Shown one piece after another: positions 1 to 64,000 of a DNA stretch of 64,000 nt (position 1 is the stretch's first letter; each line of letters starts with the position of its first letter). Under the pieces are notes generated by a model that worked only from the letters and a program-made list of their open reading frames with translations, made no database searches and was not told the origin of the DNA. The DNA lies in assembly GCA_030832085.1 (NCBI GenBank), contig JAURJU010000064.1, forward strand, positions 62,001 through 126,000. The letters run 5' to 3'. The DNA comes from Chitinophagales bacterium. GTDB taxonomy: Bacteria > Bacteroidota > Bacteroidia > Chitinophagales > Chitinophagaceae. The position numbers and the translations under genes were made by a program.

Positions 1-605
1 TCCTTTCGGGGGCGTTGGATGTCGTGGTGATTGACTCAGTAGCGGCATTGGTACCCAAAAGCGAACTGGAAGGCGAGATGGGAGACAGTAAAATGGGATT
101 GCATGCCCGTTTGATGAGCCAGGCACTCAGGAAACTGACCGCCACCATCAGCAAAACAAACACGATTTGCATTTTCATCAACCAGCTTCGTGAAAAAATC
201 GGCGTCATGTTTGGCAACCCCGAAACAACCACCGGTGGCAACGCCTTGAAGTTCTACGCCTCTGTTCGCCTGGACATCCGCAGGGCTGCACAAATAAAAG
301 ATGGTGATGAAGCAATCGGGAACCGCGTGAAAGTGAAAGTGGTGAAAAACAAGGTTGCCCCACCTTTCCGCTCTGCTGAATTTGACATCATCTATGGGGA
401 AGGGATTTCAAAAACAGGTGAGATCCTCGACATGGGCGTTGAACTCGGAATCGTCAACAAAAGTGGCAGCTGGTACAGTTACAACGGGGACAAACTTGGA
501 CAAGGACGTGATGGTGTGAAACAACTGTTGATTGACAACCCGGAAATGGCAAATGAAATCGAAACAAAGATCAGGGAAAAAATCAAGGAAGCTCAGGCAT
601 CATAA
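1..605 (+). CDS. recA: Recombinase RecA, C-terminal part (5' end outside window)
   Basis: In-frame reading from base 3 gives [28 protein letters not shown]...[35 protein letters not shown], a RecA core signature. The frame is open at the window edge, so the listed start at 15 is not the real start. Confidence 0.97.
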
Positions 606-631
606 ATGCAGTTGGTGCTTTTGTTTAGAGG

Positions 632-659
632 CCGCATCCCGCAAGGATGCGGTTTTTTT
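632..659 (+). terminator. Rho-independent terminator after recA
   Basis: Perfect 8-bp stem CCGCATCC-CGCAA-GGATGCGG followed by TTTTTTT. Confidence 0.85.
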
Positions 660-687
660 ATTTACATTCACACTGTTAAATCACAAC

Positions 688-1143
688 ATGGAAAAGAAGA
701 GAGACCTGGGTGCCAGGAAACGCATTGCATTGGTTGCACACGACAACAAGAAAAAAGAAATCATTGATTGGGTGGTATACAACAAGACGGCCCTTTCAAG
801 ACATGAACTTTTGGCAACAGGCACCACAGGACGATTGATAGAAGAGGCCCTTGACAGGTCCATCAAAAAATTACTGAGCGGGCCATTGGGTGGCGATCAA
901 CAAATAGGCGCCATGATCGCAGAAGGAAAGGTTGATGTGCTGATATTTTTTTGGGACCCCATGGAAGCCCAACCCCACGACCCGGACATCAAGGCTTTGC
1001 TGCGGCTGGCAGTAACCTGGAACATTCCCTTTGCCTGTGACCGCGCAACAGCAGACTTCCTGCTTACCTCACCATTGATGCATGAAGCCTATTCCTGCAC
1101 CATTCCTGATTATTCTACCTATATCAGAAGGGAGATGAAATAG
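688..1143 (+). CDS. mgsA: Methylglyoxal synthase
   Basis: MEKKRDLGARKRIALVAHDNKKKEIIDW...ATGTTGRLIEEA...GPLGGDQQIGAMIAEGKVDVLIFFWDPMEAQPHDPDIKALLRLA matches the family. Internal ATG at 688 chosen over the ORF start at 532, which overlaps recA. Confidence 0.95.
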   Translation: MEKKRDLGARKRIALVAHDNKKKEIIDWVVYNKTALSRHELLATGTTGRLIEEALDRSIKKLLSGPLGGDQQIGAMIAEGKVDVLIFFWDPMEAQPHDPDIKALLRLAVTWNIPFACDRATADFLLTSPLMHEAYSCTIPDYSTYIRREMK

Positions 1144-1211
1144 GCTGCTCAATTTTATGCAGCAAAGAACTTTTGATCAGTGGCTTTGTTTATTGACCAA
1201 AGACTTTTAGC

Positions 1212-2843
1212 ATGATGAAACTATTGTTTGCCGTAATCCTTTTAATGGGAAACGTATGCTTGGCCCAGGACAGCATCAAGCCTGCTGATGTGCACAGGAT
1301 GGCGGATTTGCTTGACCTGAAATATTCTGATAAGGAAGTGGGGATGATGATACCAGACCTGAAAGACAACATCATCGACTATAAAAAAATGCATGCGCTG
1401 TCGCTGGACAACAGCATCTCCATGAGCTTGGCACAGCGTTTAATACCTGAAGCAATCAAACAAGAAAGACTGAAATGGAAATACGATAAAAAAATTAAAC
1501 TCCCGGTCAACAAAAATGAACTGGCATTTTATTCGATCCAAGCCCTTGGGTCATTGCTTCGAAACAAGTCCATCACTGCTGTTGAATTGACAGGGTTTTT
1601 TATCAACCGGTTGAAACAATTTGGAGATACGCTTCAGTGCACGATAAGCCTTACAGAATCAATAGCGATGGAGCAGGCAACAAGAGCAGATGAAGAATTG
1701 AACAGGGGTATAGATCGAGGTCCGCTGCATGGTATTCCATATGGTTTAAAAGATCTTTTTGCTGTGAAGGGCACAAAAACAACCTGGGGCGCAGCACCAT
1801 ATAAAAACCAAACCATCGATGAAGACGCTTATGTTTACACCCGGTTGAAAGAGGCAGGAGCAGTGTTGGTGGCTAAATTTACTTTGGGTGCTTTGGCGAT
1901 GGGAGACCATTGGTTTGGTGGAAGAACAAAAAACCCCTGGAACCTTGAAAAGGGCTCCAGTGGCTCATCTGCAGGATCCTCTTCTGCGACCGTGGCTGGC
2001 TTGGTCCCCTTTGCCATTGGCACTGAAACACATGGATCCATCATCTCCCCAAGCCATACCTGTGGGGCAACAGGACTGCGGCCAACATTTGGAAGCGTGA
2101 GCAGGAGTGGTGCCATGACCCTGAGTTGGAGCCTGGACAAGGTGGGGCCCATCTGCAGGTCTGCAGCCGATGCAGCAACTGTTTTTGCATGTATACATGG
2201 AACGGATGAAAAAGATGCAAGTGCCGTCAATGCTGCATTCAACTACAACGGCAGAACAAATGTGAAAGCCATGCGCATCGGTTATGCCAAAAATCACTTT
2301 GACAAATTGGATTCATCTGCACAGGAATGGTCCGTATTGAATGTACTCAAAGCGCAGGGCCTTGAAATAAAACCCATGTATTTCCCAGACACCGAAGTTT
2401 ATGCGTTTGATATCATTGGACAAGTCATCGGTGCAGAATCTGCCGCTGCATTCGACAGCTTCACCAGAACAGGACTGGACGACCAGATGACAAGACAAAC
2501 CCGTTTTGACTGGCCAAATTATTTTAGGGTAGCAAGAACCATTCCAGCGGTAGAATACATCAATGCAAACAGACACCGCAGTATCCTGATGCAACGCGTG
2601 AATGCGGCAATGCAACCATTCGATGTCATCATCACACCAAGTTTTGGAGGAAGACAATTGGCCATCACGAACCTGACAGGTCATCCAGCCCTCTGCATGC
2701 CCATCGGCCTCACAAAGCAAGGAATGCCCAATAGCATTACCTTCTTGTCCAACCTTTTCAATGAAGAAGCACTGCTTGCACTGGGAAATTTCTTTCAGGA
2801 AAAAACGGATTACGATAATATCCATCCGGAAAAATTCAGATGA
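1212..2843 (+). CDS. Secreted amidase (amidase-signature family)
   Basis: Signal peptide, then the Ser-cisSer-Lys signature: HGIPYGLKDLF, KGSSGSSAGSSSATVAGLVPFAIGTETHGSI. Confidence 0.88.
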   Translation: MMKLLFAVILLMGNVCLAQDSIKPADVHRMADLLDLKYSDKEVGMMIPDLKDNIIDYKKMHALSLDNSISMSLAQRLIPEAIKQERLKWKYDKKIKLPVNKNELAFYSIQALGSLLRNKSITAVELTGFFINRLKQFGDTLQCTISLTESIAMEQATRADEELNRGIDRGPLHGIPYGLKDLFAVKGTKTTWGAAPYKNQTIDEDAYVYTRLKEAGAVLVAKFTLGALAMGDHWFGGRTKNPWNLEKGSSGSSAGSSSATVAGLVPFAIGTETHGSIISPSHTCGATGLRPTFGSVSRSGAMTLSWSLDKVGPICRSAADAATVFACIHGTDEKDASAVNAAFNYNGRTNVKAMRIGYAKNHFDKLDSSAQEWSVLNVLKAQGLEIKPMYFPDTEVYAFDIIGQVIGAESAAAFDSFTRTGLDDQMTRQTRFDWPNYFRVARTIPAVEYINANRHRSILMQRVNAAMQPFDVIITPSFGGRQLAITNLTGHPALCMPIGLTKQGMPNSITFLSNLFNEEALLALGNFFQEKTDYDNIHPEKFR

Positions 2844-2865
2844 TAAATTGGGTTAATTTTGCAGC

Positions 2866-4911
2866 ATGCAATTCAAGCTGCATTCACCCTATTCTCCAGC
2901 AGGCGACCAGCCCAATGCCATCCGGCAACTGGTGGAAGGCATTCAACAGGGTGAGCAATACCAAACGCTGTTGGGTGTAACCGGATCCGGCAAGACCTTT
3001 ACCATGGCCAATGTCATCCAATCGGTGCAGCGTCCCACACTGGTATTGACCCACAACAAAACCCTGGTTGCCCAACTTTATGGTGAGTTCAAACAATTCT
3101 TTCCAGAAAATGCTGTTGGCTATTTTGTTTCCTATTATGATTACTACCAACCGGAGGCTTATTTGCCGGTCAGCAACACGTATATCGAAAAGGACCTTGC
3201 CATCAATGAAGAGCTTGACAAGCTCCGTTTGCAAGCCACTTCAGAATTGCTGAGCGGAAGGCGCGATATCATTGTTGTTGCATCCGTAAGCTGCATCTAT
3301 GGAATGGGAAATCCCAGTGAGTTTGAAAACGGAATTGTCAGGATTCACAAGGGGCAAATCCTCAGCAGACAGGGTTTTCTTCATTCTTTGGTAAACTCAC
3401 TTTATCACCGCACACAAATCGATTTCAAACGGGGAAGCTTTCGGGTCAAGGGCGACACCATCGACATCAACCTTCCATACGTTGACTTTGGATACCGCAT
3501 CAGCTTTTTCGGAGATGAAATCGAATCCATCGATACGCTTGAAATTGAAACAGGAAAAAGAATCAGTTCTGTAGATACAGCGGCCATCTTTCCTGCCAAC
3601 CTCTACCTTGCGCCAAAAGAAATCATCCACCAGGTCATCTCTGAAATCATTGATGAACTGGGCAAACAGGTGCAATATTTCAAGGACAGTGGAAAGTTCA
3701 TTGAAGCACAACGGCTGAGCGAAAGGGTCAATTATGATATTGAAATGATCAAGGAATTGGGCTACTGCAACGGCATTGAAAACTATTCCCGTTTTTTTGA
3801 CAGGAGAACTCCCGGAGCAAGGCCATTCTGCCTGCTGGATTATTTTCCGAAAGACTTTATCTGCATGATTGATGAAAGCCACCAGACCATTCCACAGGTG
3901 AGTGGCATGTATGGGGGTGACAGGAGCAGAAAAATGGTACTGGTGGATTATGGATTTCGACTGCCAGCAGCGCTGGACAACCGTCCACTCAACTTCAATG
4001 AGTTTGAGCAGATGCTCAACCAAGTGGTTTTTGTTTCCGCCACGCCAAGCGAATACGAACTCCAGAAAACGGAAGGCGTAGTGGTGGAGCAGGTTGTACG
4101 TCCAACCGGCCTTCTGGATCCCCCCATCGAAGTGCGTCCCAGCATCAATCAGGTGGATGACCTGCTGGACGAGATTGACAAGACTGTGAAAAAAGGGGAC
4201 CGCGTTCTGGTCACGACGCTGACCAAAAGGATGGCCGAAGAGATGGACAAATACCTGCAGCGCATCCAAATCAAATCCAAGTACATCCACAGCGAAGTGG
4301 ACACATTGGACAGGGTGGAAATCCTGCGCGAACTGCGGTTGGGCATCATTGATGTTTTGGTGGGCGTTAACCTGTTAAGAGAGGGTCTTGACCTGCCAGA
4401 AGTATCGCTGGTGGCCATTCTTGATGCTGACAAGGAGGGATACCTCCGCAATGAAAAATCACTGACCCAGACCGCTGGTCGTGCAGCAAGAAATGTTGAC
4501 GGCCGTGTGATCTTCTATGCCGACCATGTTACCGGAAGCATGCAAAAGACCATGGATGAAACCGAAAGGAGAAGGGCAAAACAAATGGCCTACAACACGG
4601 CACATGGAATCACTCCTGCATCCGTCAACAAAAGCAAGGAACAGGTATTTGCGCAAACTGCAGTCCTGGACATCAAGGGATATGACGAAAACAACAATCT
4701 TGCCGCCGTTGCAGAAGAGCAGATGAGCACAAGGGTTGCAGAAGAACAAAACGATTACATGACGATTCCGCAACTGGAAAAGCATGTAACCAAGTTGAAA
4801 AAAACAATGGAAAAAGCAGCCAAGGACCTTGATTTCATGGAGGCTGCGCGGTTGAGGGATCTGATGCTGGAGTCCAAAAAAAGGATGGAAGAGATGAAAG
4901 CATTGCAGTAA
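2866..4911 (+). CDS. uvrB: Excinuclease ABC subunit B
   Basis: GVTGSGKTFTMANVI, YYDYYQPEAY, DESHQTIPQVSGMYGGDRSRK, C-terminal UVR motif. Confidence 0.98.
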   Translation: MQFKLHSPYSPAGDQPNAIRQLVEGIQQGEQYQTLLGVTGSGKTFTMANVIQSVQRPTLVLTHNKTLVAQLYGEFKQFFPENAVGYFVSYYDYYQPEAYLPVSNTYIEKDLAINEELDKLRLQATSELLSGRRDIIVVASVSCIYGMGNPSEFENGIVRIHKGQILSRQGFLHSLVNSLYHRTQIDFKRGSFRVKGDTIDINLPYVDFGYRISFFGDEIESIDTLEIETGKRISSVDTAAIFPANLYLAPKEIIHQVISEIIDELGKQVQYFKDSGKFIEAQRLSERVNYDIEMIKELGYCNGIENYSRFFDRRTPGARPFCLLDYFPKDFICMIDESHQTIPQVSGMYGGDRSRKMVLVDYGFRLPAALDNRPLNFNEFEQMLNQVVFVSATPSEYELQKTEGVVVEQVVRPTGLLDPPIEVRPSINQVDDLLDEIDKTVKKGDRVLVTTLTKRMAEEMDKYLQRIQIKSKYIHSEVDTLDRVEILRELRLGIIDVLVGVNLLREGLDLPEVSLVAILDADKEGYLRNEKSLTQTAGRAARNVDGRVIFYADHVTGSMQKTMDETERRRAKQMAYNTAHGITPASVNKSKEQVFAQTAVLDIKGYDENNNLAAVAEEQMSTRVAEEQNDYMTIPQLEKHVTKLKKTMEKAAKDLDFMEAARLRDLMLESKKRMEEMKALQ

Positions 4912-5007
4912 ACCACCGATAAAGCTGGAAAATGTCCATTGTGTTCTAATTGAAATGCAATTATTTTGATCCAATTGATTAAATTCACACACAATCAAAC
5001 CATAGCC

Positions 5008-6819
5008 ATGCGTTCCAGAATCATTGTTGCTCTTGTTACAGGTGTTTTGCTCACTTGTTTTGTTCAGGCACAAAAAATCAAGCCCCGCCTAAAAGACATT
5101 GACCTGAGCGACATGGCCGCATTTCAATCGCCCACACCAAACTGGAAAATCATCGGTGCGGTTCAGGCCGGCTACAACGACACGGTTTTGAATACAGCCA
5201 AAGGAAGCGGCATTCTTTTCAACGATTTTAGCCGCTCCATTCAAAATAAACCAGTTCACAACCTGGTGACCAAAATGGAACACGGTGATGTCAACCTTGA
5301 ATTTGATTTCATGCTGGCAAAAGGATCCAATTCCGGCATCTACTTTCAGTCCCGGTACGAAGTTCAACTTTTCGACAGTTGGGGAGTGAAAATACCCAGG
5401 TACAGCGATCTCGGTGGTCTTTACCAAACCATCAAAAAATCCAAAGGAATGAGTGGAAAAGCGCCCTTGAAAAACGCGGCTTTTGCACCCGGACTCTGGC
5501 AGCACATGGAAATCTCTTTCCAGGCACCAAGGTTTGATGCAGCGGGCAAGAAAACAACTCCTGCAACATTCATTTATGTGCGGCTGAACGGTGTTACCCT
5601 GCATGAAAACATCGCTGTTGAAGGGCCTACTGTTTCAGCAACATTTGAAGATGAAAAACCTTATGGCCCATTGATGATCCAAGGAGACCATGGTACCCTG
5701 GCCATCAAAAACCTCAAATATGCTCCACAGGACGACCTGAAAGTGGAACTGAAAGACCTCAGTTACCAGTATTTTGAGAAATCGGCCACCAACCTGGCAG
5801 AAGCAAAGACAACCAAGCCAACAGGTCAGGGAAATACAAAAACCCTTGATGCAAGGCTGGCATCGGCCCGCGACAAATTCTTGATCCTGTTCGAAGGCAA
5901 AATCAACATTCCGGATGATGATAACTATACCTTCAATGCGTTCTTTTCCGGAACAGGGGCATTGGAAGTAGATGGTAAAACCTTGCTTCAGGCAAGTGGC
6001 TTGTTTGTGGGCGGAAATCCAGTTGAAGCAAGCACCAATCTTAAATCTGGACAACATGCTTTCAGGTTTTGGGTGAACAAGGACCTGGCCTCCGCAAGAC
6101 CAGGATTCGCGTTGTTCGTAGAAAAGGCAAACAGCAAGGCAATTGCATTGCATAGTTCCGGGTCCATTCCCGACCGTTCTCCTGCACCATTGATTGCAGT
6201 TAGGGCAGAGAGTGGTCCAGAACTGGTTCGCTCTTTTATGAACCATAACAATAAAAAACTCACACATGTGATGTCTGTTGGAGACCCCTCTCAGGTGCAC
6301 TATTCCTATGATCTTCTCCAGGGTGGAATGCTGCAAGCATGGAAAGGGGATTTCCTCAATACGACAGACATGTGGCACGAGCGTGGAGAACCCCAAACCG
6401 CATCGGCATTGGGAGCCCCGGTTGTTCTTCCAGGAAACTGTCCCATATACGACAAGTCGCTGGCAAAAGACAGCATGGCAGATTACCAATACAAGGGATA
6501 TACCCTGTCCGCAGGACTTCCGGTCTTTTCATATGCCTACAGGCAACTCAAGGTCAGGGACCAGGTTCAGCCTGCTGAAAACGGAAAGGGATTGAAACGT
6601 TCCATCAGCATAACCGGTGAAGGAAAAGAAAAAACCATGGTGCGCATTGCGCAAGCCAATGAAATTACGCCCCTTGGAAAAGGCTTGTACAGCATCGGCA
6701 ACCAGGCCTATTTCGTACAAATTGCACCGGAACTGTATCCAAGAATCGAAACCTATCTGGGGCAAAAACTGCTGGTTCTTCCAGGAAGTGAAACTGTACA
6801 ATACCAATTGATCTGGTAG
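5008..6819 (+). CDS. Secreted DUF1080 (3-keto-disaccharide hydrolase family) protein with PA14-like domain
   Basis: Signal peptide MRSRIIVALVTGVLLTCFVQAQ; DUF1080-like LEFDFMLAKGSNSGIYFQSRYEVQLFDSWG; PA14-like DNYTFNAFFSGTGALEVDGKTLL. Confidence 0.8.
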   Translation: MRSRIIVALVTGVLLTCFVQAQKIKPRLKDIDLSDMAAFQSPTPNWKIIGAVQAGYNDTVLNTAKGSGILFNDFSRSIQNKPVHNLVTKMEHGDVNLEFDFMLAKGSNSGIYFQSRYEVQLFDSWGVKIPRYSDLGGLYQTIKKSKGMSGKAPLKNAAFAPGLWQHMEISFQAPRFDAAGKKTTPATFIYVRLNGVTLHENIAVEGPTVSATFEDEKPYGPLMIQGDHGTLAIKNLKYAPQDDLKVELKDLSYQYFEKSATNLAEAKTTKPTGQGNTKTLDARLASARDKFLILFEGKINIPDDDNYTFNAFFSGTGALEVDGKTLLQASGLFVGGNPVEASTNLKSGQHAFRFWVNKDLASARPGFALFVEKANSKAIALHSSGSIPDRSPAPLIAVRAESGPELVRSFMNHNNKKLTHVMSVGDPSQVHYSYDLLQGGMLQAWKGDFLNTTDMWHERGEPQTASALGAPVVLPGNCPIYDKSLAKDSMADYQYKGYTLSAGLPVFSYAYRQLKVRDQVQPAENGKGLKRSISITGEGKEKTMVRIAQANEITPLGKGLYSIGNQAYFVQIAPELYPRIETYLGQKLLVLPGSETVQYQLIW

Positions 6820-6852
6820 AAATTTGGACATTTGTTGTTAATTTTGCAACAG

Positions 6853-6948
6853 ATGAGACCAGATTTTCCCTTCAAGCTGTTCAATGACAAAAGTGACAAC
6901 TATGCATGTCTGATGCAGTCACTTGCTGTGGACTCATTCGAGAATTGA
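6853..6948 (+). CDS. Possible 31-aa small ORF upstream of hdc
   Basis: ATG...TGA reads MRPDFPFKLFNDKSDNYACLMQSLAVDSFEN, 6 nt after a TAATTTTG element (6839-6846). Below the size cutoff of the ORF track. Confidence 0.3.
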   Translation: MRPDFPFKLFNDKSDNYACLMQSLAVDSFEN

Positions 6949-7012
6949 TTTTATTGCACAAGGCTCCTTCCTTGTGATCACATCAATTTTCTTACCCAAT
7001 TTCTTTATTACA

Positions 7013-8107
7013 ATGGAAATTCTTGAACAGTTTCGCCAAAAGATCAGCGAGCGCTCCAAAAACTATATCGGATATCCGGTTGCCACAGACTACGACTACA
7101 CGGCATTGTATCCACTGCTGCAGTACAGCATCAACAACGTTGGAGACCCTTTCATGGAGTCCAACGACATGCAATGCAAATCATTTGAACGGGAAGTGGT
7201 TTCTTTTTATGCAGATTTTTTCAATGCTCCCGCCAACAACCACTGGGGTTATGTTACCAATGGTGGATCAGAAGGAAACCTGTATGCGCTTTACCTCGCA
7301 CGAGAGCTCTATCCCAACGGAATCGTATACTACAGCGAAGCCACACACTACAGCGTTCAGAAAAACCTCCACCTGCTGAACATGAAAAGCATCGTCATCC
7401 GTTCACAACCCAACGGTGAAATGGACTATGACGACCTTTCTGAAATGATCCAACTGAACCGCCAGCAATCCGTCATCATCATGGCCAATATTGGCACCAC
7501 CATGACGGAAGCAAAAGATTCTGTACCTGCCATCAGAGAAAAGCTGAACAAGTACGCAATCAAAAGCTCCTATATCCACTGTGATGCTGCACTTGCAGGC
7601 TCTTACCTGCCCTTGCTGGGTGCGAATGATTTTGACTTTGCACATGGTGCAGACAGCATTGCCATCAGTGGTCACAAGTTTTTTGGATCGCCCATTGCTA
7701 ATGGTGTTGTACTGGTGAAAAAATCCTACAAGGACAGGATCGGTCGTTCCATCAACTATATCGGAACACTGGATACCACCATCACCGGATCAAGAAGTGG
7801 CTTCAATGCATTGATTGTCTGGTATGCCATCCAAAAGCTGGGAAAGAAGGGCATGCTTGACAGAACGATGGCCAGCCTTGAGAATGCTGCATACCTGCGT
7901 GTTCAGCTCAATGCCATCGGCGTCAAAGCCTGGAGCAACCCGCATGCTTTAACTGTTGTAATGCCAAGACCTGCAGATGCGGTTTGTAAAAAATGGCAAC
8001 TGGCCACAGACAATGACATCGCACATGTCATCTGCATGCCAGGAATTTCAAGAGAACAGCTGGATGAATTCATTGAAGACATGCGGCGTTCAGTTTCTGT
8101 TGGTTAA
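7013..8107 (+). CDS. hdc: PLP-dependent histidine decarboxylase
   Basis: Group II decarboxylase signature with PLP lysine SGHKFFGSPIANGVV; GYPVATDYDYTALYPLLQYSINNVGDPF resembles bacterial PLP histidine decarboxylases. ATG at 7013 chosen. Confidence 0.82.
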   Translation: MEILEQFRQKISERSKNYIGYPVATDYDYTALYPLLQYSINNVGDPFMESNDMQCKSFEREVVSFYADFFNAPANNHWGYVTNGGSEGNLYALYLARELYPNGIVYYSEATHYSVQKNLHLLNMKSIVIRSQPNGEMDYDDLSEMIQLNRQQSVIIMANIGTTMTEAKDSVPAIREKLNKYAIKSSYIHCDAALAGSYLPLLGANDFDFAHGADSIAISGHKFFGSPIANGVVLVKKSYKDRIGRSINYIGTLDTTITGSRSGFNALIVWYAIQKLGKKGMLDRTMASLENAAYLRVQLNAIGVKAWSNPHALTVVMPRPADAVCKKWQLATDNDIAHVICMPGISREQLDEFIEDMRRSVSVG

Positions 8108-8168
8108 CAACAATGGCATATGCATTGAAGCGGGAATTTGATTATCTTTAAGGCAATAAAATTTCTCC

Positions 8169-10163
8169 ATGCGCATCAACCGTTCAATTTCAATAACAGC
8201 AATGCTTTTGGGCCTGACCCTTGTATCCAATGGACAGACAAATGCAGTACAATCTGAGAAGGATTTTTACTCCCTCAAAACCATCGCCATACCCCAAGAG
8301 GCAAAGCTTGAAGTAGGTGGTATTGCTGTCTTGCCTGATGGCAGGATTGCTGCATCCACCAGACGGGGAGAAATTTGGATGATAGAAAACGCTTATGGGA
8401 ACGGTGCCCCCCACTTTACAAAGTTTGCATCCGGATTGCATGAAGTCTTGGGCTTGGCCTACCGCGACGGCGCCTTTTATTGCACCCAACGGGGAGAGTT
8501 GACAAAAATCGAAGACCGCGATGGGGATGGAAGGGCTGATAGTTTCACCCCGGTATCCATCTTCCAGCTCAGTGGCAATTACCACGAATATGCTTATGGT
8601 CCAGTATTTGACAAACAAGGCGACATGTATGTTACCCTCAATGTTGCCTGGGTGGGATATGGCGATGGGCTGGGCAAATGGCATGGCTGGTTGCTGAAAA
8701 TAAAGCCGGACGGGACCACTGAACCCATTGCTACCGGACTGCGGTCCCCAGCAGGTTTCAACATCAACAACAATGGCGACGTGTTTTATGCAGAAAACCA
8801 GGGCGACTGGGTCGGCAGTGGAAGGGTAACACATCTAGAGAAAGGCGATTTTGCAGGCAATGCCGGAGGGCTCAATTGGACCAAAGAACCCGAATCACCC
8901 CTCAGGCTTACAAAAGAAGACCTCAAGGCGGTGGACAATGGTCAACCCATGCACGAAGCTGCAAAAAAAATCAAGGAATTGAAACTTCCCGCCGTATGGT
9001 TCCCCCATACACTGATGGGCATCTCCACTTCAGACATCCTGCAAGATGATGTCAACGGATCTTTTGGCCCTTTTGCAGGGCAATACTATGTTGCAGACCA
9101 AGGCCACTCCAAGATCATGCGCATGACGCTTGAGAAAGTGAACGGAAAATACCAGGGCGCTTGTTATCCTTTTTACGAAGGCTTTGCCTCGGGATTGCTC
9201 CGTTTGCGCTGGGGCCTCGACGGCTCCATGTTTGCAGGGATGACCAGCAGGGGATGGGCCAGCACAGGAAAGGCAGAATATGCATTGCAGCGCCTGGTCT
9301 GGAACGGAGAAACGCCCTTTGAAATGAAAGACATTCATGCCCTTCCTGATGGATTTGAAATTGAGTTCACACTTCCCGTTGATGCGGCAAAGTTGAAAAA
9401 CGCAATGAATTATTCCGTCAACAGTTTCACCTATATGTACCACCATACCTACGGAAGCCCCATCATCCAGAATCAAATCAGAAAAATCAAGGGAATTGTT
9501 CCATCAGCTGACGGGAAGAAAGTCAAGCTGGTGATGGACAGCCTCATTGCAGGCCATATCCATGAGATCAAGGTGCAAAACCTGACATCATCCAATGGCA
9601 AATCACTGTTGCATGATTTTGCCTACTACACCATGAACAATATTCCCAAAGGCAATCCAACGGTTTTGACCGAAGCGCAAAAGGTGAAGATGATGGACAT
9701 GAAACATGACATGAAAATGATGCCAGAGGCAACATCCGTCAATACCATTACCGCAAAAAGGAAACTGACCATGCCGGGGGATTGGGGACAGCCGGATGTT
9801 GTCCTGAAAATAGGTACCAAACCTGGCCTGAAATTCGACGTAAGTCGTTTTGAAGTGAAGGCGGGTGCAAAAGTGCGCCTGATCTTCAGCAACAACGATG
9901 ACATGACACACAATGTTGTGGTGGTCGCTCCAGGCGCTGCAGACGAAGTAGGAACCCTTGCCTTGCAGCTCGGACTGAAAGGGTCAGAAATGAACTATGT
10001 TCCGAACAGCCCTAAGGTGCTCTTCCATACAAAATTGCTGCCACCAGATGCGATTGAAAGCATCTATTTCTTTGCACCAACAACACCCGGTGAATACCCA
10101 TTCATTTGTTCCTATCCGGGTCATGCATCTGTGATGCGTGGCATCCTGAAAGTGGTCAAATAA
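8169..10163 (+). CDS. Secreted sugar dehydrogenase-like beta-propeller with C-terminal cupredoxin (plastocyanin/azurin) domain
   Basis: GSDH-like propeller (LAYRDGAFYCTQRGELTKIEDRDGDGRAD; GLRSPAGFNINNNGDVFYAENQGDWVGSG) plus type-1 copper motif DDMTHNVVVV...YPFICSYPGHASVMRGILKVVK. Confidence 0.85.
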   Translation: MRINRSISITAMLLGLTLVSNGQTNAVQSEKDFYSLKTIAIPQEAKLEVGGIAVLPDGRIAASTRRGEIWMIENAYGNGAPHFTKFASGLHEVLGLAYRDGAFYCTQRGELTKIEDRDGDGRADSFTPVSIFQLSGNYHEYAYGPVFDKQGDMYVTLNVAWVGYGDGLGKWHGWLLKIKPDGTTEPIATGLRSPAGFNINNNGDVFYAENQGDWVGSGRVTHLEKGDFAGNAGGLNWTKEPESPLRLTKEDLKAVDNGQPMHEAAKKIKELKLPAVWFPHTLMGISTSDILQDDVNGSFGPFAGQYYVADQGHSKIMRMTLEKVNGKYQGACYPFYEGFASGLLRLRWGLDGSMFAGMTSRGWASTGKAEYALQRLVWNGETPFEMKDIHALPDGFEIEFTLPVDAAKLKNAMNYSVNSFTYMYHHTYGSPIIQNQIRKIKGIVPSADGKKVKLVMDSLIAGHIHEIKVQNLTSSNGKSLLHDFAYYTMNNIPKGNPTVLTEAQKVKMMDMKHDMKMMPEATSVNTITAKRKLTMPGDWGQPDVVLKIGTKPGLKFDVSRFEVKAGAKVRLIFSNNDDMTHNVVVVAPGAADEVGTLALQLGLKGSEMNYVPNSPKVLFHTKLLPPDAIESIYFFAPTTPGEYPFICSYPGHASVMRGILKVVK

Positions 10164-10164
10164 C

Positions 10165-10893
10165 ATGGTCAGGGAAATCCACGAATGGCACAGTCCAGCA
10201 CTCAACAAGGAGATGCCGGTTGCCGTTTATGGCCACCATGGATTTGCCCTCCTGATGATTCCCACAGCTGCTGCAGACTACCTGGAATATGAACGGTTTG
10301 AACTCATTGATCACCTGAAACCCTTTCTGGAAGCGGGTAAGCTGAAGATTTTTTCAGTCAACAGCATCAACAACGAAAGTTGGTTGAACAGGCAAATGGA
10401 AGGTGCCCACAAGGCCATCCGACAGAACCAGTTCAACGCATACATGTTCGAAGAGGTGGTTCCATTTGTCAAAACCATGACTTCCATGGATACGCCCATC
10501 ATCACCTGTGGTGCATCTTTCGGAGCCTTTCACGCGATGAACCTTTTCCTGAAGAGACCGGACCTGATCAATGGCGTCATTGCAATGAGCGGCGTGTATG
10601 ACCTGATGGAATATACACATGGGTTTTATGATGAACAGGTTTATTTCAATTCTCCGATGCATTATATCCCCAACCTCGCCGATCATGATACCCTTGAACA
10701 GATCCGGCGCGGAAAAATTATCCTTGCCACAGGAAGCGGCAAACACGAAGATCCTGAAGCCAACAAAAGATTTTCAAACGTTTTGCATGGCAAATCCATT
10801 CCACATGAACTGGAGGTTTGGGCTGAAGACATCCACCACGATTGGCCTACCTGGAGAAAAATGCTGCCTTATTTTATCGATATGAAATGCTGA
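10165..10893 (+). CDS. Alpha/beta-hydrolase, putative esterase
   Basis: GASFGAFHAMN (G-x-S-x-G nucleophile elbow), esterase-like. Confidence 0.75.
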   Translation: MVREIHEWHSPALNKEMPVAVYGHHGFALLMIPTAAADYLEYERFELIDHLKPFLEAGKLKIFSVNSINNESWLNRQMEGAHKAIRQNQFNAYMFEEVVPFVKTMTSMDTPIITCGASFGAFHAMNLFLKRPDLINGVIAMSGVYDLMEYTHGFYDEQVYFNSPMHYIPNLADHDTLEQIRRGKIILATGSGKHEDPEANKRFSNVLHGKSIPHELEVWAEDIHHDWPTWRKMLPYFIDMKC

Positions 10894-10958
10894 TCTGTCC
10901 CCTTGTATTGTAAAACACCGGGTGGTGAAACTGGTTGCGAAAAGAGTAACTTTGAAGC

Positions 10959-13784
10959 ATGGAAAAAAAGCTGTTCCTCCTCGATGCATTTGCATTGATC
11001 TTTCGTGCGTATTATGCATTGATCAGAAGCCCGCGCATCACCAGCAAAGGAAAAAATACCAACGCACAGTTTGGTTTCACCAACGCATTGATTGACCTCC
11101 TCAATAAACAGAAGCCAACGCATCTGGCTGTTTGCTTTGATACCGCAGCCCCAACAGAAAGGCATACCGATTTTGCCGACTACAAAGCAAACAGGCAGGA
11201 AGCTCCGGAAGACCTGCTCGCATCGATCCCCGACATCAAAAAAATCATTGAGGGACTGAACATTCCCATCCTTGAAACAGATGGATTCGAAGCGGATGAT
11301 GTGATTGGAACCCTTGCCAAACAGGCAGAAAAGGCCGGGTACCAGGTTTACATGGTAACGCCAGACAAGGATTATGGACAACTGGTTTCAGACAACATCA
11401 AGATATTCAAACCGCCTTATCAGGGTGGTGATTTTGAAATCATTGGTCCGAAAGAGGTCTGTGAAAAATGGAACATCAAAGACGTATCACAGGTGATTGA
11501 TATCCTGGCGATGATGGGTGACGCTGTCGACAACATCCCCGGTATTCCTGGCGTTGGAGAAAAAACAGCCGCAAAATTATTGGCAGAATATGGTACTGTT
11601 GAGAACGTCCTCGACAATGCCGATCAACTGAAGGGTGCGCTGGGAGAGAAAGTGCGCCAGGGAAAGGAACTGGCCATCATGAGCAAGAAACTTGCTACCA
11701 TCATCACGAATGTTCCCGTTGAGTTTCACGAGGAAAATTTCAAAGTGACAGAACCCAACAAAGAGGCCCTGGTGGAAATCTTCAGTGAGCTGGAGTTCCG
11801 CACCATCGGCAAAAGGATACTGGGAGAAGAGATCCCTGTTGCCGGTCCGGTGGAAAAAGGAACCACAGTTCAAGGCGATCTTTTCGGGGGCAATGGAACC
11901 ACCGTTGCCACATCCAACAACAATGTTGATGCTGAAGAAGAATCCAACAGTCCATTGTTTGCGGATAAAAACATCAACAATACGCCACACCGCTATGATT
12001 TGGTTGATACGGCCGATAAAATTGCATCACTGATCGCAACGTTGGAAAAAGAAAAAGAGATTTGTTTTGATACTGAAACAACAGGCCTGGATGCCAACCA
12101 GGCAGACATTGTTGGCATCAGTTTCTCCATCAAGCCGGGAACGGGGTCCTATGTGCCCTGCCCAGACAGCCGCGAAAAGACAAGATCATTTCTATTGCAA
12201 TTCAACCGTCTCTTTGACGATGCCTCAAAAGTTTGGATTGGGCAGAACATCAAATATGATCTGCTGATACTCAAGAACCATGGCATTGCGTTGAAGGGTG
12301 ATGTTTTTGATACCATGCTGGCGCATTATGTCATTGACCCGGAAGGGAAGAGAAGCATGGACCTGCTCAGTACAAAATACCTGGGTTACGAGCCTGTTCA
12401 TATCGAAGAATTGATTGGGAAGAAGGGAAAGAACCAGGGTAACATGCGGGATGTTGAATTGGACAAGATCAAGGAATACGCGAGCGAAGATGCAGACATC
12501 ACCTTACAACTGAAAAACATCTTTGAACCCCAACTCAAGGAGAAAGCCGTAGAAAAAGTATTTTATGAAGTGGAGAACCCATTGGTGAAAGTGTTGACTG
12601 ACATGGAGTTTGAAGGGGTTAGGGTGGATGTTGACTTTCTCAACGAGTACTCCAAGGAGCTGGAGAAAGAGGCAAAAATTGCCGAAGAATCGGTCTACAA
12701 AATTGCCGGCGTCCGCTTCAACCTTGCCTCACCAAAACAATTGGGTGAAGTATTGTTTGAAAAGCTGATGCTGGATCCAAAAGCCAAAAAGACCAAGACG
12801 GGCCAGTACCAAACAGGGGAGGATGTGCTGCAAAAGCTGGCGCACCAGTTTCCGATTGTAGATGATATCCTCGCCTTCCGCGAACTCACCAAATTGAGGT
12901 CTACCTACGTCGACGCCTTGCCGCAACTGATCAATCCCAATACAGGCCGTGTGCATACCACCTATGGGCAGGCGGTTGCAGTTACCGGTCGGTTGGCCAG
13001 CAACAATCCGAACCTGCAAAATATTCCGGTGCGCAGTGACCGCGGAAAGGAAATCAGGAAGGCGTTCACTGCCCGCGACAAGGACCATGTGTTGGTATCT
13101 GCAGATTACTCACAAATAGAGTTGCGCATTGTCGCCGCCATCAGTGGAGACCCCAACATGTGTGAGGCATTCCGTTCAGGAAAAGACATCCATACCGCAA
13201 CCGCAGCAAAGGTCTATGGCATCAACGAAGAGGATGTTACCAAGGAAATGCGTTACAAGGCCAAAAGTGTGAATTTCGGTATCATCTATGGCCAGGGAGC
13301 TTTCGGTTTGGCTGAAAACCTTGGCATCAGCCGCACTGAAGCAAAGACCATCATCGACAACTATAAAAAAGAATTTCCGGGCATCACCCAATACATGGAG
13401 TCAACCATACAATTTGCCAAAGACAATGGTTATGTAGAGACCCTGATGGGAAGGAAACGCTGGTTGCGCGATATCAACTCCTCCAATTTTACCGTTCGTG
13501 GATTTGCTGAACGCAATGCCATCAACTCTCCGATACAGGGAACTGCAGCAGACATGATCAAACTGGCGATGATCAAGGTACACCATGCCATCAAAAAAGA
13601 AGGATTCAAAAGCAGGATGATTCTTCAGGTGCATGATGAATTGATCTTTGATGCCCTGCGCAGTGAAGCGGATGCGCTGAAAGCCTGTGTGCTTGAAAAC
13701 ATGGAAAACGCACTTCCACTTCCCAACAATGTTCCTGTTGTGGCCGAAGCGGGAATCGGCGAAAACTGGCTTGTAGCGCACTAA
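10959..13784 (+). CDS. polA: DNA polymerase I (5'-3' exo, 3'-5' exo and polymerase domains)
   Basis: KLFLLDAFALIFRAYYA; FDTETTGLDANQADIVGISF (DxE of 3'-5' exonuclease); SADYSQIELRIVAAISGDPNM; VNFGIIYGQGAFGLAENL. Confidence 0.98.
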   Translation: MEKKLFLLDAFALIFRAYYALIRSPRITSKGKNTNAQFGFTNALIDLLNKQKPTHLAVCFDTAAPTERHTDFADYKANRQEAPEDLLASIPDIKKIIEGLNIPILETDGFEADDVIGTLAKQAEKAGYQVYMVTPDKDYGQLVSDNIKIFKPPYQGGDFEIIGPKEVCEKWNIKDVSQVIDILAMMGDAVDNIPGIPGVGEKTAAKLLAEYGTVENVLDNADQLKGALGEKVRQGKELAIMSKKLATIITNVPVEFHEENFKVTEPNKEALVEIFSELEFRTIGKRILGEEIPVAGPVEKGTTVQGDLFGGNGTTVATSNNNVDAEEESNSPLFADKNINNTPHRYDLVDTADKIASLIATLEKEKEICFDTETTGLDANQADIVGISFSIKPGTGSYVPCPDSREKTRSFLLQFNRLFDDASKVWIGQNIKYDLLILKNHGIALKGDVFDTMLAHYVIDPEGKRSMDLLSTKYLGYEPVHIEELIGKKGKNQGNMRDVELDKIKEYASEDADITLQLKNIFEPQLKEKAVEKVFYEVENPLVKVLTDMEFEGVRVDVDFLNEYSKELEKEAKIAEESVYKIAGVRFNLASPKQLGEVLFEKLMLDPKAKKTKTGQYQTGEDVLQKLAHQFPIVDDILAFRELTKLRSTYVDALPQLINPNTGRVHTTYGQAVAVTGRLASNNPNLQNIPVRSDRGKEIRKAFTARDKDHVLVSADYSQIELRIVAAISGDPNMCEAFRSGKDIHTATAAKVYGINEEDVTKEMRYKAKSVNFGIIYGQGAFGLAENLGISRTEAKTIIDNYKKEFPGITQYMESTIQFAKDNGYVETLMGRKRWLRDINSSNFTVRGFAERNAINSPIQGTAADMIKLAMIKVHHAIKKEGFKSRMILQVHDELIFDALRSEADALKACVLENMENALPLPNNVPVVAEAGIGENWLVAH

Positions 13785-13816
13785 AAGACATGCGTTCACC
13801 TACACAATAAACTGCC

Positions 13817-14380
13817 ATGATCACACGCCTCTTTGTACTGTTGTTCAAGCTTCGCGGTTGGAAGATTGTTGGCACAGTACCACCAGAAATAAAAAAAGCG
13901 GTTGTCATTGCAGCGCCGCATACCTCCAACTGGGATTTTGTCTATGCCCTGGCCATTTTTCGGCGCTGTCATTTGAGGGTTCGTTACCTGATCAAAAAAG
14001 AGCTCAACTTTTTCCCCTTGAGCATCTTGCTGAAAAACACGGGGGCCATTGCGGTAGACAGAAGCAAAAAACACAACCTTACAGAGGATGTGATTTCCAG
14101 GTTCAATGAAGCGGATGAACTGTTCATCACCATTGCGGCTGAAGGCACAAGAAAAAGGGTTGACAAATGGAGAAGTGGATTTTACCATGCCGCATTGGGT
14201 GCCCATGTTCCTGTATTGCCAGGCTATCTTGATTTCAAGCGAAAAGAGGGTGGTTTTGGACCACCCATTTACCTGACCGGAAACAAGGCAGCAGACATGG
14301 AAAAATTCAAGGCATTTTATGCAGACAAGACTGCTAAATACCCTGCTCTGTTCAACCTGGACGCCATCCGGCTCGATTGA
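13817..14380 (+). CDS. 1-acyl-sn-glycerol-3-phosphate acyltransferase-like
   Basis: PlsC-type HX4D motif (APHTSNWDF) and AAEGTRKRVDKWRSGFYHAA. Confidence 0.82.
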   Translation: MITRLFVLLFKLRGWKIVGTVPPEIKKAVVIAAPHTSNWDFVYALAIFRRCHLRVRYLIKKELNFFPLSILLKNTGAIAVDRSKKHNLTEDVISRFNEADELFITIAAEGTRKRVDKWRSGFYHAALGAHVPVLPGYLDFKRKEGGFGPPIYLTGNKAADMEKFKAFYADKTAKYPALFNLDAIRLD

Positions 14381-14413
14381 AACAATGCACCGTACATTTG
14401 TAATCAGTAATTC

Positions 14414-15166
14414 ATGAACACGGAAAATTACATAAGAACCTTGACAATAATCGGGGGCCGCTATTTTATGTTGGCCGGCCTTGCCTTCCTGTTGTTCTAT
14501 GTCCTGTTCAAGAAGCTACTCTCATTCAACAAGATTCAACAGCGATACCCAAAAACCACAGACTATCTGCGTGAAATAGGTTTTTCTGCCATCACCATTG
14601 CGATTTTTGGATTGGTCCCCTCATTTTTTGTATTCAACGAGACCGTTTCGCCCATGACTACCCTCTACAAGAAAATTGACGATCACGGATGGATTTATTT
14701 TTGTGCAGCCTTCCCCATCATGCTCTTCATGCATGATACCTATTTTTATTGGATGCACCGCCTGATGCACCATAAACGTTTGTTCAGGCTCTTTCACCTG
14801 GTGCACCACAAATCGACCAATCCATCCCCCTGGGCCGCCTATGCTTTCCACCCTTTGGAAGCAATCATTGAGGCGGGCATTCTGGTTGTTTTTCTTTTTA
14901 CCATTCCCATCCATAAATTTCATTTGCTGATATTTTTCTTTTTCATGATTGTCTACAATATTTACGGACATCTGGGCTGGGAGCTTTACCCGAAAAACTT
15001 TCATAAAACCCTGATAGGAAAATGGATCAATACTTCCGTTTGCCATAACCAGCACCACCAATACTTCAAGGGCAATTACAGTCTCTATTTTTTGTTTTGG
15101 GACAGGTGGATGGGAACCCTGAGAGAAGATTATGACGAACAATATGAAAAAGTGAAAGCCCTATGA
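14414..15166 (+). CDS. Fatty acid hydroxylase / sterol desaturase superfamily membrane protein
   Basis: Histidine clusters HDTYFYWMHRLMHH, HLVHHKSTNPSPWAAYAFHP, NQHHQYF. Confidence 0.87.
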   Translation: MNTENYIRTLTIIGGRYFMLAGLAFLLFYVLFKKLLSFNKIQQRYPKTTDYLREIGFSAITIAIFGLVPSFFVFNETVSPMTTLYKKIDDHGWIYFCAAFPIMLFMHDTYFYWMHRLMHHKRLFRLFHLVHHKSTNPSPWAAYAFHPLEAIIEAGILVVFLFTIPIHKFHLLIFFFFMIVYNIYGHLGWELYPKNFHKTLIGKWINTSVCHNQHHQYFKGNYSLYFLFWDRWMGTLREDYDEQYEKVKAL

Positions 15167-15816
15167 AACCGAAAATCATTTATTGTTACGATGCCTATTG
15201 TGGCTGGTGTTATGGCTTTAGCCCGGTAATCAAGGAACTTTGGCTGAAACACGGGGAACGCTTCGATTTTGAAACAATTTCCGGCGGGATGATTCCTGTT
15301 GAAACCACAAAACACATTGGTACGATTGCAGAATACATCCAGGGTGCCTACCAAACAGTCGAACAGATGACTGGGGTAACATTTGGCAAGGATTACCTCT
15401 GGCATATCTTCAACCCGGACGACAGCGACTGGTATCCTAATTCAGAAATGGCAGCCATTGCCATGGCCATTTTCAGGGAACTTTATCCAGATCAAACCAT
15501 CGGCTTTGCATCAGATCTTCAATATTCCCTTTACGAAGAAGGACGTGACCTGACAGACAAAGAGGCTTACAGGCATTTGCTCGAAAAGTACGGCATCGAT
15601 GCAGATGTATTTTACCAGAAATTGGGAAGTGAGGCCTACAAAGAGAAAGCCTATTATGACTTCAGCCTGATCAAACAATTGCAGGTGAATGGTTTTCCAA
15701 CAGTATTCCTTCAACCCAATGAGAGCAAGCTGTACATGATTGCCCGGGGATTCAGTACCCTTTCGGAAGTAGAGGGGCGCATCAACAAGATCCTCACCGA
15801 AAACAATATTCGGTAA
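15163..15816 (+). CDS. DsbA-family thiol oxidoreductase
   Basis: IIYCYDAYCGWCYGFSPVI (CxxC), FrnE/DsbA-like C-terminal NGFPTVFL. ATGA overlap with upstream gene. Confidence 0.83.
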   Translation: MKPKIIYCYDAYCGWCYGFSPVIKELWLKHGERFDFETISGGMIPVETTKHIGTIAEYIQGAYQTVEQMTGVTFGKDYLWHIFNPDDSDWYPNSEMAAIAMAIFRELYPDQTIGFASDLQYSLYEEGRDLTDKEAYRHLLEKYGIDADVFYQKLGSEAYKEKAYYDFSLIKQLQVNGFPTVFLQPNESKLYMIARGFSTLSEVEGRINKILTENNIR

Positions 15817-15851
15817 AATGGTCGTAGCTTTACCGCCATTAAACAGTGGAC

Positions 15852-16268
15852 ATGGAATACAACAAACTCATATCAGTAACTGGATTTTCAGGACTTTTCG
15901 AACTCGTAACCAGCAAGACTGACGGCGCTATTGTCCGTTCGCTGGAAGACAATACAACCAAATTTGTTTCAAGCAGGATACACCAATTTTCTCACCTTGA
16001 GTCCATTGAAGTGTATACCAAAGATGAAAACGTAAACCTTGCCGATGTCTTCAAGGCGATGGATGCCTCTGCAGAAACAGTTCCTTCAGAAAAAGACAAC
16101 AAGGCTGTAAAAAACTATTTTGAAAAGGTTTTCCCTTCCATGGATTTTGAAAGGGTGTACAGCAGCGACATGAAAAAGATGGTGCGCTGGTTCGGTGTCA
16201 TCAAACAGCACAACATCGAAATCGTTCTTCCCGAGATGGACGAGGAAGAAGAGAACAACGAGGGCTAA
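15852..16268 (+). CDS. DUF5606-type conserved Bacteroidota protein
   Basis: MEYNKLISVTGFSGLFELVTSKTDGAIVRSLEDNTTKFVSSRIHQFSHLESIEVYT. ATG at 15852 preferred to GTG at 15846. Confidence 0.75.
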   Translation: MEYNKLISVTGFSGLFELVTSKTDGAIVRSLEDNTTKFVSSRIHQFSHLESIEVYTKDENVNLADVFKAMDASAETVPSEKDNKAVKNYFEKVFPSMDFERVYSSDMKKMVRWFGVIKQHNIEIVLPEMDEEEENNEG

Positions 16269-16292
16269 TCACCGTTCGAAAAATACAGCACC

Positions 16293-18011
16293 ATGCAATA
16301 CAGCGCCGATATTCAGAAACTGAAGCACAGTTTCCTGCCTGAGCATTTCAGCCTGACAGACTGGAATACACTTGAACCCTATTTTATCCAACTGCGCGAC
16401 CGGAACATCAATTCCGCCCAAGATCTTGAACAGTGGCTTAAAGACATGAGTGAGTTGGAGGCCTTTATCAGCGAGGATGCTTGCTGGAGGCAGGTGCGCA
16501 TGACCTGCGACACTGAAAACAAAACCCTCGAAGAAGCATTCAATTTCTTCTTCATGGAGATCCAGCCCAAGATTCAGCCTTATGCGGACATCCTCAATAA
16601 AAAGTTGGTGGATTGTCCTTTTACCAAGGCGCTCGACCAGGAAAAATACTTCACCTATCTCCGTTCTGTAAAGAAGAGCATCGACCTTTTCCGTGAAGCC
16701 AATATTCCCTTGCAGGCTGAAGCCGCTGTATTGCAACAACAATACGGCACCATTGCCGGTAAGATGATGGTTGAGCAGGATGGCCAGGAATACACCCTTC
16801 AGCAGGCCGGTAAATTTCTTGAAAGCGAAGACAGGAATCTCAGGGAAACAGTCTACAAAAAAATTGCAGAAAGAAGGCTTGTAGACAAAGATGCCTTGAA
16901 TGAGCTGTTCAGCAAATTGGTGGCACTCCGGCATGAGGTGGCACTCAACGCTGGATTCAGCAACTACCGCGACTATAAGTTTGCAGAAATGGGTCGCTTT
17001 GATTACACGCCTGCGTCCTGCTTTCAGTTCCACGAGGCAGTAAAAAAGGAAGTACTTCCATTGGTAGACCAGATCTATGATGAGCAGAAACAAAGGCTTG
17101 GGTTGGATACCATGAAACCATGGGATACGGAGGCGGAACCTGCAGGAATTCAACCCCTGCGGCCATTTACCGATGGAAGAGACCTGCTCAACAAATCCAT
17201 CCAATGCCTTGACCAATTGAATCCGTTTTTTGGAGACTGTCTCAGGAAGATGGATGAACTGAATCACCTTGATCTTGACAGCAGAAAAGGAAAGGCCCCA
17301 GGAGGATACAACATGCCGCTTGCAGAAAGCGGAGCCCCATTCATCTTCATGAATGCAGCCGCTCAAATGTCTGACCTTACGACCATGGTGCATGAAGGTG
17401 GCCATGCCATTCACTCATTTCTCGCACATGGATTGGAACTCACGGGCTTCAAGGAATATCCAACCGAGATGGCAGAAGTAGCCAGCATGTCAATGGAACT
17501 TTTCACCATGGACCATTGGGATGTTTTCTTCGACAACAAGGAGGAAATGAAAAGGGCAAAACGCCACCAACTCGAAAGGGTGATTACCATTTTTCCGTGG
17601 ATTGCAACCATTGATAAGTTCCAGCATTGGGTCTATGAGCACCCAACCCATACTGAAGAAGAAAGAAAAGAAAACTGGCTGATGATACTGAATGAGTTCT
17701 CCACCAGGTCGATTGACTTCGGCGGCCTGGAGCATTTCCGTTCTTACAGCTGGCAGAGACAACTTCATTTGTTTGAGGTTCCCTTTTATTATATCGAATA
17801 TGGCATTGCCCAACTCGGCGCAATCGGCATGTGGAAACAATACAGGGATAATCCTGAAAAGGCCCTTGAAAATTATATGAAAGGATTGAGCCTGGGTGGC
17901 ACCAAGACCTTGCCAGCCCTGTATGAAGCCGCTGGAATTGCTTTTGACTTTTCTCCTGAAAAAATCAGCGAGCTCATGGTTTTCGTCAAAAACGAATTGG
18001 AGAAACTTTAA
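16293..18011 (+). CDS. M3-family oligoendopeptidase
   Basis: HEGGH zinc motif in TTMVHEGGHAIHSFL; oligoendopeptidase F-like architecture. Confidence 0.9.
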   Translation: MQYSADIQKLKHSFLPEHFSLTDWNTLEPYFIQLRDRNINSAQDLEQWLKDMSELEAFISEDACWRQVRMTCDTENKTLEEAFNFFFMEIQPKIQPYADILNKKLVDCPFTKALDQEKYFTYLRSVKKSIDLFREANIPLQAEAAVLQQQYGTIAGKMMVEQDGQEYTLQQAGKFLESEDRNLRETVYKKIAERRLVDKDALNELFSKLVALRHEVALNAGFSNYRDYKFAEMGRFDYTPASCFQFHEAVKKEVLPLVDQIYDEQKQRLGLDTMKPWDTEAEPAGIQPLRPFTDGRDLLNKSIQCLDQLNPFFGDCLRKMDELNHLDLDSRKGKAPGGYNMPLAESGAPFIFMNAAAQMSDLTTMVHEGGHAIHSFLAHGLELTGFKEYPTEMAEVASMSMELFTMDHWDVFFDNKEEMKRAKRHQLERVITIFPWIATIDKFQHWVYEHPTHTEEERKENWLMILNEFSTRSIDFGGLEHFRSYSWQRQLHLFEVPFYYIEYGIAQLGAIGMWKQYRDNPEKALENYMKGLSLGGTKTLPALYEAAGIAFDFSPEKISELMVFVKNELEKL

Positions 18012-18131
18012 GCCATACCACTTTTATGGTATGTGCAAAATTAGCATGCGGCACTGCCTGAAATTATCTTTGTGGTGCTACTAATCAGAGCCTTAACGAA
18101 ATGTCCCGGTGTTTTTACATTGGGACTTTTT

Positions 18132-18551
18132 TTATTTGCAGGTTTTGCAAACACCGCTTACCACCATGTTGATCTCTTTCATGGTATACCCCTGTGGAAG
18201 CTTTATGGCAGGGATGACAAGGTCATCAAGGCAAACCGTTTTTCCACAATCATCGCACTTGAAATGAACATGGTTGTCGTGGTGATGACCCGATGTTATG
18301 CAGTTGTCATTGCACAAGGCATAGCGTACCATGTTGTCCGTTGATGGGATGTTGTGGATGATGCCCTTCTCAAGAAAAGTCTGCAGTGTTCTGTAGATGG
18401 TTACGCGGTCAAATTGCTCTGCACATTGCATTTCAATGTCCTGGTGTGCCAGCGCATTGCCCGAAGCAAGGAAAATGTCCAGGATTCGCTTTCTTCCTGC
18501 TGTCACGCTCAGTGCGCTGTTCTTCAATATTTCTTCTCCTTGCTTTTTCAA
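18132..18551 (-). CDS. Fur-family transcriptional regulator (possibly Zur-like)
   Basis: VTAGRKRILDIFLASGNALAHQDIE...DRVTIYRTLQTFLEKGI...HHHDNHVHFKCDDCGKTVCL...GVCKTCK, with two CxxC pairs and a His-rich segment. Confidence 0.88.
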   Translation of the reverse strand: MKKQGEEILKNSALSVTAGRKRILDIFLASGNALAHQDIEMQCAEQFDRVTIYRTLQTFLEKGIIHNIPSTDNMVRYALCNDNCITSGHHHDNHVHFKCDDCGKTVCLDDLVIPAIKLPQGYTMKEINMVVSGVCKTCK

Positions 18552-18552
18552 A

Positions 18553-19158
18553 CTATTCTTTGATTAATGTTTGAATATCTGTCATCAGTTGATCGACCTC
18601 TTCTTTTTTAATGCCATCGTATACGCCACGTACGCGGCCTTGTCGGTCAACCAGGGTAAAAAACTGCGTATGCAGAAACTGTTCATCAATGTTTTTACTG
18701 CTGTTTTTAGGATCGTCCAGCAAGTAACTTTCACGGGCTGTTTTATAAAGATTTTCCTTGCTGCCTGTCAGGAACCACCAGTTGGAAACATCTGCACCCA
18801 ATGAATCAGCATAATGCCTCAAGACGGACAACGAATCGATTTCAGGATTGACCGTATGCGATACAATGAGAAAATTGCTGTCCGTTTTGAATTGTTCGTA
18901 GATGATCTTCATGTTCTTGTTCATCTTTGGACAGATGCCCTTGCAAGTGGTGAAAAAATACTCCGCAAGATACACCCTGTTGCGAATGTCCTTTTGCGCA
19001 ACCAAGGTGCTGTCCTGTCGCAAAAATCTGAAGGGCTGCACAGTATTGAGGACCGGCAATTTCACTTCCTCAAAGTCCGTGTATTTGATCATTGCGTAAT
19101 AAAAGCCGCCCAACAACAATGCAAAAAATACCAAATATGATACCGCCTTTTTACCCAT
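18553..19158 (-). CDS. SCO1/SenC family protein (copper chaperone/thioredoxin fold)
   Basis: EYFFTTCKGICPKMNKNM (CxxxC), conserved His in FLHTQFFTLVDRQGRVRG. N-terminal TM anchor. Confidence 0.88.
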   Translation of the reverse strand: MGKKAVSYLVFFALLLGGFYYAMIKYTDFEEVKLPVLNTVQPFRFLRQDSTLVAQKDIRNRVYLAEYFFTTCKGICPKMNKNMKIIYEQFKTDSNFLIVSHTVNPEIDSLSVLRHYADSLGADVSNWWFLTGSKENLYKTARESYLLDDPKNSSKNIDEQFLHTQFFTLVDRQGRVRGVYDGIKKEEVDQLMTDIQTLIKE

Positions 19159-19173
19159 AATCATGTATTGAAG

Positions 19174-19205
19174 CAAAATTACGCTTGTCGCGTTGATTAT
19201 TACAA
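19174..19205 (-). promoter_or_regulatory. Putative Bacteroidota-type promoter of the SCO gene
   Basis: On the minus strand: TTG (19205-19203), 21-nt spacer, TAATTTTG (19181-19174). Confidence 0.45.
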
Positions 19206-19215
19206 CGATAAAGAA

Positions 19216-19230
19216 TGCAACTTTGTTGCA
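19216..19230. promoter_or_regulatory. Perfect dyad TGCAAC-TTT-GTTGCA, candidate operator between divergent SCO and merC genes
   Basis: 6-bp perfect inverted repeat with 3-nt centre, located between the SCO -33 region and the merC -7 element. Confidence 0.5.
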
Positions 19231-19237
19231 AAAGCAT

Positions 19238-19245
19238 TAATTTTG
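19238..19245 (+). promoter_or_regulatory. Putative -7 element (TAATTTTG) of merC-like gene
   Basis: TAnnTTTG motif 10 nt before ATG at 19256. Confidence 0.4.
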
Positions 19246-19255
19246 TCGCCCGACC

Positions 19256-19645
19256 ATGATCAAAATCAATTACGACGCCCTGGGAATTGCCGCTTCCGTA
19301 GCCTGTGCCATCCATTGTGCATTGCTGCCCCTGGTTTTGACAAGTTTACCTGTCCTGGGCATCAACATCATCAACAACCTTTGGTTTGAGGTTTTCATGA
19401 TCATGCTTGCTGCGGGGATTGGCATTTATTCGCTTACCCACGGATACAAAAAACACCACCACCACAAAAGGGCCATCTACGTTTTTACACTCGGTATTTC
19501 AATGTTGCTCCTGAAACAAATTTTCCACGCTTACCAAACATGGTTTCTTGTGCCTGCAGTCATCCTGATTGTCAGTGCCCACTACATCAATTACCGCCAA
19601 TGCAAAAAGGCCGCACATTGTCATATGGACGATTGCAGCCACTGA
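19256..19645 (+). CDS. MerC-domain membrane protein
   Basis: MIKINYDALGIAASVACAIHCALLPLVLTSLPVLG (MerC-type CxxxxC), His/Cys-rich C-terminus HCHMDDCSH. Confidence 0.85.
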   Translation: MIKINYDALGIAASVACAIHCALLPLVLTSLPVLGINIINNLWFEVFMIMLAAGIGIYSLTHGYKKHHHHKRAIYVFTLGISMLLLKQIFHAYQTWFLVPAVILIVSAHYINYRQCKKAAHCHMDDCSH

Positions 19646-19715
19646 TCAATGCCATAAACATGATGCTGTATTTCAGGAATGAATATGTAAATTGTAGCAC
19701 TAAAAAATCAATGGC

Positions 19716-20606
19716 ATGACATCAAGAAGACATTTTATTCATCAAATGGCATGGGTTGCCGCAGGCTCATTTTTCATCCACGATGCCTTGGCCCTGAGCG
19801 GTGTAAAGGACAGGAAAATAGGTGTTCAACTCTATACCGTGCGCGATGATATGGCAAGGGATCCCAAAGGGACACTGCAGAAAATTGCTGCCATGGGATT
19901 CGGTGAAGTAGAAAACTTCGGATACAACGGTAAATTCTTTGGAATGGAAGCGGCGGAATACAAAAGGGTCCTGGATAAAAATGGACTTGCTGCCCCTTCG
20001 GGTCACTACCTCTATGGCAATTACGGGAACAAGCAAAATCCGGGAACTGTGCTTTTTGGTTGGGAAAAAGCCGTTGAAGACGCCAAGACAATTGGACAAT
20101 CCTTCATGGTGGTTGCCTTTCTCATGCCTGAAGAAAGAACATCCATTGCAGACTATAAAAAAGTTGCTGCCGACCTGAACAGGGCTGGTGCCATCTGCAA
20201 GCAAGCTGGCATCCAACTCTGCTACCACAACCATGATTTTGAATTCAAGGAATTGGAAGGACAGGTGCCATTCGATATCCTGGCCAGTGAAACCAATCCA
20301 GATCTTGTGAAATTTGAGTTGGACCTTTATTGGGTATCCAAGGCGGGCAAAGATCCGGTTTCGCTCTTCAGGGAATACAAGGGAAGGGTGGCCCTTTGGC
20401 ATGTGAAAGACATGGACAATACTCCCAATAAAAACTTTACCGAAGTGGGCAGCGGAACCATCGACTATCCAACAATTTTTAAACATGCAAAAACTTCCGG
20501 CATGAAGCATTTCTTTGTGGAACAGGATGTTTGTCCTGGCGCTCCCCTTGAAAGCATTCGGAAAAGCATCAAACATGTACAGACAAACTTGTTGAAAAAC
20601 CTTTAG
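19716..20606 (+). CDS. Sugar phosphate isomerase/epimerase (AP-endonuclease-2-type TIM barrel), likely Tat-exported
   Basis: SRRHFIHQMAWVAAGS twin-arginine-like leader; KIGVQLYTVRDDM; IQLCYHNHDFEF; KFELDLYWVSKAGKDP. Confidence 0.85.
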   Translation: MTSRRHFIHQMAWVAAGSFFIHDALALSGVKDRKIGVQLYTVRDDMARDPKGTLQKIAAMGFGEVENFGYNGKFFGMEAAEYKRVLDKNGLAAPSGHYLYGNYGNKQNPGTVLFGWEKAVEDAKTIGQSFMVVAFLMPEERTSIADYKKVAADLNRAGAICKQAGIQLCYHNHDFEFKELEGQVPFDILASETNPDLVKFELDLYWVSKAGKDPVSLFREYKGRVALWHVKDMDNTPNKNFTEVGSGTIDYPTIFKHAKTSGMKHFFVEQDVCPGAPLESIRKSIKHVQTNLLKNL

Positions 20607-20609
20607 GGC

Positions 20610-20984
20610 ATGAAGCTTTTCAATTTTATATTCACCGGTCTTTTTGTTCTTTTTGCGCTCTTGCAGATCAACGATCCGGATCCTTACTTGTGGATACCGA
20701 TTTACTTGTTTGTAGCATTGCTCTGTTTTCTTGACGCAAGAGGAAAATACGATGCCTTTTCACATGTCGGGACCTTGATTTTCTGTTTTTTCTTTGGGCT
20801 GAAACTGTTGTTGGCAAGGGATGGTGTCATGTCGTGGCTCAACGAACACCAGGCAGAAAGCCTGGTGCAAAGCATGAAGGCCACCAAGCCATGGATTGAG
20901 CAATCCCGAGAATTTGGCGGATTGCTGATCATCGCAATCGTCGTTACCATCAACATTTTGTTGAATAAAAAAATCCGGAGCTGA
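20610..20984 (+). CDS. TM220-type small membrane protein
   Basis: MKLFNFIFTGLFVLFALLQINDPDPYLWIPIYL resembles the transmembrane family 220. Confidence 0.65.
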   Translation: MKLFNFIFTGLFVLFALLQINDPDPYLWIPIYLFVALLCFLDARGKYDAFSHVGTLIFCFFFGLKLLLARDGVMSWLNEHQAESLVQSMKATKPWIEQSREFGGLLIIAIVVTINILLNKKIRS

Positions 20985-21004
20985 GGTTCAACTCCGGATT
21001 TTTA
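20971..21004. terminator. Bidirectional terminator between convergent genes
   Basis: 10-bp stem AAATCCGGAG/CTCCGGATTT with T-runs on both sides; overlaps the 3' end of the TM220 gene. Confidence 0.75.
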
Positions 21005-21032
21005 TGTTTTGAAATACTGGTCTGCAAATGAA

Positions 21033-24000
21033 TTATTGCTTGGGTATCAGCTTCATCGAAATAATGGCCAATCTGTTGGTTTCCTTTGTGTCCAGGCGCT
21101 CAACTTTCATGTACAACTTGCGTTCACCGGCATTTACGTTTTGCAATAGAAGTTCCTTTTTGCTGAACATGGTACTTGCAATATTTTCAAGTGTACATGA
21201 TGCCAGCTTGTTTCCATTTGGAGCATCCTGGTGCAGGCTGATGGTATAGCCTTTGACCAATTGGGCAGGAACGCCATATCCAAACTCTATGGCTCCAATT
21301 CCTTCCAAGTCGATGTCTGAAAACTCAAGCCATCCATTGTTGCCCTGGCTGATGTTCAGGAATGCAGCACGGTGCTTGTTCCAGTCTTTTATCTCAACCC
21401 TCAAATTTCCACTGTTGCTTGGCATGTTTACCAAGGCACTTTTGAGTGAAACAGATCCCACCGAACTCAGTGGCCTGATGCCTGCACCGCCCTTGTCTGT
21501 ATAGGTGGCTGTGATCAGCATCAGGTTACCGGTACCCATGTCATTTTCTGATGGCGTAATGCTTCCTTTGGAGGGCAGAGATGGTGCCTCTTTTTTGTTC
21601 AGGCTCAAGACCCAATCAACAATCATTCCTGCCTCTTCAGGCTTTAGGTCTGGATGCGCAGCCATGGCCACCTCTCCCCAAACGCCGCTGCCGCCCTTGA
21701 TGATCTTGTTGGTCAGGTATGCCCTTGCTTTGCTATCCCCTTCATATTTCTCCGCTACCATTTTATAGGATGGTCCTACAGATTTCTCCGCCTCTTTGTG
21801 GCAGGCCTTGCAGTCCAGGGTTGCCGCGAGGTTCTTCCCTTCCATGATGGCAGTCATCACCTGGTGCCCAACCACCTGTGCCTTGTCTGGCCCGTTCAGG
21901 TAATCGACTTTTACATAAATCGATTTCTTGTCAACACCTCCTTTTTCTGTTGTGCCATCTTCTTTGTCCTTCACATTGACTGTATAAGGAACTGGCTGAC
22001 CAGGAAAATAAAATTTATTACCCGCATCCAGCTTTACATTCACTTCAGGTGCTTCGTTTCCGGCATAGACCTTTACCACCTCACTCCTGGTAACACCGCC
22101 CTTTGGATCTTTCACTTCAACATAGATGACATATTCGCCGGCTTTGGTGAAGGTAAATGAAGTGTTGGGAGATGATTTTGGTTGTTGCACGGTTGCTCCA
22201 AAATGCCAAACATAACTCAAGGCATCATTATCAGCATCGGTTGATCCAATGGCATCTGCCTTCACAGTAAACGGAATGCTGCCGGAAAGTTTGGCCACAT
22301 TGATTTTTGCCTTAGGCGCCCTGTTGCCCCCATTGTAATCAATTCTTGAAAGGGCTGCATCAGCATTTTTACTGAACCAGCCCGTTCCATACTCAAGTAC
22401 ATAGAACCTGCCATCCGGTCCCACTTCAACATCGATGGGACTTTTGAACTTGGTGGATTCCATAAAGGGCTCCATCTGCTGATAATTGCCTGCTGCATCC
22501 ATGCTGACCATTTTCATCCATCCCCTGATCCATTCGTAAAACAAAAGTTTTCCATTGAAGTAGTCAGGATAGCGCGTTGCCTTTGGATAGAATTCTGAAT
22601 GGTATACCGGGCCCGCCATGGCATTCCTTCCACCGGTGCCCACTTCTGGGAATTCAGGAGATGCGGCATAGGGATACCAAATGAAAGCTGGACTAACCGG
22701 TGGCAGCTCCTGAAGGCCTGTGTTGTTCTTGGATAGGTTCATGGGTTTTTTGGGGTCAAAGAAATCTCCCACTTCGCCGGTTTCGTAGTTGAATTGGCGA
22801 TAAGGGTAATTGTTGCCAATGAACATCGGATACCCAAAATAACCCGCCTTCCTGGCCTGGTTTAACTCATCATAACCCCTTGGTCCTTTTTCTTCTGGTT
22901 TGTCATTGCCCGCATCTGGTCCAACATCACCCCAATACAAAAACCCGGTTTTACGGTCGACTGAAATCCTGTAAGGGTTTCTTGTACCCATGGCATAAAT
23001 TTCAGGCCTTGTTTTGGGTGTGCCAGGGGGGAAAAGATTTCCTTCGGGAATAGAGTAAGAGGCATCCGGGTTAACCTTGATGCGCAATACCTTTCCACGG
23101 AGATCGTTGGTATTGCTTGATCCCCTTCTGCCATCGTATTGCTCAAATCCTTCGCGGTTATCAATTGCTCCAAAACCATCCAGGATGTATTTTGAATTCG
23201 GTTGATTGAATGGCGTTGTATTGTCTCCGGTAGAAATAAACAGGCTTCCATCAGGTCCGAAGGTCAATGATCCTCCGGTATGGCAACAGATCTTTCTTTG
23301 AGATGCAACATCCAATATTTTTTTCTCCGTCTTCAGATCTAGTTTGCCGTCTTTGTACACAAAACGTGACAGCCTGTTGGCTGCAGTGTCGTTGGTGGCA
23401 TAGAACATGTAGATATAATTGTTCTTCGCGAAATCCGGATCTGCAGTGATGCCCAAAAGTCCTTCCTCTGCATTGACCCCCTGTACACCGGACTTGGAGT
23501 AGAGGTCAAATTTGGCGATCTGTGTGACTTTTTTTGTGGCATTGCTGTAAAGCATTACCTCCCCTTTTCTTTGTGTGATGAGGATGTCAAAATTGGGAAG
23601 AATGGCCATTTCGGTTGGCTCATCAAATACACCACCAGCCAATACGTTTTTTGTAAAACGGTCCTCATCCGGAACCAACATTGATCTTGCTTTGCCGAGA
23701 TCGCGCTTCACATTGTTGCCTATGGCATACTTGATGCCGCCAAGGATATGCTTGAGGTACAGTGGGTCAGCGAAAGATTCATTGGTATGGCCAAACTCAG
23801 TATAGAAGGCCCTTCCGCCATCATAGTCGTGGTACCATGCCATGGGATGGCTGTCTCCGTTTTGACCACCTTCGTAGGATTTCTCATCGATGCTGATGAG
23901 GATATTGACTTCTTTGCCTGGTACCACTTTGAAGTTGTACCACTCATCATAGCGTTCCCAGATTTCTGGAAGATGTGCCGTGCTGATGTGCGACCTGTCA

Positions 24001-24434
24001 TGTACAATCAGCTTTGCATTCTGTTGTTTGGGATGGCTTTTGAAATAGGCGCCAACCAGTTTTCCGTACCAGGGCCAATTGTATTCACAGTCACTGGCTG
24101 CATGTATGCCCATATATCCACCACCCGATTGGATATAGCGCTCAAAAGCCGCTTGCTGGTAGTTGTTGAGCGCATCCCCTGTTGCGTTCAAGAAAACAAC
24201 TGCCTGGTATTTTTTAAGGTTTTCTTCTTTGAAAGCTGCTGCATCTTCAGTGGTGTCAACAGCAAACCCGTTTTCTTTTCCCAATTGGATGATGGCCGTC
24301 TTTCCAACACCGATGGACCCATGCCTGAATCCTGCAGTTTTTGAAAAAACCAATACCCTTGATTGTGCATTGGCGAAAACGGAAAAACAGATGCTGAACA
24401 AGAACAACAATTGGACTCTTCTCATGGTGGTCAA
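21033..24434 (-). CDS. Secreted multidomain protein: ThuA, GSDH-type propeller, PKD, cytochrome c and C-terminal carbohydrate-binding-like domain
   Basis: ThuA N-terminus (RVLVFSKTAGFRHGSI...GIHAASDCEYNWPWYGKLVGAYFKSHP), sorbosone-dehydrogenase-like middle (EGLLGITADPDFAKNNYIYMFY), PKD-like (STDADNDALSYVWHFG), heme motif LDCKACHKEAEKSVGPSY, C-terminal CBM-like segment. Confidence 0.9.
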   Translation of the reverse strand: MTTMRRVQLLFLFSICFSVFANAQSRVLVFSKTAGFRHGSIGVGKTAIIQLGKENGFAVDTTEDAAAFKEENLKKYQAVVFLNATGDALNNYQQAAFERYIQSGGGYMGIHAASDCEYNWPWYGKLVGAYFKSHPKQQNAKLIVHDRSHISTAHLPEIWERYDEWYNFKVVPGKEVNILISIDEKSYEGGQNGDSHPMAWYHDYDGGRAFYTEFGHTNESFADPLYLKHILGGIKYAIGNNVKRDLGKARSMLVPDEDRFTKNVLAGGVFDEPTEMAILPNFDILITQRKGEVMLYSNATKKVTQIAKFDLYSKSGVQGVNAEEGLLGITADPDFAKNNYIYMFYATNDTAANRLSRFVYKDGKLDLKTEKKILDVASQRKICCHTGGSLTFGPDGSLFISTGDNTTPFNQPNSKYILDGFGAIDNREGFEQYDGRRGSSNTNDLRGKVLRIKVNPDASYSIPEGNLFPPGTPKTRPEIYAMGTRNPYRISVDRKTGFLYWGDVGPDAGNDKPEEKGPRGYDELNQARKAGYFGYPMFIGNNYPYRQFNYETGEVGDFFDPKKPMNLSKNNTGLQELPPVSPAFIWYPYAASPEFPEVGTGGRNAMAGPVYHSEFYPKATRYPDYFNGKLLFYEWIRGWMKMVSMDAAGNYQQMEPFMESTKFKSPIDVEVGPDGRFYVLEYGTGWFSKNADAALSRIDYNGGNRAPKAKINVAKLSGSIPFTVKADAIGSTDADNDALSYVWHFGATVQQPKSSPNTSFTFTKAGEYVIYVEVKDPKGGVTRSEVVKVYAGNEAPEVNVKLDAGNKFYFPGQPVPYTVNVKDKEDGTTEKGGVDKKSIYVKVDYLNGPDKAQVVGHQVMTAIMEGKNLAATLDCKACHKEAEKSVGPSYKMVAEKYEGDSKARAYLTNKIIKGGSGVWGEVAMAAHPDLKPEEAGMIVDWVLSLNKKEAPSLPSKGSITPSENDMGTGNLMLITATYTDKGGAGIRPLSSVGSVSLKSALVNMPSNSGNLRVEIKDWNKHRAAFLNISQGNNGWLEFSDIDLEGIGAIEFGYGVPAQLVKGYTISLHQDAPNGNKLASCTLENIASTMFSKKELLLQNVNAGERKLYMKVERLDTKETNRLAIISMKLIPKQ

Positions 24435-24481
24435 GTTATATGGTATTTATGAAAGATAAATTTAACGATTAATCAGGCGAT

Positions 24482-24510
24482 AAAAAAAGCGCCGCATGAA
24501 TATGCGGCGC
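24482..24510 (-). terminator. Rho-independent terminator (minus strand)
   Basis: 9-bp stem GCGCCGCAT/ATGCGGCGC followed on the minus strand by TTTTTTTA. Confidence 0.85.
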
Positions 24511-24537
24511 CCTTGCCAAATAAACTGCACTTGTATT

Positions 24538-25254
24538 TTACAACTGTTTGATCTTGATGTTCCTGAACCAGACAAGGTTGCCATGGTCCTGCAAGGAAAT
24601 TTTCCCTTTGCTGTACTTGGCAAAACCAGGCCAGTTCTTGAATTTTGAACCGGCAACCAGGTTGTTGAAATTATCATCACCAACAGTGGTTGTAACAACA
24701 GTCTCTCCATTGAGTTTCAGTGTCAGTGCACTGTTCACGTAGATGATCTCCGCGTGGTTCCACTCCATGGCAGGCTTTGCTGTTTCCCTGTTGCACTTGA
24801 TCAGGTCATACAGGTCACCTGCACGGTGTCTTGGATTTTTCGCATCTCCTGCTTTTTCATTGTCCAACACCTGCATCTCCATGCCCGTGGCGTATGAAGT
24901 CTTGAATTTGGGGTCTTCGTGTACCCCAAAGATGATGCCACTGTTGCCCCCTTCTGAGATTTTCCATTCCAGGCTGAGGTGATAGTTTTCGTATTCAAGG
25001 TCGGTGGTAAGATCTCCGCCTTTTTTAACCCCTGGTTTCTTGTCCTTGTCTACATCGCAGTATAGAACACCATCTTCCACCTTCCAGGATTCCCCGGTTC
25101 CTTCATTGTTGTAGATATGCCAGCCGTTTTTGGTCTTGCCATCAAACAGTTTTTTCCAGCCTTTTTTGGCATTGTTCTCCGGCTTTTGTCCGTCGGTGGT
25201 TGGCGTTGCTGAGAGCAAAAAGGCAGCACAGGCAATCGTTAAAAGGGTTTTCAT
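24538..25254 (-). CDS. Secreted DUF1080 (3-keto-disaccharide hydrolase family) protein
   Basis: GWKKLFDGKTKNGWHIYNNEGTGESWKVEDGVLYCD...DLTTDLEYENYHLSLEWKISEGGNSGIIFGVHED. Confidence 0.92.
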   Translation of the reverse strand: MKTLLTIACAAFLLSATPTTDGQKPENNAKKGWKKLFDGKTKNGWHIYNNEGTGESWKVEDGVLYCDVDKDKKPGVKKGGDLTTDLEYENYHLSLEWKISEGGNSGIIFGVHEDPKFKTSYATGMEMQVLDNEKAGDAKNPRHRAGDLYDLIKCNRETAKPAMEWNHAEIIYVNSALTLKLNGETVVTTTVGDDNFNNLVAGSKFKNWPGFAKYSKGKISLQDHGNLVWFRNIKIKQL

Positions 25255-25259
25255 TGTTG

Positions 25260-25700
25260 TTATTTTTTCATTGATAAGATATACTCTACCATGGCTGAGG
25301 CATCTTCAACACTCAGGTTGGGATGACCCGCCATCGGGATTTCTCCCCAATTGCCTTGTCCGCCCTTGAGTACTTTTTCTGCCAACATCTTTACATTGCT
25401 TGCATTGTTCTCATATTTCTTGGCCACATCCTGGTATGCTGGCCCAATCAGTTTTGCATCGTCTTTGTGGCATGTGCGGCAATCCGATCCTGCAATAAGG
25501 GCTTTTCCGTCTTTTTTGGCCACTGCAGGCGCAGCTTCCTTTGCAGGAGTCTCTTCCTTTGCGGCTGGCTCATCCTTCATGGGAGCCGTTGTTTCTTCCG
25601 TTGTTGCATTGCTGATGGGCTTTGCTTCTTGTGTTTCTTCTCCACCGCCGCAGGCATACAGCCCGGCCGCGATCACCATTGTGAACAGTACCTTCTTCAT
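25260..25700 (-). CDS. Lipoprotein class I cytochrome c
   Basis: MKKVLFTMVIAAGLYACGGGEE lipobox; GSDCRTCHKDDAKLIGPAYQDVAKKY heme-binding CxxCH. Internal ATG at 25700 preferred. Confidence 0.9.
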   Translation of the reverse strand: MKKVLFTMVIAAGLYACGGGEETQEAKPISNATTEETTAPMKDEPAAKEETPAKEAAPAVAKKDGKALIAGSDCRTCHKDDAKLIGPAYQDVAKKYENNASNVKMLAEKVLKGGQGNWGEIPMAGHPNLSVEDASAMVEYILSMKK

Positions 25701-25732
25701 TGTTTTTGTAGTTGTTTTTATCATGATTGTTG

Positions 25733-26785
25733 TCAAATGCCTAGAATTCTCTTGTTGAATGCCTCATCACTGCCCGTTCCGGCAAAATCATCAAACGCCT
25801 TTTCTGTTACCCTGATGATCTTGTCCTTGATGAAGATTGCACCTTCTTTTGCTCCCTCTTCAGGATGCTTGATGGCACATTCCCACTCCATGACTGCCCA
25901 ACCACTGTAATCGTATGCGGTCAGCTTGCTGAAGATAGCTGAAAAATCAACTTGGCCATCACCCAAAGACCTGAATCTTCCTGCGCGGTTCACCCAATTC
26001 TGGTATCCGCCATATACGCCCTGTTTTCCGGAAGGGTTGAACTCAGCATCTTTTACATGGAACATTTTTATGCGCTCATGGTAATGGTCGATATAGCTAA
26101 GGTAATCAAGGCACTGCAGCACGAAATGACTTGGGTCATAGAGCAGGCATGCCCGTTTGTGGTGGTTGGTTTTTTCGAGGAACATCTCATAAGAGATGCC
26201 ATCGTGCAGGTCCTCTCCCGGGTGTATTTCATAGCAAAGATCCACGCCATGCTCATCAAATACATCAAGGATGGGCGTCCATCTTTTTGCCAACTCTGTA
26301 AACCCCGTTTCTACCAATCCTGCGGGTCTTTGTGGCCAAGGATAGACCGTATGCCAAAGCAATGCACCGCTAAAGGTTGCATGGGCATTGAGGCCGAGGT
26401 TGGCAGAGGCTTTTGCTGCATATTTCAACTGCTGCACAGCCCATTCCTTTCTTGCCTTGCTGTTGCCGCGCACCGCTTCGGGGGCGAATCCATCGAATTG
26501 CTCATCATATGCGGGATGAACAGCCACCAGTTGTCCCTGCAAGTGGGTGGAGAGTTCGGTGATCTGCATTCCCGCAGATTCAACAATACCCTTTACCTCG
26601 TCGGCATAGGTCTTGCTTTCTGCCGCCTTTTGCAGATCGATGCACCTGGGATCCCAGGTGGGAAGCTGAACACCAACGAAACCCAGGTCTGCAGCCCATT
26701 TGCAGATCGTGGACAAGTCATTGAAAGGAGCTGCGTCTCCCATGAACTGGGCAAGAAAAATACCCGGACCTTTTATCGTTTTCAT
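25733..26785 (-). CDS. Sugar phosphate isomerase/epimerase (TIM barrel)
   Basis: KTIKGPGIFLAQFMGDAAPFNDL...VGVQLPTWDPRCIDL...LCYEIHPGEDLHDG...MEWECAIKHPEEG. Start placed at 26785. Confidence 0.88.
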   Translation of the reverse strand: MKTIKGPGIFLAQFMGDAAPFNDLSTICKWAADLGFVGVQLPTWDPRCIDLQKAAESKTYADEVKGIVESAGMQITELSTHLQGQLVAVHPAYDEQFDGFAPEAVRGNSKARKEWAVQQLKYAAKASANLGLNAHATFSGALLWHTVYPWPQRPAGLVETGFTELAKRWTPILDVFDEHGVDLCYEIHPGEDLHDGISYEMFLEKTNHHKRACLLYDPSHFVLQCLDYLSYIDHYHERIKMFHVKDAEFNPSGKQGVYGGYQNWVNRAGRFRSLGDGQVDFSAIFSKLTAYDYSGWAVMEWECAIKHPEEGAKEGAIFIKDKIIRVTEKAFDDFAGTGSDEAFNKRILGI

Positions 26786-26795
26786 TCCTTTGTGT

Positions 26796-27962
26796 TTATA
26801 CGGTGTGGGGAGTCCACTTGTCTGATGATTGAGAAGAAAGGACAACATTGTCAATAAAGGCCATGCCACGGATGCCATCCTCAACACCTGGGAAATCAAG
26901 CATTTCCGCTGTTGGCGTTGTTCCGTCAATATGTGCCCCAAGGGTCAATGAAAAATTCCTGTAAATATTGGCAAATGCTTCCAGATAACCTTCAGGATGT
27001 CCGCCCGGAGTCCTGGAATTATGGAGAGCGAAGGAAGAAAGCCTGTCTGCATAGTTTCCGCCGGCCCTGAAGATTTGGGTTGGCTGGTCCAGCCACTTCA
27101 CCAACATGGTGTTGGGTTCATGTTGGGCCCATTCCAATCCTCCTTTTTCGCCATATACACGGATCTTGAGTGCATTTTCTTCACCTGCAGCAACCTGGGA
27201 TGCCATCAAGACGCCAGCACCGCCATTTTCAAACTTCAGCAATACGTTTCCGTCGTCATCCAACATCCTGCCTTCTACCATCACATTGAGGTCGGCACAG
27301 ATTTGGGTGATTTTCAATCCCGTGATATATTCAGCCAAATGCGCAGCATGTGTTCCGATATCGCCCATGCATCCGCTTTTCCCACTGCGCTTGGGATCTG
27401 TACGCCAGGCTGCCTGGGCATTGCCCTCGCGTTCGCTGAGTTTGCTCAACCAGCCCTGTGGATATTCAACCCAAACCTTGCGGATGTTGCCGAACTTTCC
27501 TTCTTTCACCATTTGCTTGGCTTGCTTTACCAGTGGATACCCTGAATAGGTATGGGTAAGGCAAAGGACCTTGCCGGTTGCTTCCTGTATGCGCTTCAGC
27601 TCCAGGGCTTCATCCAGCGTAAAGGCAATGGGTTTTTCAATCACCACATGAAACCCGTGCTCCATGGCCATTTTGGCAGGTGCAAAGTGTGCAAAATTGG
27701 GCGTCACAATGGTTACAAAATCCATGCGCTGGTCTTCAGGCAGTTGACTTTCCTTTGTGATCATCTCATCAAAACTGAGGTAGATCCTGTCTTCCGGGAG
27801 AAACAGTGATTTTCCAGAATCTTTTGCAATGTCAGGGTTGATGCTGAGGGCACCACAGACCAGTTCAATGAGTCCGTCCATCCCCGCTGCGTGACGGTGG
27901 ATGGCGCCAATGAAGGCATCCTTGCCGCCACCAATCATTCCCATTCTAAGTTTTCTGTTCAT
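26796..27962 (-). CDS. Gfo/Idh/MocA-family oxidoreductase
   Basis: LRMGMIGGGKDAFIGAIHRHA; VIEKPIAFTLDEALEL (EKP motif); GDIGTHAAHLAEYITG. Confidence 0.93.
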   Translation of the reverse strand: MNRKLRMGMIGGGKDAFIGAIHRHAAGMDGLIELVCGALSINPDIAKDSGKSLFLPEDRIYLSFDEMITKESQLPEDQRMDFVTIVTPNFAHFAPAKMAMEHGFHVVIEKPIAFTLDEALELKRIQEATGKVLCLTHTYSGYPLVKQAKQMVKEGKFGNIRKVWVEYPQGWLSKLSEREGNAQAAWRTDPKRSGKSGCMGDIGTHAAHLAEYITGLKITQICADLNVMVEGRMLDDDGNVLLKFENGGAGVLMASQVAAGEENALKIRVYGEKGGLEWAQHEPNTMLVKWLDQPTQIFRAGGNYADRLSSFALHNSRTPGGHPEGYLEAFANIYRNFSLTLGAHIDGTTPTAEMLDFPGVEDGIRGMAFIDNVVLSSQSSDKWTPHTV

Positions 27963-28090
27963 GTTGGTTGGTTGAAAAATTTCAATAAAAATGAGGCTTA
28001 AAAATAATGAATTTAGCAGTACAATATCCCAATTGATGACCTTGTGTGCAAGATTTTAATCTGCGTGCAAACAAGTGCTGGGACACAACA

Positions 28091-28119
28091 TAAAAGGAGG
28101 GAGCCATGGCCCCCTCCTT
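28091..28119 (-). terminator. Rho-independent terminator downstream of MFS gene (minus strand)
   Basis: Stem AAGGAGGG/CCCTCCTT with extended inner pairing; minus strand continues TTTTATG. Confidence 0.65.
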
Positions 28120-28141
28120 CAATTGTTCTGCAATGTGCTTG

Positions 28142-29350
28142 TTATGCTTTTTGCGCTTTTTTTGAGTAGACATAAAGGCCTACAAATGCAACAATCAGTA
28201 TTGCGGGAAACAACAACATGTTAGAGAGTGTTGCTTGTCCTGCAGCCAAATCAGCAGCATCGCCCACCAATCCGGTTGCTTCTGCTGCTACTTTGTTTTG
28301 CTGTATCCATCCGCCAATGACAGGCTGAAACATGGAAGAGGAGAACATGCCGATACCGCCCATGATGGAAAGACCGAGTGCGCCTGTTTTTGGAAGAGAT
28401 TCCGCAATGAAACCCAGCATGTTTGGCCAGAAATAACAGATTCCCAGTGCGTATACCACTGCTGCAACGTACAATGCTGCACCGCTCATGGTGCTCAACA
28501 TGTAAATGCCTACAACGGCAAAAATGGCTGAGCCCAACAGAACACCAACCGTATTCAACTTGTGGATCAATGGTCCGGCAAAGAACCTGCCAACCGCCAT
28601 CAGGCCGGTTACCAGGGCCAGGATCAGCATGGGGCTTGCACCTGCTTTGGCAAGGATGGGTCCAACCCATTGTTGTGGGCCAAATTCAGAAATGGCAGTC
28701 AGCGCCATGCAACATGCCATGAACAGGTACAATGGATTCAGCATGGCCTTGAAGTTTGCAACCGGAGAACTTGCCTCAGCCTTTGGCTGGGGGAAGCTTT
28801 GGCCCCAGAACATGATGGCATATATGATGGTTGGCACCAGGATTACCCAGATCTGTGCCTGCCAGGGAAGGCTTGCATCGGTCATGAACTTTGATATCAA
28901 TGAACCCAAAACAATTCCACCAGGGAACCACATGTGAAAACGGTTCATCTTGCTGCTGAATTCATTGCCGGTATAGGCATCTGCAATCATTGGATTACAG
29001 GCCGCTTCGGTGCAACCATTTCCTATTCCAATCAACAGCGTAGACACCAACAATACGTTGTAGCTGCTGGCGTAAATGGTAGTGAGGATACCGATGGCAT
29101 GCGCCACAAATGCAACTTGCATGATCAGTTTGGGACCAATTTTAGCGTAGAAAATACCCCCCAGGATCATGGAAATCGGAAAACCAAGAAACCACATGGA
29201 ATTGATGGTTCCAAGCTGAACAGGATCAAGACTCAATTCGGTTCCAAGCTGTGTAAGGATGCCTGCCCTTATGCTGAAAGAGAAGGCCGTTGTAATGAGC
29301 GCGAAACAACTCGCCAAAAAAAGGCGGTTTGCGTTGATGGGCTGGGTCAT
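28142..29350 (-). CDS. MFS transporter (sugar/nucleoside permease-like)
   Basis: Multiple TM helices; MTQPINANRLFLASCFALITTAFSFSIRAGILTQLG; FPGGIVLGSLISKFM. ATG at 29350 preferred. Confidence 0.87.
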   Translation of the reverse strand: MTQPINANRLFLASCFALITTAFSFSIRAGILTQLGTELSLDPVQLGTINSMWFLGFPISMILGGIFYAKIGPKLIMQVAFVAHAIGILTTIYASSYNVLLVSTLLIGIGNGCTEAACNPMIADAYTGNEFSSKMNRFHMWFPGGIVLGSLISKFMTDASLPWQAQIWVILVPTIIYAIMFWGQSFPQPKAEASSPVANFKAMLNPLYLFMACCMALTAISEFGPQQWVGPILAKAGASPMLILALVTGLMAVGRFFAGPLIHKLNTVGVLLGSAIFAVVGIYMLSTMSGAALYVAAVVYALGICYFWPNMLGFIAESLPKTGALGLSIMGGIGMFSSSMFQPVIGGWIQQNKVAAEATGLVGDAADLAAGQATLSNMLLFPAILIVAFVGLYVYSKKAQKA

Positions 29351-29536
29351 TGTGATGTAGATTTGGTTATGGGTTAAATGAAAATTTGATTTTGAAGCTA
29401 ACAAATCTTGAAGACCTTGCCAAGTTTAGGATTGTTTTTTTTGGCAGTTGCCAATTTTTTAAGGCACAGGTATAGAGACATCCAATATTTCGTTGGCCGA
29501 AACCTTTCTATCTGAATAGTTTCATTATTTTTAGGC

Positions 29537-30430
29537 ATGCGTACTCCAAACAGAAGAACAGCCATCAGAAATCTTGTGCTGGGAACAATTGCTGCAAGCG
29601 GCATCAGTACTGAATCTTTGGGAAATCCTATCGCTAAAACCGAAACAATGGAAAGCGGAAAGAAGTTGAAAGGAAACATCAATCACTCGGCTTGCCGGTG
29701 GTGCTATTCTTCCATCCCCCTGGAAGAATTCTGCCAATCTGCAAAGAAGATCGGACTGGTGGGCATTGATCTGGTGGGACCCAAAGACTGGGACATGTTG
29801 AAAAAATATGACCTTGTCTCGACCATGTGCAATGGCGCAGAAATCAACCTGAATGACGGATTTAACGATAAAAAATTTCACGAAAAGCTGGTCAGGAACT
29901 ATACAGAAATGATTCCGTTGGTTGCCAAGGCCGGTTACAAAAACCTGATCTGCTTCTCAGGTCAGCGCCGCGGAAAAGATTCCGAGACAGGACTGAACAA
30001 CTGTGTTGAAGGATTGAAACAAATCACGGGCATTGCAGAAAAATATGGTGTGGTATTGGTGATGGAGTTGTTGAACTCAAAGATCAACCACAAAGATTAC
30101 CAGTGCGACAGAAGCGACTGGGGTGTTGAACTCTGCAAACGCGTCGGTTCAGAAAACTTCAAATTGCTTTATGATATCTACCACATGCAAATTGATGAGG
30201 GCGATGTAATCAACACCATCAAAAAGCACCACCAATATTTTGCACATTACCATACCGGCGGCGTGCCTGGCAGAAACGAAATCAATGAAACACAGGAACT
30301 GAATTATCCTGCCATCATGAAAGCCATTGTTGACACAGGATACAAGGGCTATGTGGCCCAGGAATTCATTCCTACCTGGGACGATAAAATTGCTGCACTG
30401 AAACAGGGCGTGCAGATTTGTGATGTTTAG
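29537..30430 (+). CDS. Hydroxypyruvate isomerase-like TIM-barrel protein with Tat-like leader
   Basis: NRRTAIRNLVLGTIAASG leader; HSACRWCYSSIPLEEFC; VLVMELLNSKINHKDYQCDRSDWG; KLLYDIYHMQIDEGDVI. Confidence 0.87.
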   Translation: MRTPNRRTAIRNLVLGTIAASGISTESLGNPIAKTETMESGKKLKGNINHSACRWCYSSIPLEEFCQSAKKIGLVGIDLVGPKDWDMLKKYDLVSTMCNGAEINLNDGFNDKKFHEKLVRNYTEMIPLVAKAGYKNLICFSGQRRGKDSETGLNNCVEGLKQITGIAEKYGVVLVMELLNSKINHKDYQCDRSDWGVELCKRVGSENFKLLYDIYHMQIDEGDVINTIKKHHQYFAHYHTGGVPGRNEINETQELNYPAIMKAIVDTGYKGYVAQEFIPTWDDKIAALKQGVQICDV

Positions 30431-30551
30431 ATAACTGAGAAAGCAGCAAGATTTCTATGTTCATCAATATTGTTATTTGACTTGATTAGACACTCGACAA
30501 CATTGCTAATAATTTTTTGTTATTTTGAATCGCTCATAAGATTTTTACTCC

Positions 30552-32222
30552 ATGGCTGAACGCTTTGACTTTGACGCAATCGTGATTGGATCCGGCATCT
30601 CAGGAGGCTGGGCGGCCAAGGAATTGTGCGAGCGCGGGTTAAAGACCATTGTGCTGGAAAGGGGCACCATGGTGGAACACATCAAGGATTATCCTACGGC
30701 CAACAAGCATCCATGGGAGTTTCCGCACCGGAACAGCCTGACTGAAGAGGAAAAGAAAATATACACCATTCAATCTCGCCATTATTCCATTGGTGAAGAC
30801 AACAAGCATTTCTATGTAAAGGACATTGAAAACCCATATGCGGAAAAACAGCGCTATGACTGGGTGAGGGCAGATGTGTTTGGTGGAAGGTCCTTGCTGT
30901 GGGGGAGAATTTCTGTGCGCTGGAGTGATGTGGATTTTGGTGCAAACCTGAAAGATGGTCATGGCGTCGATTGGCCCATCCGGTACAAGGACATTGCGCC
31001 CTGGTATGACCATGTTGAAAAGTTCATCGGTGTCAGTGGCAGCAGGGAGAATTTGCCCATCCTGCCTGATGGGATTTTTCAAGCTCCATTCGAGATGAAT
31101 TGCGCTGAGAAACATGTGAAGGAAAAACTGGAAAACAGGTTTCCTGGAATAAAAATGATCCATACGAGATCTGCGAACATCACCCAACCCCTTGATGGAA
31201 GATCCTCCTGCCAAAGCCGAAACCTTTGTCACCGCGGTTGTCCGTTTGGCGCCTACTTCAGTACACAGTCCTCTACGCTTCCGGCAGCAGCAAAAACGGG
31301 CAACCTTAGCATTCGAACAGGAGCCGTTGTCAACCGCATCCTCTACGACGAAAAAACAGGAAAGGCCTCTGGGGTTGAAGTCATCGACAGGGATACACTC
31401 AAGACCTATGTCTATACCGCAAAAATCATTTTCCTCAACGCATCCACCATTGCCACAGCTTTTATCCTCCTGAACTCCACCAGCAACCGTTTTCAAAACG
31501 GCATGGGCAATGATTATGATATTGTTGGCCGTCACCTGATGGACCACCACAAGGGGTCATATACCACTGCTGAGATCGAAGGTTTTGAGGACAAATATAC
31601 TTTTGGCAAAAGGCCAACCGGCGTATACGTTCCCCGGTTTAAAAACATTGATAAGCAAGAACCCAATTTCATCAGGGGCTATTATTACCAGGGCGCCGCA
31701 TTCAGGGAAAGGGGTAGCAGCAGTGATGAAATTGGAGAAAACCTGAAGGCCATTGCAACAAAACCCGGAAAGTGGAAAATCAACCTGGGCTACTATGGTG
31801 AAACGCTTCCCTATGCAGAAAACCGCATCACCCTCAACAAAGACATCAAGGACATATACGGAAGACCCGGCATGACAATAGATTGTTCGTTCAAGGAAAA
31901 TGAAAAGGCCATCTTCAAGGATGCTTCCGCATCCATGAAAGCAATGTTTGAAGCAATTGGCTTGAAAAACATAAAGCAATCCGGAACCATGTCTTTTCCC
32001 GGCAATGCCAACCACGAAATGGGAACGGCAAGAATGGGGCATGATGAAAAAACATCCGTCCTGAACAAGTGGAACCAGTTGCATGCCGTTAAAAACCTTT
32101 TCATCACCGATGGCTCAAGCATGACTTCAAGCGCCTGCATCAATCCTTCACTCACCTATATGGCGCTGACAGCAAGGGCCGTTGATCACGCGGTGAAAGA
32201 AATGAAGAGAGGAAATATCTAA
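30552..32222 (+). CDS. GMC-family FAD-dependent oxidoreductase
   Basis: FDAIVIGSGISGGWAAKELCERGLKTIVLERG; GGRSLLWGRISVRWSDVDF; NANHEMGTARMGHDEKTSVLNKWNQLHAVKNLFITDGSSMTSSACINPSLTYMALTARA. Confidence 0.93.
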   Translation: MAERFDFDAIVIGSGISGGWAAKELCERGLKTIVLERGTMVEHIKDYPTANKHPWEFPHRNSLTEEEKKIYTIQSRHYSIGEDNKHFYVKDIENPYAEKQRYDWVRADVFGGRSLLWGRISVRWSDVDFGANLKDGHGVDWPIRYKDIAPWYDHVEKFIGVSGSRENLPILPDGIFQAPFEMNCAEKHVKEKLENRFPGIKMIHTRSANITQPLDGRSSCQSRNLCHRGCPFGAYFSTQSSTLPAAAKTGNLSIRTGAVVNRILYDEKTGKASGVEVIDRDTLKTYVYTAKIIFLNASTIATAFILLNSTSNRFQNGMGNDYDIVGRHLMDHHKGSYTTAEIEGFEDKYTFGKRPTGVYVPRFKNIDKQEPNFIRGYYYQGAAFRERGSSSDEIGENLKAIATKPGKWKINLGYYGETLPYAENRITLNKDIKDIYGRPGMTIDCSFKENEKAIFKDASASMKAMFEAIGLKNIKQSGTMSFPGNANHEMGTARMGHDEKTSVLNKWNQLHAVKNLFITDGSSMTSSACINPSLTYMALTARAVDHAVKEMKRGNI

Positions 32223-32229
32223 GACTCGC

Positions 32230-32237
32230 TATCTTTG
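32230..32237 (+). promoter_or_regulatory. Putative -7 element TATCTTTG, 4 nt before ATG
   Basis: TAnnTTTG immediately upstream of ATG 32242. Confidence 0.4.
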
Positions 32238-32241
32238 CAAC

Positions 32242-33018
32242 ATGCTCAAAAGCACACTTCTAAAGGCTGCAAGTGCGGCAGGATTGCTCATCAAGGAAAG
32301 AATCAACGGAAATTTTACGGTAGCTGTAAAAGATGGTCCCAATGACCTGGTCACAGAAGTGGACAAGGCCTCCGAGGCACTCATCATGCAGATCATCCGC
32401 GAGGAATTTCCTCATCATTTCATCCTCAGCGAAGAAATTGGTGAAGTAAAAATGGATTCTGATTACAAATGGATCATCGACCCTATTGATGGCACCATCA
32501 ATTTTGCCAATGGCATCCCGCTTTGTTGTGTCAGCATCGGATTGGAAAAAGAAGGAAGAATGATCATGGGGGCTGTGTACAATGCCATGATGAATGAGTT
32601 CTTTTTTGCAGAAAAAGGAGAAGGTGCTTACCTCAATGATCATAAACTCCGTGTGAGCGAAAAAGACAGCGTACGGCACTCCTGCCTTGTTACAGGATTT
32701 CCTTACGTCTACCTTGACATGGAAAATGGCCCGCTGGAAGTCTTTGGAAGGCTGATACGAGAGGGGGTTCCCGTCAGGAGGCTCGGCTCAGCTGCGATTG
32801 ACCTTTGCTGGGTGGCTGCTGGCCGACTGGATGGTTTCTATGAACACAAGCTCATGCCCTGGGACAGTGCGGCCGGTTATCTGATGGTGGAAGAGGCAGG
32901 TGGAAAAGTTACCGATTTCAATGGAGATGCCTATTCCCCCTATCAACACCGCATCGTTGCAACAAACGGAAAAATCCACGATGAGCTCATTCGTTGGATT
33001 CATAACACACATCAATAA
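32242..33018 (+). CDS. Inositol monophosphatase family protein
   Basis: FILSEEIGE; WIIDPIDGTINFANGIPLCCVSIGL; MPWDSAAGYLMVEEAGGKVTDFNG. Confidence 0.93.
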   Translation: MLKSTLLKAASAAGLLIKERINGNFTVAVKDGPNDLVTEVDKASEALIMQIIREEFPHHFILSEEIGEVKMDSDYKWIIDPIDGTINFANGIPLCCVSIGLEKEGRMIMGAVYNAMMNEFFFAEKGEGAYLNDHKLRVSEKDSVRHSCLVTGFPYVYLDMENGPLEVFGRLIREGVPVRRLGSAAIDLCWVAAGRLDGFYEHKLMPWDSAAGYLMVEEAGGKVTDFNGDAYSPYQHRIVATNGKIHDELIRWIHNTHQ

Positions 33019-33024
33019 AAAAAT

Positions 33025-34053
33025 ATGTCAAGAACAGAAATAAAGGATTATGGTGAATTTGGTTTGATCCATCACCTTACCAAGAACATAGAATTGCAGA
33101 ACGTATCCTCTGTGCTCGGCGTAGGTGATGATGCTGCAGTGATTGACCATTTCGGAAAACAATCGGTCGTTACCACAGACCTCCTGATTGAAGGTGTGCA
33201 TTTTGACCTCTCCTACACACCGCTGAAACACCTGGGATACAAGAGCGTGATTGTCAACTTGAGTGATGTCTATGCGATGAATGCGGCTCCCACACAGATC
33301 ACCATGAGTGTGGGGCTCAGCAGCAAATTCAGTGTAGAAGCCATAGAAGAATTTTATGAAGGTGTTTATGCTGCCTGTGATGAGCATGGCGTTGACCTTG
33401 TTGGCGGAGATACTTCTTCTTCGCAAAAAGGCTTTATCATTTCTGTAACTGCCATAGGAGAAGTGTTGGCTGACAAGGTGGTGAAAAGATCAACCGCACA
33501 AAAGGGTGACCTGGTCTGTGTTTCAGGAGATTTGGGTGGCGCATACCTTGGCTTGCTTTTCCTTGAAAGGGAAAAGAAAATATTTCTGGAAAGTCCACTG
33601 GTTCAGCCAGACCTCGAAAATGAAGCCTATGTCATCGGTCGTTTGCTAAAGCCAAAAGCCAGAAAAGAAATTGTTGATTTTTTAGGGGAAAATGAAATTC
33701 TCCCTACATCCATGATGGACATCAGCGATGGCCTCAGCTCTGAACTGCTGCACATCTGTGAGAAGAGTGGAATGGGGTGTGTGATTTATGAGGAAAAGTT
33801 ACCCATTGCCGAGGATACAAGAAATGCAGCCTATAAATTTGAAATAGACCCTACTGCGTGTGCGCTCAGTGGAGGAGAAGATTATGAACTGGTATTCACC
33901 ATCAAACAAGACGATTACGATAAGCTCACACTCAACGAACAAATCAGCGTTATCGGGTACATCACCGATGCTGAAGAAGGGGCTAAGTTCAAAACCAAGG
34001 GTGGAAACACATATGATATTACAGCACAGGGTTGGAACGCGTTTAAAAAATAA
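33025..34053 (+). CDS. thiL: Thiamine-monophosphate kinase
   Basis: GVGDDAAVIDHFGKQSVVTTDLLIEGVHFDLSYTPLKHLGYKSVIVNLSDVYAMNA; MDISDGLSSELLHIC; LSGGEDYELVFTI. Confidence 0.95.
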   Translation: MSRTEIKDYGEFGLIHHLTKNIELQNVSSVLGVGDDAAVIDHFGKQSVVTTDLLIEGVHFDLSYTPLKHLGYKSVIVNLSDVYAMNAAPTQITMSVGLSSKFSVEAIEEFYEGVYAACDEHGVDLVGGDTSSSQKGFIISVTAIGEVLADKVVKRSTAQKGDLVCVSGDLGGAYLGLLFLEREKKIFLESPLVQPDLENEAYVIGRLLKPKARKEIVDFLGENEILPTSMMDISDGLSSELLHICEKSGMGCVIYEEKLPIAEDTRNAAYKFEIDPTACALSGGEDYELVFTIKQDDYDKLTLNEQISVIGYITDAEEGAKFKTKGGNTYDITAQGWNAFKK

Positions 34054-34064
34054 TTTTTCCTACC

Positions 34065-36356
34065 TTGATGCACATGAGAATAACATTTTTGTTGGCTTTG
34101 TGCATCTCTGCTTCCTGCATTCAGGCGAGCGGACAAGAAAAACAACACAACCTGGCATTTGATACCCTTTCAAAACAATGGGACGAAGCGTTGCCCATTG
34201 GAAATGGAATGCTGGGCGGACTGGTCTGGGAAAAAAAAGGAAACCTGCGCATCTCTCTTGACAGGGCGGACCTCTGGGATGAAAGGCCCATGAAAGGCCT
34301 TCACCGGGATGAATTCAGTTTCCAGTGGGTCCATCAACAAGTTGACAAAAAGCAATACGATACGGTTCAAAAACTCTTCGATCACCCTTATGACAGGGAG
34401 CCGGCCCCTTCAAAAATTCCTGGGGCGGCCATCGAGGTACCCATCAACACCTGGGGACAGCAGTCGTTGGCATCCGTTGACATCAAAACAGCCACATCCA
34501 TTGTAAAATGGAAAAATGGTACAACCCTCAAGAGTTTTGTTCATGCAACCGCTCTGCTGGGTTGGTTCAGGTTTGAAAACATACCCACAGGATTTGACAT
34601 CAACCTTGTTGCACCCCAATACCAAGGGTCTGTGAAAAATGCAGGTGATCCGGTAAGGGGAGATGATTTGTCGCGGCTTGGATACCAACAAGGTGTCATC
34701 AAGAAAACCAAGAACTGCATCACCTATCACCAAAAGGGGTGGGGAGGATTTCATTATACGGTTCGCCTTGAATGGAAACGGGTGAACGCAAAAACAATAG
34801 AAGGCGTATGGACCATTTCAAGCTCAAATGAAAAATTCAAACTTCCTCAGGCAGACAGCATCCTTTTGACAAATCACCTCAATGATGGATTTGACAAAGA
34901 CCATGCAACACATGTACGCTGGTGGAAAAATTATTGGAACAGGTCTGCCATTCGGGTGCCTGACAAGTTGATTGAAAAACAATGGTACCTTGAACAATAC
35001 AAGTTTGGATCGGCTGCGAGAAAAAACGCGCCACCCATCTCCCTGCAGGCCATCTGGACAGCAGACAATGGAAGGATTCCACCATGGAAAGGCGACTACC
35101 ACCACGACCTGAATACCCAGTTGAGCTATTGGCCATCTTACAGTGGAAATCATTTGGAGGAAGGTATCGGCTACCTGGATCACCTGGACCAAAACAAGGA
35201 AAACTACAAGCGTTATACCAAACTGTATTTTGGGGCGGACGGTTTGAATGTCCCGGGTGTCACCACACTAGAAGGGACAGAAATGGGAGGCTGGATCCAG
35301 TATGCACTTTCGCCAACAGTTTCCTCCTGGTTGTCACACCATTATTACCTGCAGTGGCGGTACAGCATGGACAGAAATTTTTTAAAAGACCGGGCATACC
35401 CCTGGATTGCTGCGGCTGCCACCTATCTTGAAAACCTGACCTTTATCGACAACAATGGGTTCAGAAAGTTGCCGATCAGCTCAAGTCCCGAAATCAACAA
35501 CAACAGTCTTGCTGCCTGGTTTTCCCAAAACACCAACTACGACCTTTCATTGATGATCTTCAATTTCAAGGCAGCAAAAGAACTTGCACTTGAACTGGGT
35601 TTGAAAAAAATGAGTGCCCATTGGGATTCTATCATGAATCAGTTTCCAGTGTTTTCCGTCTCTGCCGAAAAGGGGCTGAACATCGCTCCAGGACTGGGCT
35701 ACACGACCTCTCACCGCCACTTTTCCCATCTCATGTCCATTCATCCGCTGGGCCTGATCAAGCCAGAAAACGGAGATCATGAAAAAAACATCATCCGGCA
35801 TTCTTTGCAACAACTTGATAAGATTGGGCCCTCGCAATGGTGTGGGTATTCTTATGCATGGCTTTCCAACCTCAAGGCGAGGGCCAAGGATGGGGATGGT
35901 GCTGCTAAAGCCTTGAAAGTATTCGCACATGCATTCTGCTCCATCAACAGTTTTCATGTCAATGGCGACCAAACAAAGTCTGGGTATTCCAACATGACCT
36001 ACAGGCCCTTTACGTTGGAGGGAAATTTTGCTTTTGCAGCAGGACTTCAAGAGATGCTGTTGCAATCGCATGCGGGTTATATTGAGGTTTTTCCTGCTGT
36101 TCCGAATGAGTGGAAGGATGTTTCGTTCAATACGCTCCGCGCCGAAGGCGCGTATCTTGTAAGCGCAGTGAGGAAAATGGGCGAAACCAAAAGCATTGTC
36201 ATTCGATCGGAAAAGGGAGGGACGGTGAAAATAAAACTGGATACAAGAGGGTTCAATAAGAAAACCTATGGTGGTGTCAAAATATTGCACCAGGAAAATG
36301 GCTTTACCACAATCAAGATGGAGGCTGGTGGAAGCATTGTGCTTGACTATCTATAA
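34065..36356 (+). CDS. Secreted GH95-like glycoside hydrolase
   Basis: QWDEALPIGNGMLGGLVWEKKGNLRISLDRADLWDERP; LQAIWTADNGRIPPWKGDYHHDLNTQLSYWPSYSGNHLEEG; HRHFSHLMSIHPLGLI. Confidence 0.78.
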   Translation: MMHMRITFLLALCISASCIQASGQEKQHNLAFDTLSKQWDEALPIGNGMLGGLVWEKKGNLRISLDRADLWDERPMKGLHRDEFSFQWVHQQVDKKQYDTVQKLFDHPYDREPAPSKIPGAAIEVPINTWGQQSLASVDIKTATSIVKWKNGTTLKSFVHATALLGWFRFENIPTGFDINLVAPQYQGSVKNAGDPVRGDDLSRLGYQQGVIKKTKNCITYHQKGWGGFHYTVRLEWKRVNAKTIEGVWTISSSNEKFKLPQADSILLTNHLNDGFDKDHATHVRWWKNYWNRSAIRVPDKLIEKQWYLEQYKFGSAARKNAPPISLQAIWTADNGRIPPWKGDYHHDLNTQLSYWPSYSGNHLEEGIGYLDHLDQNKENYKRYTKLYFGADGLNVPGVTTLEGTEMGGWIQYALSPTVSSWLSHHYYLQWRYSMDRNFLKDRAYPWIAAAATYLENLTFIDNNGFRKLPISSSPEINNNSLAAWFSQNTNYDLSLMIFNFKAAKELALELGLKKMSAHWDSIMNQFPVFSVSAEKGLNIAPGLGYTTSHRHFSHLMSIHPLGLIKPENGDHEKNIIRHSLQQLDKIGPSQWCGYSYAWLSNLKARAKDGDGAAKALKVFAHAFCSINSFHVNGDQTKSGYSNMTYRPFTLEGNFAFAAGLQEMLLQSHAGYIEVFPAVPNEWKDVSFNTLRAEGAYLVSAVRKMGETKSIVIRSEKGGTVKIKLDTRGFNKKTYGGVKILHQENGFTTIKMEAGGSIVLDYL

Positions 36357-36389
36357 ACAGACTTATCGCGAAGGATTAAATCCACCCCA

Positions 36390-37064
36390 TCAGGACTGAG
36401 TGCTATTTTTTTCTTTTTCCAGTGCGCGAATGGCCAAACCATTTAGTCCATATTTCAATATCAATGGAATAAACGCCGGCACCAATCTGCCTGCTATCGG
36501 AAATTTGAATGTCAACAAAAATGAAATTAAAAATACAGTAGGAACTACGAAAGTAAAATACAAACCAAGCCGGATTCTTTCCGGTGAAATTTGATGGGTC
36601 AATAATTTCTTCTTGGGGTTGCTGATGTAGAGCCATAAAACAACATTCATGATTGCAGTCAAAACAATATTCAGAACATAAATGCCGTATGGAATATGCA
36701 GCATCAATTCTGAAGAATATTCTCCCAGCAACCCAGAGCTGAAGGGAAGCAATACGACTGAGAACAGGAAAAGCAGATTAAGCCATATCAGCCTTGAAGT
36801 ATAGTCATTAACGTAACCAAAAATTCTGTGATGAACAGACCAGTAGTAACCCACAATAAAAAAACTGATTACAAACCCCAGTAGTTTCCAACCCATGTGT
36901 GCGAGTGAGCTCCACAACAATGCATCTGTGGCATGTTCAATTACAGGAACCTTGAATTCTATGACAAGCAATGTAATTGCAATGGCAAAAACGCCGTCAC
37001 TAAAAAAAGATATCCTGTCCAGTTGATAGTGCATTTTGGATTTATCGTGTCTTGCCTCTCCCAT
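36390..37064 (-). CDS. TMEM175-family (DUF1211) putative potassium channel
   Basis: MHYQLDRISFFSDGVFAIAITLLVIEFKVP contains the FSDGVFAIAITLL signature; hydrophobic helices. Confidence 0.87.
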   Translation of the reverse strand: MGEARHDKSKMHYQLDRISFFSDGVFAIAITLLVIEFKVPVIEHATDALLWSSLAHMGWKLLGFVISFFIVGYYWSVHHRIFGYVNDYTSRLIWLNLLFLFSVVLLPFSSGLLGEYSSELMLHIPYGIYVLNIVLTAIMNVVLWLYISNPKKKLLTHQISPERIRLGLYFTFVVPTVFLISFLLTFKFPIAGRLVPAFIPLILKYGLNGLAIRALEKEKNSTQS

Positions 37065-37069
37065 GTTAT

Positions 37070-39169
37070 TTAATTTTTATTGGCTATTTTTTCTGCGTTG
37101 ATTTGTTTTCCTTTTGATCTCATCGATTGGGCTGACTCCGTAAAATATCGGTGCTTATCGAAAAACTCCAGTTGAAGTTTTTTCCAGTCAGTTGGTGACA
37201 GCTCCCTTGAATTTTTCAACTCTTTAAAAAGTCTGTCACTGATGACAAAATAATCATCCCTGCCCAAATAATCAAGGTCTGCATCACAAATTATTTGTTC
37301 CAAGAGATTGTTTGGAGACTGGGGAATTTTAGTGGCCATGATCATCCCACAAATTGTTTCAATTTCCTCTTTTGAAAAACCCCAGCCTGGCAAGAACTCC
37401 TTTGCAAACTGACAACCTCTTTCCTCGTGTGACTTGTCATCCCATATGTACCCAATGTCGTGAAGCCAAGCCGCAGTTTTTAGCAGATGCATTTTGTGTT
37501 CTGACAACTTCTCATTTGCGCCCAACTGTTCACATTTTTCTACAACATCCTTTACATGTTCAATGCTGTGATAAACCAGATGACTGGGAAAATTGCTGAT
37601 TAAAAATTGTTCGATCTGGTAATATTTCTCTTCTACAGAACTGAAAAGATCATTTTTGAAATACGGAACTTCAAAAACGGCAACGGGTTTTTCTTTTCCC
37701 TTAACTTTTATGGGAGTCATCTCACGAAATGCAAAATTGGATTTGTTTTTTAAGGCGTTGTAAACAGACTCTGAGACAATAATCTGTCCGGCATTTGCAA
37801 AAGAGCACAGGCGTGATGAAAGATTAACCGCATCTCCAATGACGGTATAATTCATTTGTACCTTGGAACCAATGTTACCAGAGATGACCTTACCCGTATT
37901 CAAACCAATTCCAATTTCCAGGGGTGATTGACCGCGGGTCTTGCGCAGCAGATTGAGCTCCTCTAATTTTTGTTGCATCTCTATTGCGGTTAACAGGGCT
38001 CTTTCTGCGTCGTTGTTGCTACCAATTGGCGCTCCATAAATTACCATCAGTGCATCTCCTATGATTTTGTCAAGCGTACCATTGTGCTTGAAAACGACCT
38101 CAATCATCTTGTCGAAATACTCGTTTAGGGAATCAACCACATCCTTAGCACTCATTTTTTCACTCATTGAGGTAAAACCCCTTATATCACTGAAAAGGGT
38201 AGTTACTTCCAGTTCTTGGCCTCCTAAATTGAGGTTGTCCTCATTCTCCAGTATCTGATCAACAATTTGCTTTGAAACATATTTCTTGAAGGTTGATTTT
38301 ATCTTATCAAGGTGTGAAATATCTTCGAGTGCAATTACCAAACCAATGGCTCCCTTTTCCTCGTCAACCAATGGAGAGATTGAAACATTTACTGTGATGT
38401 CGTCCTCGTTCACGCGCAAGGGGTGATTGCTCTCTTTCAATAGTATGGAATCACTTTCAACCCTTTGAAGCAAATCAATCAATTGCCTGTTTTTTTCAAA
38501 TACAATTTCATAATGATTCCCGACAACATCCTCACGATATGTTTTCAGAATTCCCAAAGCGGCTTGATTGATCAGGTCCACTTCGCCGAACAGGTTGGTT
38601 GTGATTACACCAGTATGAATGGACTCCATTACACTGGTATTGAACCTGCGCGACTCAATCAGCGTGTCCAAAAGGTTGGTATTGCTGTAGGCGACACTTG
38701 CTTGTGCCGCTATTGCTGCCAACATTGAACTGTCATTGTTGGTGAAGGCGCTGATGCCGGTCCGCAGTTCCTTGTCCAACAAAATAATGGCGCCAATTAC
38801 CTTTTTTTTATCTTTCAGGGGAGCTACAATGGAAAACTCCTTATCAAGCTTGTTCAGGGTCATTGGATCCATTTCAACATAACCCTTCTCATCGTTTATA
38901 TGACTTAGCTTGCCAAGAAAACCTCTTTTTGCATTAAAGATTATTGTATTTAAAATTTCATCGTTTATGTTAAATGTAACACGTGGTACGAAAAGTTCAG
39001 AGGTTTTCTCTTCAGTAAGAATGAAGCCGCATGATGCATCAAGAATACTACAAGCCTTGTCAAGTATTTCTTGCAACAACTCTTTCACATTTTCAAACTC
39101 AAGCAGCGTGTTTGTAATCTCTAACAGGGTTTCCAGCTCGAGCTGCTTTAGGCGAAGTTCATTCGACAT
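37070..39169 (-). CDS. GAF-PAS-class III adenylate/guanylate cyclase-HD domain protein
   Basis: GAF-like N-terminus (LDKACSILDASCGFILTEE); PAS (MESIHTGVITTNLFGEVDLINQAALGIL); cyclase (VTTLFSDIRGFTSMSEKM, GTLDKIIGDALMVIYGAP, NYTVIGDAVNLSSRL); C-terminal HD (YHSIEHVKDV...AAWLHDIGY...ICDADLDYLG). Confidence 0.92.
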   Translation of the reverse strand: MSNELRLKQLELETLLEITNTLLEFENVKELLQEILDKACSILDASCGFILTEEKTSELFVPRVTFNINDEILNTIIFNAKRGFLGKLSHINDEKGYVEMDPMTLNKLDKEFSIVAPLKDKKKVIGAIILLDKELRTGISAFTNNDSSMLAAIAAQASVAYSNTNLLDTLIESRRFNTSVMESIHTGVITTNLFGEVDLINQAALGILKTYREDVVGNHYEIVFEKNRQLIDLLQRVESDSILLKESNHPLRVNEDDITVNVSISPLVDEEKGAIGLVIALEDISHLDKIKSTFKKYVSKQIVDQILENEDNLNLGGQELEVTTLFSDIRGFTSMSEKMSAKDVVDSLNEYFDKMIEVVFKHNGTLDKIIGDALMVIYGAPIGSNNDAERALLTAIEMQQKLEELNLLRKTRGQSPLEIGIGLNTGKVISGNIGSKVQMNYTVIGDAVNLSSRLCSFANAGQIIVSESVYNALKNKSNFAFREMTPIKVKGKEKPVAVFEVPYFKNDLFSSVEEKYYQIEQFLISNFPSHLVYHSIEHVKDVVEKCEQLGANEKLSEHKMHLLKTAAWLHDIGYIWDDKSHEERGCQFAKEFLPGWGFSKEEIETICGMIMATKIPQSPNNLLEQIICDADLDYLGRDDYFVISDRLFKELKNSRELSPTDWKKLQLEFFDKHRYFTESAQSMRSKGKQINAEKIANKN

Positions 39170-39180
39170 TAAAGGGATTG

Positions 39181-39522
39181 TTATAGGGTATTGATGCCAG
39201 CCTCTTCGTTTTCAAAAATTGAAGAGTACTTGCTTATGCCCATAATTTTAAATGTCTTATCAACAATTGGGGCCAGGTTGCAATAACCGAGCTTTCCATC
39301 GACCTGCTGAAGCTTTTCAATGATCTCAATGAGTATTGATACACCAATGCTGTTTACCACCTTTGTATTCCCCATGTTGAGAAGAAACTTGTTTTTTCCC
39401 TCTGACATTTTTTGGGTACAAACCGCCGCAATTTGTTCTCCACCAAAATTGTTAAGATAACCATCGGTTGTAATTACCACAATATTGTTTACTTCTTTTG
39501 TCTCTACGTTAAAGCTGCTCAT
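39181..39522 (-). CDS. STAS-domain protein (anti-anti-sigma/antagonist-like)
   Basis: VVITTDGYLNNFGGEQIAAVC...KFLLNMGNTKVVNSIGVSILIEIIEKL has STAS-fold spacing. 4-bp ATGA overlap with upstream kinase gene. Confidence 0.87.
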   Translation of the reverse strand: MSSFNVETKEVNNIVVITTDGYLNNFGGEQIAAVCTQKMSEGKNKFLLNMGNTKVVNSIGVSILIEIIEKLQQVDGKLGYCNLAPIVDKTFKIMGISKYSSIFENEEAGINTL

Positions 39523-39932
39523 AAGTTTTTCTTTTTAATCATTGTAACTGTTGTTCCTTCTTGCGTTGATTCGAATTCCACTGAATCTACCAGTTCCTTT
39601 ATCAACTGTAATCCCCAGCCTCTTTTTCTTTCACCTGCAAGTTTGTTTTCTATTTTGGGTATTTCAACTTTTGATTTATCAAAACCAATTCCCTGATCAA
39701 TGACTTTGATGATGAGTGATTCGTCATCAATGATAAAATGAATAAAGACATTGTTGGTGGATAGCGAATGTTCAAAAGCATTGATGCAGGCTTCTATAAG
39801 GGCCATTCCAATTTCTGCAGCCTGATCATCAGATAGCCCCATGTGCTTGCCGATAACTTCAGCGGTATGGGTAGCAATCAGTTCCATTTCTGGAATGACC
39901 GGCAACTTCAGTTCAATTTTGGGTTTGTCCAT
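39519..39932 (-). CDS. RsbW/SpoIIAB-like ATP-binding protein (anti-sigma/switch kinase)
   Basis: GHKL ATPase boxes: EACINAFEHSLS (N box), VIDQGIGFD (G1), GERKRGWGLQLIKELVDSVEFES (G2). Confidence 0.9.
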   Translation of the reverse strand: MDKPKIELKLPVIPEMELIATHTAEVIGKHMGLSDDQAAEIGMALIEACINAFEHSLSTNNVFIHFIIDDESLIIKVIDQGIGFDKSKVEIPKIENKLAGERKRGWGLQLIKELVDSVEFESTQEGTTVTMIKKKNL

Positions 39933-39971
39933 TGTTGTTGTTTTTTAGTTGTTTTTCTTACATTGTACATA

Positions 39972-42900
39972 TTACTTTTTCTTGATTACCAAAACCGTAA
40001 TGTCATCAGGATTGTTCTCACCACTGAGCCATTCATCAACGGCCTTGATCAGTTCATCCTTGATTTGCACAGCTGTTTTGTGACCATGTAAAGATACCAA
40101 TTCAAGTATTCGGTCATAGTTGAACAAATCTCCCTGTTTATTGGGCGCCTCGGGCAAACCATCTGACAATAAAACAAATGCATCTCCTGTTCCAAAAGTC
40201 CTTTCCTGTAGTTCGAATTCTTCCTTTCTAAGGCCCCCCAGGGGCAATCCAACCATTTGTATTTCCTCAACCTTGCCTGTTGCGGCTACATAGTGATAAA
40301 TTGGTGGCATTGCAGCAGAGCTCATCAATACACGTTCAGAAGAAACCTGAAGAATATTCAAGCTCATGCGCATTGTGCCAAGATCAACCCTTTTTACAAC
40401 ACGGTTCAATTGGCTCAATATTTTATTGGGTAAATCCACATTGATGCCATTCAAACCCGCTTTCGCAATTGATACCATCATTCCAGATATAATACCATGA
40501 CCGGTAGCATCCCCACAAACCACATAAAGTTCTCCATCCTCTTCTTCAAAAAAATCATAATAGTCTCCTCCAATTTCAGTGGACGAGCGCAAAAATGTGG
40601 AAATATCGAGATCCTGTCTCGTTGGAATATTTTTAGGAAGCATGCTTTGCTGAAAATCACGGGCTGCTTTCAATTCATCGGACCTTCTCTCGTTTTCTGC
40701 CTTTAGCCTTGATTTTCGAGACTGGTATTTTCCAAACAAATATATTCCATATGCCAAAAGCACAAAATAGGCCAGGTATGCAATCCATGTTCTATACCAA
40801 GGAGGTAAAATTGTAAAAGACATGGTGGTTTCCTGACTCAGGAGACCACTGGCGTCCATTGCCCTTACATGCAAGGTGTATTTGCCTTCTCTGAGATTGG
40901 TATATTCCTTTTTTGAATCTTTGGTAAAGCCCCCCCAACCCTTGTCTTGGCCCTCCAACCAATAGTTGAATTGGATTTTATCTTCGTTCCCAAAGATGGG
41001 GTAGGCCACTTCGAATGTCAATTGATTCTGGCGGAATGGAATTTTTTGGTTCCTTAAAGCTATCGCGGAATCCTGAAAATATACTCCAGATATCAACGCC
41101 TTGAAGGTGATGTTTTTCTTTTTTAGCGCCAATGATGGGACGTATCTGAAAAGCTTTTCATCCTGAGAGCCCAACCATACAACTTCATCGTCGCCCTTGC
41201 CTTCTGCAAATATTCTGGAAGACAATTCTGTCATGTTAACCTTTTCGAAGGGATATTTTTTTATTACCGGTTTGGGGGTTTCACCAATTTCAAGCGTATA
41301 TAAGCCACTGAGTGTATAAAACCAATTGATACCAGATTGTTCGTTATAGGCAATCGAAAATACCCCATCCTTCACAAGGCTATCCAAAGACCACCCTGTA
41401 TATGTAAGCCTGTTGCTTTTAAGATTCACCGCATAAAAATGATATGAAGAATCATACCCGTAATACTTGTTTGTACCGGCCTGAAAAAAACGAATGGCCT
41501 TGTTGTTTCCAAACTTTTTATCTGCAACCATTTCACTAAAGGTTCCTGTTCCGTCAGGGTTGTACTTGTAAGAAACAGGACCATTGGTGGTATTCAAGAC
41601 AAGCAAACCTGGCTCTGGTTCAGCAAATCCATTGATATAGACCTGTATGTTATTGGGTATTGTCTTTTCCTTCCAACGGCCTTTATCATACGCGTGCAAT
41701 GTCATCCCTTTGCCTGATGAAAAAAGCAACTTTTTGTTCAGTTTACTTTGCCGTGATGCGCTTGTATAGTACTGTGTTTTGATAATGCTCGTCTTGCCGG
41801 CTTTCGTGTATTTTATATTGTAATTGTTTGTTGTTATCAACATGTCATCAAAAACAGATACGTCAGATCCCGCTTCATTAACACCTTGGGGCCTAAATCC
41901 AACTGAACCAAAGTTGTCCTTTGGTGGTATCAACTCATACAGGTCGGTGCCTGTTTTGACAAAAAACCGGCCTCCCAACCTCAACATACCACCAACACCT
42001 CCGTATAAACCATTGGTGGTTGTGAAATATGTGAGCGATGGGTCGGTGGTTATTACAGATGCACCATTGCTGGCAACCCAAATGTCATTGCTCCTGTCTT
42101 CAAAAATGTCTGCCACATAGTTTGATCCCAATCCAACAGCCGTATTTACTATTTTATTCAGTTTCAGGTCTTGGTCAATCAGAATGAGGCCATATTTTGT
42201 GGTAGCAACAGCAATCAACCCGTTTCTTAAGACAGTATTGCTGAGGTACACTTCTCCATCAATGATCAACTTGTCGAGTTCCGGGGTTTTTGTTTTTTCA
42301 AAACTTCCATCTTTCTTGAACAACCAGAAGCCTATGTTTCTGGAAGCCATTAGAATGTTGCCGTTCTGCAGTTGATACATTGATTCGGCCCTGTTGTTTG
42401 CCCAAATTGCCGAGCCGTTGACAAACCTAAACGCATTGTCAATCAACTCAAGCAGGCCGACCCCCCATTGACGAATAAAAATCCTGTTACCAACCCTGTG
42501 CATAATGTGTATGCTGGGGTTAAAGTGCCATACTTTCAGAAGTTTATTGTTGTGGTATTTATAAACTGCACTGTCGGTTTGGAAAAAAACAGTGTCATTT
42601 AAAATAGCAGAACTCCACACGCGGCTGGTAACCTTGTCTTTGTCCGCCAGTACATTTGATAAGGATACATACCCATATTGATCTGCATCATTTTTCTTGA
42701 GGTATCCAAAATTAAAGTTTGAGGCCAAATAAATATTTCCCTTTGAATCCATCCTGATTTTTCTGCCTTCTTCTCCAAAGGGCAACCCTTTCAGGTTAAT
42801 TTTTTTTACGCGCTTGCCATCATAAAGCGCAATTCCATTCAAGTGATTACCGACCAAGACCATACCGCTGGTGTCTTGTGCAATTGTCCAATTGACACCC

Positions 42901-43031
42901 CTCCCGCTTAAGAAGTCCCGGGAGTAGTTTCTAATAAAGAAATTTCCCATCTCCATTGGATTGCTTTGTGCATTTGCAAATTCACAACAGCAAACAAAAA
43001 TGGTCAACAGTAAAACATGAACCTTTTTCAT
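39972..43031 (-). CDS. Periplasmic two-component-type beta-propeller + Y_Y_Y + TM + SpoIIE/PP2C phosphatase (paralogue 1)
   Basis: Signal peptide, propeller repeats, Ig-like YTNLREGKYTLHVRAMDASG, TM helix, then STEIGGDYYDFFEEEDGELYVVCGDATGHGIISGMM...LLSDGLPEAPN...NPDDITVLVIKKK. Confidence 0.92.
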   Translation of the reverse strand: MKKVHVLLLTIFVCCCEFANAQSNPMEMGNFFIRNYSRDFLSGRGVNWTIAQDTSGMVLVGNHLNGIALYDGKRVKKINLKGLPFGEEGRKIRMDSKGNIYLASNFNFGYLKKNDADQYGYVSLSNVLADKDKVTSRVWSSAILNDTVFFQTDSAVYKYHNNKLLKVWHFNPSIHIMHRVGNRIFIRQWGVGLLELIDNAFRFVNGSAIWANNRAESMYQLQNGNILMASRNIGFWLFKKDGSFEKTKTPELDKLIIDGEVYLSNTVLRNGLIAVATTKYGLILIDQDLKLNKIVNTAVGLGSNYVADIFEDRSNDIWVASNGASVITTDPSLTYFTTTNGLYGGVGGMLRLGGRFFVKTGTDLYELIPPKDNFGSVGFRPQGVNEAGSDVSVFDDMLITTNNYNIKYTKAGKTSIIKTQYYTSASRQSKLNKKLLFSSGKGMTLHAYDKGRWKEKTIPNNIQVYINGFAEPEPGLLVLNTTNGPVSYKYNPDGTGTFSEMVADKKFGNNKAIRFFQAGTNKYYGYDSSYHFYAVNLKSNRLTYTGWSLDSLVKDGVFSIAYNEQSGINWFYTLSGLYTLEIGETPKPVIKKYPFEKVNMTELSSRIFAEGKGDDEVVWLGSQDEKLFRYVPSLALKKKNITFKALISGVYFQDSAIALRNQKIPFRQNQLTFEVAYPIFGNEDKIQFNYWLEGQDKGWGGFTKDSKKEYTNLREGKYTLHVRAMDASGLLSQETTMSFTILPPWYRTWIAYLAYFVLLAYGIYLFGKYQSRKSRLKAENERRSDELKAARDFQQSMLPKNIPTRQDLDISTFLRSSTEIGGDYYDFFEEEDGELYVVCGDATGHGIISGMMVSIAKAGLNGINVDLPNKILSQLNRVVKRVDLGTMRMSLNILQVSSERVLMSSAAMPPIYHYVAATGKVEEIQMVGLPLGGLRKEEFELQERTFGTGDAFVLLSDGLPEAPNKQGDLFNYDRILELVSLHGHKTAVQIKDELIKAVDEWLSGENNPDDITVLVIKKK

Positions 43032-43040
43032 CTTAATGAT

Positions 43041-46000
43041 TTATTTTTTCTTGATCACTAAAATTGTAATGTCATCTGGGTTGTTTTCTCCGGATAACCA
43101 CTGATCAACTGCCGCAACCAATTCATTTTTAATGGCCTCGGCATTTCCGGATCCATTCTTTTCAATTATTTCCTGAACCCGCTTGTAGTCAAACAATTCT
43201 GCATTTGCGTTGGGAGCCTCTGGCAAGCCATCCGATAACATTACAATCGCATCTCCGGGAGCAAAACGCCTTTCTTCTAGATCAAAAAACTCCTTTTTAA
43301 GTCCTCCTAGTGGCAGTCCAACCATTTGTATCTCCTCGGTCTTTCCTGTTGCTGAAACAAAATGATAGATTGGCGGCATTGCTGCAGAACTCATCTCAAC
43401 AGAATCATCCTTGATGCGAATGATGTTCAGACTCATGCGCATTGTTCCGAGGTCTACTTTTTTAATGACCTTGTTCAATTGTTGTAGAATTTCGCTAGGC
43501 GCAAAAGCACTTATTCCGTTAAGGCCGGCTTTTGCGATAGAAACCATCATCCCAGAAATGATACCATGACCAGTGGCATCGCCGCACACAACATAAAGGT
43601 CACGATTCTGTTGTTCAAAAAAGTCATAATAATCACCACCGATTTCTGTGGATGACCTTAGAAAAGTGGAAATGTCAAGATCGCTTCTCAATGGCATGGC
43701 CTTTGGAAGCATACTTTGCTGAAAATCCCTTGCTGCTTGAAGTTCAGAATTTTTTCTTTCGTTATCCATTTTCCTCTTCTGAAGGTTTTCTCTGTATTTT
43801 ACAAATAGCCTTACAGAGAAACCAAGTATTGTCACATAAATCAAAAATGCCCACCAGGAAAACCAAGGCGCAGGATGTACCCTGATCGTGAGTGTTGCTC
43901 CGGTTTCATTCCAAACACCATCATTGTTGCTGGCCTTCACCCTGAATGTGTATTTTCCAGAGGGAAGGTTTGTATATGTTGCAAAATGTCTTGAACCGGA
44001 ATAGTTCCAGTCCCGATCATAGCCTTCCATCATGTAAGCATACTGGTTAAACTCGGGGTTCTTGTAATTAAAAGCGATGAATTCCAGGTTCAACTGGTTT
44101 TCATTGTATTTTACCTGTATTTCTTGGTTGTAATCGTCATCCTCGATGTTCAACAATTTTCCCATTTTGGAAATTGACTGAACAATTACACTGGGAGGCG
44201 TGGTATTGTCTTTTATGTTTTCAGGAAAAAAATAATTCGCGCCCATTAATCCACCAAATGCAATTTCCCCCTTGTTGCTTTTGGAAAAACTGAGTGCGTT
44301 GTATTCATAATCCTGAGCCCCGTCATTTTTAAAAAATCCCTTGAATTTTTTTCTGGTGGGATCATATCTTATGATTCCAAAATTGCTGGATGCCCACACC
44401 ATTCCGTTTCTATCTATTGTAACATCATACAGGTACTGGCTGGGAATACCATTTTTTTGGTTCAATATTGTTTGCTTTTTTGTCTTCAAGTCAATCGTTA
44501 CCAGTCCATAACCAAAGGATGGTAAATAGATTGTTTTTTCTTCATCGATATCTGCATAAGTCATGAGCAACAACCCGACAGGATCCAGTGTTGTCCAGGG
44601 AATTAGATTGGTTATTGCTCCTGTTGATTCGTTCCATTTCCAAAAATGCTTGTTGGTAAGAATATATGTTTTGTCCTTTCCCTTGTTAAAAATATACTTG
44701 ATTTTGTCGTTTATTTTTAACAGAGGTGTATATGCTTTCATCTGAAGTTCTCCCGATTTGTCAGCAATCAAAACGGCTGTATCTCCTCCCGTTATTAAAT
44801 CTCCAGCTTGCGTTAAATAAAAAAATGACTGGTTTACAGCAGCGGGAAGCTTTCCTTCCAGGTATTGTTTTGTCAAATTGAGCAGGGGCGAAAAGCTTTT
44901 TTGTCCTTTTGCTTTTTTATACAATATTCTTCCTGCTTTTGAGGTTCCCATTACATATATCGAGCCGATATTGTCCTGGCCAAACACCCATCTTCTTGAC
45001 TCAAGCGATTGAGGATCATTGAGGAAACGGGTAGACTTTTTATTCTTTCTGTCCACCATTGTTATACCGCCGCCCGCATCAGCACCGCCAACCCATAAAT
45101 TGTCCTCGTTGTCAATGAAAGTACCCCAAGTGGTTGAAAAACCCAATGGCATTTCAGAAGGTTCGCTTTTGAGTACAAAATTCATTTTTTTCATAAACGG
45201 GTCATACTTTAGTATGCCCGTACCCGAAGAGCCCACCCAAAAGTTGCCCTCTTTGTCTTCAATAATGTTAAAGTAAACATCCCCGGACACCCCGCTATTG
45301 GGTGCTGTATTTGCGTTGATGTGGGTAAACCTTCCTGTGTTCTGGTCCAGCACCTCTATTCCCAGGCCGTCTATTCCTGCCCACAATGTTTTTTTGTCCT
45401 TTCCCAAACAAACCGACCTTACTTGGCCCGCTGAAATTGAATAGGGGTTTTTTTTGTCGTGTGTGTACATTGTGCTATCACCCGTCAAAAGATTGTATTT
45501 AACAAGACCCCGGTCAGAGCCCAAAATGCATTCTTTTTCGTTTATCTGAACAGATTGGAGAAAAAACATCTGTTTGTCCTGATCATCGCTCTTGAAAACC
45601 CTCTTGGTGAAGCGCTCTGTTTTTTTATCAAAATACACCAGGCCGTTTCCAGAGCTTATCAGCAAATTGTCTTTGCCCACCGCAAGTACGGAAATAAATG
45701 TATTGTCCTTCCAGCGCCCATTTCTGTCTATTGCTTCCGGAAACCAGTGTTGGCTGAATTTGCCCGTTTTAAGATCTAAAACATACAATCCGGTAAGAAA
45801 AGTTGTTATGTAAAGCTTTTGACGCAGTGTATCCTGGTTCAATTGAGTAACGAGTCCAAGGTTGGTGGATTGATGATTGGGAAATCTCTTTCTGAAAGCA
45901 TCCGAAAACCCTGGTTTGTGGTTGATCCATCGATCCCCTCTTCTGTCATACATGGCTATTGTTCCAAGGTTTGAACCCGTCCATATGTTACCCTTGTCGT

Positions 46001-46271
46001 CTTCCATCGATGCTGTTCTCCAGCCGATTGCAATGGATGCGTTATCTGATGATATTGGCTCAAATTTTTTAACACCATAGCCATCATACCGGTTCATCCC
46101 ACCTTGTGTGCCCGCCCATATATAGCCCAAGTGGTCCTGAATAACCGAGTAGGCCGAACTTTGAGAAAGTCCTTGGGCTATGCTAATGCTTTGAAATTTA
46201 TAGTCGGTGGGGGATTGTGAAACAACTGTTGTAGTTTCCAAAAGGCAAAAAAGAAAAAGGGCTAACCGCAT
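43041..46271 (-). CDS. Periplasmic two-component-type beta-propeller + Y_Y_Y + TM + SpoIIE/PP2C phosphatase (paralogue 2)
   Basis: Propeller repeats (GLSQSSAYSVIQDHLGYIWAGTQGGMNRYDGYGVKKF), Y_Y_Y (YTNLPSGKYTFRVKASNNDG), TM, then STEIGGDYYDFFEQQNRDLYVVCGDATGHGIISGMM...NPDDITILVIKKK. Confidence 0.93.
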   Translation of the reverse strand: MRLALFLFCLLETTTVVSQSPTDYKFQSISIAQGLSQSSAYSVIQDHLGYIWAGTQGGMNRYDGYGVKKFEPISSDNASIAIGWRTASMEDDKGNIWTGSNLGTIAMYDRRGDRWINHKPGFSDAFRKRFPNHQSTNLGLVTQLNQDTLRQKLYITTFLTGLYVLDLKTGKFSQHWFPEAIDRNGRWKDNTFISVLAVGKDNLLISSGNGLVYFDKKTERFTKRVFKSDDQDKQMFFLQSVQINEKECILGSDRGLVKYNLLTGDSTMYTHDKKNPYSISAGQVRSVCLGKDKKTLWAGIDGLGIEVLDQNTGRFTHINANTAPNSGVSGDVYFNIIEDKEGNFWVGSSGTGILKYDPFMKKMNFVLKSEPSEMPLGFSTTWGTFIDNEDNLWVGGADAGGGITMVDRKNKKSTRFLNDPQSLESRRWVFGQDNIGSIYVMGTSKAGRILYKKAKGQKSFSPLLNLTKQYLEGKLPAAVNQSFFYLTQAGDLITGGDTAVLIADKSGELQMKAYTPLLKINDKIKYIFNKGKDKTYILTNKHFWKWNESTGAITNLIPWTTLDPVGLLLMTYADIDEEKTIYLPSFGYGLVTIDLKTKKQTILNQKNGIPSQYLYDVTIDRNGMVWASSNFGIIRYDPTRKKFKGFFKNDGAQDYEYNALSFSKSNKGEIAFGGLMGANYFFPENIKDNTTPPSVIVQSISKMGKLLNIEDDDYNQEIQVKYNENQLNLEFIAFNYKNPEFNQYAYMMEGYDRDWNYSGSRHFATYTNLPSGKYTFRVKASNNDGVWNETGATLTIRVHPAPWFSWWAFLIYVTILGFSVRLFVKYRENLQKRKMDNERKNSELQAARDFQQSMLPKAMPLRSDLDISTFLRSSTEIGGDYYDFFEQQNRDLYVVCGDATGHGIISGMMVSIAKAGLNGISAFAPSEILQQLNKVIKKVDLGTMRMSLNIIRIKDDSVEMSSAAMPPIYHFVSATGKTEEIQMVGLPLGGLKKEFFDLEERRFAPGDAIVMLSDGLPEAPNANAELFDYKRVQEIIEKNGSGNAEAIKNELVAAVDQWLSGENNPDDITILVIKKK

Positions 46272-46388
46272 CGAGGGATATTTGATTGATGAAAGTTACT
46301 TAAAAATATTTTTAATCAATATTTACCCTTTTTATGAAACCAAATGGCATCGGTCAGTGCCCCCACCCATTAAGGTTTGAATAAACAA

Positions 46389-47192
46389 TTATACCAATAA
46401 AAACCGATCGCCATCCTTCCAGAACGGAAGCCTGGTGCGGACTTCTTCAAGCTTGGGCTTTTCAAGTGTGGTGGTGTGGATGTCCTCTGCTGTGGCCTTG
46501 TGGTAAAGTGCATTGCCGAGCGGGTCTATCACCATGCTGTCACCAGCATGGTATGTTCCGTTGCCATCGTTTCCAACACGGTTCACGCCAACCACATAGC
46601 ATTGGTTTTCTATGGCCCGGGCTTGTAATAGTGTTTTCCAATGGTGGCTTCTTTTTTCTGGCCAGTTCGCCACGTTGATCAGGAGGTCATACTCCGGCGA
46701 CGCTTCTTTTTCAGGATCAGAAAAACCTTGTTGCCTGGCCCAAACAGGAAAACGGAGGTCATAGCAAATTTGAAGGTTGATCCTCCATCCCCCAACCGAT
46801 GCAATGGTTCTTTTGTTGCCCGGTGCATAATGTTGGTCTTCTCCACCCAGTGAAAAACAATGTCGCTTGTCATAGTATCCGTGCTGGCCACTGGGCAGCA
46901 TCCAGATGAACCTGTTGTAATATTCGCCTTCCTCTTCAATGCTCAGGCTTCCTGCAAGAATGACTCCCCTTTCTTTGGACAGGTTTTTCATCCACCCGAC
47001 GGTTTCCCCATCCATTTTTTCTGCCAGCTGTTCTGGCTTCATGGTAAATCCGGTGGAGAACATTTCCGGCAGAACCACAATGTTGGTCTTTTCCTGAATT
47101 CCCCTGATTTTATTGGCCAACATGGCAAGGTTTTCGGCCTTGTTTTCCCAGTGCAAATCAGTTTGTACTGTTGTGATGATCAGCTTGTCCAT
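46389..47192 (-). CDS. Nitrilase-superfamily amidohydrolase (omega-amidase/YafV-like)
   Basis: IVVLPEMFSTGFTMKPEQLAE; NLQICYDLRFPVWARQ; DLLINVANWPEKRSHHWKTLLQARAIENQCYVVGVNRVGNDGNG. Confidence 0.92.
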   Translation of the reverse strand: MDKLIITTVQTDLHWENKAENLAMLANKIRGIQEKTNIVVLPEMFSTGFTMKPEQLAEKMDGETVGWMKNLSKERGVILAGSLSIEEEGEYYNRFIWMLPSGQHGYYDKRHCFSLGGEDQHYAPGNKRTIASVGGWRINLQICYDLRFPVWARQQGFSDPEKEASPEYDLLINVANWPEKRSHHWKTLLQARAIENQCYVVGVNRVGNDGNGTYHAGDSMVIDPLGNALYHKATAEDIHTTTLEKPKLEEVRTRLPFWKDGDRFLLV

Positions 47193-47700
47193 CCAAAAAC
47201 AATTTTAATTTTTTTGACACCATATCATTTTCAAAACCCCTGGACAGCATGTATTGTCTGGTTTTTGATTGCTTTACATAAACCGTGTTTCCTGGCCCTT
47301 TCAAAGATGCCCACTTTTTTTCAATCAACTTCATCAGTGTTTTTTCATAGGCCGCCATGTCAATTTCTTCTCGCATGGCCTTGCTGATGCTATAGGCGGA
47401 CACAAACCGTTTTTTCAACTCGACCTCAATCTTCTTCCTTCCCCACTGCTTGATCCTGAACTTTCCTCCCACAAAAGCTGCAGCAAACCGCTCTTCGTTC
47501 AAAAATCCTTCTTCAATCAACTTGGAAAGCAAGTGGTTTGCCTCGTTCCAGGTGATTCCATATCCCGACAGCTTAACCTTGACCTCCTGGTGGGAGCGTT
47601 CCTGAAAAGCACAAAAATGACGCAGTTTCACGTAGGCCTGTTCGGGCGTCAGTACTTTTCTTTTAAAACCATGTTCCGCCATCTTCGGCAAATTAATCAT
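47158..47700 (-). CDS. recX: Regulatory protein RecX
   Basis: AYVKLRHFCAFQERSHQEVKVKLSGYGI...LIEEGFLNEERFAAAFVGGKFRIKQWGRKKIEVELKKR. Start could be internal (47682). Confidence 0.88.
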   Translation of the reverse strand: MINLPKMAEHGFKRKVLTPEQAYVKLRHFCAFQERSHQEVKVKLSGYGITWNEANHLLSKLIEEGFLNEERFAAAFVGGKFRIKQWGRKKIEVELKKRFVSAYSISKAMREEIDMAAYEKTLMKLIEKKWASLKGPGNTVYVKQSKTRQYMLSRGFENDMVSKKLKLFLDGQADHHNSTN

Positions 47701-47825
47701 TAACTGCAGTCCTTTTCGTGGTTTTCAACATAATTGGTCGTTTTTTTATCGAAAATGTCAGAAAATTTTGACCCTTTAATACGCTGGTTGCGACTATATT
47801 TGCCCCATACAAACAAGGACAGCAT

Positions 47826-48938
47826 ATGAAATTTATCGTTTCCTCATCAGCCCTTCTCAAACAGCTGCAGCAGATCAATGGTGTAATCGGATCAAACAAT
47901 GTATTGCCGATCCTGGAGGATTTTCTTTTTGAGATTGAATCCAACAAACTCACGGTTGTTGCAACAGATCTGGAAACCGTCATGAAGATCCACCTCGATA
48001 TTGAAGCCAAAGAGGGTGGTCGGGTTTGTATTCCTGCAAAAATCCTCATGGATTCTCTCAAAAACCTGCCAAATCAGCCCTTGGCCTTTGATATAGACAA
48101 GAATTTTGGGATTGAAATCACCAGCGACAATGGCAAGTACAAGGTAATGGGAGAAAATCCCGACAACTTTCCAAAAGAGCCGCCGACAGACGAAACCTCA
48201 GCGTTTACAATGACAAGCCATGCGTTGTTGACAGCCATCAACAAAACAATTTTTGCCGTCAGCAATGACGATCTGAGGCCTGCGATGACCGGTGTTTTCT
48301 TCGAGTTGGAAAAATCCGGAATAACCGCTGTTGCAACAGACGCACACCGCTTGGTGAGGTATAAAATAAAGGATGTAAAATGTCCTCGTACAGACAATTT
48401 TATTGTTCCAAAGAAACCCCTTAACCTGTTGAAGGGCTCTTTGCCAGACAATGATGATGAGATTTCAATTTCCTATAACAGCAACCACCTGTTTGTAACA
48501 CATGGAACGGTTGAGCTCTCATGCCGCCTGTTGGATGCCCGATTCCCAGATTATAAGGTGGTTATTCCTGCAGAGAATCCCTATAGAATGACGATTGGCC
48601 GACAAGATTTCCAATCCGCCCTTCGTCGCGTCAGCATATTCAGCAACAAGAGCACCAATCTTGTTACCCTGAGCATTTCAGGCAGCGAATTGCAGCTTCT
48701 TGCCCAGGATGTTGACTTCAGTTTTGAAGGAAATGAAAGGATGTCTTGCCAATACGATGGTGAAGACATCACCATTTCTTTCAATGCGCGCTTCTTGATT
48801 GAAATGCTTGGAAGCACAGACAGCGAGGAGGTGCGTCTCGAACTTTCAACCCCAACAAAAGCAGGCCTGATCAAACCGGTAGAGCAGGAGGAAAACGAAG
48901 ACCTGTTGATGCTGGCCATGCCATTGATGTCCAACTAA
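47826..48938 (+). CDS. dnaN: DNA polymerase III beta subunit (sliding clamp)
   Basis: MKFIVSSSALLKQLQQINGVIGSNNVLPILEDFLFEI; ATDAHRLVRYKI; C-terminal LMLAMPLM. Confidence 0.98.
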   Translation: MKFIVSSSALLKQLQQINGVIGSNNVLPILEDFLFEIESNKLTVVATDLETVMKIHLDIEAKEGGRVCIPAKILMDSLKNLPNQPLAFDIDKNFGIEITSDNGKYKVMGENPDNFPKEPPTDETSAFTMTSHALLTAINKTIFAVSNDDLRPAMTGVFFELEKSGITAVATDAHRLVRYKIKDVKCPRTDNFIVPKKPLNLLKGSLPDNDDEISISYNSNHLFVTHGTVELSCRLLDARFPDYKVVIPAENPYRMTIGRQDFQSALRRVSIFSNKSTNLVTLSISGSELQLLAQDVDFSFEGNERMSCQYDGEDITISFNARFLIEMLGSTDSEEVRLELSTPTKAGLIKPVEQEENEDLLMLAMPLMSN

Positions 48939-48950
48939 AAAACAATTGAT

Positions 48951-49772
48951 ATGGATGCGTTGATTTCCTACTTCAGCGATCTTGAAAAAAGACCCCTCGA
49001 AAGAGCGGGTTTTTTTGTGGCAGGCATGGTTCTTCTGTGGATCATTGAAAACGCTGCTCCCCTGATTCAACAGCACTATAAAAGAAACAAGGGACGGCAC
49101 GCTGCCACAAACATTGCATTCACCGCCATTCATTTTGTGATACATACCCTGTTGGCAGGAGGGATCGTTTATATCTCAGGGTGGACCAAAGAAAATGGTT
49201 TTGGCCTGGTGCATTGGTTGAACATGGGGCCGCTTGCAGTCATTGTCACCACTTGCCTTGTGCTTGATTTTTTTGCGGGATGGCTTTGTCACTTTGTTGA
49301 ACACCAGGTGCCCCTTTTCTGGCGCTTTCACATCATTCACCACGCAGACAACAATGTGGATGTTACGACCGGACTAAGGCATCATCCGCTTGAATCCGTT
49401 TGGCGGGGTTTGTTTTTTTACATGGGAATATTCGTTTCGGGGGCTCCCATGTTTGCCGTTTTACTCTACCAAACGGCGTTGGTTTTTATCACCGGATTTA
49501 CACATGCCAACATCAACTTGCCGAAGTGGATCGATAAGGCATTGAGTTGGATATTGGTATCGCCGAACATGCACAAGGTGCACCACCACTGGAAACAACC
49601 CTACACCGACAGCAACTTTGGCGCCGTGTTTTCCATTTGGGACAGGCTGTTGGGTACTTTCATGAAGCTTGATCCCTCAAAGATCCGCTATGGTTTGGAC
49701 CGGTATTACCCGAACGAAAAGGATGAAGATTTTGGAGCCTTGATGAAAAGGCCCTTTCAAAAACTCAAATAA
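48951..49772 (+). CDS. Fatty acid hydroxylase / sterol desaturase superfamily membrane protein
   Basis: His clusters FAGWLCHFVEHQVPLFWRFHIIHHADNNVDVTTGLRHHP; SPNMHKVHHHWKQPYTDSNFG. Confidence 0.88.
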   Translation: MDALISYFSDLEKRPLERAGFFVAGMVLLWIIENAAPLIQQHYKRNKGRHAATNIAFTAIHFVIHTLLAGGIVYISGWTKENGFGLVHWLNMGPLAVIVTTCLVLDFFAGWLCHFVEHQVPLFWRFHIIHHADNNVDVTTGLRHHPLESVWRGLFFYMGIFVSGAPMFAVLLYQTALVFITGFTHANINLPKWIDKALSWILVSPNMHKVHHHWKQPYTDSNFGAVFSIWDRLLGTFMKLDPSKIRYGLDRYYPNEKDEDFGALMKRPFQKLK

Positions 49773-49775
49773 ACC

Positions 49776-50513
49776 GTGAAAAAAATTGCCGTCATCCCCG
49801 CACGCTTTGCTGCCAGCCGTTTCCCGGGAAAGCTCATGCAACGCATTGGTGAAAAAACCATCATCAGAATGGTGTATGAAAACGCTGTTTCCATGGACCT
49901 CTTTGATGAGGTGTTGGTGGTCACCGACAGCGATGAGATCATGCATGAAATTCTTTCCATTGGTGGCAATGTAAAAAAAAGCACCAAAGAACACCAAAGC
50001 GGAAGCGACAGGATAGCAGAGGCTGTTGCGTTAATGGATGTTGATGTCGTTGTCAACATCCAAGGTGATGAGCCTTTTGTTGAACGGGAGCCACTGCACG
50101 ACCTGTTGCGTTGTTTTGAGGACGCTGAAGTGATGGTTGCCTCTGTCATGAAAAGGTTTGAGGCTGGAGAAGAACCCGAAAATCCAAACCAGGTAAAGGT
50201 GATTTGCAACAAAAACAGGGATGCCTTGTATTTTAGCCGCTCTCCGATACCATTCATGCGCAACAGGAGTACAGGGTTGCCATATTTCAAGCATGTTGGG
50301 GTATATGCTTACAGAAAACAAACCCTGCTGGACTTTACGGAATGGCCACTGGGTGCACTAGAGCAAACGGAAATGCTTGAGCAACTGCGTTATCTGGAAA
50401 ACGGGGTTGCCATCAGAATGGTAGAAACAAAAACAATGAGCATTGGGATTGATACCCCGGAAGACCTTGAAAGGGCAAGGGCTGAATTTCGTTCCTCACC
50501 CGATAAAACATAG
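49776..50513 (+). CDS. kdsB: 3-deoxy-manno-octulosonate cytidylyltransferase
   Basis: KKIAVIPARFAASRFPGKLMQRIGEKTIIRMVYENA; VVNIQGDEPFVE; YFSRSPIPFMR. GTG start. Confidence 0.96.
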   Translation: MKKIAVIPARFAASRFPGKLMQRIGEKTIIRMVYENAVSMDLFDEVLVVTDSDEIMHEILSIGGNVKKSTKEHQSGSDRIAEAVALMDVDVVVNIQGDEPFVEREPLHDLLRCFEDAEVMVASVMKRFEAGEEPENPNQVKVICNKNRDALYFSRSPIPFMRNRSTGLPYFKHVGVYAYRKQTLLDFTEWPLGALEQTEMLEQLRYLENGVAIRMVETKTMSIGIDTPEDLERARAEFRSSPDKT

Positions 50514-50514
50514 G

Positions 50515-51021
50515 TCACTGTTTTCTTTTGTAAACCGGGACAGTGCTGCAGGGCTCACCATACATAAGAGATTTCACCACGGGCAAGAGTTTATTGGATA
50601 TTTCCACATATGCATAGGAAGGAATTTCCCTGTCTCCACATCCCTTGACAACGACCCGTTTTCCTTCAAATTCCCTTGCGTCAATTGCATTGATGTTGGC
50701 AATAAAGGTTTTCTTTATTGCCTCATCCCTGTCACCAGCAATAACGGCATGTGCAATTCCCAAAAGTTTTGATGCGATAAGCATATGGGCCCAGAGGGGG
50801 ACAATGGCATCACTTGAACAAAAAACAGCAACATCTCTTTGGGTATATTGGCTCCAGTCATGCTTTTCAAGCGACTCCCGAAAATCTTTTTCTTTCAGCA
50901 ACATTTCCATAAAAAGGAAATTTTTCAAATCGAAAAGCATTGGCTCTTGGTCTGGATAATATTTATCCAGGTCAATGGTCACCAACCCGCTTTCTGCGAC
51001 CTTGTTCCTGAGTTCTTCCAT
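50515..51021 (-). CDS. DUF2480-family protein
   Basis: VTIDLDKYYPDQEPMLFDLKNFLFMEMLLKEKDFRESLEKHDWSQYTQRDVAVFCSSDAIVPLWAHMLIASKL. Confidence 0.82.
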   Translation of the reverse strand: MEELRNKVAESGLVTIDLDKYYPDQEPMLFDLKNFLFMEMLLKEKDFRESLEKHDWSQYTQRDVAVFCSSDAIVPLWAHMLIASKLLGIAHAVIAGDRDEAIKKTFIANINAIDAREFEGKRVVVKGCGDREIPSYAYVEISNKLLPVVKSLMYGEPCSTVPVYKRKQ

Positions 51022-51045
51022 GGTACAAAGTTAGCAAAAATGCAA

Positions 51046-51066
51046 CAGCCACCCGGGGGGTGGCTG
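51046..51066 (-). terminator. Likely terminator downstream of ppiD-like gene
   Basis: 9-bp GC-rich stem CAGCCACCC/GGGTGGCTG with 3-nt loop; minus strand continues TTGCATTTTTG. Confidence 0.55.
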
Positions 51067-51096
51067 CGCGTTTGTTTTCTCATGAGCAGTATGTCA

Positions 51097-53220
51097 TCAG
51101 TAACCGGCTTCCCTTCTTTTGTCAACGATTTTCATTGACTTTTTCAGAGACTCCATCGTACTGTATCCTGCAAATTGCTTGATTTGTGCCTCAAGCGCCT
51201 TCTTTTGTCCTGCAAAATCAACTGCTGCGGAAGGAAGGGCACCGACTTGATTCACTTTAATATAGTATACACCATTTTGTCCGTCAATCAGGTCTGATGT
51301 ATTAGACAAGTTCTTTTTGTAAAACGCTGCACCAATGACTTTTGTTTCTGATCCAAGATTTGGAACAAACGGATCAGCGAACCTTACCGTATCGGCCCTA
51401 CCAGCAGTTCCCCCCAATAAACCAGCGAGCTTTTCAAGGTTTTTTTCAGCTCCTGCCCTTTGTGCAATCATTTCTGCCTTCTTTTTATTCCTCAGGGTTG
51501 GTTCCACCAAGACCCTTGCTACTGATGCCGGCTGAAGACCTTCCTTTATTTCATTGGTGATCATGGCTACCACATACTGGTCTTTGAGGTCAAAAGGTTC
51601 AGAGACCGTCCCTGTCTTGTTCTCAAACACCCATTTCACAACAGCCCTGGATGCAAGTGGTCCTGCACTATAATCCAGTTCCTTGATGTTGTCTGCTGTG
51701 TTTTTGGTGATTTTCATTTTTGCAACCGCTTCATCAAAGGATTTGGGATCCCTGCTGCTTCCCGCAAACTGTGTTGCTGCTGAGGATGCCGTTGCATCCG
51801 TTTCGTCGCTGGCCACAATCGGCTTGGACAAATAAGCCACCTTATAGCCGGGTTCAAAGTTTTTTTGGTTCAACACTTCAATGATATGGTAACCAAAATC
51901 AGTTTTAACCACCTCCAAGCTCCCTTTGGGTTTGTTGAAAATGAAGTTGGAAAATTCTTTTGCAAGGTTCATGTCTACGGAAGAGAAATCATACTCCCCG
52001 CCTTTTGCTTTGCTTCCCTCGTCGTCACTGACTGCGGCGGCAAGCGCACCAAAATTTCCTCCGGATTTGATGACTGCGAAAATGCTGTCTACCCTTTTTT
52101 TGGCTGCACTGTCACTCCTGCGCTGCTGTCCTGTTTGTGGATCAACAATGCCAACAAGAATATGCCTGCATTTTACGGAATCAGGCAAGTTTTTTGCTTC
52201 TATTTTTTTTGCGATGACATAGCTACCACCATCAAGGTATGGACCAACAACTGATCCTACAGCCATTGATATGATGGAATCTTTGGCTGCCATTTGCAAT
52301 TTTGACTTCAGCGCAAATCCATCATAATAAGGAAGCGCGGTATTGTTTTTTGTAACAAAACCTCTCGCATCGTTGGTGGAATAAAAATCAGCCTTCAATG
52401 CATTGAGCTGGTTGAATACACGGGAGGAATCTTGTGTGGTTGGGTTTGCACTAAAAGATACATATGCAATGCTTTTTACATGCTCTTGCTTGAAATCATC
52501 TTTGTGCTTGGAAACATAATCGTTTATTTCTCCATCACTTACTTTTATGGTGCTATCTGAAACAGTAGTATAGGGAACACTTACAAATGAGATGGATGCA
52601 AACGAAGCATTGTCGGCCACCATTTTCTCCAGCATCCATTTTGGAACATAGGATGCCTGTGTAAAGAGAGATGTATATTTTTGGGACAGAAGATTTGTTC
52701 CAATGGGCTTGATGAGTTGCTCTTCAATGTTTGCGGCATCCTCTTGTTTCGAACTCTTTTTTACATTGTTGAACCAGTTTCTTGCAGCATTTACATCATA
52801 TGCGCCTGTTGCCTTGTCAGCAAACATTTGCTTAAATTCCTGGGGGGCATCCTCTGAAAACAAGACGGCACCAAGCTCTTTTGGTGTAACAGCAAGTCCT
52901 AATTTTGCTGCTTCTCCATTGATCATTTCTTCCTGAACATAAGAGTTCCAAACATTTTCAACAATTGTTTGGGTCATCATTTCATTGGTTTGCATTCCCT
53001 GGGACCTGTAGTTCTGCTCAACCATGTTCACTTTTTTGCTGAATTCCATCAGCTCAATATCCTTTCCGTTGATGGATCCCGCAGAGGTTGATTGGCCACC
53101 AAACAGGTTTCCGCTTTTGCCTATGAATGCATCTTGCACCAAAAAGCCAATCAGGCTGATGGCAATCATTGTGGTAAGCAAAACAGCTGCCTTGTCTCTG
53201 ATTTTTTGAATAATTGACAT
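51097..53220 (-). CDS. PpiD/SurA-type membrane-anchored peptidyl-prolyl isomerase
   Basis: MSIIQKIRDKAAVLLTTMIAISLIGFLVQDAFIG; SurA_N-like middle; parvulin domain (KCRHILVGIVDPQTGQ...GGNFGALAAAVSDDEGSKAKGGEYDFSS). ATG at 53220 preferred. Confidence 0.92.
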   Translation of the reverse strand: MSIIQKIRDKAAVLLTTMIAISLIGFLVQDAFIGKSGNLFGGQSTSAGSINGKDIELMEFSKKVNMVEQNYRSQGMQTNEMMTQTIVENVWNSYVQEEMINGEAAKLGLAVTPKELGAVLFSEDAPQEFKQMFADKATGAYDVNAARNWFNNVKKSSKQEDAANIEEQLIKPIGTNLLSQKYTSLFTQASYVPKWMLEKMVADNASFASISFVSVPYTTVSDSTIKVSDGEINDYVSKHKDDFKQEHVKSIAYVSFSANPTTQDSSRVFNQLNALKADFYSTNDARGFVTKNNTALPYYDGFALKSKLQMAAKDSIISMAVGSVVGPYLDGGSYVIAKKIEAKNLPDSVKCRHILVGIVDPQTGQQRRSDSAAKKRVDSIFAVIKSGGNFGALAAAVSDDEGSKAKGGEYDFSSVDMNLAKEFSNFIFNKPKGSLEVVKTDFGYHIIEVLNQKNFEPGYKVAYLSKPIVASDETDATASSAATQFAGSSRDPKSFDEAVAKMKITKNTADNIKELDYSAGPLASRAVVKWVFENKTGTVSEPFDLKDQYVVAMITNEIKEGLQPASVARVLVEPTLRNKKKAEMIAQRAGAEKNLEKLAGLLGGTAGRADTVRFADPFVPNLGSETKVIGAAFYKKNLSNTSDLIDGQNGVYYIKVNQVGALPSAAVDFAGQKKALEAQIKQFAGYSTMESLKKSMKIVDKRREAGY

Positions 53221-53246
53221 ACTATATATATTATTATAAGAGTGGG

Positions 53247-53277
53247 CAAAAATAGGGTAAAAATGGTTATTAACAAA
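53247..53277 (-). promoter_or_regulatory. Bacteroidota-type promoter of ppiD-like gene
   Basis: Minus strand TTTG (53277-53274), 19-nt spacer, TATTTTTG (53254-53247), matching TTTG-N19-TAnnTTTG; 26 nt upstream of ATG. Confidence 0.65.
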
Positions 53278-53278
53278 C

Positions 53279-53760
53279 TGTGGAAAACGGGGTTTTCGCA
53301 TGGTTTTTTACGCCGTTCTTCTGTGTTTTAGGGTCTTTGGGGTGATTTTTTTGGTTTTCCACACCTGCTTGTTCATAAACCTGTTTTGATGTGGATTACT
53401 GGACTTTATCAACTTTAAAATTGTGGATTGTTTTGAACAAGTTTTGTCTTTTTGGATCTTCATTTGAATTTTCTGTTTTTTAGAACATTTTACCCAATGT
53501 TTATCCACAGTATTTTTTTGGTGTTTGGAATGTTGAAAAAAAATAAAATATATTTCTAAAATGTTAACATCTTATGATTTAGCCATATAAAACAATGATT
53601 TTAATCAGGTGTACAGATGTGAACAATTGTGAATTGCTGTGATTAAAGGTGGAACAAAGCATGATAAAAAACAGTTTCCAACATATCCACAGTCCTAATA
53701 GTAATAGTTTATTTTATATATAATATATAATTATAAATACTACAGTAGATATCAACATTG
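53279..53760. other. Candidate chromosomal replication origin (oriC): DnaA-box-like cluster plus AT-rich unwinding tract
   Basis: DnaA-box-like 9-mers at 53279-53287 (TGTGGAAAA), 53355-53363 (TTTTCCACA), 53390-53398 (TGTGGATTA), 53422-53430 (TGTGGATTG), 53501-53509 (TTATCCACA, perfect), 53683-53691 (ATATCCACA), followed by AT-rich tract 53699-53750. Confidence 0.7.
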
Positions 53761-53869
53761 AATTGCAACAAAAAAAACAATCAAAGGAACTGAATTTTTG
53801 AAATTATCCTTGTTGCTTACTTTGGGCATTTGGTTTTTATCTCGGATCAAACATGCTTATCTTTAGACC

Positions 53870-54481
53870 ATGAAAATCATCAGGAATATTATATTTGATC
53901 TGGGCGGCGTTCTCATTGATTGGAATCCTGATTATATGTATCAATCGCTGATCATCAATGAACAGGAACGTAAACATTTTCTCGACCATATTTGTACACT
54001 TGCCTGGAATGAAGAGCAGGATGGGGGAAGGTCTATTCATGAAGCCAATCAATTGTTGATTTCAAAATTTCCTGATAAAAAGGATTTAATACTCGCTTTT
54101 TATGATCGATGGGAAGAAATGTTAAAAGGTCCCATTGAAGGATCTGTAGAAATTTTGCGTAAACTAAAAGAAAATAAAGCTTACAATATTTATGCATTGA
54201 CCAATTGGAGTGCAGAAACTTTTCCGCGGGCCTTGGAATTGTTTGATTTTTTACACTGGTTCGATGGTCGAATTGTTTCTGGCGAGGAAAACACAAGAAA
54301 ACCCTTCAAGGAAATTTATGAGCTCACTCTTTCCAGGTTTGATCTTGACCCATCAGAAACTGTTTTCATTGATGATAACATGAGAAATATAAAAGCAGCT
54401 GAAACATGTGGGATATCTTCCATCCATTTTCAAAACCCTGAAATACTTCTCAGGGATTTAGAGAAGTACAATATACTTTGA
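53870..54481 (+). CDS. HAD-superfamily hydrolase (haloacid dehalogenase/YihX-like)
   Basis: NIIFDLGGVLIDWNPDYMY; ALTNWSAETFP; VFIDDNMRNIKAAETCGISSIHF. Confidence 0.92.
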   Translation: MKIIRNIIFDLGGVLIDWNPDYMYQSLIINEQERKHFLDHICTLAWNEEQDGGRSIHEANQLLISKFPDKKDLILAFYDRWEEMLKGPIEGSVEILRKLKENKAYNIYALTNWSAETFPRALELFDFLHWFDGRIVSGEENTRKPFKEIYELTLSRFDLDPSETVFIDDNMRNIKAAETCGISSIHFQNPEILLRDLEKYNIL

Positions 54482-56599
54482 TCATTTTAAGATCTGGTAG
54501 GCAATAAAACTCAGTAAGTAAGCCAATCCTGTCATGTACAACAATTGAATCATTGGCCATTTCCAAGAACCTGTTTCTTTTTTTACCACCGCCAATGTGC
54601 TCATGCACTGCATCGCCAGGAGGTAAAAAATCAACAGAGAATATCCTGTTGCTGTTGTATAAACAGTTGACCCATCTGATCTTTTTGCAGATTGCATTTT
54701 CTTTCTCAGTGTTTCACTGTTTTCATCCGCATCTTCCCCAACACTATAGAGAGTAGCCATTGTGCCTACAAAGACTTCTCTTGCAGCAAATGACGTTATC
54801 AGGGCAATGCCAATCTTCCAATCATAACCCAAGGGTGCGATCACAGGTTCAATACTCCTTCCTATGATTCCAGCATAAGAATTTTCCAGCATTTTTGATG
54901 ACATCTCTACCTGATATTTGCTTTCATTTGATGGATCACGCTTGATCAATTGTGTAAACTCCTGTTCAATCATTTTCCTCTTGTTTCCAGGTCCAAAAGA
55001 ACTGAATGCCCATAATACCAATGAGATAATCATGATGACCTTTCCGGCATCAAAAACAAACACTTTTGCTTTTTCAACCATGGTAACAACAATATTTTTC
55101 CACCTCGGTTGCCTATAAACAGGCAGTTCAAGAATAAAAAAGCTTTTTTCTTTTATTTTAATGAACAGGTTCATCACATAGGATACTGCCAGCGCAATCA
55201 CAATTCCCAAAACATACAAACCCATCAATACCAATCCCTGTAGATTGAATATCCCCAAGATGTTTTTATTGGGTACAACCAAGGATGCCAAGATGGTGAA
55301 TACTGGCAATCTCGCACTGCAGCTCATGAAAGGTGTTACCATGATGGTCAGTAGCCTTTCCTTCTTGTTTTCAATGTTTCTTGCACTCATGATGGCAGGA
55401 ACAGCACATGCGAATCCTCCAATCATGGGCATTACGCTTTTTCCATTCAAACCAACCCTTCTCATGATTCGGTCCGATAGGAAACTGATCCTCGCCATAT
55501 AACCAGTATCCTCCAACAAAGTAATCAAGCCAAACAAAATCATGATTTGCGGCACAAAGACCAAAATTCCTCCCAGCCCAGCCAAGATACCATTGATCAA
55601 CACATCAGCAAACCAACCCTCTGGCAGAATCGATCCTAACCAACCACCCAAGGCCCCGAAACCATATTCAATTGCATTCATGGGGTATTCGGCAACCCAA
55701 AAAACACTTTGAAACATGATGAGCAGCACTACTGCCATGATCAGGTATCCCCATGTTCTGTGCAAAAAGAAATGATCCAGCTGCTCTGAAAACATTTTTC
55801 TTTTTTCGATGCTTTCTTCAACAACAGACTTTTGCATCACCTGCCGGATTCTCTTGTACCGCAGTTGTATATCCTCTGCTTGAATTTTTGTATGGTTGAA
55901 TTTGTATTTTTCCTCTATTTTCTCTATCCTATCCTGCAGTTCATCTTGCAGATCAAAAGATTCGTGGTTGATCAGGTGGTGCACAGCAGCATAATTGCTC
56001 AATGATGGCATCAATTCCCTCATTTCATGAATGGCATCAACAGCGAGGTTATCAATGGGATAAAAGTCTTGACCCAACACTTCATTGTGCATCATCTGTG
56101 CTACAGTTGACTTCAACTGGTCAATTCCCTTTCCTGTTCGTGCATTCACAACAACAACCGGAACTTGCATTTCTCTTGAAAGACAATCCACGTCAATTTT
56201 TATCCCCCTTTTTTTAGCAAGGTCAACCATTGTCAACGCAACAACCACAGGTATTTTCAAGTCTATCACCTGTGAAACATAGAGCAGGTTTCTTCTCAGG
56301 TTGCTTGCATCAGCAACAACGACTGCCAAATCCACTTTTTCTCCAGCGTCTGGTGTCATCAGTTGTTTATAAGAGACCCATTCATCAGTTCTTCTTGGGT
56401 ATAGGCTATACGTTCCCGGCAAATCCAATACTTGACAGCTTTGCTTGCTTCCCAACACAAAGGTTCCCACTTTTTTCTCAACAGTTACACCAGGAAAGTT
56501 TCCCACTTTTTGTCTTAACCCGGTCAAAAGATTGAAAATTGAGCTTTTCCCGCTGTTGGGATTTCCAATCAATGCTATATATGGGTTTCTTTTTTCCAT
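54482..56599 (-). CDS. feoB: Ferrous iron transporter B
   Basis: ALIGNPNSGKSSIFNLLTGLRQKVGNFPGVTVEKKVG; DLPGTYSLYP; FVPQIMILFGLITLLEDTGYMARISFLSDRIMRRVGLNGKSVMPMIGGFACAVPAIMSAR. Confidence 0.97.
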   Translation of the reverse strand: MEKRNPYIALIGNPNSGKSSIFNLLTGLRQKVGNFPGVTVEKKVGTFVLGSKQSCQVLDLPGTYSLYPRRTDEWVSYKQLMTPDAGEKVDLAVVVADASNLRRNLLYVSQVIDLKIPVVVALTMVDLAKKRGIKIDVDCLSREMQVPVVVVNARTGKGIDQLKSTVAQMMHNEVLGQDFYPIDNLAVDAIHEMRELMPSLSNYAAVHHLINHESFDLQDELQDRIEKIEEKYKFNHTKIQAEDIQLRYKRIRQVMQKSVVEESIEKRKMFSEQLDHFFLHRTWGYLIMAVVLLIMFQSVFWVAEYPMNAIEYGFGALGGWLGSILPEGWFADVLINGILAGLGGILVFVPQIMILFGLITLLEDTGYMARISFLSDRIMRRVGLNGKSVMPMIGGFACAVPAIMSARNIENKKERLLTIMVTPFMSCSARLPVFTILASLVVPNKNILGIFNLQGLVLMGLYVLGIVIALAVSYVMNLFIKIKEKSFFILELPVYRQPRWKNIVVTMVEKAKVFVFDAGKVIMIISLVLWAFSSFGPGNKRKMIEQEFTQLIKRDPSNESKYQVEMSSKMLENSYAGIIGRSIEPVIAPLGYDWKIGIALITSFAAREVFVGTMATLYSVGEDADENSETLRKKMQSAKRSDGSTVYTTATGYSLLIFYLLAMQCMSTLAVVKKETGSWKWPMIQLLYMTGLAYLLSFIAYQILK

Positions 56600-56675
56600 A
56601 AAACTGCGTAAAGGTACAGCCTATTGATGCGCCCAACTTACGAAAACAGTAAAAAGCACTTCAATTCAACCATAG

Positions 56676-56707
56676 TTGCTTTGAACGATTGAACTGTAGT
56701 AAATTTG
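56676..56707 (+). promoter_or_regulatory. Putative Bacteroidota-type promoter of M28 peptidase gene
   Basis: TTG (56676-56678), 21-nt spacer, TAAATTTG (56700-56707); ATG at 56725. Confidence 0.45.
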
Positions 56708-56724
56708 CCACAAATACCCTCAGC

Positions 56725-58365
56725 ATGTACAGGATTTTGGTTTCCCTGCTTTTTCTATCCCACTGCGCAATTGCACAAAAGTTAAACAAGAACGACAAAC
56801 AGATTCTCGGGTATCTTCAACAACAGGTTGGATATTTGTCCTCTGAAGAACTGAAGGGCAGGCGAGCTGGAGATCCGGGTGAAATTTTGGCCGCAACATT
56901 TATTGCTGACAAGTTCAAAGAAATTGGTCTTTCTCCTCGGGGAGGTGCCGATGGATATTTTCAACCCTTTTCCATCAATGATGGCAAATCCATTGCTAAA
57001 GAAAGCCGGTGTGTTATCAATGGTTTTACATTAGAACAAGGCAAAGACTACTTTCCGCTTTCAAATTCTACACCCATTTCGTTCAATGCAGAATGTTCAC
57101 CCTCGTTGAATGAAAAGGGTTTACCTTGGATGATTGATATTTCAGAGACCATGGAAGAAAACAAGGAAAATCCACACTTTGATGTATCCAACATGTTGAA
57201 CGAAAAACTGCAAAAAGCCAAAGACAAGGGTGCCTCTGCGGTTGTTTTTTACAACTCTTCCCCCAAAGAAGATAAAATATTTTTTGACGGAAAAGACCGC
57301 TCAGAAAAGTCCGCACTTCCCGCTTTTTATATTACCCACGCGGCCCAAAAAAGAATTATAAAAGACCCATCGGTTTCTTATCAGATAGAAGCGTCAATAT
57401 CCATCACCCCAAAAGTTCGCAATGCAAGAAATGTTGTTGGTTATCTTGACAACAAGGCACAGTATACAATAGTCATTGGCGCACATTTTGACCACCTGGG
57501 ATATGGAGAAGACGGAAATTCAATGATCCGCAATGGAAACATGGACATACACAACGGCGCAGACGACAATGCGAGTGGAACATCTTCCATGATTGAACTC
57601 GCTTTTCTCATGAAAGCCAGCAAGGTTAAACGGTATAATTTTCTCTTCATTGCATTTTCAGCAGAAGAATTGGGACTCAACGGGTCAAAATATTTTGTCG
57701 AAAACCCCACCATCCCGCTCAACAGCGTTAACTACATGATCAACATGGACATGGTAGGTCGCATGAACGACAGCTCCAAAACCATCACCATTGGAGGGTA
57801 TGGAACTTCTCCGAATTGGAAAACCATGATTGAATCCGTTAAGAAAAAAACCTTCTCCATCAGGTTTGATTCCAGTGGAACCGGACCCAGCGACCATACA
57901 TCTTTCTATCGCAAAGACATCCCAGTGCTTTTCTTTTTTACAGGTTTGCATGCTGATTATCACAAGCCCTCAGATGATGCGGATAAAATCAACTACACAG
58001 GGATGCTCCACATCATCCGGTTTATTCAACAGATGATTGAAGGACAAAAGGAGGAACAAAAACTAGTTTTTACAAAAACAAGGGAACAACAAACCACTAC
58101 CACTGCTCGCTTTAGTGTCAGCATGGGCATCATGCCAGATTATTCTTTTTCAGGTAACGGTGTCAGGGTGGATGGCGTTTCTGACAACCGCCCTGCAAAA
58201 TTAGCGGGCATCCTTGCAGGCGACATTGTCAAACAACTGGGGGAACACAAAACCTCTTCTGTCGAATCATACATGCAAGCCTTGTCAAAATTCAAAAAGG
58301 GTGATAAAACAACCACCCGGGTAATGAGGGGAGACAAGGAAATGACGTTTGAAATTGTTTTCTGA
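56725..58365 (+). CDS. Secreted M28-family zinc aminopeptidase with PA-like insert and C-terminal PDZ domain
   Basis: VIGAHFDHLGYGEDG; HNGADDNASGTSSMIELA; FIAFSAEELGLNGSKYFVENP; PDZ GVRVDGVSDNRPAKLAGILAGDIVKQLGEH. Confidence 0.92.
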   Translation: MYRILVSLLFLSHCAIAQKLNKNDKQILGYLQQQVGYLSSEELKGRRAGDPGEILAATFIADKFKEIGLSPRGGADGYFQPFSINDGKSIAKESRCVINGFTLEQGKDYFPLSNSTPISFNAECSPSLNEKGLPWMIDISETMEENKENPHFDVSNMLNEKLQKAKDKGASAVVFYNSSPKEDKIFFDGKDRSEKSALPAFYITHAAQKRIIKDPSVSYQIEASISITPKVRNARNVVGYLDNKAQYTIVIGAHFDHLGYGEDGNSMIRNGNMDIHNGADDNASGTSSMIELAFLMKASKVKRYNFLFIAFSAEELGLNGSKYFVENPTIPLNSVNYMINMDMVGRMNDSSKTITIGGYGTSPNWKTMIESVKKKTFSIRFDSSGTGPSDHTSFYRKDIPVLFFFTGLHADYHKPSDDADKINYTGMLHIIRFIQQMIEGQKEEQKLVFTKTREQQTTTTARFSVSMGIMPDYSFSGNGVRVDGVSDNRPAKLAGILAGDIVKQLGEHKTSSVESYMQALSKFKKGDKTTTRVMRGDKEMTFEIVF

Positions 58366-58799
58366 TGAAACTGAGACTCGATGATGACCAGATGTCGGAT
58401 AGTTTTTTTGAAGACACACGCATCCTTGGGATTGTATGCTCTCTAAAAAACTATCAGTTTTGCTGGAACATTGAACGCCTGTTGCAAATAGACTTTAGGA
58501 CTGCGCCGGACCTTCAGATCCCAATGGAAAAAAACAGAAGGTCATATTCTTTTACCGTTTATGAATTTATTCATACATCTTCCGGGAAAGAACATTATTT
58601 ATACAGCAATAAGCACGAAGGTGAATTTTTATTGCCAGAGCTCCAGCACCTTGATTTTGTCTGGCTGGTCAGAGACCCTTTTCAAGACAATGGTTTTCTC
58701 TTGCAATTGCAACAACAAATCAGGTCTATTGCAGGTGTTCAAATGGTTATTGAGGTTCCCCACGATAAAATCAAATCAAGAGACAACTTACAACGTTAA
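58365..58799 (+). CDS. IPExxxVDY-family conserved Bacteroidota protein
   Basis: FEDTRILGIVCSLKNYQFCWNIERLLQIDF...YSFTVYEF; TGATG overlap with upstream gene. Confidence 0.7.
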   Translation: MKLRLDDDQMSDSFFEDTRILGIVCSLKNYQFCWNIERLLQIDFRTAPDLQIPMEKNRRSYSFTVYEFIHTSSGKEHYLYSNKHEGEFLLPELQHLDFVWLVRDPFQDNGFLLQLQQQIRSIAGVQMVIEVPHDKIKSRDNLQR

Positions 58800-58802
58800 G
58801 CC

Positions 58803-59042
58803 ATGTGGATAGAAAAAGAAAACCAACTGTACCAAAAATTTGCTTTCAACAATTTCATTGAAGCATTTGCTTTCATGACAAAAGTTGCCATGCTTGCTGA
58901 AAAGGCCAACCATCATCCTACCTGGAAAAACACCTGGAATGTTGTTGAAATTTGGCTGACTACACACGATAGTGGCAATGTGGTCACAGACAAGGATGTT
59001 TCATTCTCTAAGGAAATTGATGCTGTTTATATTGGCCAATAA
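58803..59042 (+). CDS. 4a-hydroxytetrahydrobiopterin dehydratase (pterin carbinolamine dehydratase)
   Basis: FNNFIEAFAFMTKVAMLAEKANHHPTWKNTWNVVEIWLTTHDSGNVVTDKD. Confidence 0.92.
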   Translation: MWIEKENQLYQKFAFNNFIEAFAFMTKVAMLAEKANHHPTWKNTWNVVEIWLTTHDSGNVVTDKDVSFSKEIDAVYIGQ

Positions 59043-59050
59043 AAAATTCC

Positions 59051-60103
59051 TTAATATACCGTAACGGCGAAATCTGCAGCCGGCATGATTTCTCCTATTG
59101 TTTGCGTTCTATCGGACAGCCCGTTTTCAACCAGCAAGGTCCTAACCGCTTCAATGCTTTCTTTGGCAACAGCAACCAAAAGTCCCCCACTTGTCTGGGG
59201 GTCAGCCAATATGTTTTTTTGTATTGCCATGCTGCTCTTGTCCGCAAAATCAACCTTGTGGCCATAGCTGTCCCAGTTTCTATTGGTCCCGCCAGGAACC
59301 GAACCCATTCCAACATAGTCCATCAACCTGTCAGATATCATCGGAACGGCAGAAAAATTCAACATGGCGGACAAACCACTTCCTTCCGCCATTTCTATCA
59401 AATGTCCCAACAAACCAAATCCGGTGATGTCCGTCATTGCGTGTACACCTTTTATCCTGCCCAGGGCTGCGCCAATTTTATTCAGTTTCATCATCTGGTC
59501 TGCAGCCAGGGTTTTATCCTCCTCCCTTAATATTCCTTTTTTTTCAGCAGTGGTCAATATTCCCACCCCTATTTTTTTTGTGAGCAAAAGCAGGTCTCCC
59601 TTTTGTGCTGTATTGTTTTGTTTAAGATGACCCAATTCAACCAAACCATTTACTGCCAGTCCAAAAATTGGCTCAGGAGAGTCAATGCTATGGCCTCCAG
59701 CCAATGGAATTCCTGCTTCAAGACAAATGCTTTTGCTTCCTTCGATTACCCTTCTTGCCACCAACGGAGAAATCAAATTGATCGGCCACCCCAATATTGC
59801 TATGGCCAACACCGGATCACCCCCCATGGCGTATACATCACTGATTGCATTGGCAGATGCTATTCTACCGAAATTATATGGATCATCCACAATGGGCATA
59901 AAGAAATCTGTTGTAGAAATCAATGCCTTCCCGTTTTGTAAATCATATACGGCGGCATCATCTTTGCTGTGGTTGCCAACAATCAAACGTTCATTGTCGG
60001 GCATGCTAAAGCTGGATGCGAGGATTTCGTCCAGAATTTTTGGGGAAATTTTACAACCACAACCCGCACCGTGTGAAAATTGGGTAAGCTTAATCTCTTC
60101 CAT
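59051..60103 (-). CDS. selD: Selenide, water dikinase (Cys form)
   Basis: [68 protein letters not shown]. Confidence 0.96.
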
Positions 60104-61151
60104 TTGAATTTTTTATGAGCAATTTTGCATTTTCATGGTCATTGACATTTTCCGCAGCCACAACCATTATTGTAGGTTTGGGATCATTTCTTTTTTCAAG
60201 ACCTTTTCTGTATAGCTTGTCATAATACTTTAGCAGAATATCAAAGCAACCGCGCACGTCATCCCCGGACAGGTTTTCGACTGCTGTTTTTGTTTCAAGC
60301 CCTCCCAATCTTTTTTGTATTCTTAGGATTGCATCATTCAGTGCTGTACGATCCAGCCTTCCATAGGTGTTCACCAAATAGTCAAGACGTGACCCAAATG
60401 GGATATCCAAAAAGCAAATATCACAGGTGCGCATATGTGTCCAAAGCGTCTGTGGTATATTAACGGTTCCAATTCTTTGGCTTTCATCTTCCAGCCAGAT
60501 TTTTTTTTCTGGATATTTATCTTGTGTCTGTTTGATGGCAACGGCCAGTTTGTTCTCAAACATTTCCTGGCTTGGTTGTTTTGGCAGCCCTATGTTTCCG
60601 AATGCCGAACCCTTGTGCCCGGCCAATCCCTCAAGGTCAACAACAGCCTCTTTCATGTCTTGAAGCGCATGCAATACAATGGTTTTTCCCGATCCGGTGT
60701 TTCCGCCCAGTATTCGAAAGGGAAACGGCTTTTCAAATTCTCTCAGCACCCAATTTCTAAAAGACTTGTAACCCCCAGCCAATGTATATACCTTGAATCC
60801 ATAGAGATCGAGCAGCCAAGCAACTGCGCCACTCCGCATCCCCCCGCGCCAGCAATGTACCAATATGGTCTTGTTTGATTTGTTTTCTCTGGTGATGGTT
60901 GTTTCGGCAGACACCAACATGTCTTTCATCTTGGGTCCAAAATACTCAAGACCTTTTTTGATGGCATCTTCTCTTGAGGACTGCTTGTAAATGGTTCCTA
61001 CTGCAGCGCGCTCCTCGTTGTTGAAGAGTGGTAATGATATGGCATTTGGAATGTGCGCGTGCGCATACTCGGCATCACTTCGCACATCAATGATGGGATA
61101 TTTGCTGGAGAGTTGAATGAATTCTGCAACCGAAATTTTTTCTATTCCCAT
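60090..61151 (-). CDS. mnmH: tRNA 2-selenouridine synthase
   Basis: Rhodanese domain ([74 protein letters not shown]) plus P-loop GGNTGSGKT. Confidence 0.95.
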
Positions 61152-61167
61152 TTTGTATGGATGTGCA

Positions 61168-62847
61168 TCACTTGTTCATGGTGGCAAGAAACTCCTGGTT
61201 GTCTCTTGAACCTTTCATTTGTTTGATGAGAAGGTTCATTGCCTCTTCGCTGTTCATGTCTGCAATGTGGTTCCTGATGATCCACATTTTCTGCAATACA
61301 TCTTTTTCAAGGAGAAGGTCTTCCCTTCTTGTTGATGACGCGGTAAGGTCGATGGCAGGGAACATGCGCCTGTTGGCCAAACGCCTGTCAAGCACCAATT
61401 CCATATTGCCCGTTCCCTTGAATTCTTCAAATATCACTTCATCCATTTTGCTGCCCGTGTCAATCAGTGCTGTGGCAAGTATGGTCAAGGATCCTCCATT
61501 TTCCACTTTTCTTGCTGCTCCAAAGAATTGTTTTGGTTTTTGCATGGCATTGGCTTCAACACCCCCAGACAACACCTTTCCGGATGAGGGCGCTACCGTA
61601 TTGTGTGCTCTTGCAAGCCTAGTAATGGAATCCAGCAAGATCACGACATCGTGTCCACATTCTACCAATCTTTTTGCCTTTTGAAGGGCCATGGTAGAGA
61701 CTTTTACATGCTTGTCTGCGGGTTCATCAAAGGTTGATGCAAGAACTTCTGCCCGCACGCTCCTTTCCATGTCTGTTACCTCTTCCGGGCGTTCGTCAAT
61801 CAACACCACCATCAAATAACATTCTGGATGGTTCGAGGCAATTGCATTGGCAACCTCTTTGAGCAACATGGTTTTACCCACCTTTGGTTGTGCAACAATC
61901 AGACCCCTTTGACCCTTTCCCAGCGGTGTAAAAAGATCCATCATTCTGGTTGAATAATTGTCTTGCTTGGTGTACAAGTTGAACTTTTCAAAAGGAAACA
62001 ATGGTGTCAGGTAGTCGAAAGGAACCCTGTCGCGCACATCGTCTGGCAATCGACCATTAACGGTATCCACTTTCAACAGGGCAAAATATTTTTCTCCTTC
62101 TTTTGGAGGACGAACGCTTCCGGTAATGGTATCGCCGGTTTTAATTCCAAACAATTTGATCTGGGAAGGAGAGACATATACATCGTCCGGGGATGACAAA
62201 TAATTGTAATCACTGCTTCTCAAGAAACCATAACCATCTGGCATCATTTCCAATACACCCTCACCCAAAATGGCGCCGTCAAATTCAACATTGAATACGG
62301 GCTCTTTTTTGATGAAGAGTTGTTTTGAAGGCACCTCTTCCTGTGCAATGGTATTTTCCGGTGATTGCGGCTCTTCCCCATCATTTGAAACCTCCTGCAG
62401 TTTTGCTTGATCGGGCTGCACCATTGTTGTTTGTGCAGGAATGGGTTTAATTTTTTTGATGGGTTGCTTTTCTATTTTTACAACCGGAGTTTCTGTTTCT
62501 TGCTGAACTGGAGTGGCAGATGCAGGCGGCCTTCCTCTTTTTGCAACCTTTTTTTCCAATTTAGGTGCTTCTGTTCCCCCTATAACCTCACTGCTGGCAT
62601 CTTCCGATTCTACAATCGCCTCTTCGGTACTGTTGGCTGTTGTAGTTTTTACAATCCGCTTCTTCCTCACCACCTTTTCTTCCTTGCCTTCGGCTTTTGT
62701 AACACTGTTCAAGATGGCCTGTTTATCAAGAATCTTATAAATCAGATCTTGTTTTTCCATTTTCTTCACCCCTGTTATTTTGAGTTCTTCTGCGATATCA
62801 AGCAGTTCTGGAACAAGCATGTCGTTCAGCTGTAGAATGTCGTACAT
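61168..62847 (-). CDS. rho: Transcription termination factor Rho with extended disordered N-terminal insert
   Basis: [81 protein letters not shown] at 62847 preferred. Confidence 0.97.
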
Positions 62848-63073
62848 AAATGATGTTTGGATAATAGCTCCCAAAGGGGAAATGACAGAATAATGATGAT
62901 GAATGTGAATGGAAAACGATGTGTGGAGTTGTGCTGACCTGATTCTTGCTCCTGTTTCCGATGGCAATATTAAGCCTTTTTCAATTTTAAAAAAAATATT
63001 TACCCATCTTATCCCCGAATCATCTCCCACGCTATATTGTATTTGTTACCTTTGCGACAAGAAAAATTACGTT

Positions 63074-64000
63074 ATGTTCAACAAGCGCATCAAGATCAGG
63101 GAATTGTTGCTCCAGCCGCCAGGCCAGAAAAATATTGTTGTCATGGGCTGGGTCAGGACCTTTAGGAACAATCAGTTCATAGCCCTGAACGATGGGTCAA
63201 CCAACACGAACATACAGGTTGTTGCACCGCTTGGTCAATTTGATGACGAATTGTTAAAGCGAATAACCACCAGCGCTTCACTTAAAATTACCGGTTCTCT
63301 GGTTGCCTCTCAGGGCAAGGGCCAAACCGTGGAACTGGTAGCAGATGCAATTGAGGTTTTAGGAGATTCAGACGCTGAACGCTATCCGCTTCAACCCAAA
63401 AAGCACAGCCTAGAGTTTTTGAGGGAAAAGGCACACCTGCGTTTCAGGACCAATACATTTGGATCTGTTTTCAGGGTAAGGCATGCCCTCGCTTTTGCCA
63501 TTCACCGGTTTTTTCACGAAAAGGGATTTCTTTACATGCACACCCCGATCGTCACTGCCAGTGATGCCGAGGGGGCCGGAGAAATGTTCAGGGTTACTAC
63601 GCTTCCTTTTGATAACCCACCCCGCGACGAGCAAGGTGGCATCGATTTTAAGGAAGATTTTTTCGGTCGAAGCACCAATCTTACCGTCAGCGGTCAATTG
63701 GAGGGTGAACTGGGCGCCACGGCATTTGGTGAGGTCTATACGTTTGGGCCTACGTTCCGTGCAGAGAATTCAAATACCACCCGCCATTTGGCAGAATTTT
63801 GGATGATTGAACCCGAGATGGCCTTCTGTGATCTTGAGGACAACATGCATCTTGCTGAAGCATTCATCAAGTACATCATCCGGTTTGCCATGGACAACAA
63901 CATGGATGACCTTCAATTCCTGGACCAGCGTCTTGCCGAAGAAGAAAAGCAACTTCCAGCAGACAAGCGCAGCGAAATGGGTTTGATTGAGAAGTTGAAT
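63074..64000 (+). CDS. asnS: Asparaginyl-tRNA synthetase, N-terminal part (3' end outside window)
   Basis: Open to window end: [50 protein letters not shown]...[44 protein letters not shown]...[50 protein letters not shown]. Absent from the ORF track because it lacks a stop codon in the window. Confidence 0.96.

Follow-up and report, generated by a model that had tools for sequence, protein, structure and literature searches.

The window, a 64,000-nucleotide stretch of a contig from a Chitinophagales bacterium (genome of 2.9 Mb, 98.4% complete), contains six consecutive minus-strand genes between positions 36390 and 46271. All six are intact. The gaps of 9, 39, -4, 11 and 5 bp reported in a preliminary description of this DNA were confirmed from the ORF coordinates, the negative value being a 4 bp overlap shared by the STAS and kinase genes, and Pfam upheld the family proposed there for each gene. 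In transcription order, with two domains of the cyclase protein listed below it, they are:

43041..46271, minus strand: receptor phosphatase 2, 1076 aa (Reg_prop propeller, Y_Y_Y, TM segment, SpoIIE/PP2C)
39972..43031, minus strand: receptor phosphatase 1, 1019 aa (signal peptide-like N-terminus, propeller, Y_Y_Y, TM segment, SpoIIE/PP2C)
39519..39932, minus strand: RsbW/SpoIIAB-type GHKL kinase, 137 aa (HATPase_c_2, 2.9e-22)
39181..39522, minus strand: predicted STAS phosphoprotein, 113 aa (STAS, 4.7e-11)
37070..39169, minus strand: GAF-PAS-class III nucleotide cyclase-HD protein, proposed output enzyme, 699 aa (Pfam)
37682..38209, minus strand: class III catalytic domain of the cyclase, residues 321-496 (Pfam PF00211)
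37277..37564, minus strand: HD phosphohydrolase domain of the cyclase, residues 536-631 (Pfam PF01966, 7.5e-7)
36390..37064, minus strand: TMEM175-family channel, lineage-specific accessory, 224 aa (Pfam, 5.6e-27)

Scans for promoters and terminators gave counts no higher than in shuffled sequence, and the region upstream of the operon was only partially conserved.

Pfam matched Reg_prop in both receptors, together with SpoIIE above cut-off (8.8e-29 for receptor 2, 9.1e-29 for receptor 1) and Y_Y_Y (2.9e-21 and 2.1e-11, respectively). In each protein a hydrophobic segment, residues 806-824 in receptor 2, separates Y_Y_Y from SpoIIE. The catalytic Asp residues of PP2C are kept in receptor 1: D823, D841, D957, D1009 and D1010 were invariant in alignment A5. 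A genome-wide search found no SpoIIE domains in the host other than these two. The histidine kinase and response regulator that a hybrid two-component system (HTCS) has fused to propeller/Y_Y_Y were not detected by Pfam; SpoIIE stands in that place. The AlphaFold receptor model (mean pLDDT 60) was too poor for a structural argument and served only as a hint for Foldseek, in which the low-confidence receptor 1 model matched the BT4663 ectodomain and its PP2C part had SiaA-PP2C as top match.

The sensor ectodomain is interchangeable, being a propeller, a TPR or a 7TMR-DISM domain depending on the relative. In genome G260, the operon runs on past TMEM175 into a TPR-TM protein, homologues of which carry a C-terminal PP2C 50-60% identical to that of the window. 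The preliminary description had proposed transmembrane sensing of carbohydrate or envelope signals. Carbohydrate is just one possible input, because relatives replace the sensor by TPR or 7TMR-DISM.

Besides the SpoIIE-type PP2C, the parts of a partner switch present here are an RsbW/SpoIIAB-type GHKL kinase and a single-domain STAS protein with a predicted phosphorylatable serine. In the kinase, the only RsbW-type one above the Pfam cut-off in the host genome, residues E47, N51, D79 and G81 are invariant among homologues, and its profile matches RsbW (6m36, 5.1e-22). The STAS profile matches SpoIIAA (1th8_B, 4.2e-18); S58 and G60 were invariant in 12 homologues, and Ser58, within NSIG, is the predicted phosphosite. 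In a large related clade, the kinase-STAS pair and a propeller-PP2C are kept with a soluble PP2C in the place of the cyclase; the pair can therefore work without this cyclase, which counts against the pathway proposed below.

The cyclase protein had Guanylate_cyc (1.2e-33), PAS_9, HD and GAF above Pfam cut-offs and no GGDEF match, so that the candidate target belongs to class III. It is the only class III cyclase found in a genome-wide search of the host. Its catalytic hexad (D328, K368, D372, T442, N449, R453) is invariant across three lineages and makes up the complete adenylate cyclase set, namely the metal Asp pair, the Lys/Thr base pair and the Asn/Arg transition-state pair. The nearest structures are bacterial class III cyclases, with P. 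aeruginosa CyaB among the closest; the AlphaFold model (mean pLDDT 50) was too poor for a structural argument. The predicted product is cAMP. The HD domain is a lineage-specific addition and a putative cNMP-degrading part. Stand-alone HD homologues lie directly 3' of a class III cyclase gene at five loci (L015, L016, L019, L021, L024). Crp-family proteins were checked as cAMP receptors and set aside, none of them having the canonical motif; all three cNMP-binding proteins found in the host genome are without the PROSITE-type cyclic-nucleotide phosphate-binding motif.

The channel matches a bacterial structure, 5vre, at 2.5e-17, and the FSDGVFAIAITLLV signature is present; it has both the domain and the R...FSDGVFAI signature of the TMEM175 family. 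With 82-93% identity it ranks among the best-conserved products of the operon, and it occurs in all Chitinophagaceae-type copies read.

The complete six-gene order was found at loci L002, L003 and L006, where receptor 2 orthologues adjoin receptor 1. At L001, L004, L007 and L008 the order was partial but consistent, the contigs ending there. The flanks of L002 and L003 differ from those of the window, without its nitrilase, RecX, GH95 and ThiL neighbours. One refuting outcome named in the preliminary description, an order not kept outside this strain, did not occur. Recurrence of the identical order in other Bacteroidota assemblies makes the six genes more than a chance row. A point against the pathway proposed below is its patchy distribution, with 2 of 299 genomes in the order. 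In three genomes of the same genus (G262, G264, G292) kinase, phosphatases and cyclase orthologue are all absent together.

The kinase-STAS-GAF-PAS-cyclase set also occurs, without HD or TMEM175, in two distant families, each time with a receptor phosphatase alongside: a convergent propeller-type PP2C in six genomes of genus g282, and a divergent 7TMR-DISM-SpoIIE in genome G575. No TMEM175 homologue was found in the G600-genus and G575 loci. Because TMEM175 and HD are missing in two of three lineages, both are lineage-specific additions, and the channel was rejected as a core component. In the sampled class, all seven near-full-length cyclase orthologues lay directly downstream of kinase-STAS, and none of 14 control cyclases had a kinase or STAS gene nearby. 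Conversely, twenty genomes having a kinase-STAS pair without an adjacent cyclase contained no full-length cyclase orthologue anywhere.

On the strength of these sequence comparisons, we consider it likely that the six genes specify a partner-switching pathway that spans the membrane and has the class III nucleotide cyclase as its output. A periplasmic sensor, here the propeller/Y_Y_Y ectodomain, would control a cytoplasmic SpoIIE-type PP2C through one membrane helix, so that ligand would set the PP2C activity of the receptors. The RsbW-like kinase is predicted to phosphorylate STAS at Ser58, and the receptor phosphatases to strip this phosphate. Once dephosphorylated, STAS would leave the kinase for the GAF-PAS-cyclase, where its binding most likely switches on cAMP synthesis. 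Breakdown of this product, or of a related nucleotide, is the probable task of the fused HD domain. In the Chitinophagaceae-type lineage TMEM175 may be a further target, either downstream or in a feedback loop. The preliminary description had suggested that the cyclase/HD enzyme, and possibly the channel, may be the output of the switch. The cyclase part is supported by its adjacency in three lineages, the one-sided co-occurrence of its orthologues with kinase-STAS, the controls and the lack of a SigB/F/G-type sigma factor above cut-off; HD and TMEM175 are lineage-specific, and the channel does not belong to the core. On balance we also lean towards a broader reading, in which receptor phosphatases with exchangeable ectodomains (propeller, TPR, 7TMR-DISM) all feed into a single conserved kinase-STAS pair, and this pair controls a class III adenylate cyclase. 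Such a route would be ancient in Bacteroidota and would link a periplasmic ligand to cAMP using neither histidine kinase nor sigma factor; in Chitinophagaceae, a fused HD hydrolase and the TMEM175 ion channel would have been added to it.

Most described partner switches target sigma factors, and among solved structures and NCBIfam families alike, RsbW and SpoIIAB stand closest to the kinase. The kinase could thus be an anti-sigma factor and STAS its antagonist, with a sigma factor encoded elsewhere as output and the cyclase merely co-expressed. However, a search for a sigma-B/F/G-type output (TIGR02980) gave no match above cut-off in 11 genomes (the host and 10 relatives), and the two best sigma matches of the host score like primary sigma factors. 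The kinase itself scores far under the NCBIfam anti-sigma cut-offs, and cyclase orthologues were found only together with kinase-STAS. We regard such an arrangement as unlikely. The persistence of kinase-STAS-cyclase at the G600-genus and G575 loci, without TMEM175 and HD, speaks against another scheme, in which kinase and STAS act on TMEM175 or HD while the cyclase is governed by its own GAF-PAS part, perhaps through feedback by cAMP of the kind known from GAF-PAS cyclases of cyanobacteria. The presence of this regulatory part and the strong conservation of TMEM175 are in its favour, but it appears improbable.

A Pycsar-like anti-phage system, where a cyclic mononucleotide made by the cyclase opens a membrane channel, seems very improbable indeed. 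A membrane protein does adjoin the cyclase, and the PycC models of PADLOC recognise its catalytic domain (best value 1e-25). Yet they match this domain alone, PADLOC recognises none of the other operon genes, and there is no PycTM or PycTIR effector in the operon, for which reason a Pycsar identity was rejected. Moreover, K368/T442 are of the adenylate cyclase type, TMEM175 has no nucleotide-binding domain recognised by Pfam, the channel is missing in two lineages, and receptor phosphatases and a partner switch are foreign to Pycsar.

Signalling by cAMP is poorly understood in Bacteroidota, and to our knowledge no signal-transduction pathway leading into it has been described in this phylum. 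If the cyclase is indeed the output of the switch, the operon would cover the whole way from a periplasmic ligand to cAMP in a form open to testing, and partner switching, so far tied to c-di-GMP and sigma factors, would extend to class III cyclases as well. PP2C output domains would have been swapped onto sensors otherwise serving hybrid two-component systems, and a bacterial TMEM175 channel would be placed in a definite signalling operon.

Several known systems share elements with this operon. Cyanobacterial CyaB1 and CyaB2 likewise have GAF-PAS ahead of a class III catalytic domain, but the operon cyclase has in addition a fused HD domain and an adjacent kinase-STAS pair. The BT4663-type hybrid two-component systems of Bacteroidota use a propeller/Y_Y_Y periplasmic sensor of the same class, whereas the output here is a PP2C and not a histidine kinase with response regulator. 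The system had been put forward as a candidate for an undescribed one. Control of a second-messenger cyclase by a partner switch is already known (SiaC-SiaD, HsbA-HsbD, BgrV-BgrR, Moorella stressosome; PMC8457831, PMC5085249, PMC4976288), but in the open-access literature we found no described case of STAS or partner switching with an adenylate cyclase, and it is the class III target that appears undescribed. The Moorella thermoacetica stressosome, which controls a diguanylate cyclase, also re-uses RsbR/S/T-type signalling for a second messenger (cited in PMC4976288); there, a stressosome kinase phosphorylates the cyclase, with neither receptor PP2C nor class III cyclase. In HsbR-HsbA-HsbD of P. 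aeruginosa and BgrSTUWV-BgrR of Sinorhizobium meliloti, as proposed here, a partner-switch STAS protein governs a second-messenger cyclase (PMC5085249, PMC8457831). HsbD and BgrR are, however, diguanylate cyclases making c-di-GMP, and the receptor architecture differs. SiaABCD of Pseudomonas aeruginosa combines a receptor PP2C (SiaA), a kinase (SiaB), a DUF1987 phosphoprotein (SiaC) and a diguanylate cyclase (SiaD); SiaC, a STAS-like protein, activates SiaD directly, and phosphorylation blocks this activation (PMC8457831). As proposed here, a single pathway joins a membrane receptor whose output is a PP2C to a kinase, a small phosphoprotein and a cyclase, and in Foldseek the PP2C part of the low-confidence receptor model comes closest to SiaA. 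In contrast to SiaABCD, the present operon has a true STAS domain, an RsbW-like kinase, a propeller/Y_Y_Y sensor and, in place of the GGDEF enzyme SiaD producing c-di-GMP, a class III cyclase with cAMP as predicted product.

The six minus-strand genes of the preliminary description are all present, with gaps of 9, 39, -4, 11 and 5 bp, and Pfam recovers the proposed families. In transcription order:

43041-46271, minus strand: receptor 2, propeller/TM/phosphatase (SpoIIE, Y_Y_Y, Reg_prop)
39972-43031, minus strand: receptor 1, same domains
39519-39932, minus strand: RsbW-type kinase (HATPase_c_2)
39181-39522, minus strand: STAS protein (STAS)
37070-39169, minus strand: cyclase (GAF/PAS/Guanylate_cyc/HD)
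36390-37064, minus strand: channel (TMEM175)

The only two SpoIIE domains, the one RsbW-type kinase above cut-off and the one class III cyclase of the host genome (2.9 Mb, 98.4% complete) are all in the operon, while two more STAS domains lie outside it. A second STAS protein (L095, G000:C31:5156-5422), whose gene adjoins an MBL-fold (RNase Z-like) gene, is a possible second partner of the sole kinase.

The genes are linked and their parts intact. Catalytic aspartates are invariant in both phosphatases (alignment A5), and kinase residues E47, N51, D79 and G81 are kept in 12/12 aligned homologues, G83 in 11/12. The STAS motif N-S58-I-G60 is present, with S58 and G60 invariant (12 homologues); S58 aligns with the phosphoserine of SpoIIAA, and is on this basis the putative phosphosite. 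Cyclase residues D328, K368, D372, T442, N449 and R453 are kept across three lineages, and the Lys/Thr pair is that of P. aeruginosa CyaB, so that the substrate is presumably ATP.

Eight assemblies with strong homologues were obtained by scanning one genome collection. L002, L003 and L006 have all six genes in the window's order (PP2C2-PP2C1-RsbW-STAS-cyclase/HD-TMEM175); the order is consistent up to contig ends in L001, L004, L007 and L008, and kept in L005 with receptor 2 internally shortened. In that one assembly receptor 2 has only 140 aa (L005:4756-5175), its propeller start being joined to PP2C by either a deletion or an assembly collapse. Some window flanking genes are also present in L004-L008, so part of the conservation is plain synteny; none of those tested was found at L002 or L003, where the six genes therefore travel as a unit. 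The order thus extends beyond the strain, as the proposal of a new system required. A GH95-family glycoside hydrolase gene (34065-36356), convergent with the operon, is kept in L004-L008 and missing beside L002 and L003.

The kinase profile matched 2/299 genomes of the order and 46/396 of the phylum, and 40 neighbourhoods were read. Arrangement (i), kinase-STAS-GAF-PAS-cyclase, occurs in Chitinophagaceae, genus g282 and genome G575; a propeller-type PP2C receptor adjoins the trio convergently in g282, and a 7TMR-DISM-SpoIIE protein divergently in G575. Arrangement (ii), kinase-STAS-soluble PP2C-propeller/Y_Y_Y-PP2C without cyclase (~19 genomes), is a related switch. At these Bacteroidota loci (L032-L049, e.g. 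L034:3617-9894) the soluble PP2C has 535 aa and is followed by at least one receptor. Arrangement (iii) comprises more distant STAS-kinase-PP2C sets.

Over 245 genomes of the sampled class, the cyclase profile gave a sharp separation: seven near-full-length orthologues (E < 1e-200), a weaker match in G747 that spans almost the full protein (2e-101), and many limited to the catalytic domain and linker. Kinase and STAS genes lie directly upstream of 7/7 orthologues, versus 0/14 control cyclases with either gene inside the ~10 kb examined (Fisher p 8.6e-6, which is descriptive and not an independent-sample test, since the seven represent only two lineages). Neither gene was near the G747 match within its short contig. 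In the twenty genomes where the pair has no cyclase beside it (those of arrangement (ii), plus G299), a full-length orthologue is absent from the whole genome, and three same-genus genomes lack the cyclase orthologue along with the kinase and every SpoIIE phosphatase. The cyclase was therefore found only with the pair, the weaker G747 relative excepted, whereas the pair also occurs in genomes lacking it.

A tree built on the concatenated kinase and STAS sequences puts cyclase-linked and arrangement (ii) rows into a single group with full support, separate from the outgroup sets, and the cyclase label requires three changes versus 12.4 in shuffles. Because deep branches within the group are weak, an ancestral cyclase link, later replaced, is likely and no more.

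A switchable sensor end is suggested by G260, where kinase-STAS-cyclase/HD-TMEM175 is followed by a TPR-TM protein that runs off the contig; homologues of this protein, encoded on further contigs of G260, carry a C-terminal PP2C 50-60% identical to the window's. With G575 and the window, this places propeller, TPR and 7TMR-DISM ectodomains on one apparent core, and all three look as if they feed the same phosphatase-kinase-STAS module. A structural model of receptor 1, of low confidence, has matches in the ectodomain of the heparin sensor BT4663 and in the phosphatase domain of SiaA.

As to the output, the preliminary description had noted no sigma-factor gene in the window, and at genome level a SigB/F/G model had no match above cut-off in 11 genomes. 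It had proposed the cyclase/HD enzyme, and possibly the channel, instead. The finding is real, and a partner switch acting on the class III cyclase is well supported by comparative genomics; we infer that a ligand-controlled PP2C would act through STAS-cyclase binding, and likewise the regulatory direction, product and ligand. The channel is lineage-specific and not core: TMEM175, strongly conserved in Chitinophagaceae, was not found at the g282 and G575 loci. It and the HD domain are accessories. Stand-alone HD homologues lie directly 3' of class III cyclase genes (L015, L016, L019, L021, L024), which suggests a nucleotide-metabolising role; the solved relative, 2pq7, is a weak match. L015, L019 and L021 are Dyadobacter, and at L023 an apparent cyclase-HD fusion is split over two frames.

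All three cNMP-binding proteins of the genome are Crp-like and 0/3 have the canonical phosphate-binding motif, so the model is weakest at its cAMP receptor. At L089:1278-2330, beside a PAS histidine kinase, a response regulator has Crp-like cNMP-binding and HTH domains fused to it, and G260 (L092) also carries such a fusion. In two genomes of family f65 (L076:9085-11741, L079:5172-7835) a PP2C gene (~390 aa) directly follows a class III cyclase gene, with no kinase or STAS gene nearby.

Searches of open-access literature turned up no description of STAS or partner switching with an adenylate cyclase, and a review of STAS-only proteins does not mention cyclases (PMC8256260). Diguanylate cyclases are targeted by the partner switches SiaC-SiaD, HsbA-HsbD and BgrV-BgrR (PMC8457831, PMC5085249) and, as cited in PMC4976288, by the Moorella stressosome. 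SiaABCD resembles the proposed switch in its way of working, but in the window's operon the phosphoprotein is a STAS protein and the cyclase is of class III.

Follow-up and report, generated by a model that had tools for sequence, protein, structure and literature searches.

The non-coding gap at 53221–53869 of the analyzed DNA is very probably the chromosomal origin, oriC, of this Chitinophagaceae bacterium. This reading, already proposed in the earlier note, is supported by six DnaA boxes, a box–trio motif that is unique in the organism's own genome, the conservation of the arrangement beside ppiD in the family, and a GC-skew switch that falls at or close to this site in three relatives. The oriC is ordinary by its parts; its family-wide place beside ppiD, away from dnaA, is worth recording.

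The window, i.e., the whole stretch of 64,000 nucleotides that was analyzed, covers positions 62001–126000 of contig C36 (192.6 kb). The assembly comprises 2.89 Mb in 111 contigs, and the named relatives of the source genome are Chitinophagaceae. The gap has a G+C content of 29%, as compared to 44.5% for the window, and it separates a ppiD-like gene and a HAD gene, which diverge as had been claimed (Table 1). An Rfam search of the window returned no match. The distance of about 4.3 kb given earlier for dnaN agreed with our measurement from its end at 48938. The statement that dnaA is missing from the window was also correct: the gene sits on a separate 11 kb contig (C24) of the same assembly. 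According to its translation, the encoded DnaA is full-length and carries the box-reading signature GGRDHTTV. Upstream of this dnaA, the segment 1640–1900 of the locus (L001) contains two TCCACA hexamers, possibly for autoregulation, in an arrangement that is inconsistent in relatives. The open ppiD frame extends upstream to an ATG at 53301, but the start at 53220 (MSIIQ) was conserved in 17 of 17 aligned orthologues.

Table 1. Features of the probable oriC region and its surroundings (window coordinates; identities refer to the window sequence).
Feature	Position	Strand	Remarks
dnaN, sliding clamp	47826..48938	+	End 4.28 kb from the gap
ppiD-like gene	51097..53220	-	SurA_N_2 and PPIC rotamase domains; conserved neighbor of the probable origin in the family
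Probable oriC region	53221..53869		Whole ppiD/HAD non-coding gap; box cluster conserved in relatives
ppiD promoter	53247..53277	-	-33 TTTG (53274-53277), 19-bp spacer, -7 TATTTTTG (53247-53254)
DnaA box 1	53279..53287	-	TTTTCCACA; directly next to the promoter's -33 element; identity 0.98 (11 gaps)
DnaA box 2	53355..53363	+	TTTTCCACA; identity 0.80 (11 gaps)
DnaA box 3	53390..53398	-	TAATCCACA; identity 0.88 (11 gaps)
DnaA box 4	53422..53430	-	CAATCCACA; identity 0.74 (11 gaps)
DnaA box 5	53501..53509	+	Perfect TTATCCACA; identity 0.90 (11 gaps)
DnaA box 6	53683..53691	+	ATATCCACA; adjoins the trios; identity 0.91 (11 gaps)
Spacer	53692..53695	+	GTCC between box 6 and the trios; GCCC in many relatives
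Four DnaA-trios	53696..53707	+	TAA TAG TAA TAG (TAATAGTAATAG); sole box–trio match in the window; identity 0.98
AT-only stretch, likely unwinding element	53708..53739		32 A/T bases; identity 0.84; predicted to unwind
HAD-like hydrolase gene	53870..54481	+	Gap neighbor chiefly in the genus

The trio repeat beside box 6 had been missed in the earlier note, as had the ppiD promoter beside box 1. In the basal unwinding system (BUS), a DnaA box is followed by a short spacer and a repeated trinucleotide with the consensus 3'-GAT-5' (PMC6669920, PMC8287927), and at least three trios are expected no more than 16 bp from a box (PMC8287927); the gap contains four, 4 bp past box 6. The pattern TCCACA-N4-TARTARTAR occurred only once in the whole 2.89-Mb genome, inside the gap. 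It was present in 15 of 61 genomes, and 13 of those 15 matches were located just upstream of ppiD. The strict local box–trio pattern was found upstream of ppiD at 37 of 78 named loci and in none of 1560 shuffles; the box-to-trio direction pointed away from ppiD in all 37 matches. A relaxed pattern, set after inspection of the data, matched 71 of the 78 ppiD loci versus 5 of 1560 shuffles. The block 53708–53760 (TTTTATAxATAATAxATAATTATAAATACTAC ... ATTAACA) was conserved nearly base by base across the genus. This conservation exceeds the needs of an unspecific AT-rich stretch, and the block may hold a further protein site.

To follow the arrangement in other organisms, ppiD orthologues were taken from relatives within the genus and the family and from named genomes. 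Most of the relatives' ppiD upstream regions carried TCCACA clusters, and 199 hexamers were counted in 63 non-redundant 700-bp upstream regions, where 19 were expected from shuffles, which reached 35 at most. The boxes are thus conserved in the orthologous gaps, which the earlier note had named as a check on the origin. A motif-free ranking of 9-mers in these regions yielded the box words TATCCACAG and TTTTCCACA, the trio word TAGTAATAG, the box–trio joining words CACAGCCCT, and the promoter word CTATTTTTG. When 11 gaps were aligned, they matched the window sequence with an identity of 0.58 over the whole gap, and the boxes and trios stood out as islands of conservation. The proposed synteny of ppiD, gap, and HAD with dnaN nearby held in part. 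The link to ppiD was strong, whereas the proximity of HAD and dnaN was mainly a feature of the genus and of a few other genera; dnaN was frequent within the fetched locus in the genus and in Flavihumibacter, and it was not general.

The orthologous position was kept within the family and not outside it. In the 1.5 kb upstream of ppiD, the 17 loci from other families of the order contained 0–2 TCCACA hexamers and no trio, as did the loci that represented other orders and classes. A phylum-wide linkage to ppiD was rejected on the absence of the cluster and the trio from the families, orders, and classes sampled outside Chitinophagaceae. Within the family, a few exceptions occurred: one locus (L036) had no boxes upstream of ppiD, and another (L141) had neither boxes nor a trio there. 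In a further genome (G080), the locus L314 carries a box–trio cluster (800–1900; 12 hexamers over 3 kb) beside an ABC-transporter gene, approximately 250 kb from ppiD. This suggests that either ppiD or the origin-like cluster moved, and L314 is a candidate relocated origin. In most of the sampled Chitinophagaceae, the probable origin adjoins ppiD, not dnaA.

The textbook neighbor of the origin is dnaA, and in many bacteria the origin is located there. We compared the two positions by GC skew in three near-complete chromosomes of relatives, sampling 40 pieces of 20 kb from each (approximately 11–16% of each chromosome) and fitting a two-segment model. For G030 (5.08 Mb, one contig), the best-fit origin was at 3.70 Mb, with ppiD at 3.71 and dnaA at 1.93 Mb. 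For CP128386 (Chitinophagaceae bacterium DXS, 7.29 Mb), the corresponding positions were 4.20, 4.37, and 0.09 Mb. The scaffold of Cnuella takakiae, which spans 5.59 Mb and was taken as circular, gave an origin at 0.44 Mb from GC skew or 0.58 Mb from the third codon position, with ppiD at 0.60 and dnaA at 1.70 Mb. The skew origin was thus 0.01–0.17 Mb from ppiD in the three chromosomes, where dnaA and ppiD are 1.1–3.0 Mb apart; in the organism studied here, the two genes are on different contigs. Fixing the origin at ppiD cost 0.0–2.2 units of n ln(RSS ratio), as compared with 6.9–10.4 units at dnaA. The fits explained 23–48% of the variance and the acceptable ranges spanned about 1–2 Mb or more; by itself, skew thus places the origin only coarsely. 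At this resolution, the switch was at or near ppiD in all three chromosomes. The two refuting conditions of the earlier note, an origin-distant skew minimum and a lack of boxes in orthologous gaps, were thus both examined in relatives, and neither outcome contradicted the origin. The coding-strand bias agreed in G030 only, and not in CP128386 or Cnuella takakiae. Within the window, the skew was mostly negative on both sides of the gap, and there was no switch at the gap; with only 10 kb to the right, this carries little information.

These fits disfavor an origin at dnaA, for which the boxes beside ppiD would be a DnaA-titrating or regulatory cluster. Clusters of this kind outside origins occur in other bacteria, and the two TCCACA hexamers at the organism's own dnaA lie within 80 bp upstream of the gene (L001 1778 and 1856). 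Nevertheless, the dnaA regions of relatives contained few hexamers and no consistent cluster, and the trio module is found beside ppiD, at a single site in the genome. Together with the skew of the three chromosomes, this makes an origin at dnaA very unlikely.

The origin-side box closest to ppiD is joined to a promoter. The Bacteroidota promoter consensus consists of TTTG at -33 and TAnnTTTG at -7 (PMC7366714). The ppiD strand reads TCCACA-G-TTTG-N19-TATTTTTG, so that box 1 is directly followed by the -33 and -7 elements. Close to the start of ppiD, 50 of 78 loci contained a promoter match (0.2 expected), with the 19-bp spacer in 41 of those 50. At 43 of the 78 loci, and in none of the shuffles, TCCACA was located at most 3 bp upstream of the promoter. 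This abutment would also be expected if the cluster were solely a DnaA-controlled ppiD promoter with no origin role. We regard this explanation as still less probable than an origin at dnaA: conservation extends to five more boxes, the trios, and the AT stretch, at distances of up to 460 bp from the promoter, and the skew switches at or near the locus in three relatives. Moreover, a promoter is compatible with an origin, as both can share the gap.

If the gap is both origin and promoter, box 1 may control ppiD, or ppiD transcription may affect the origin. As a tentative and rather unlikely extension, the Chitinophagaceae origin, tied to ppiD and not to dnaA, would possess in box 1 and the -33 element a conserved origin–promoter module. 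Origin-bound DnaA would then govern the transcription of ppiD; alternatively, transcription of ppiD that begins at the origin would promote initiation or fix its timing. Such a module, if true, would link envelope protein folding to replication.

The number of boxes exceeded the chance level. As had been claimed, the gap holds six TCCACA/TGTGGA hexamers (53279-, 53358+, 53390-, 53422-, 53504+, and 53686+), all within 413 bp (53279 to 53691). Dinucleotide shuffles of the gap contained 0.41 TCCACA on average and 4 at most, and six were reached in 0 of 5000. Over spans of 410 bp, the window is densest here, with 6 hexamers; the next independent span contains 3. The three 9-mers reported to fit TTWTNCACA, including the perfect one at 53501–53509, were verified, as was the AT-rich run after the boxes (53705–53739). 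Three such 9-mers inside the gap were unusual (11 of 5000 shuffles), although over the whole window the pattern was at chance (12 found, 11.9 expected); the strength of the box evidence is therefore the clustering. The gap thus displays the beyond-chance cluster of DnaA boxes in non-coding DNA that marks a bacterial oriC. The least credible alternative, namely that the hexamers are a by-product of an AT-rich divergent promoter region, as the window-wide chance level might suggest, was rejected on the shuffle test, the ten-fold TCCACA excess in the relatives, and the aligned, conserved boxes of their gaps.

For the gap as oriC, studied bacteria suggest the following course of initiation. DnaA would bind boxes 1–6. 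From box 6, a DnaA filament would grow over the GTCC and along one of the two strands of the TAATAGTAATAG trios, and melt the adjoining AT-only stretch. The melted stretch would let the helicase load, and two forks would depart in opposite directions.

In the open-access literature, we found nothing relevant on an oriC described in Chitinophagaceae. In many draft and metagenomic genomes of this family, the site upstream of ppiD with a box, GCCC, and TAATAGTAATAG can serve as an anchor for oriC, while a search beside dnaA would mislead by megabases. Such an anchor aids coverage-based growth-rate estimates and helps to orient assemblies and to design oriC plasmids. The features used here, namely the skew switch, DnaA-box cluster, trio, AT-rich stretch, and neighbor genes, are shared with the criteria of the DoriC and Ori-Finder predictions (PMC6323995, PMC10225481). 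Compared with the Bacillus subtilis-type BUS oriC, the gap is not adjacent to dnaA, and box 6 is single beside the trios, with no tandem partner identified. Common to both are the box, the short G+C-containing spacer, the TAG/TAA trios, and the AT-rich stretch (PMC6669920, PMC8287927), as well as additional boxes upstream. The set of origins examined for unwinding in vitro in these two studies includes no Bacteroidota species, and the gap adds a comparative case of the box–trio unwinding module in this phylum.
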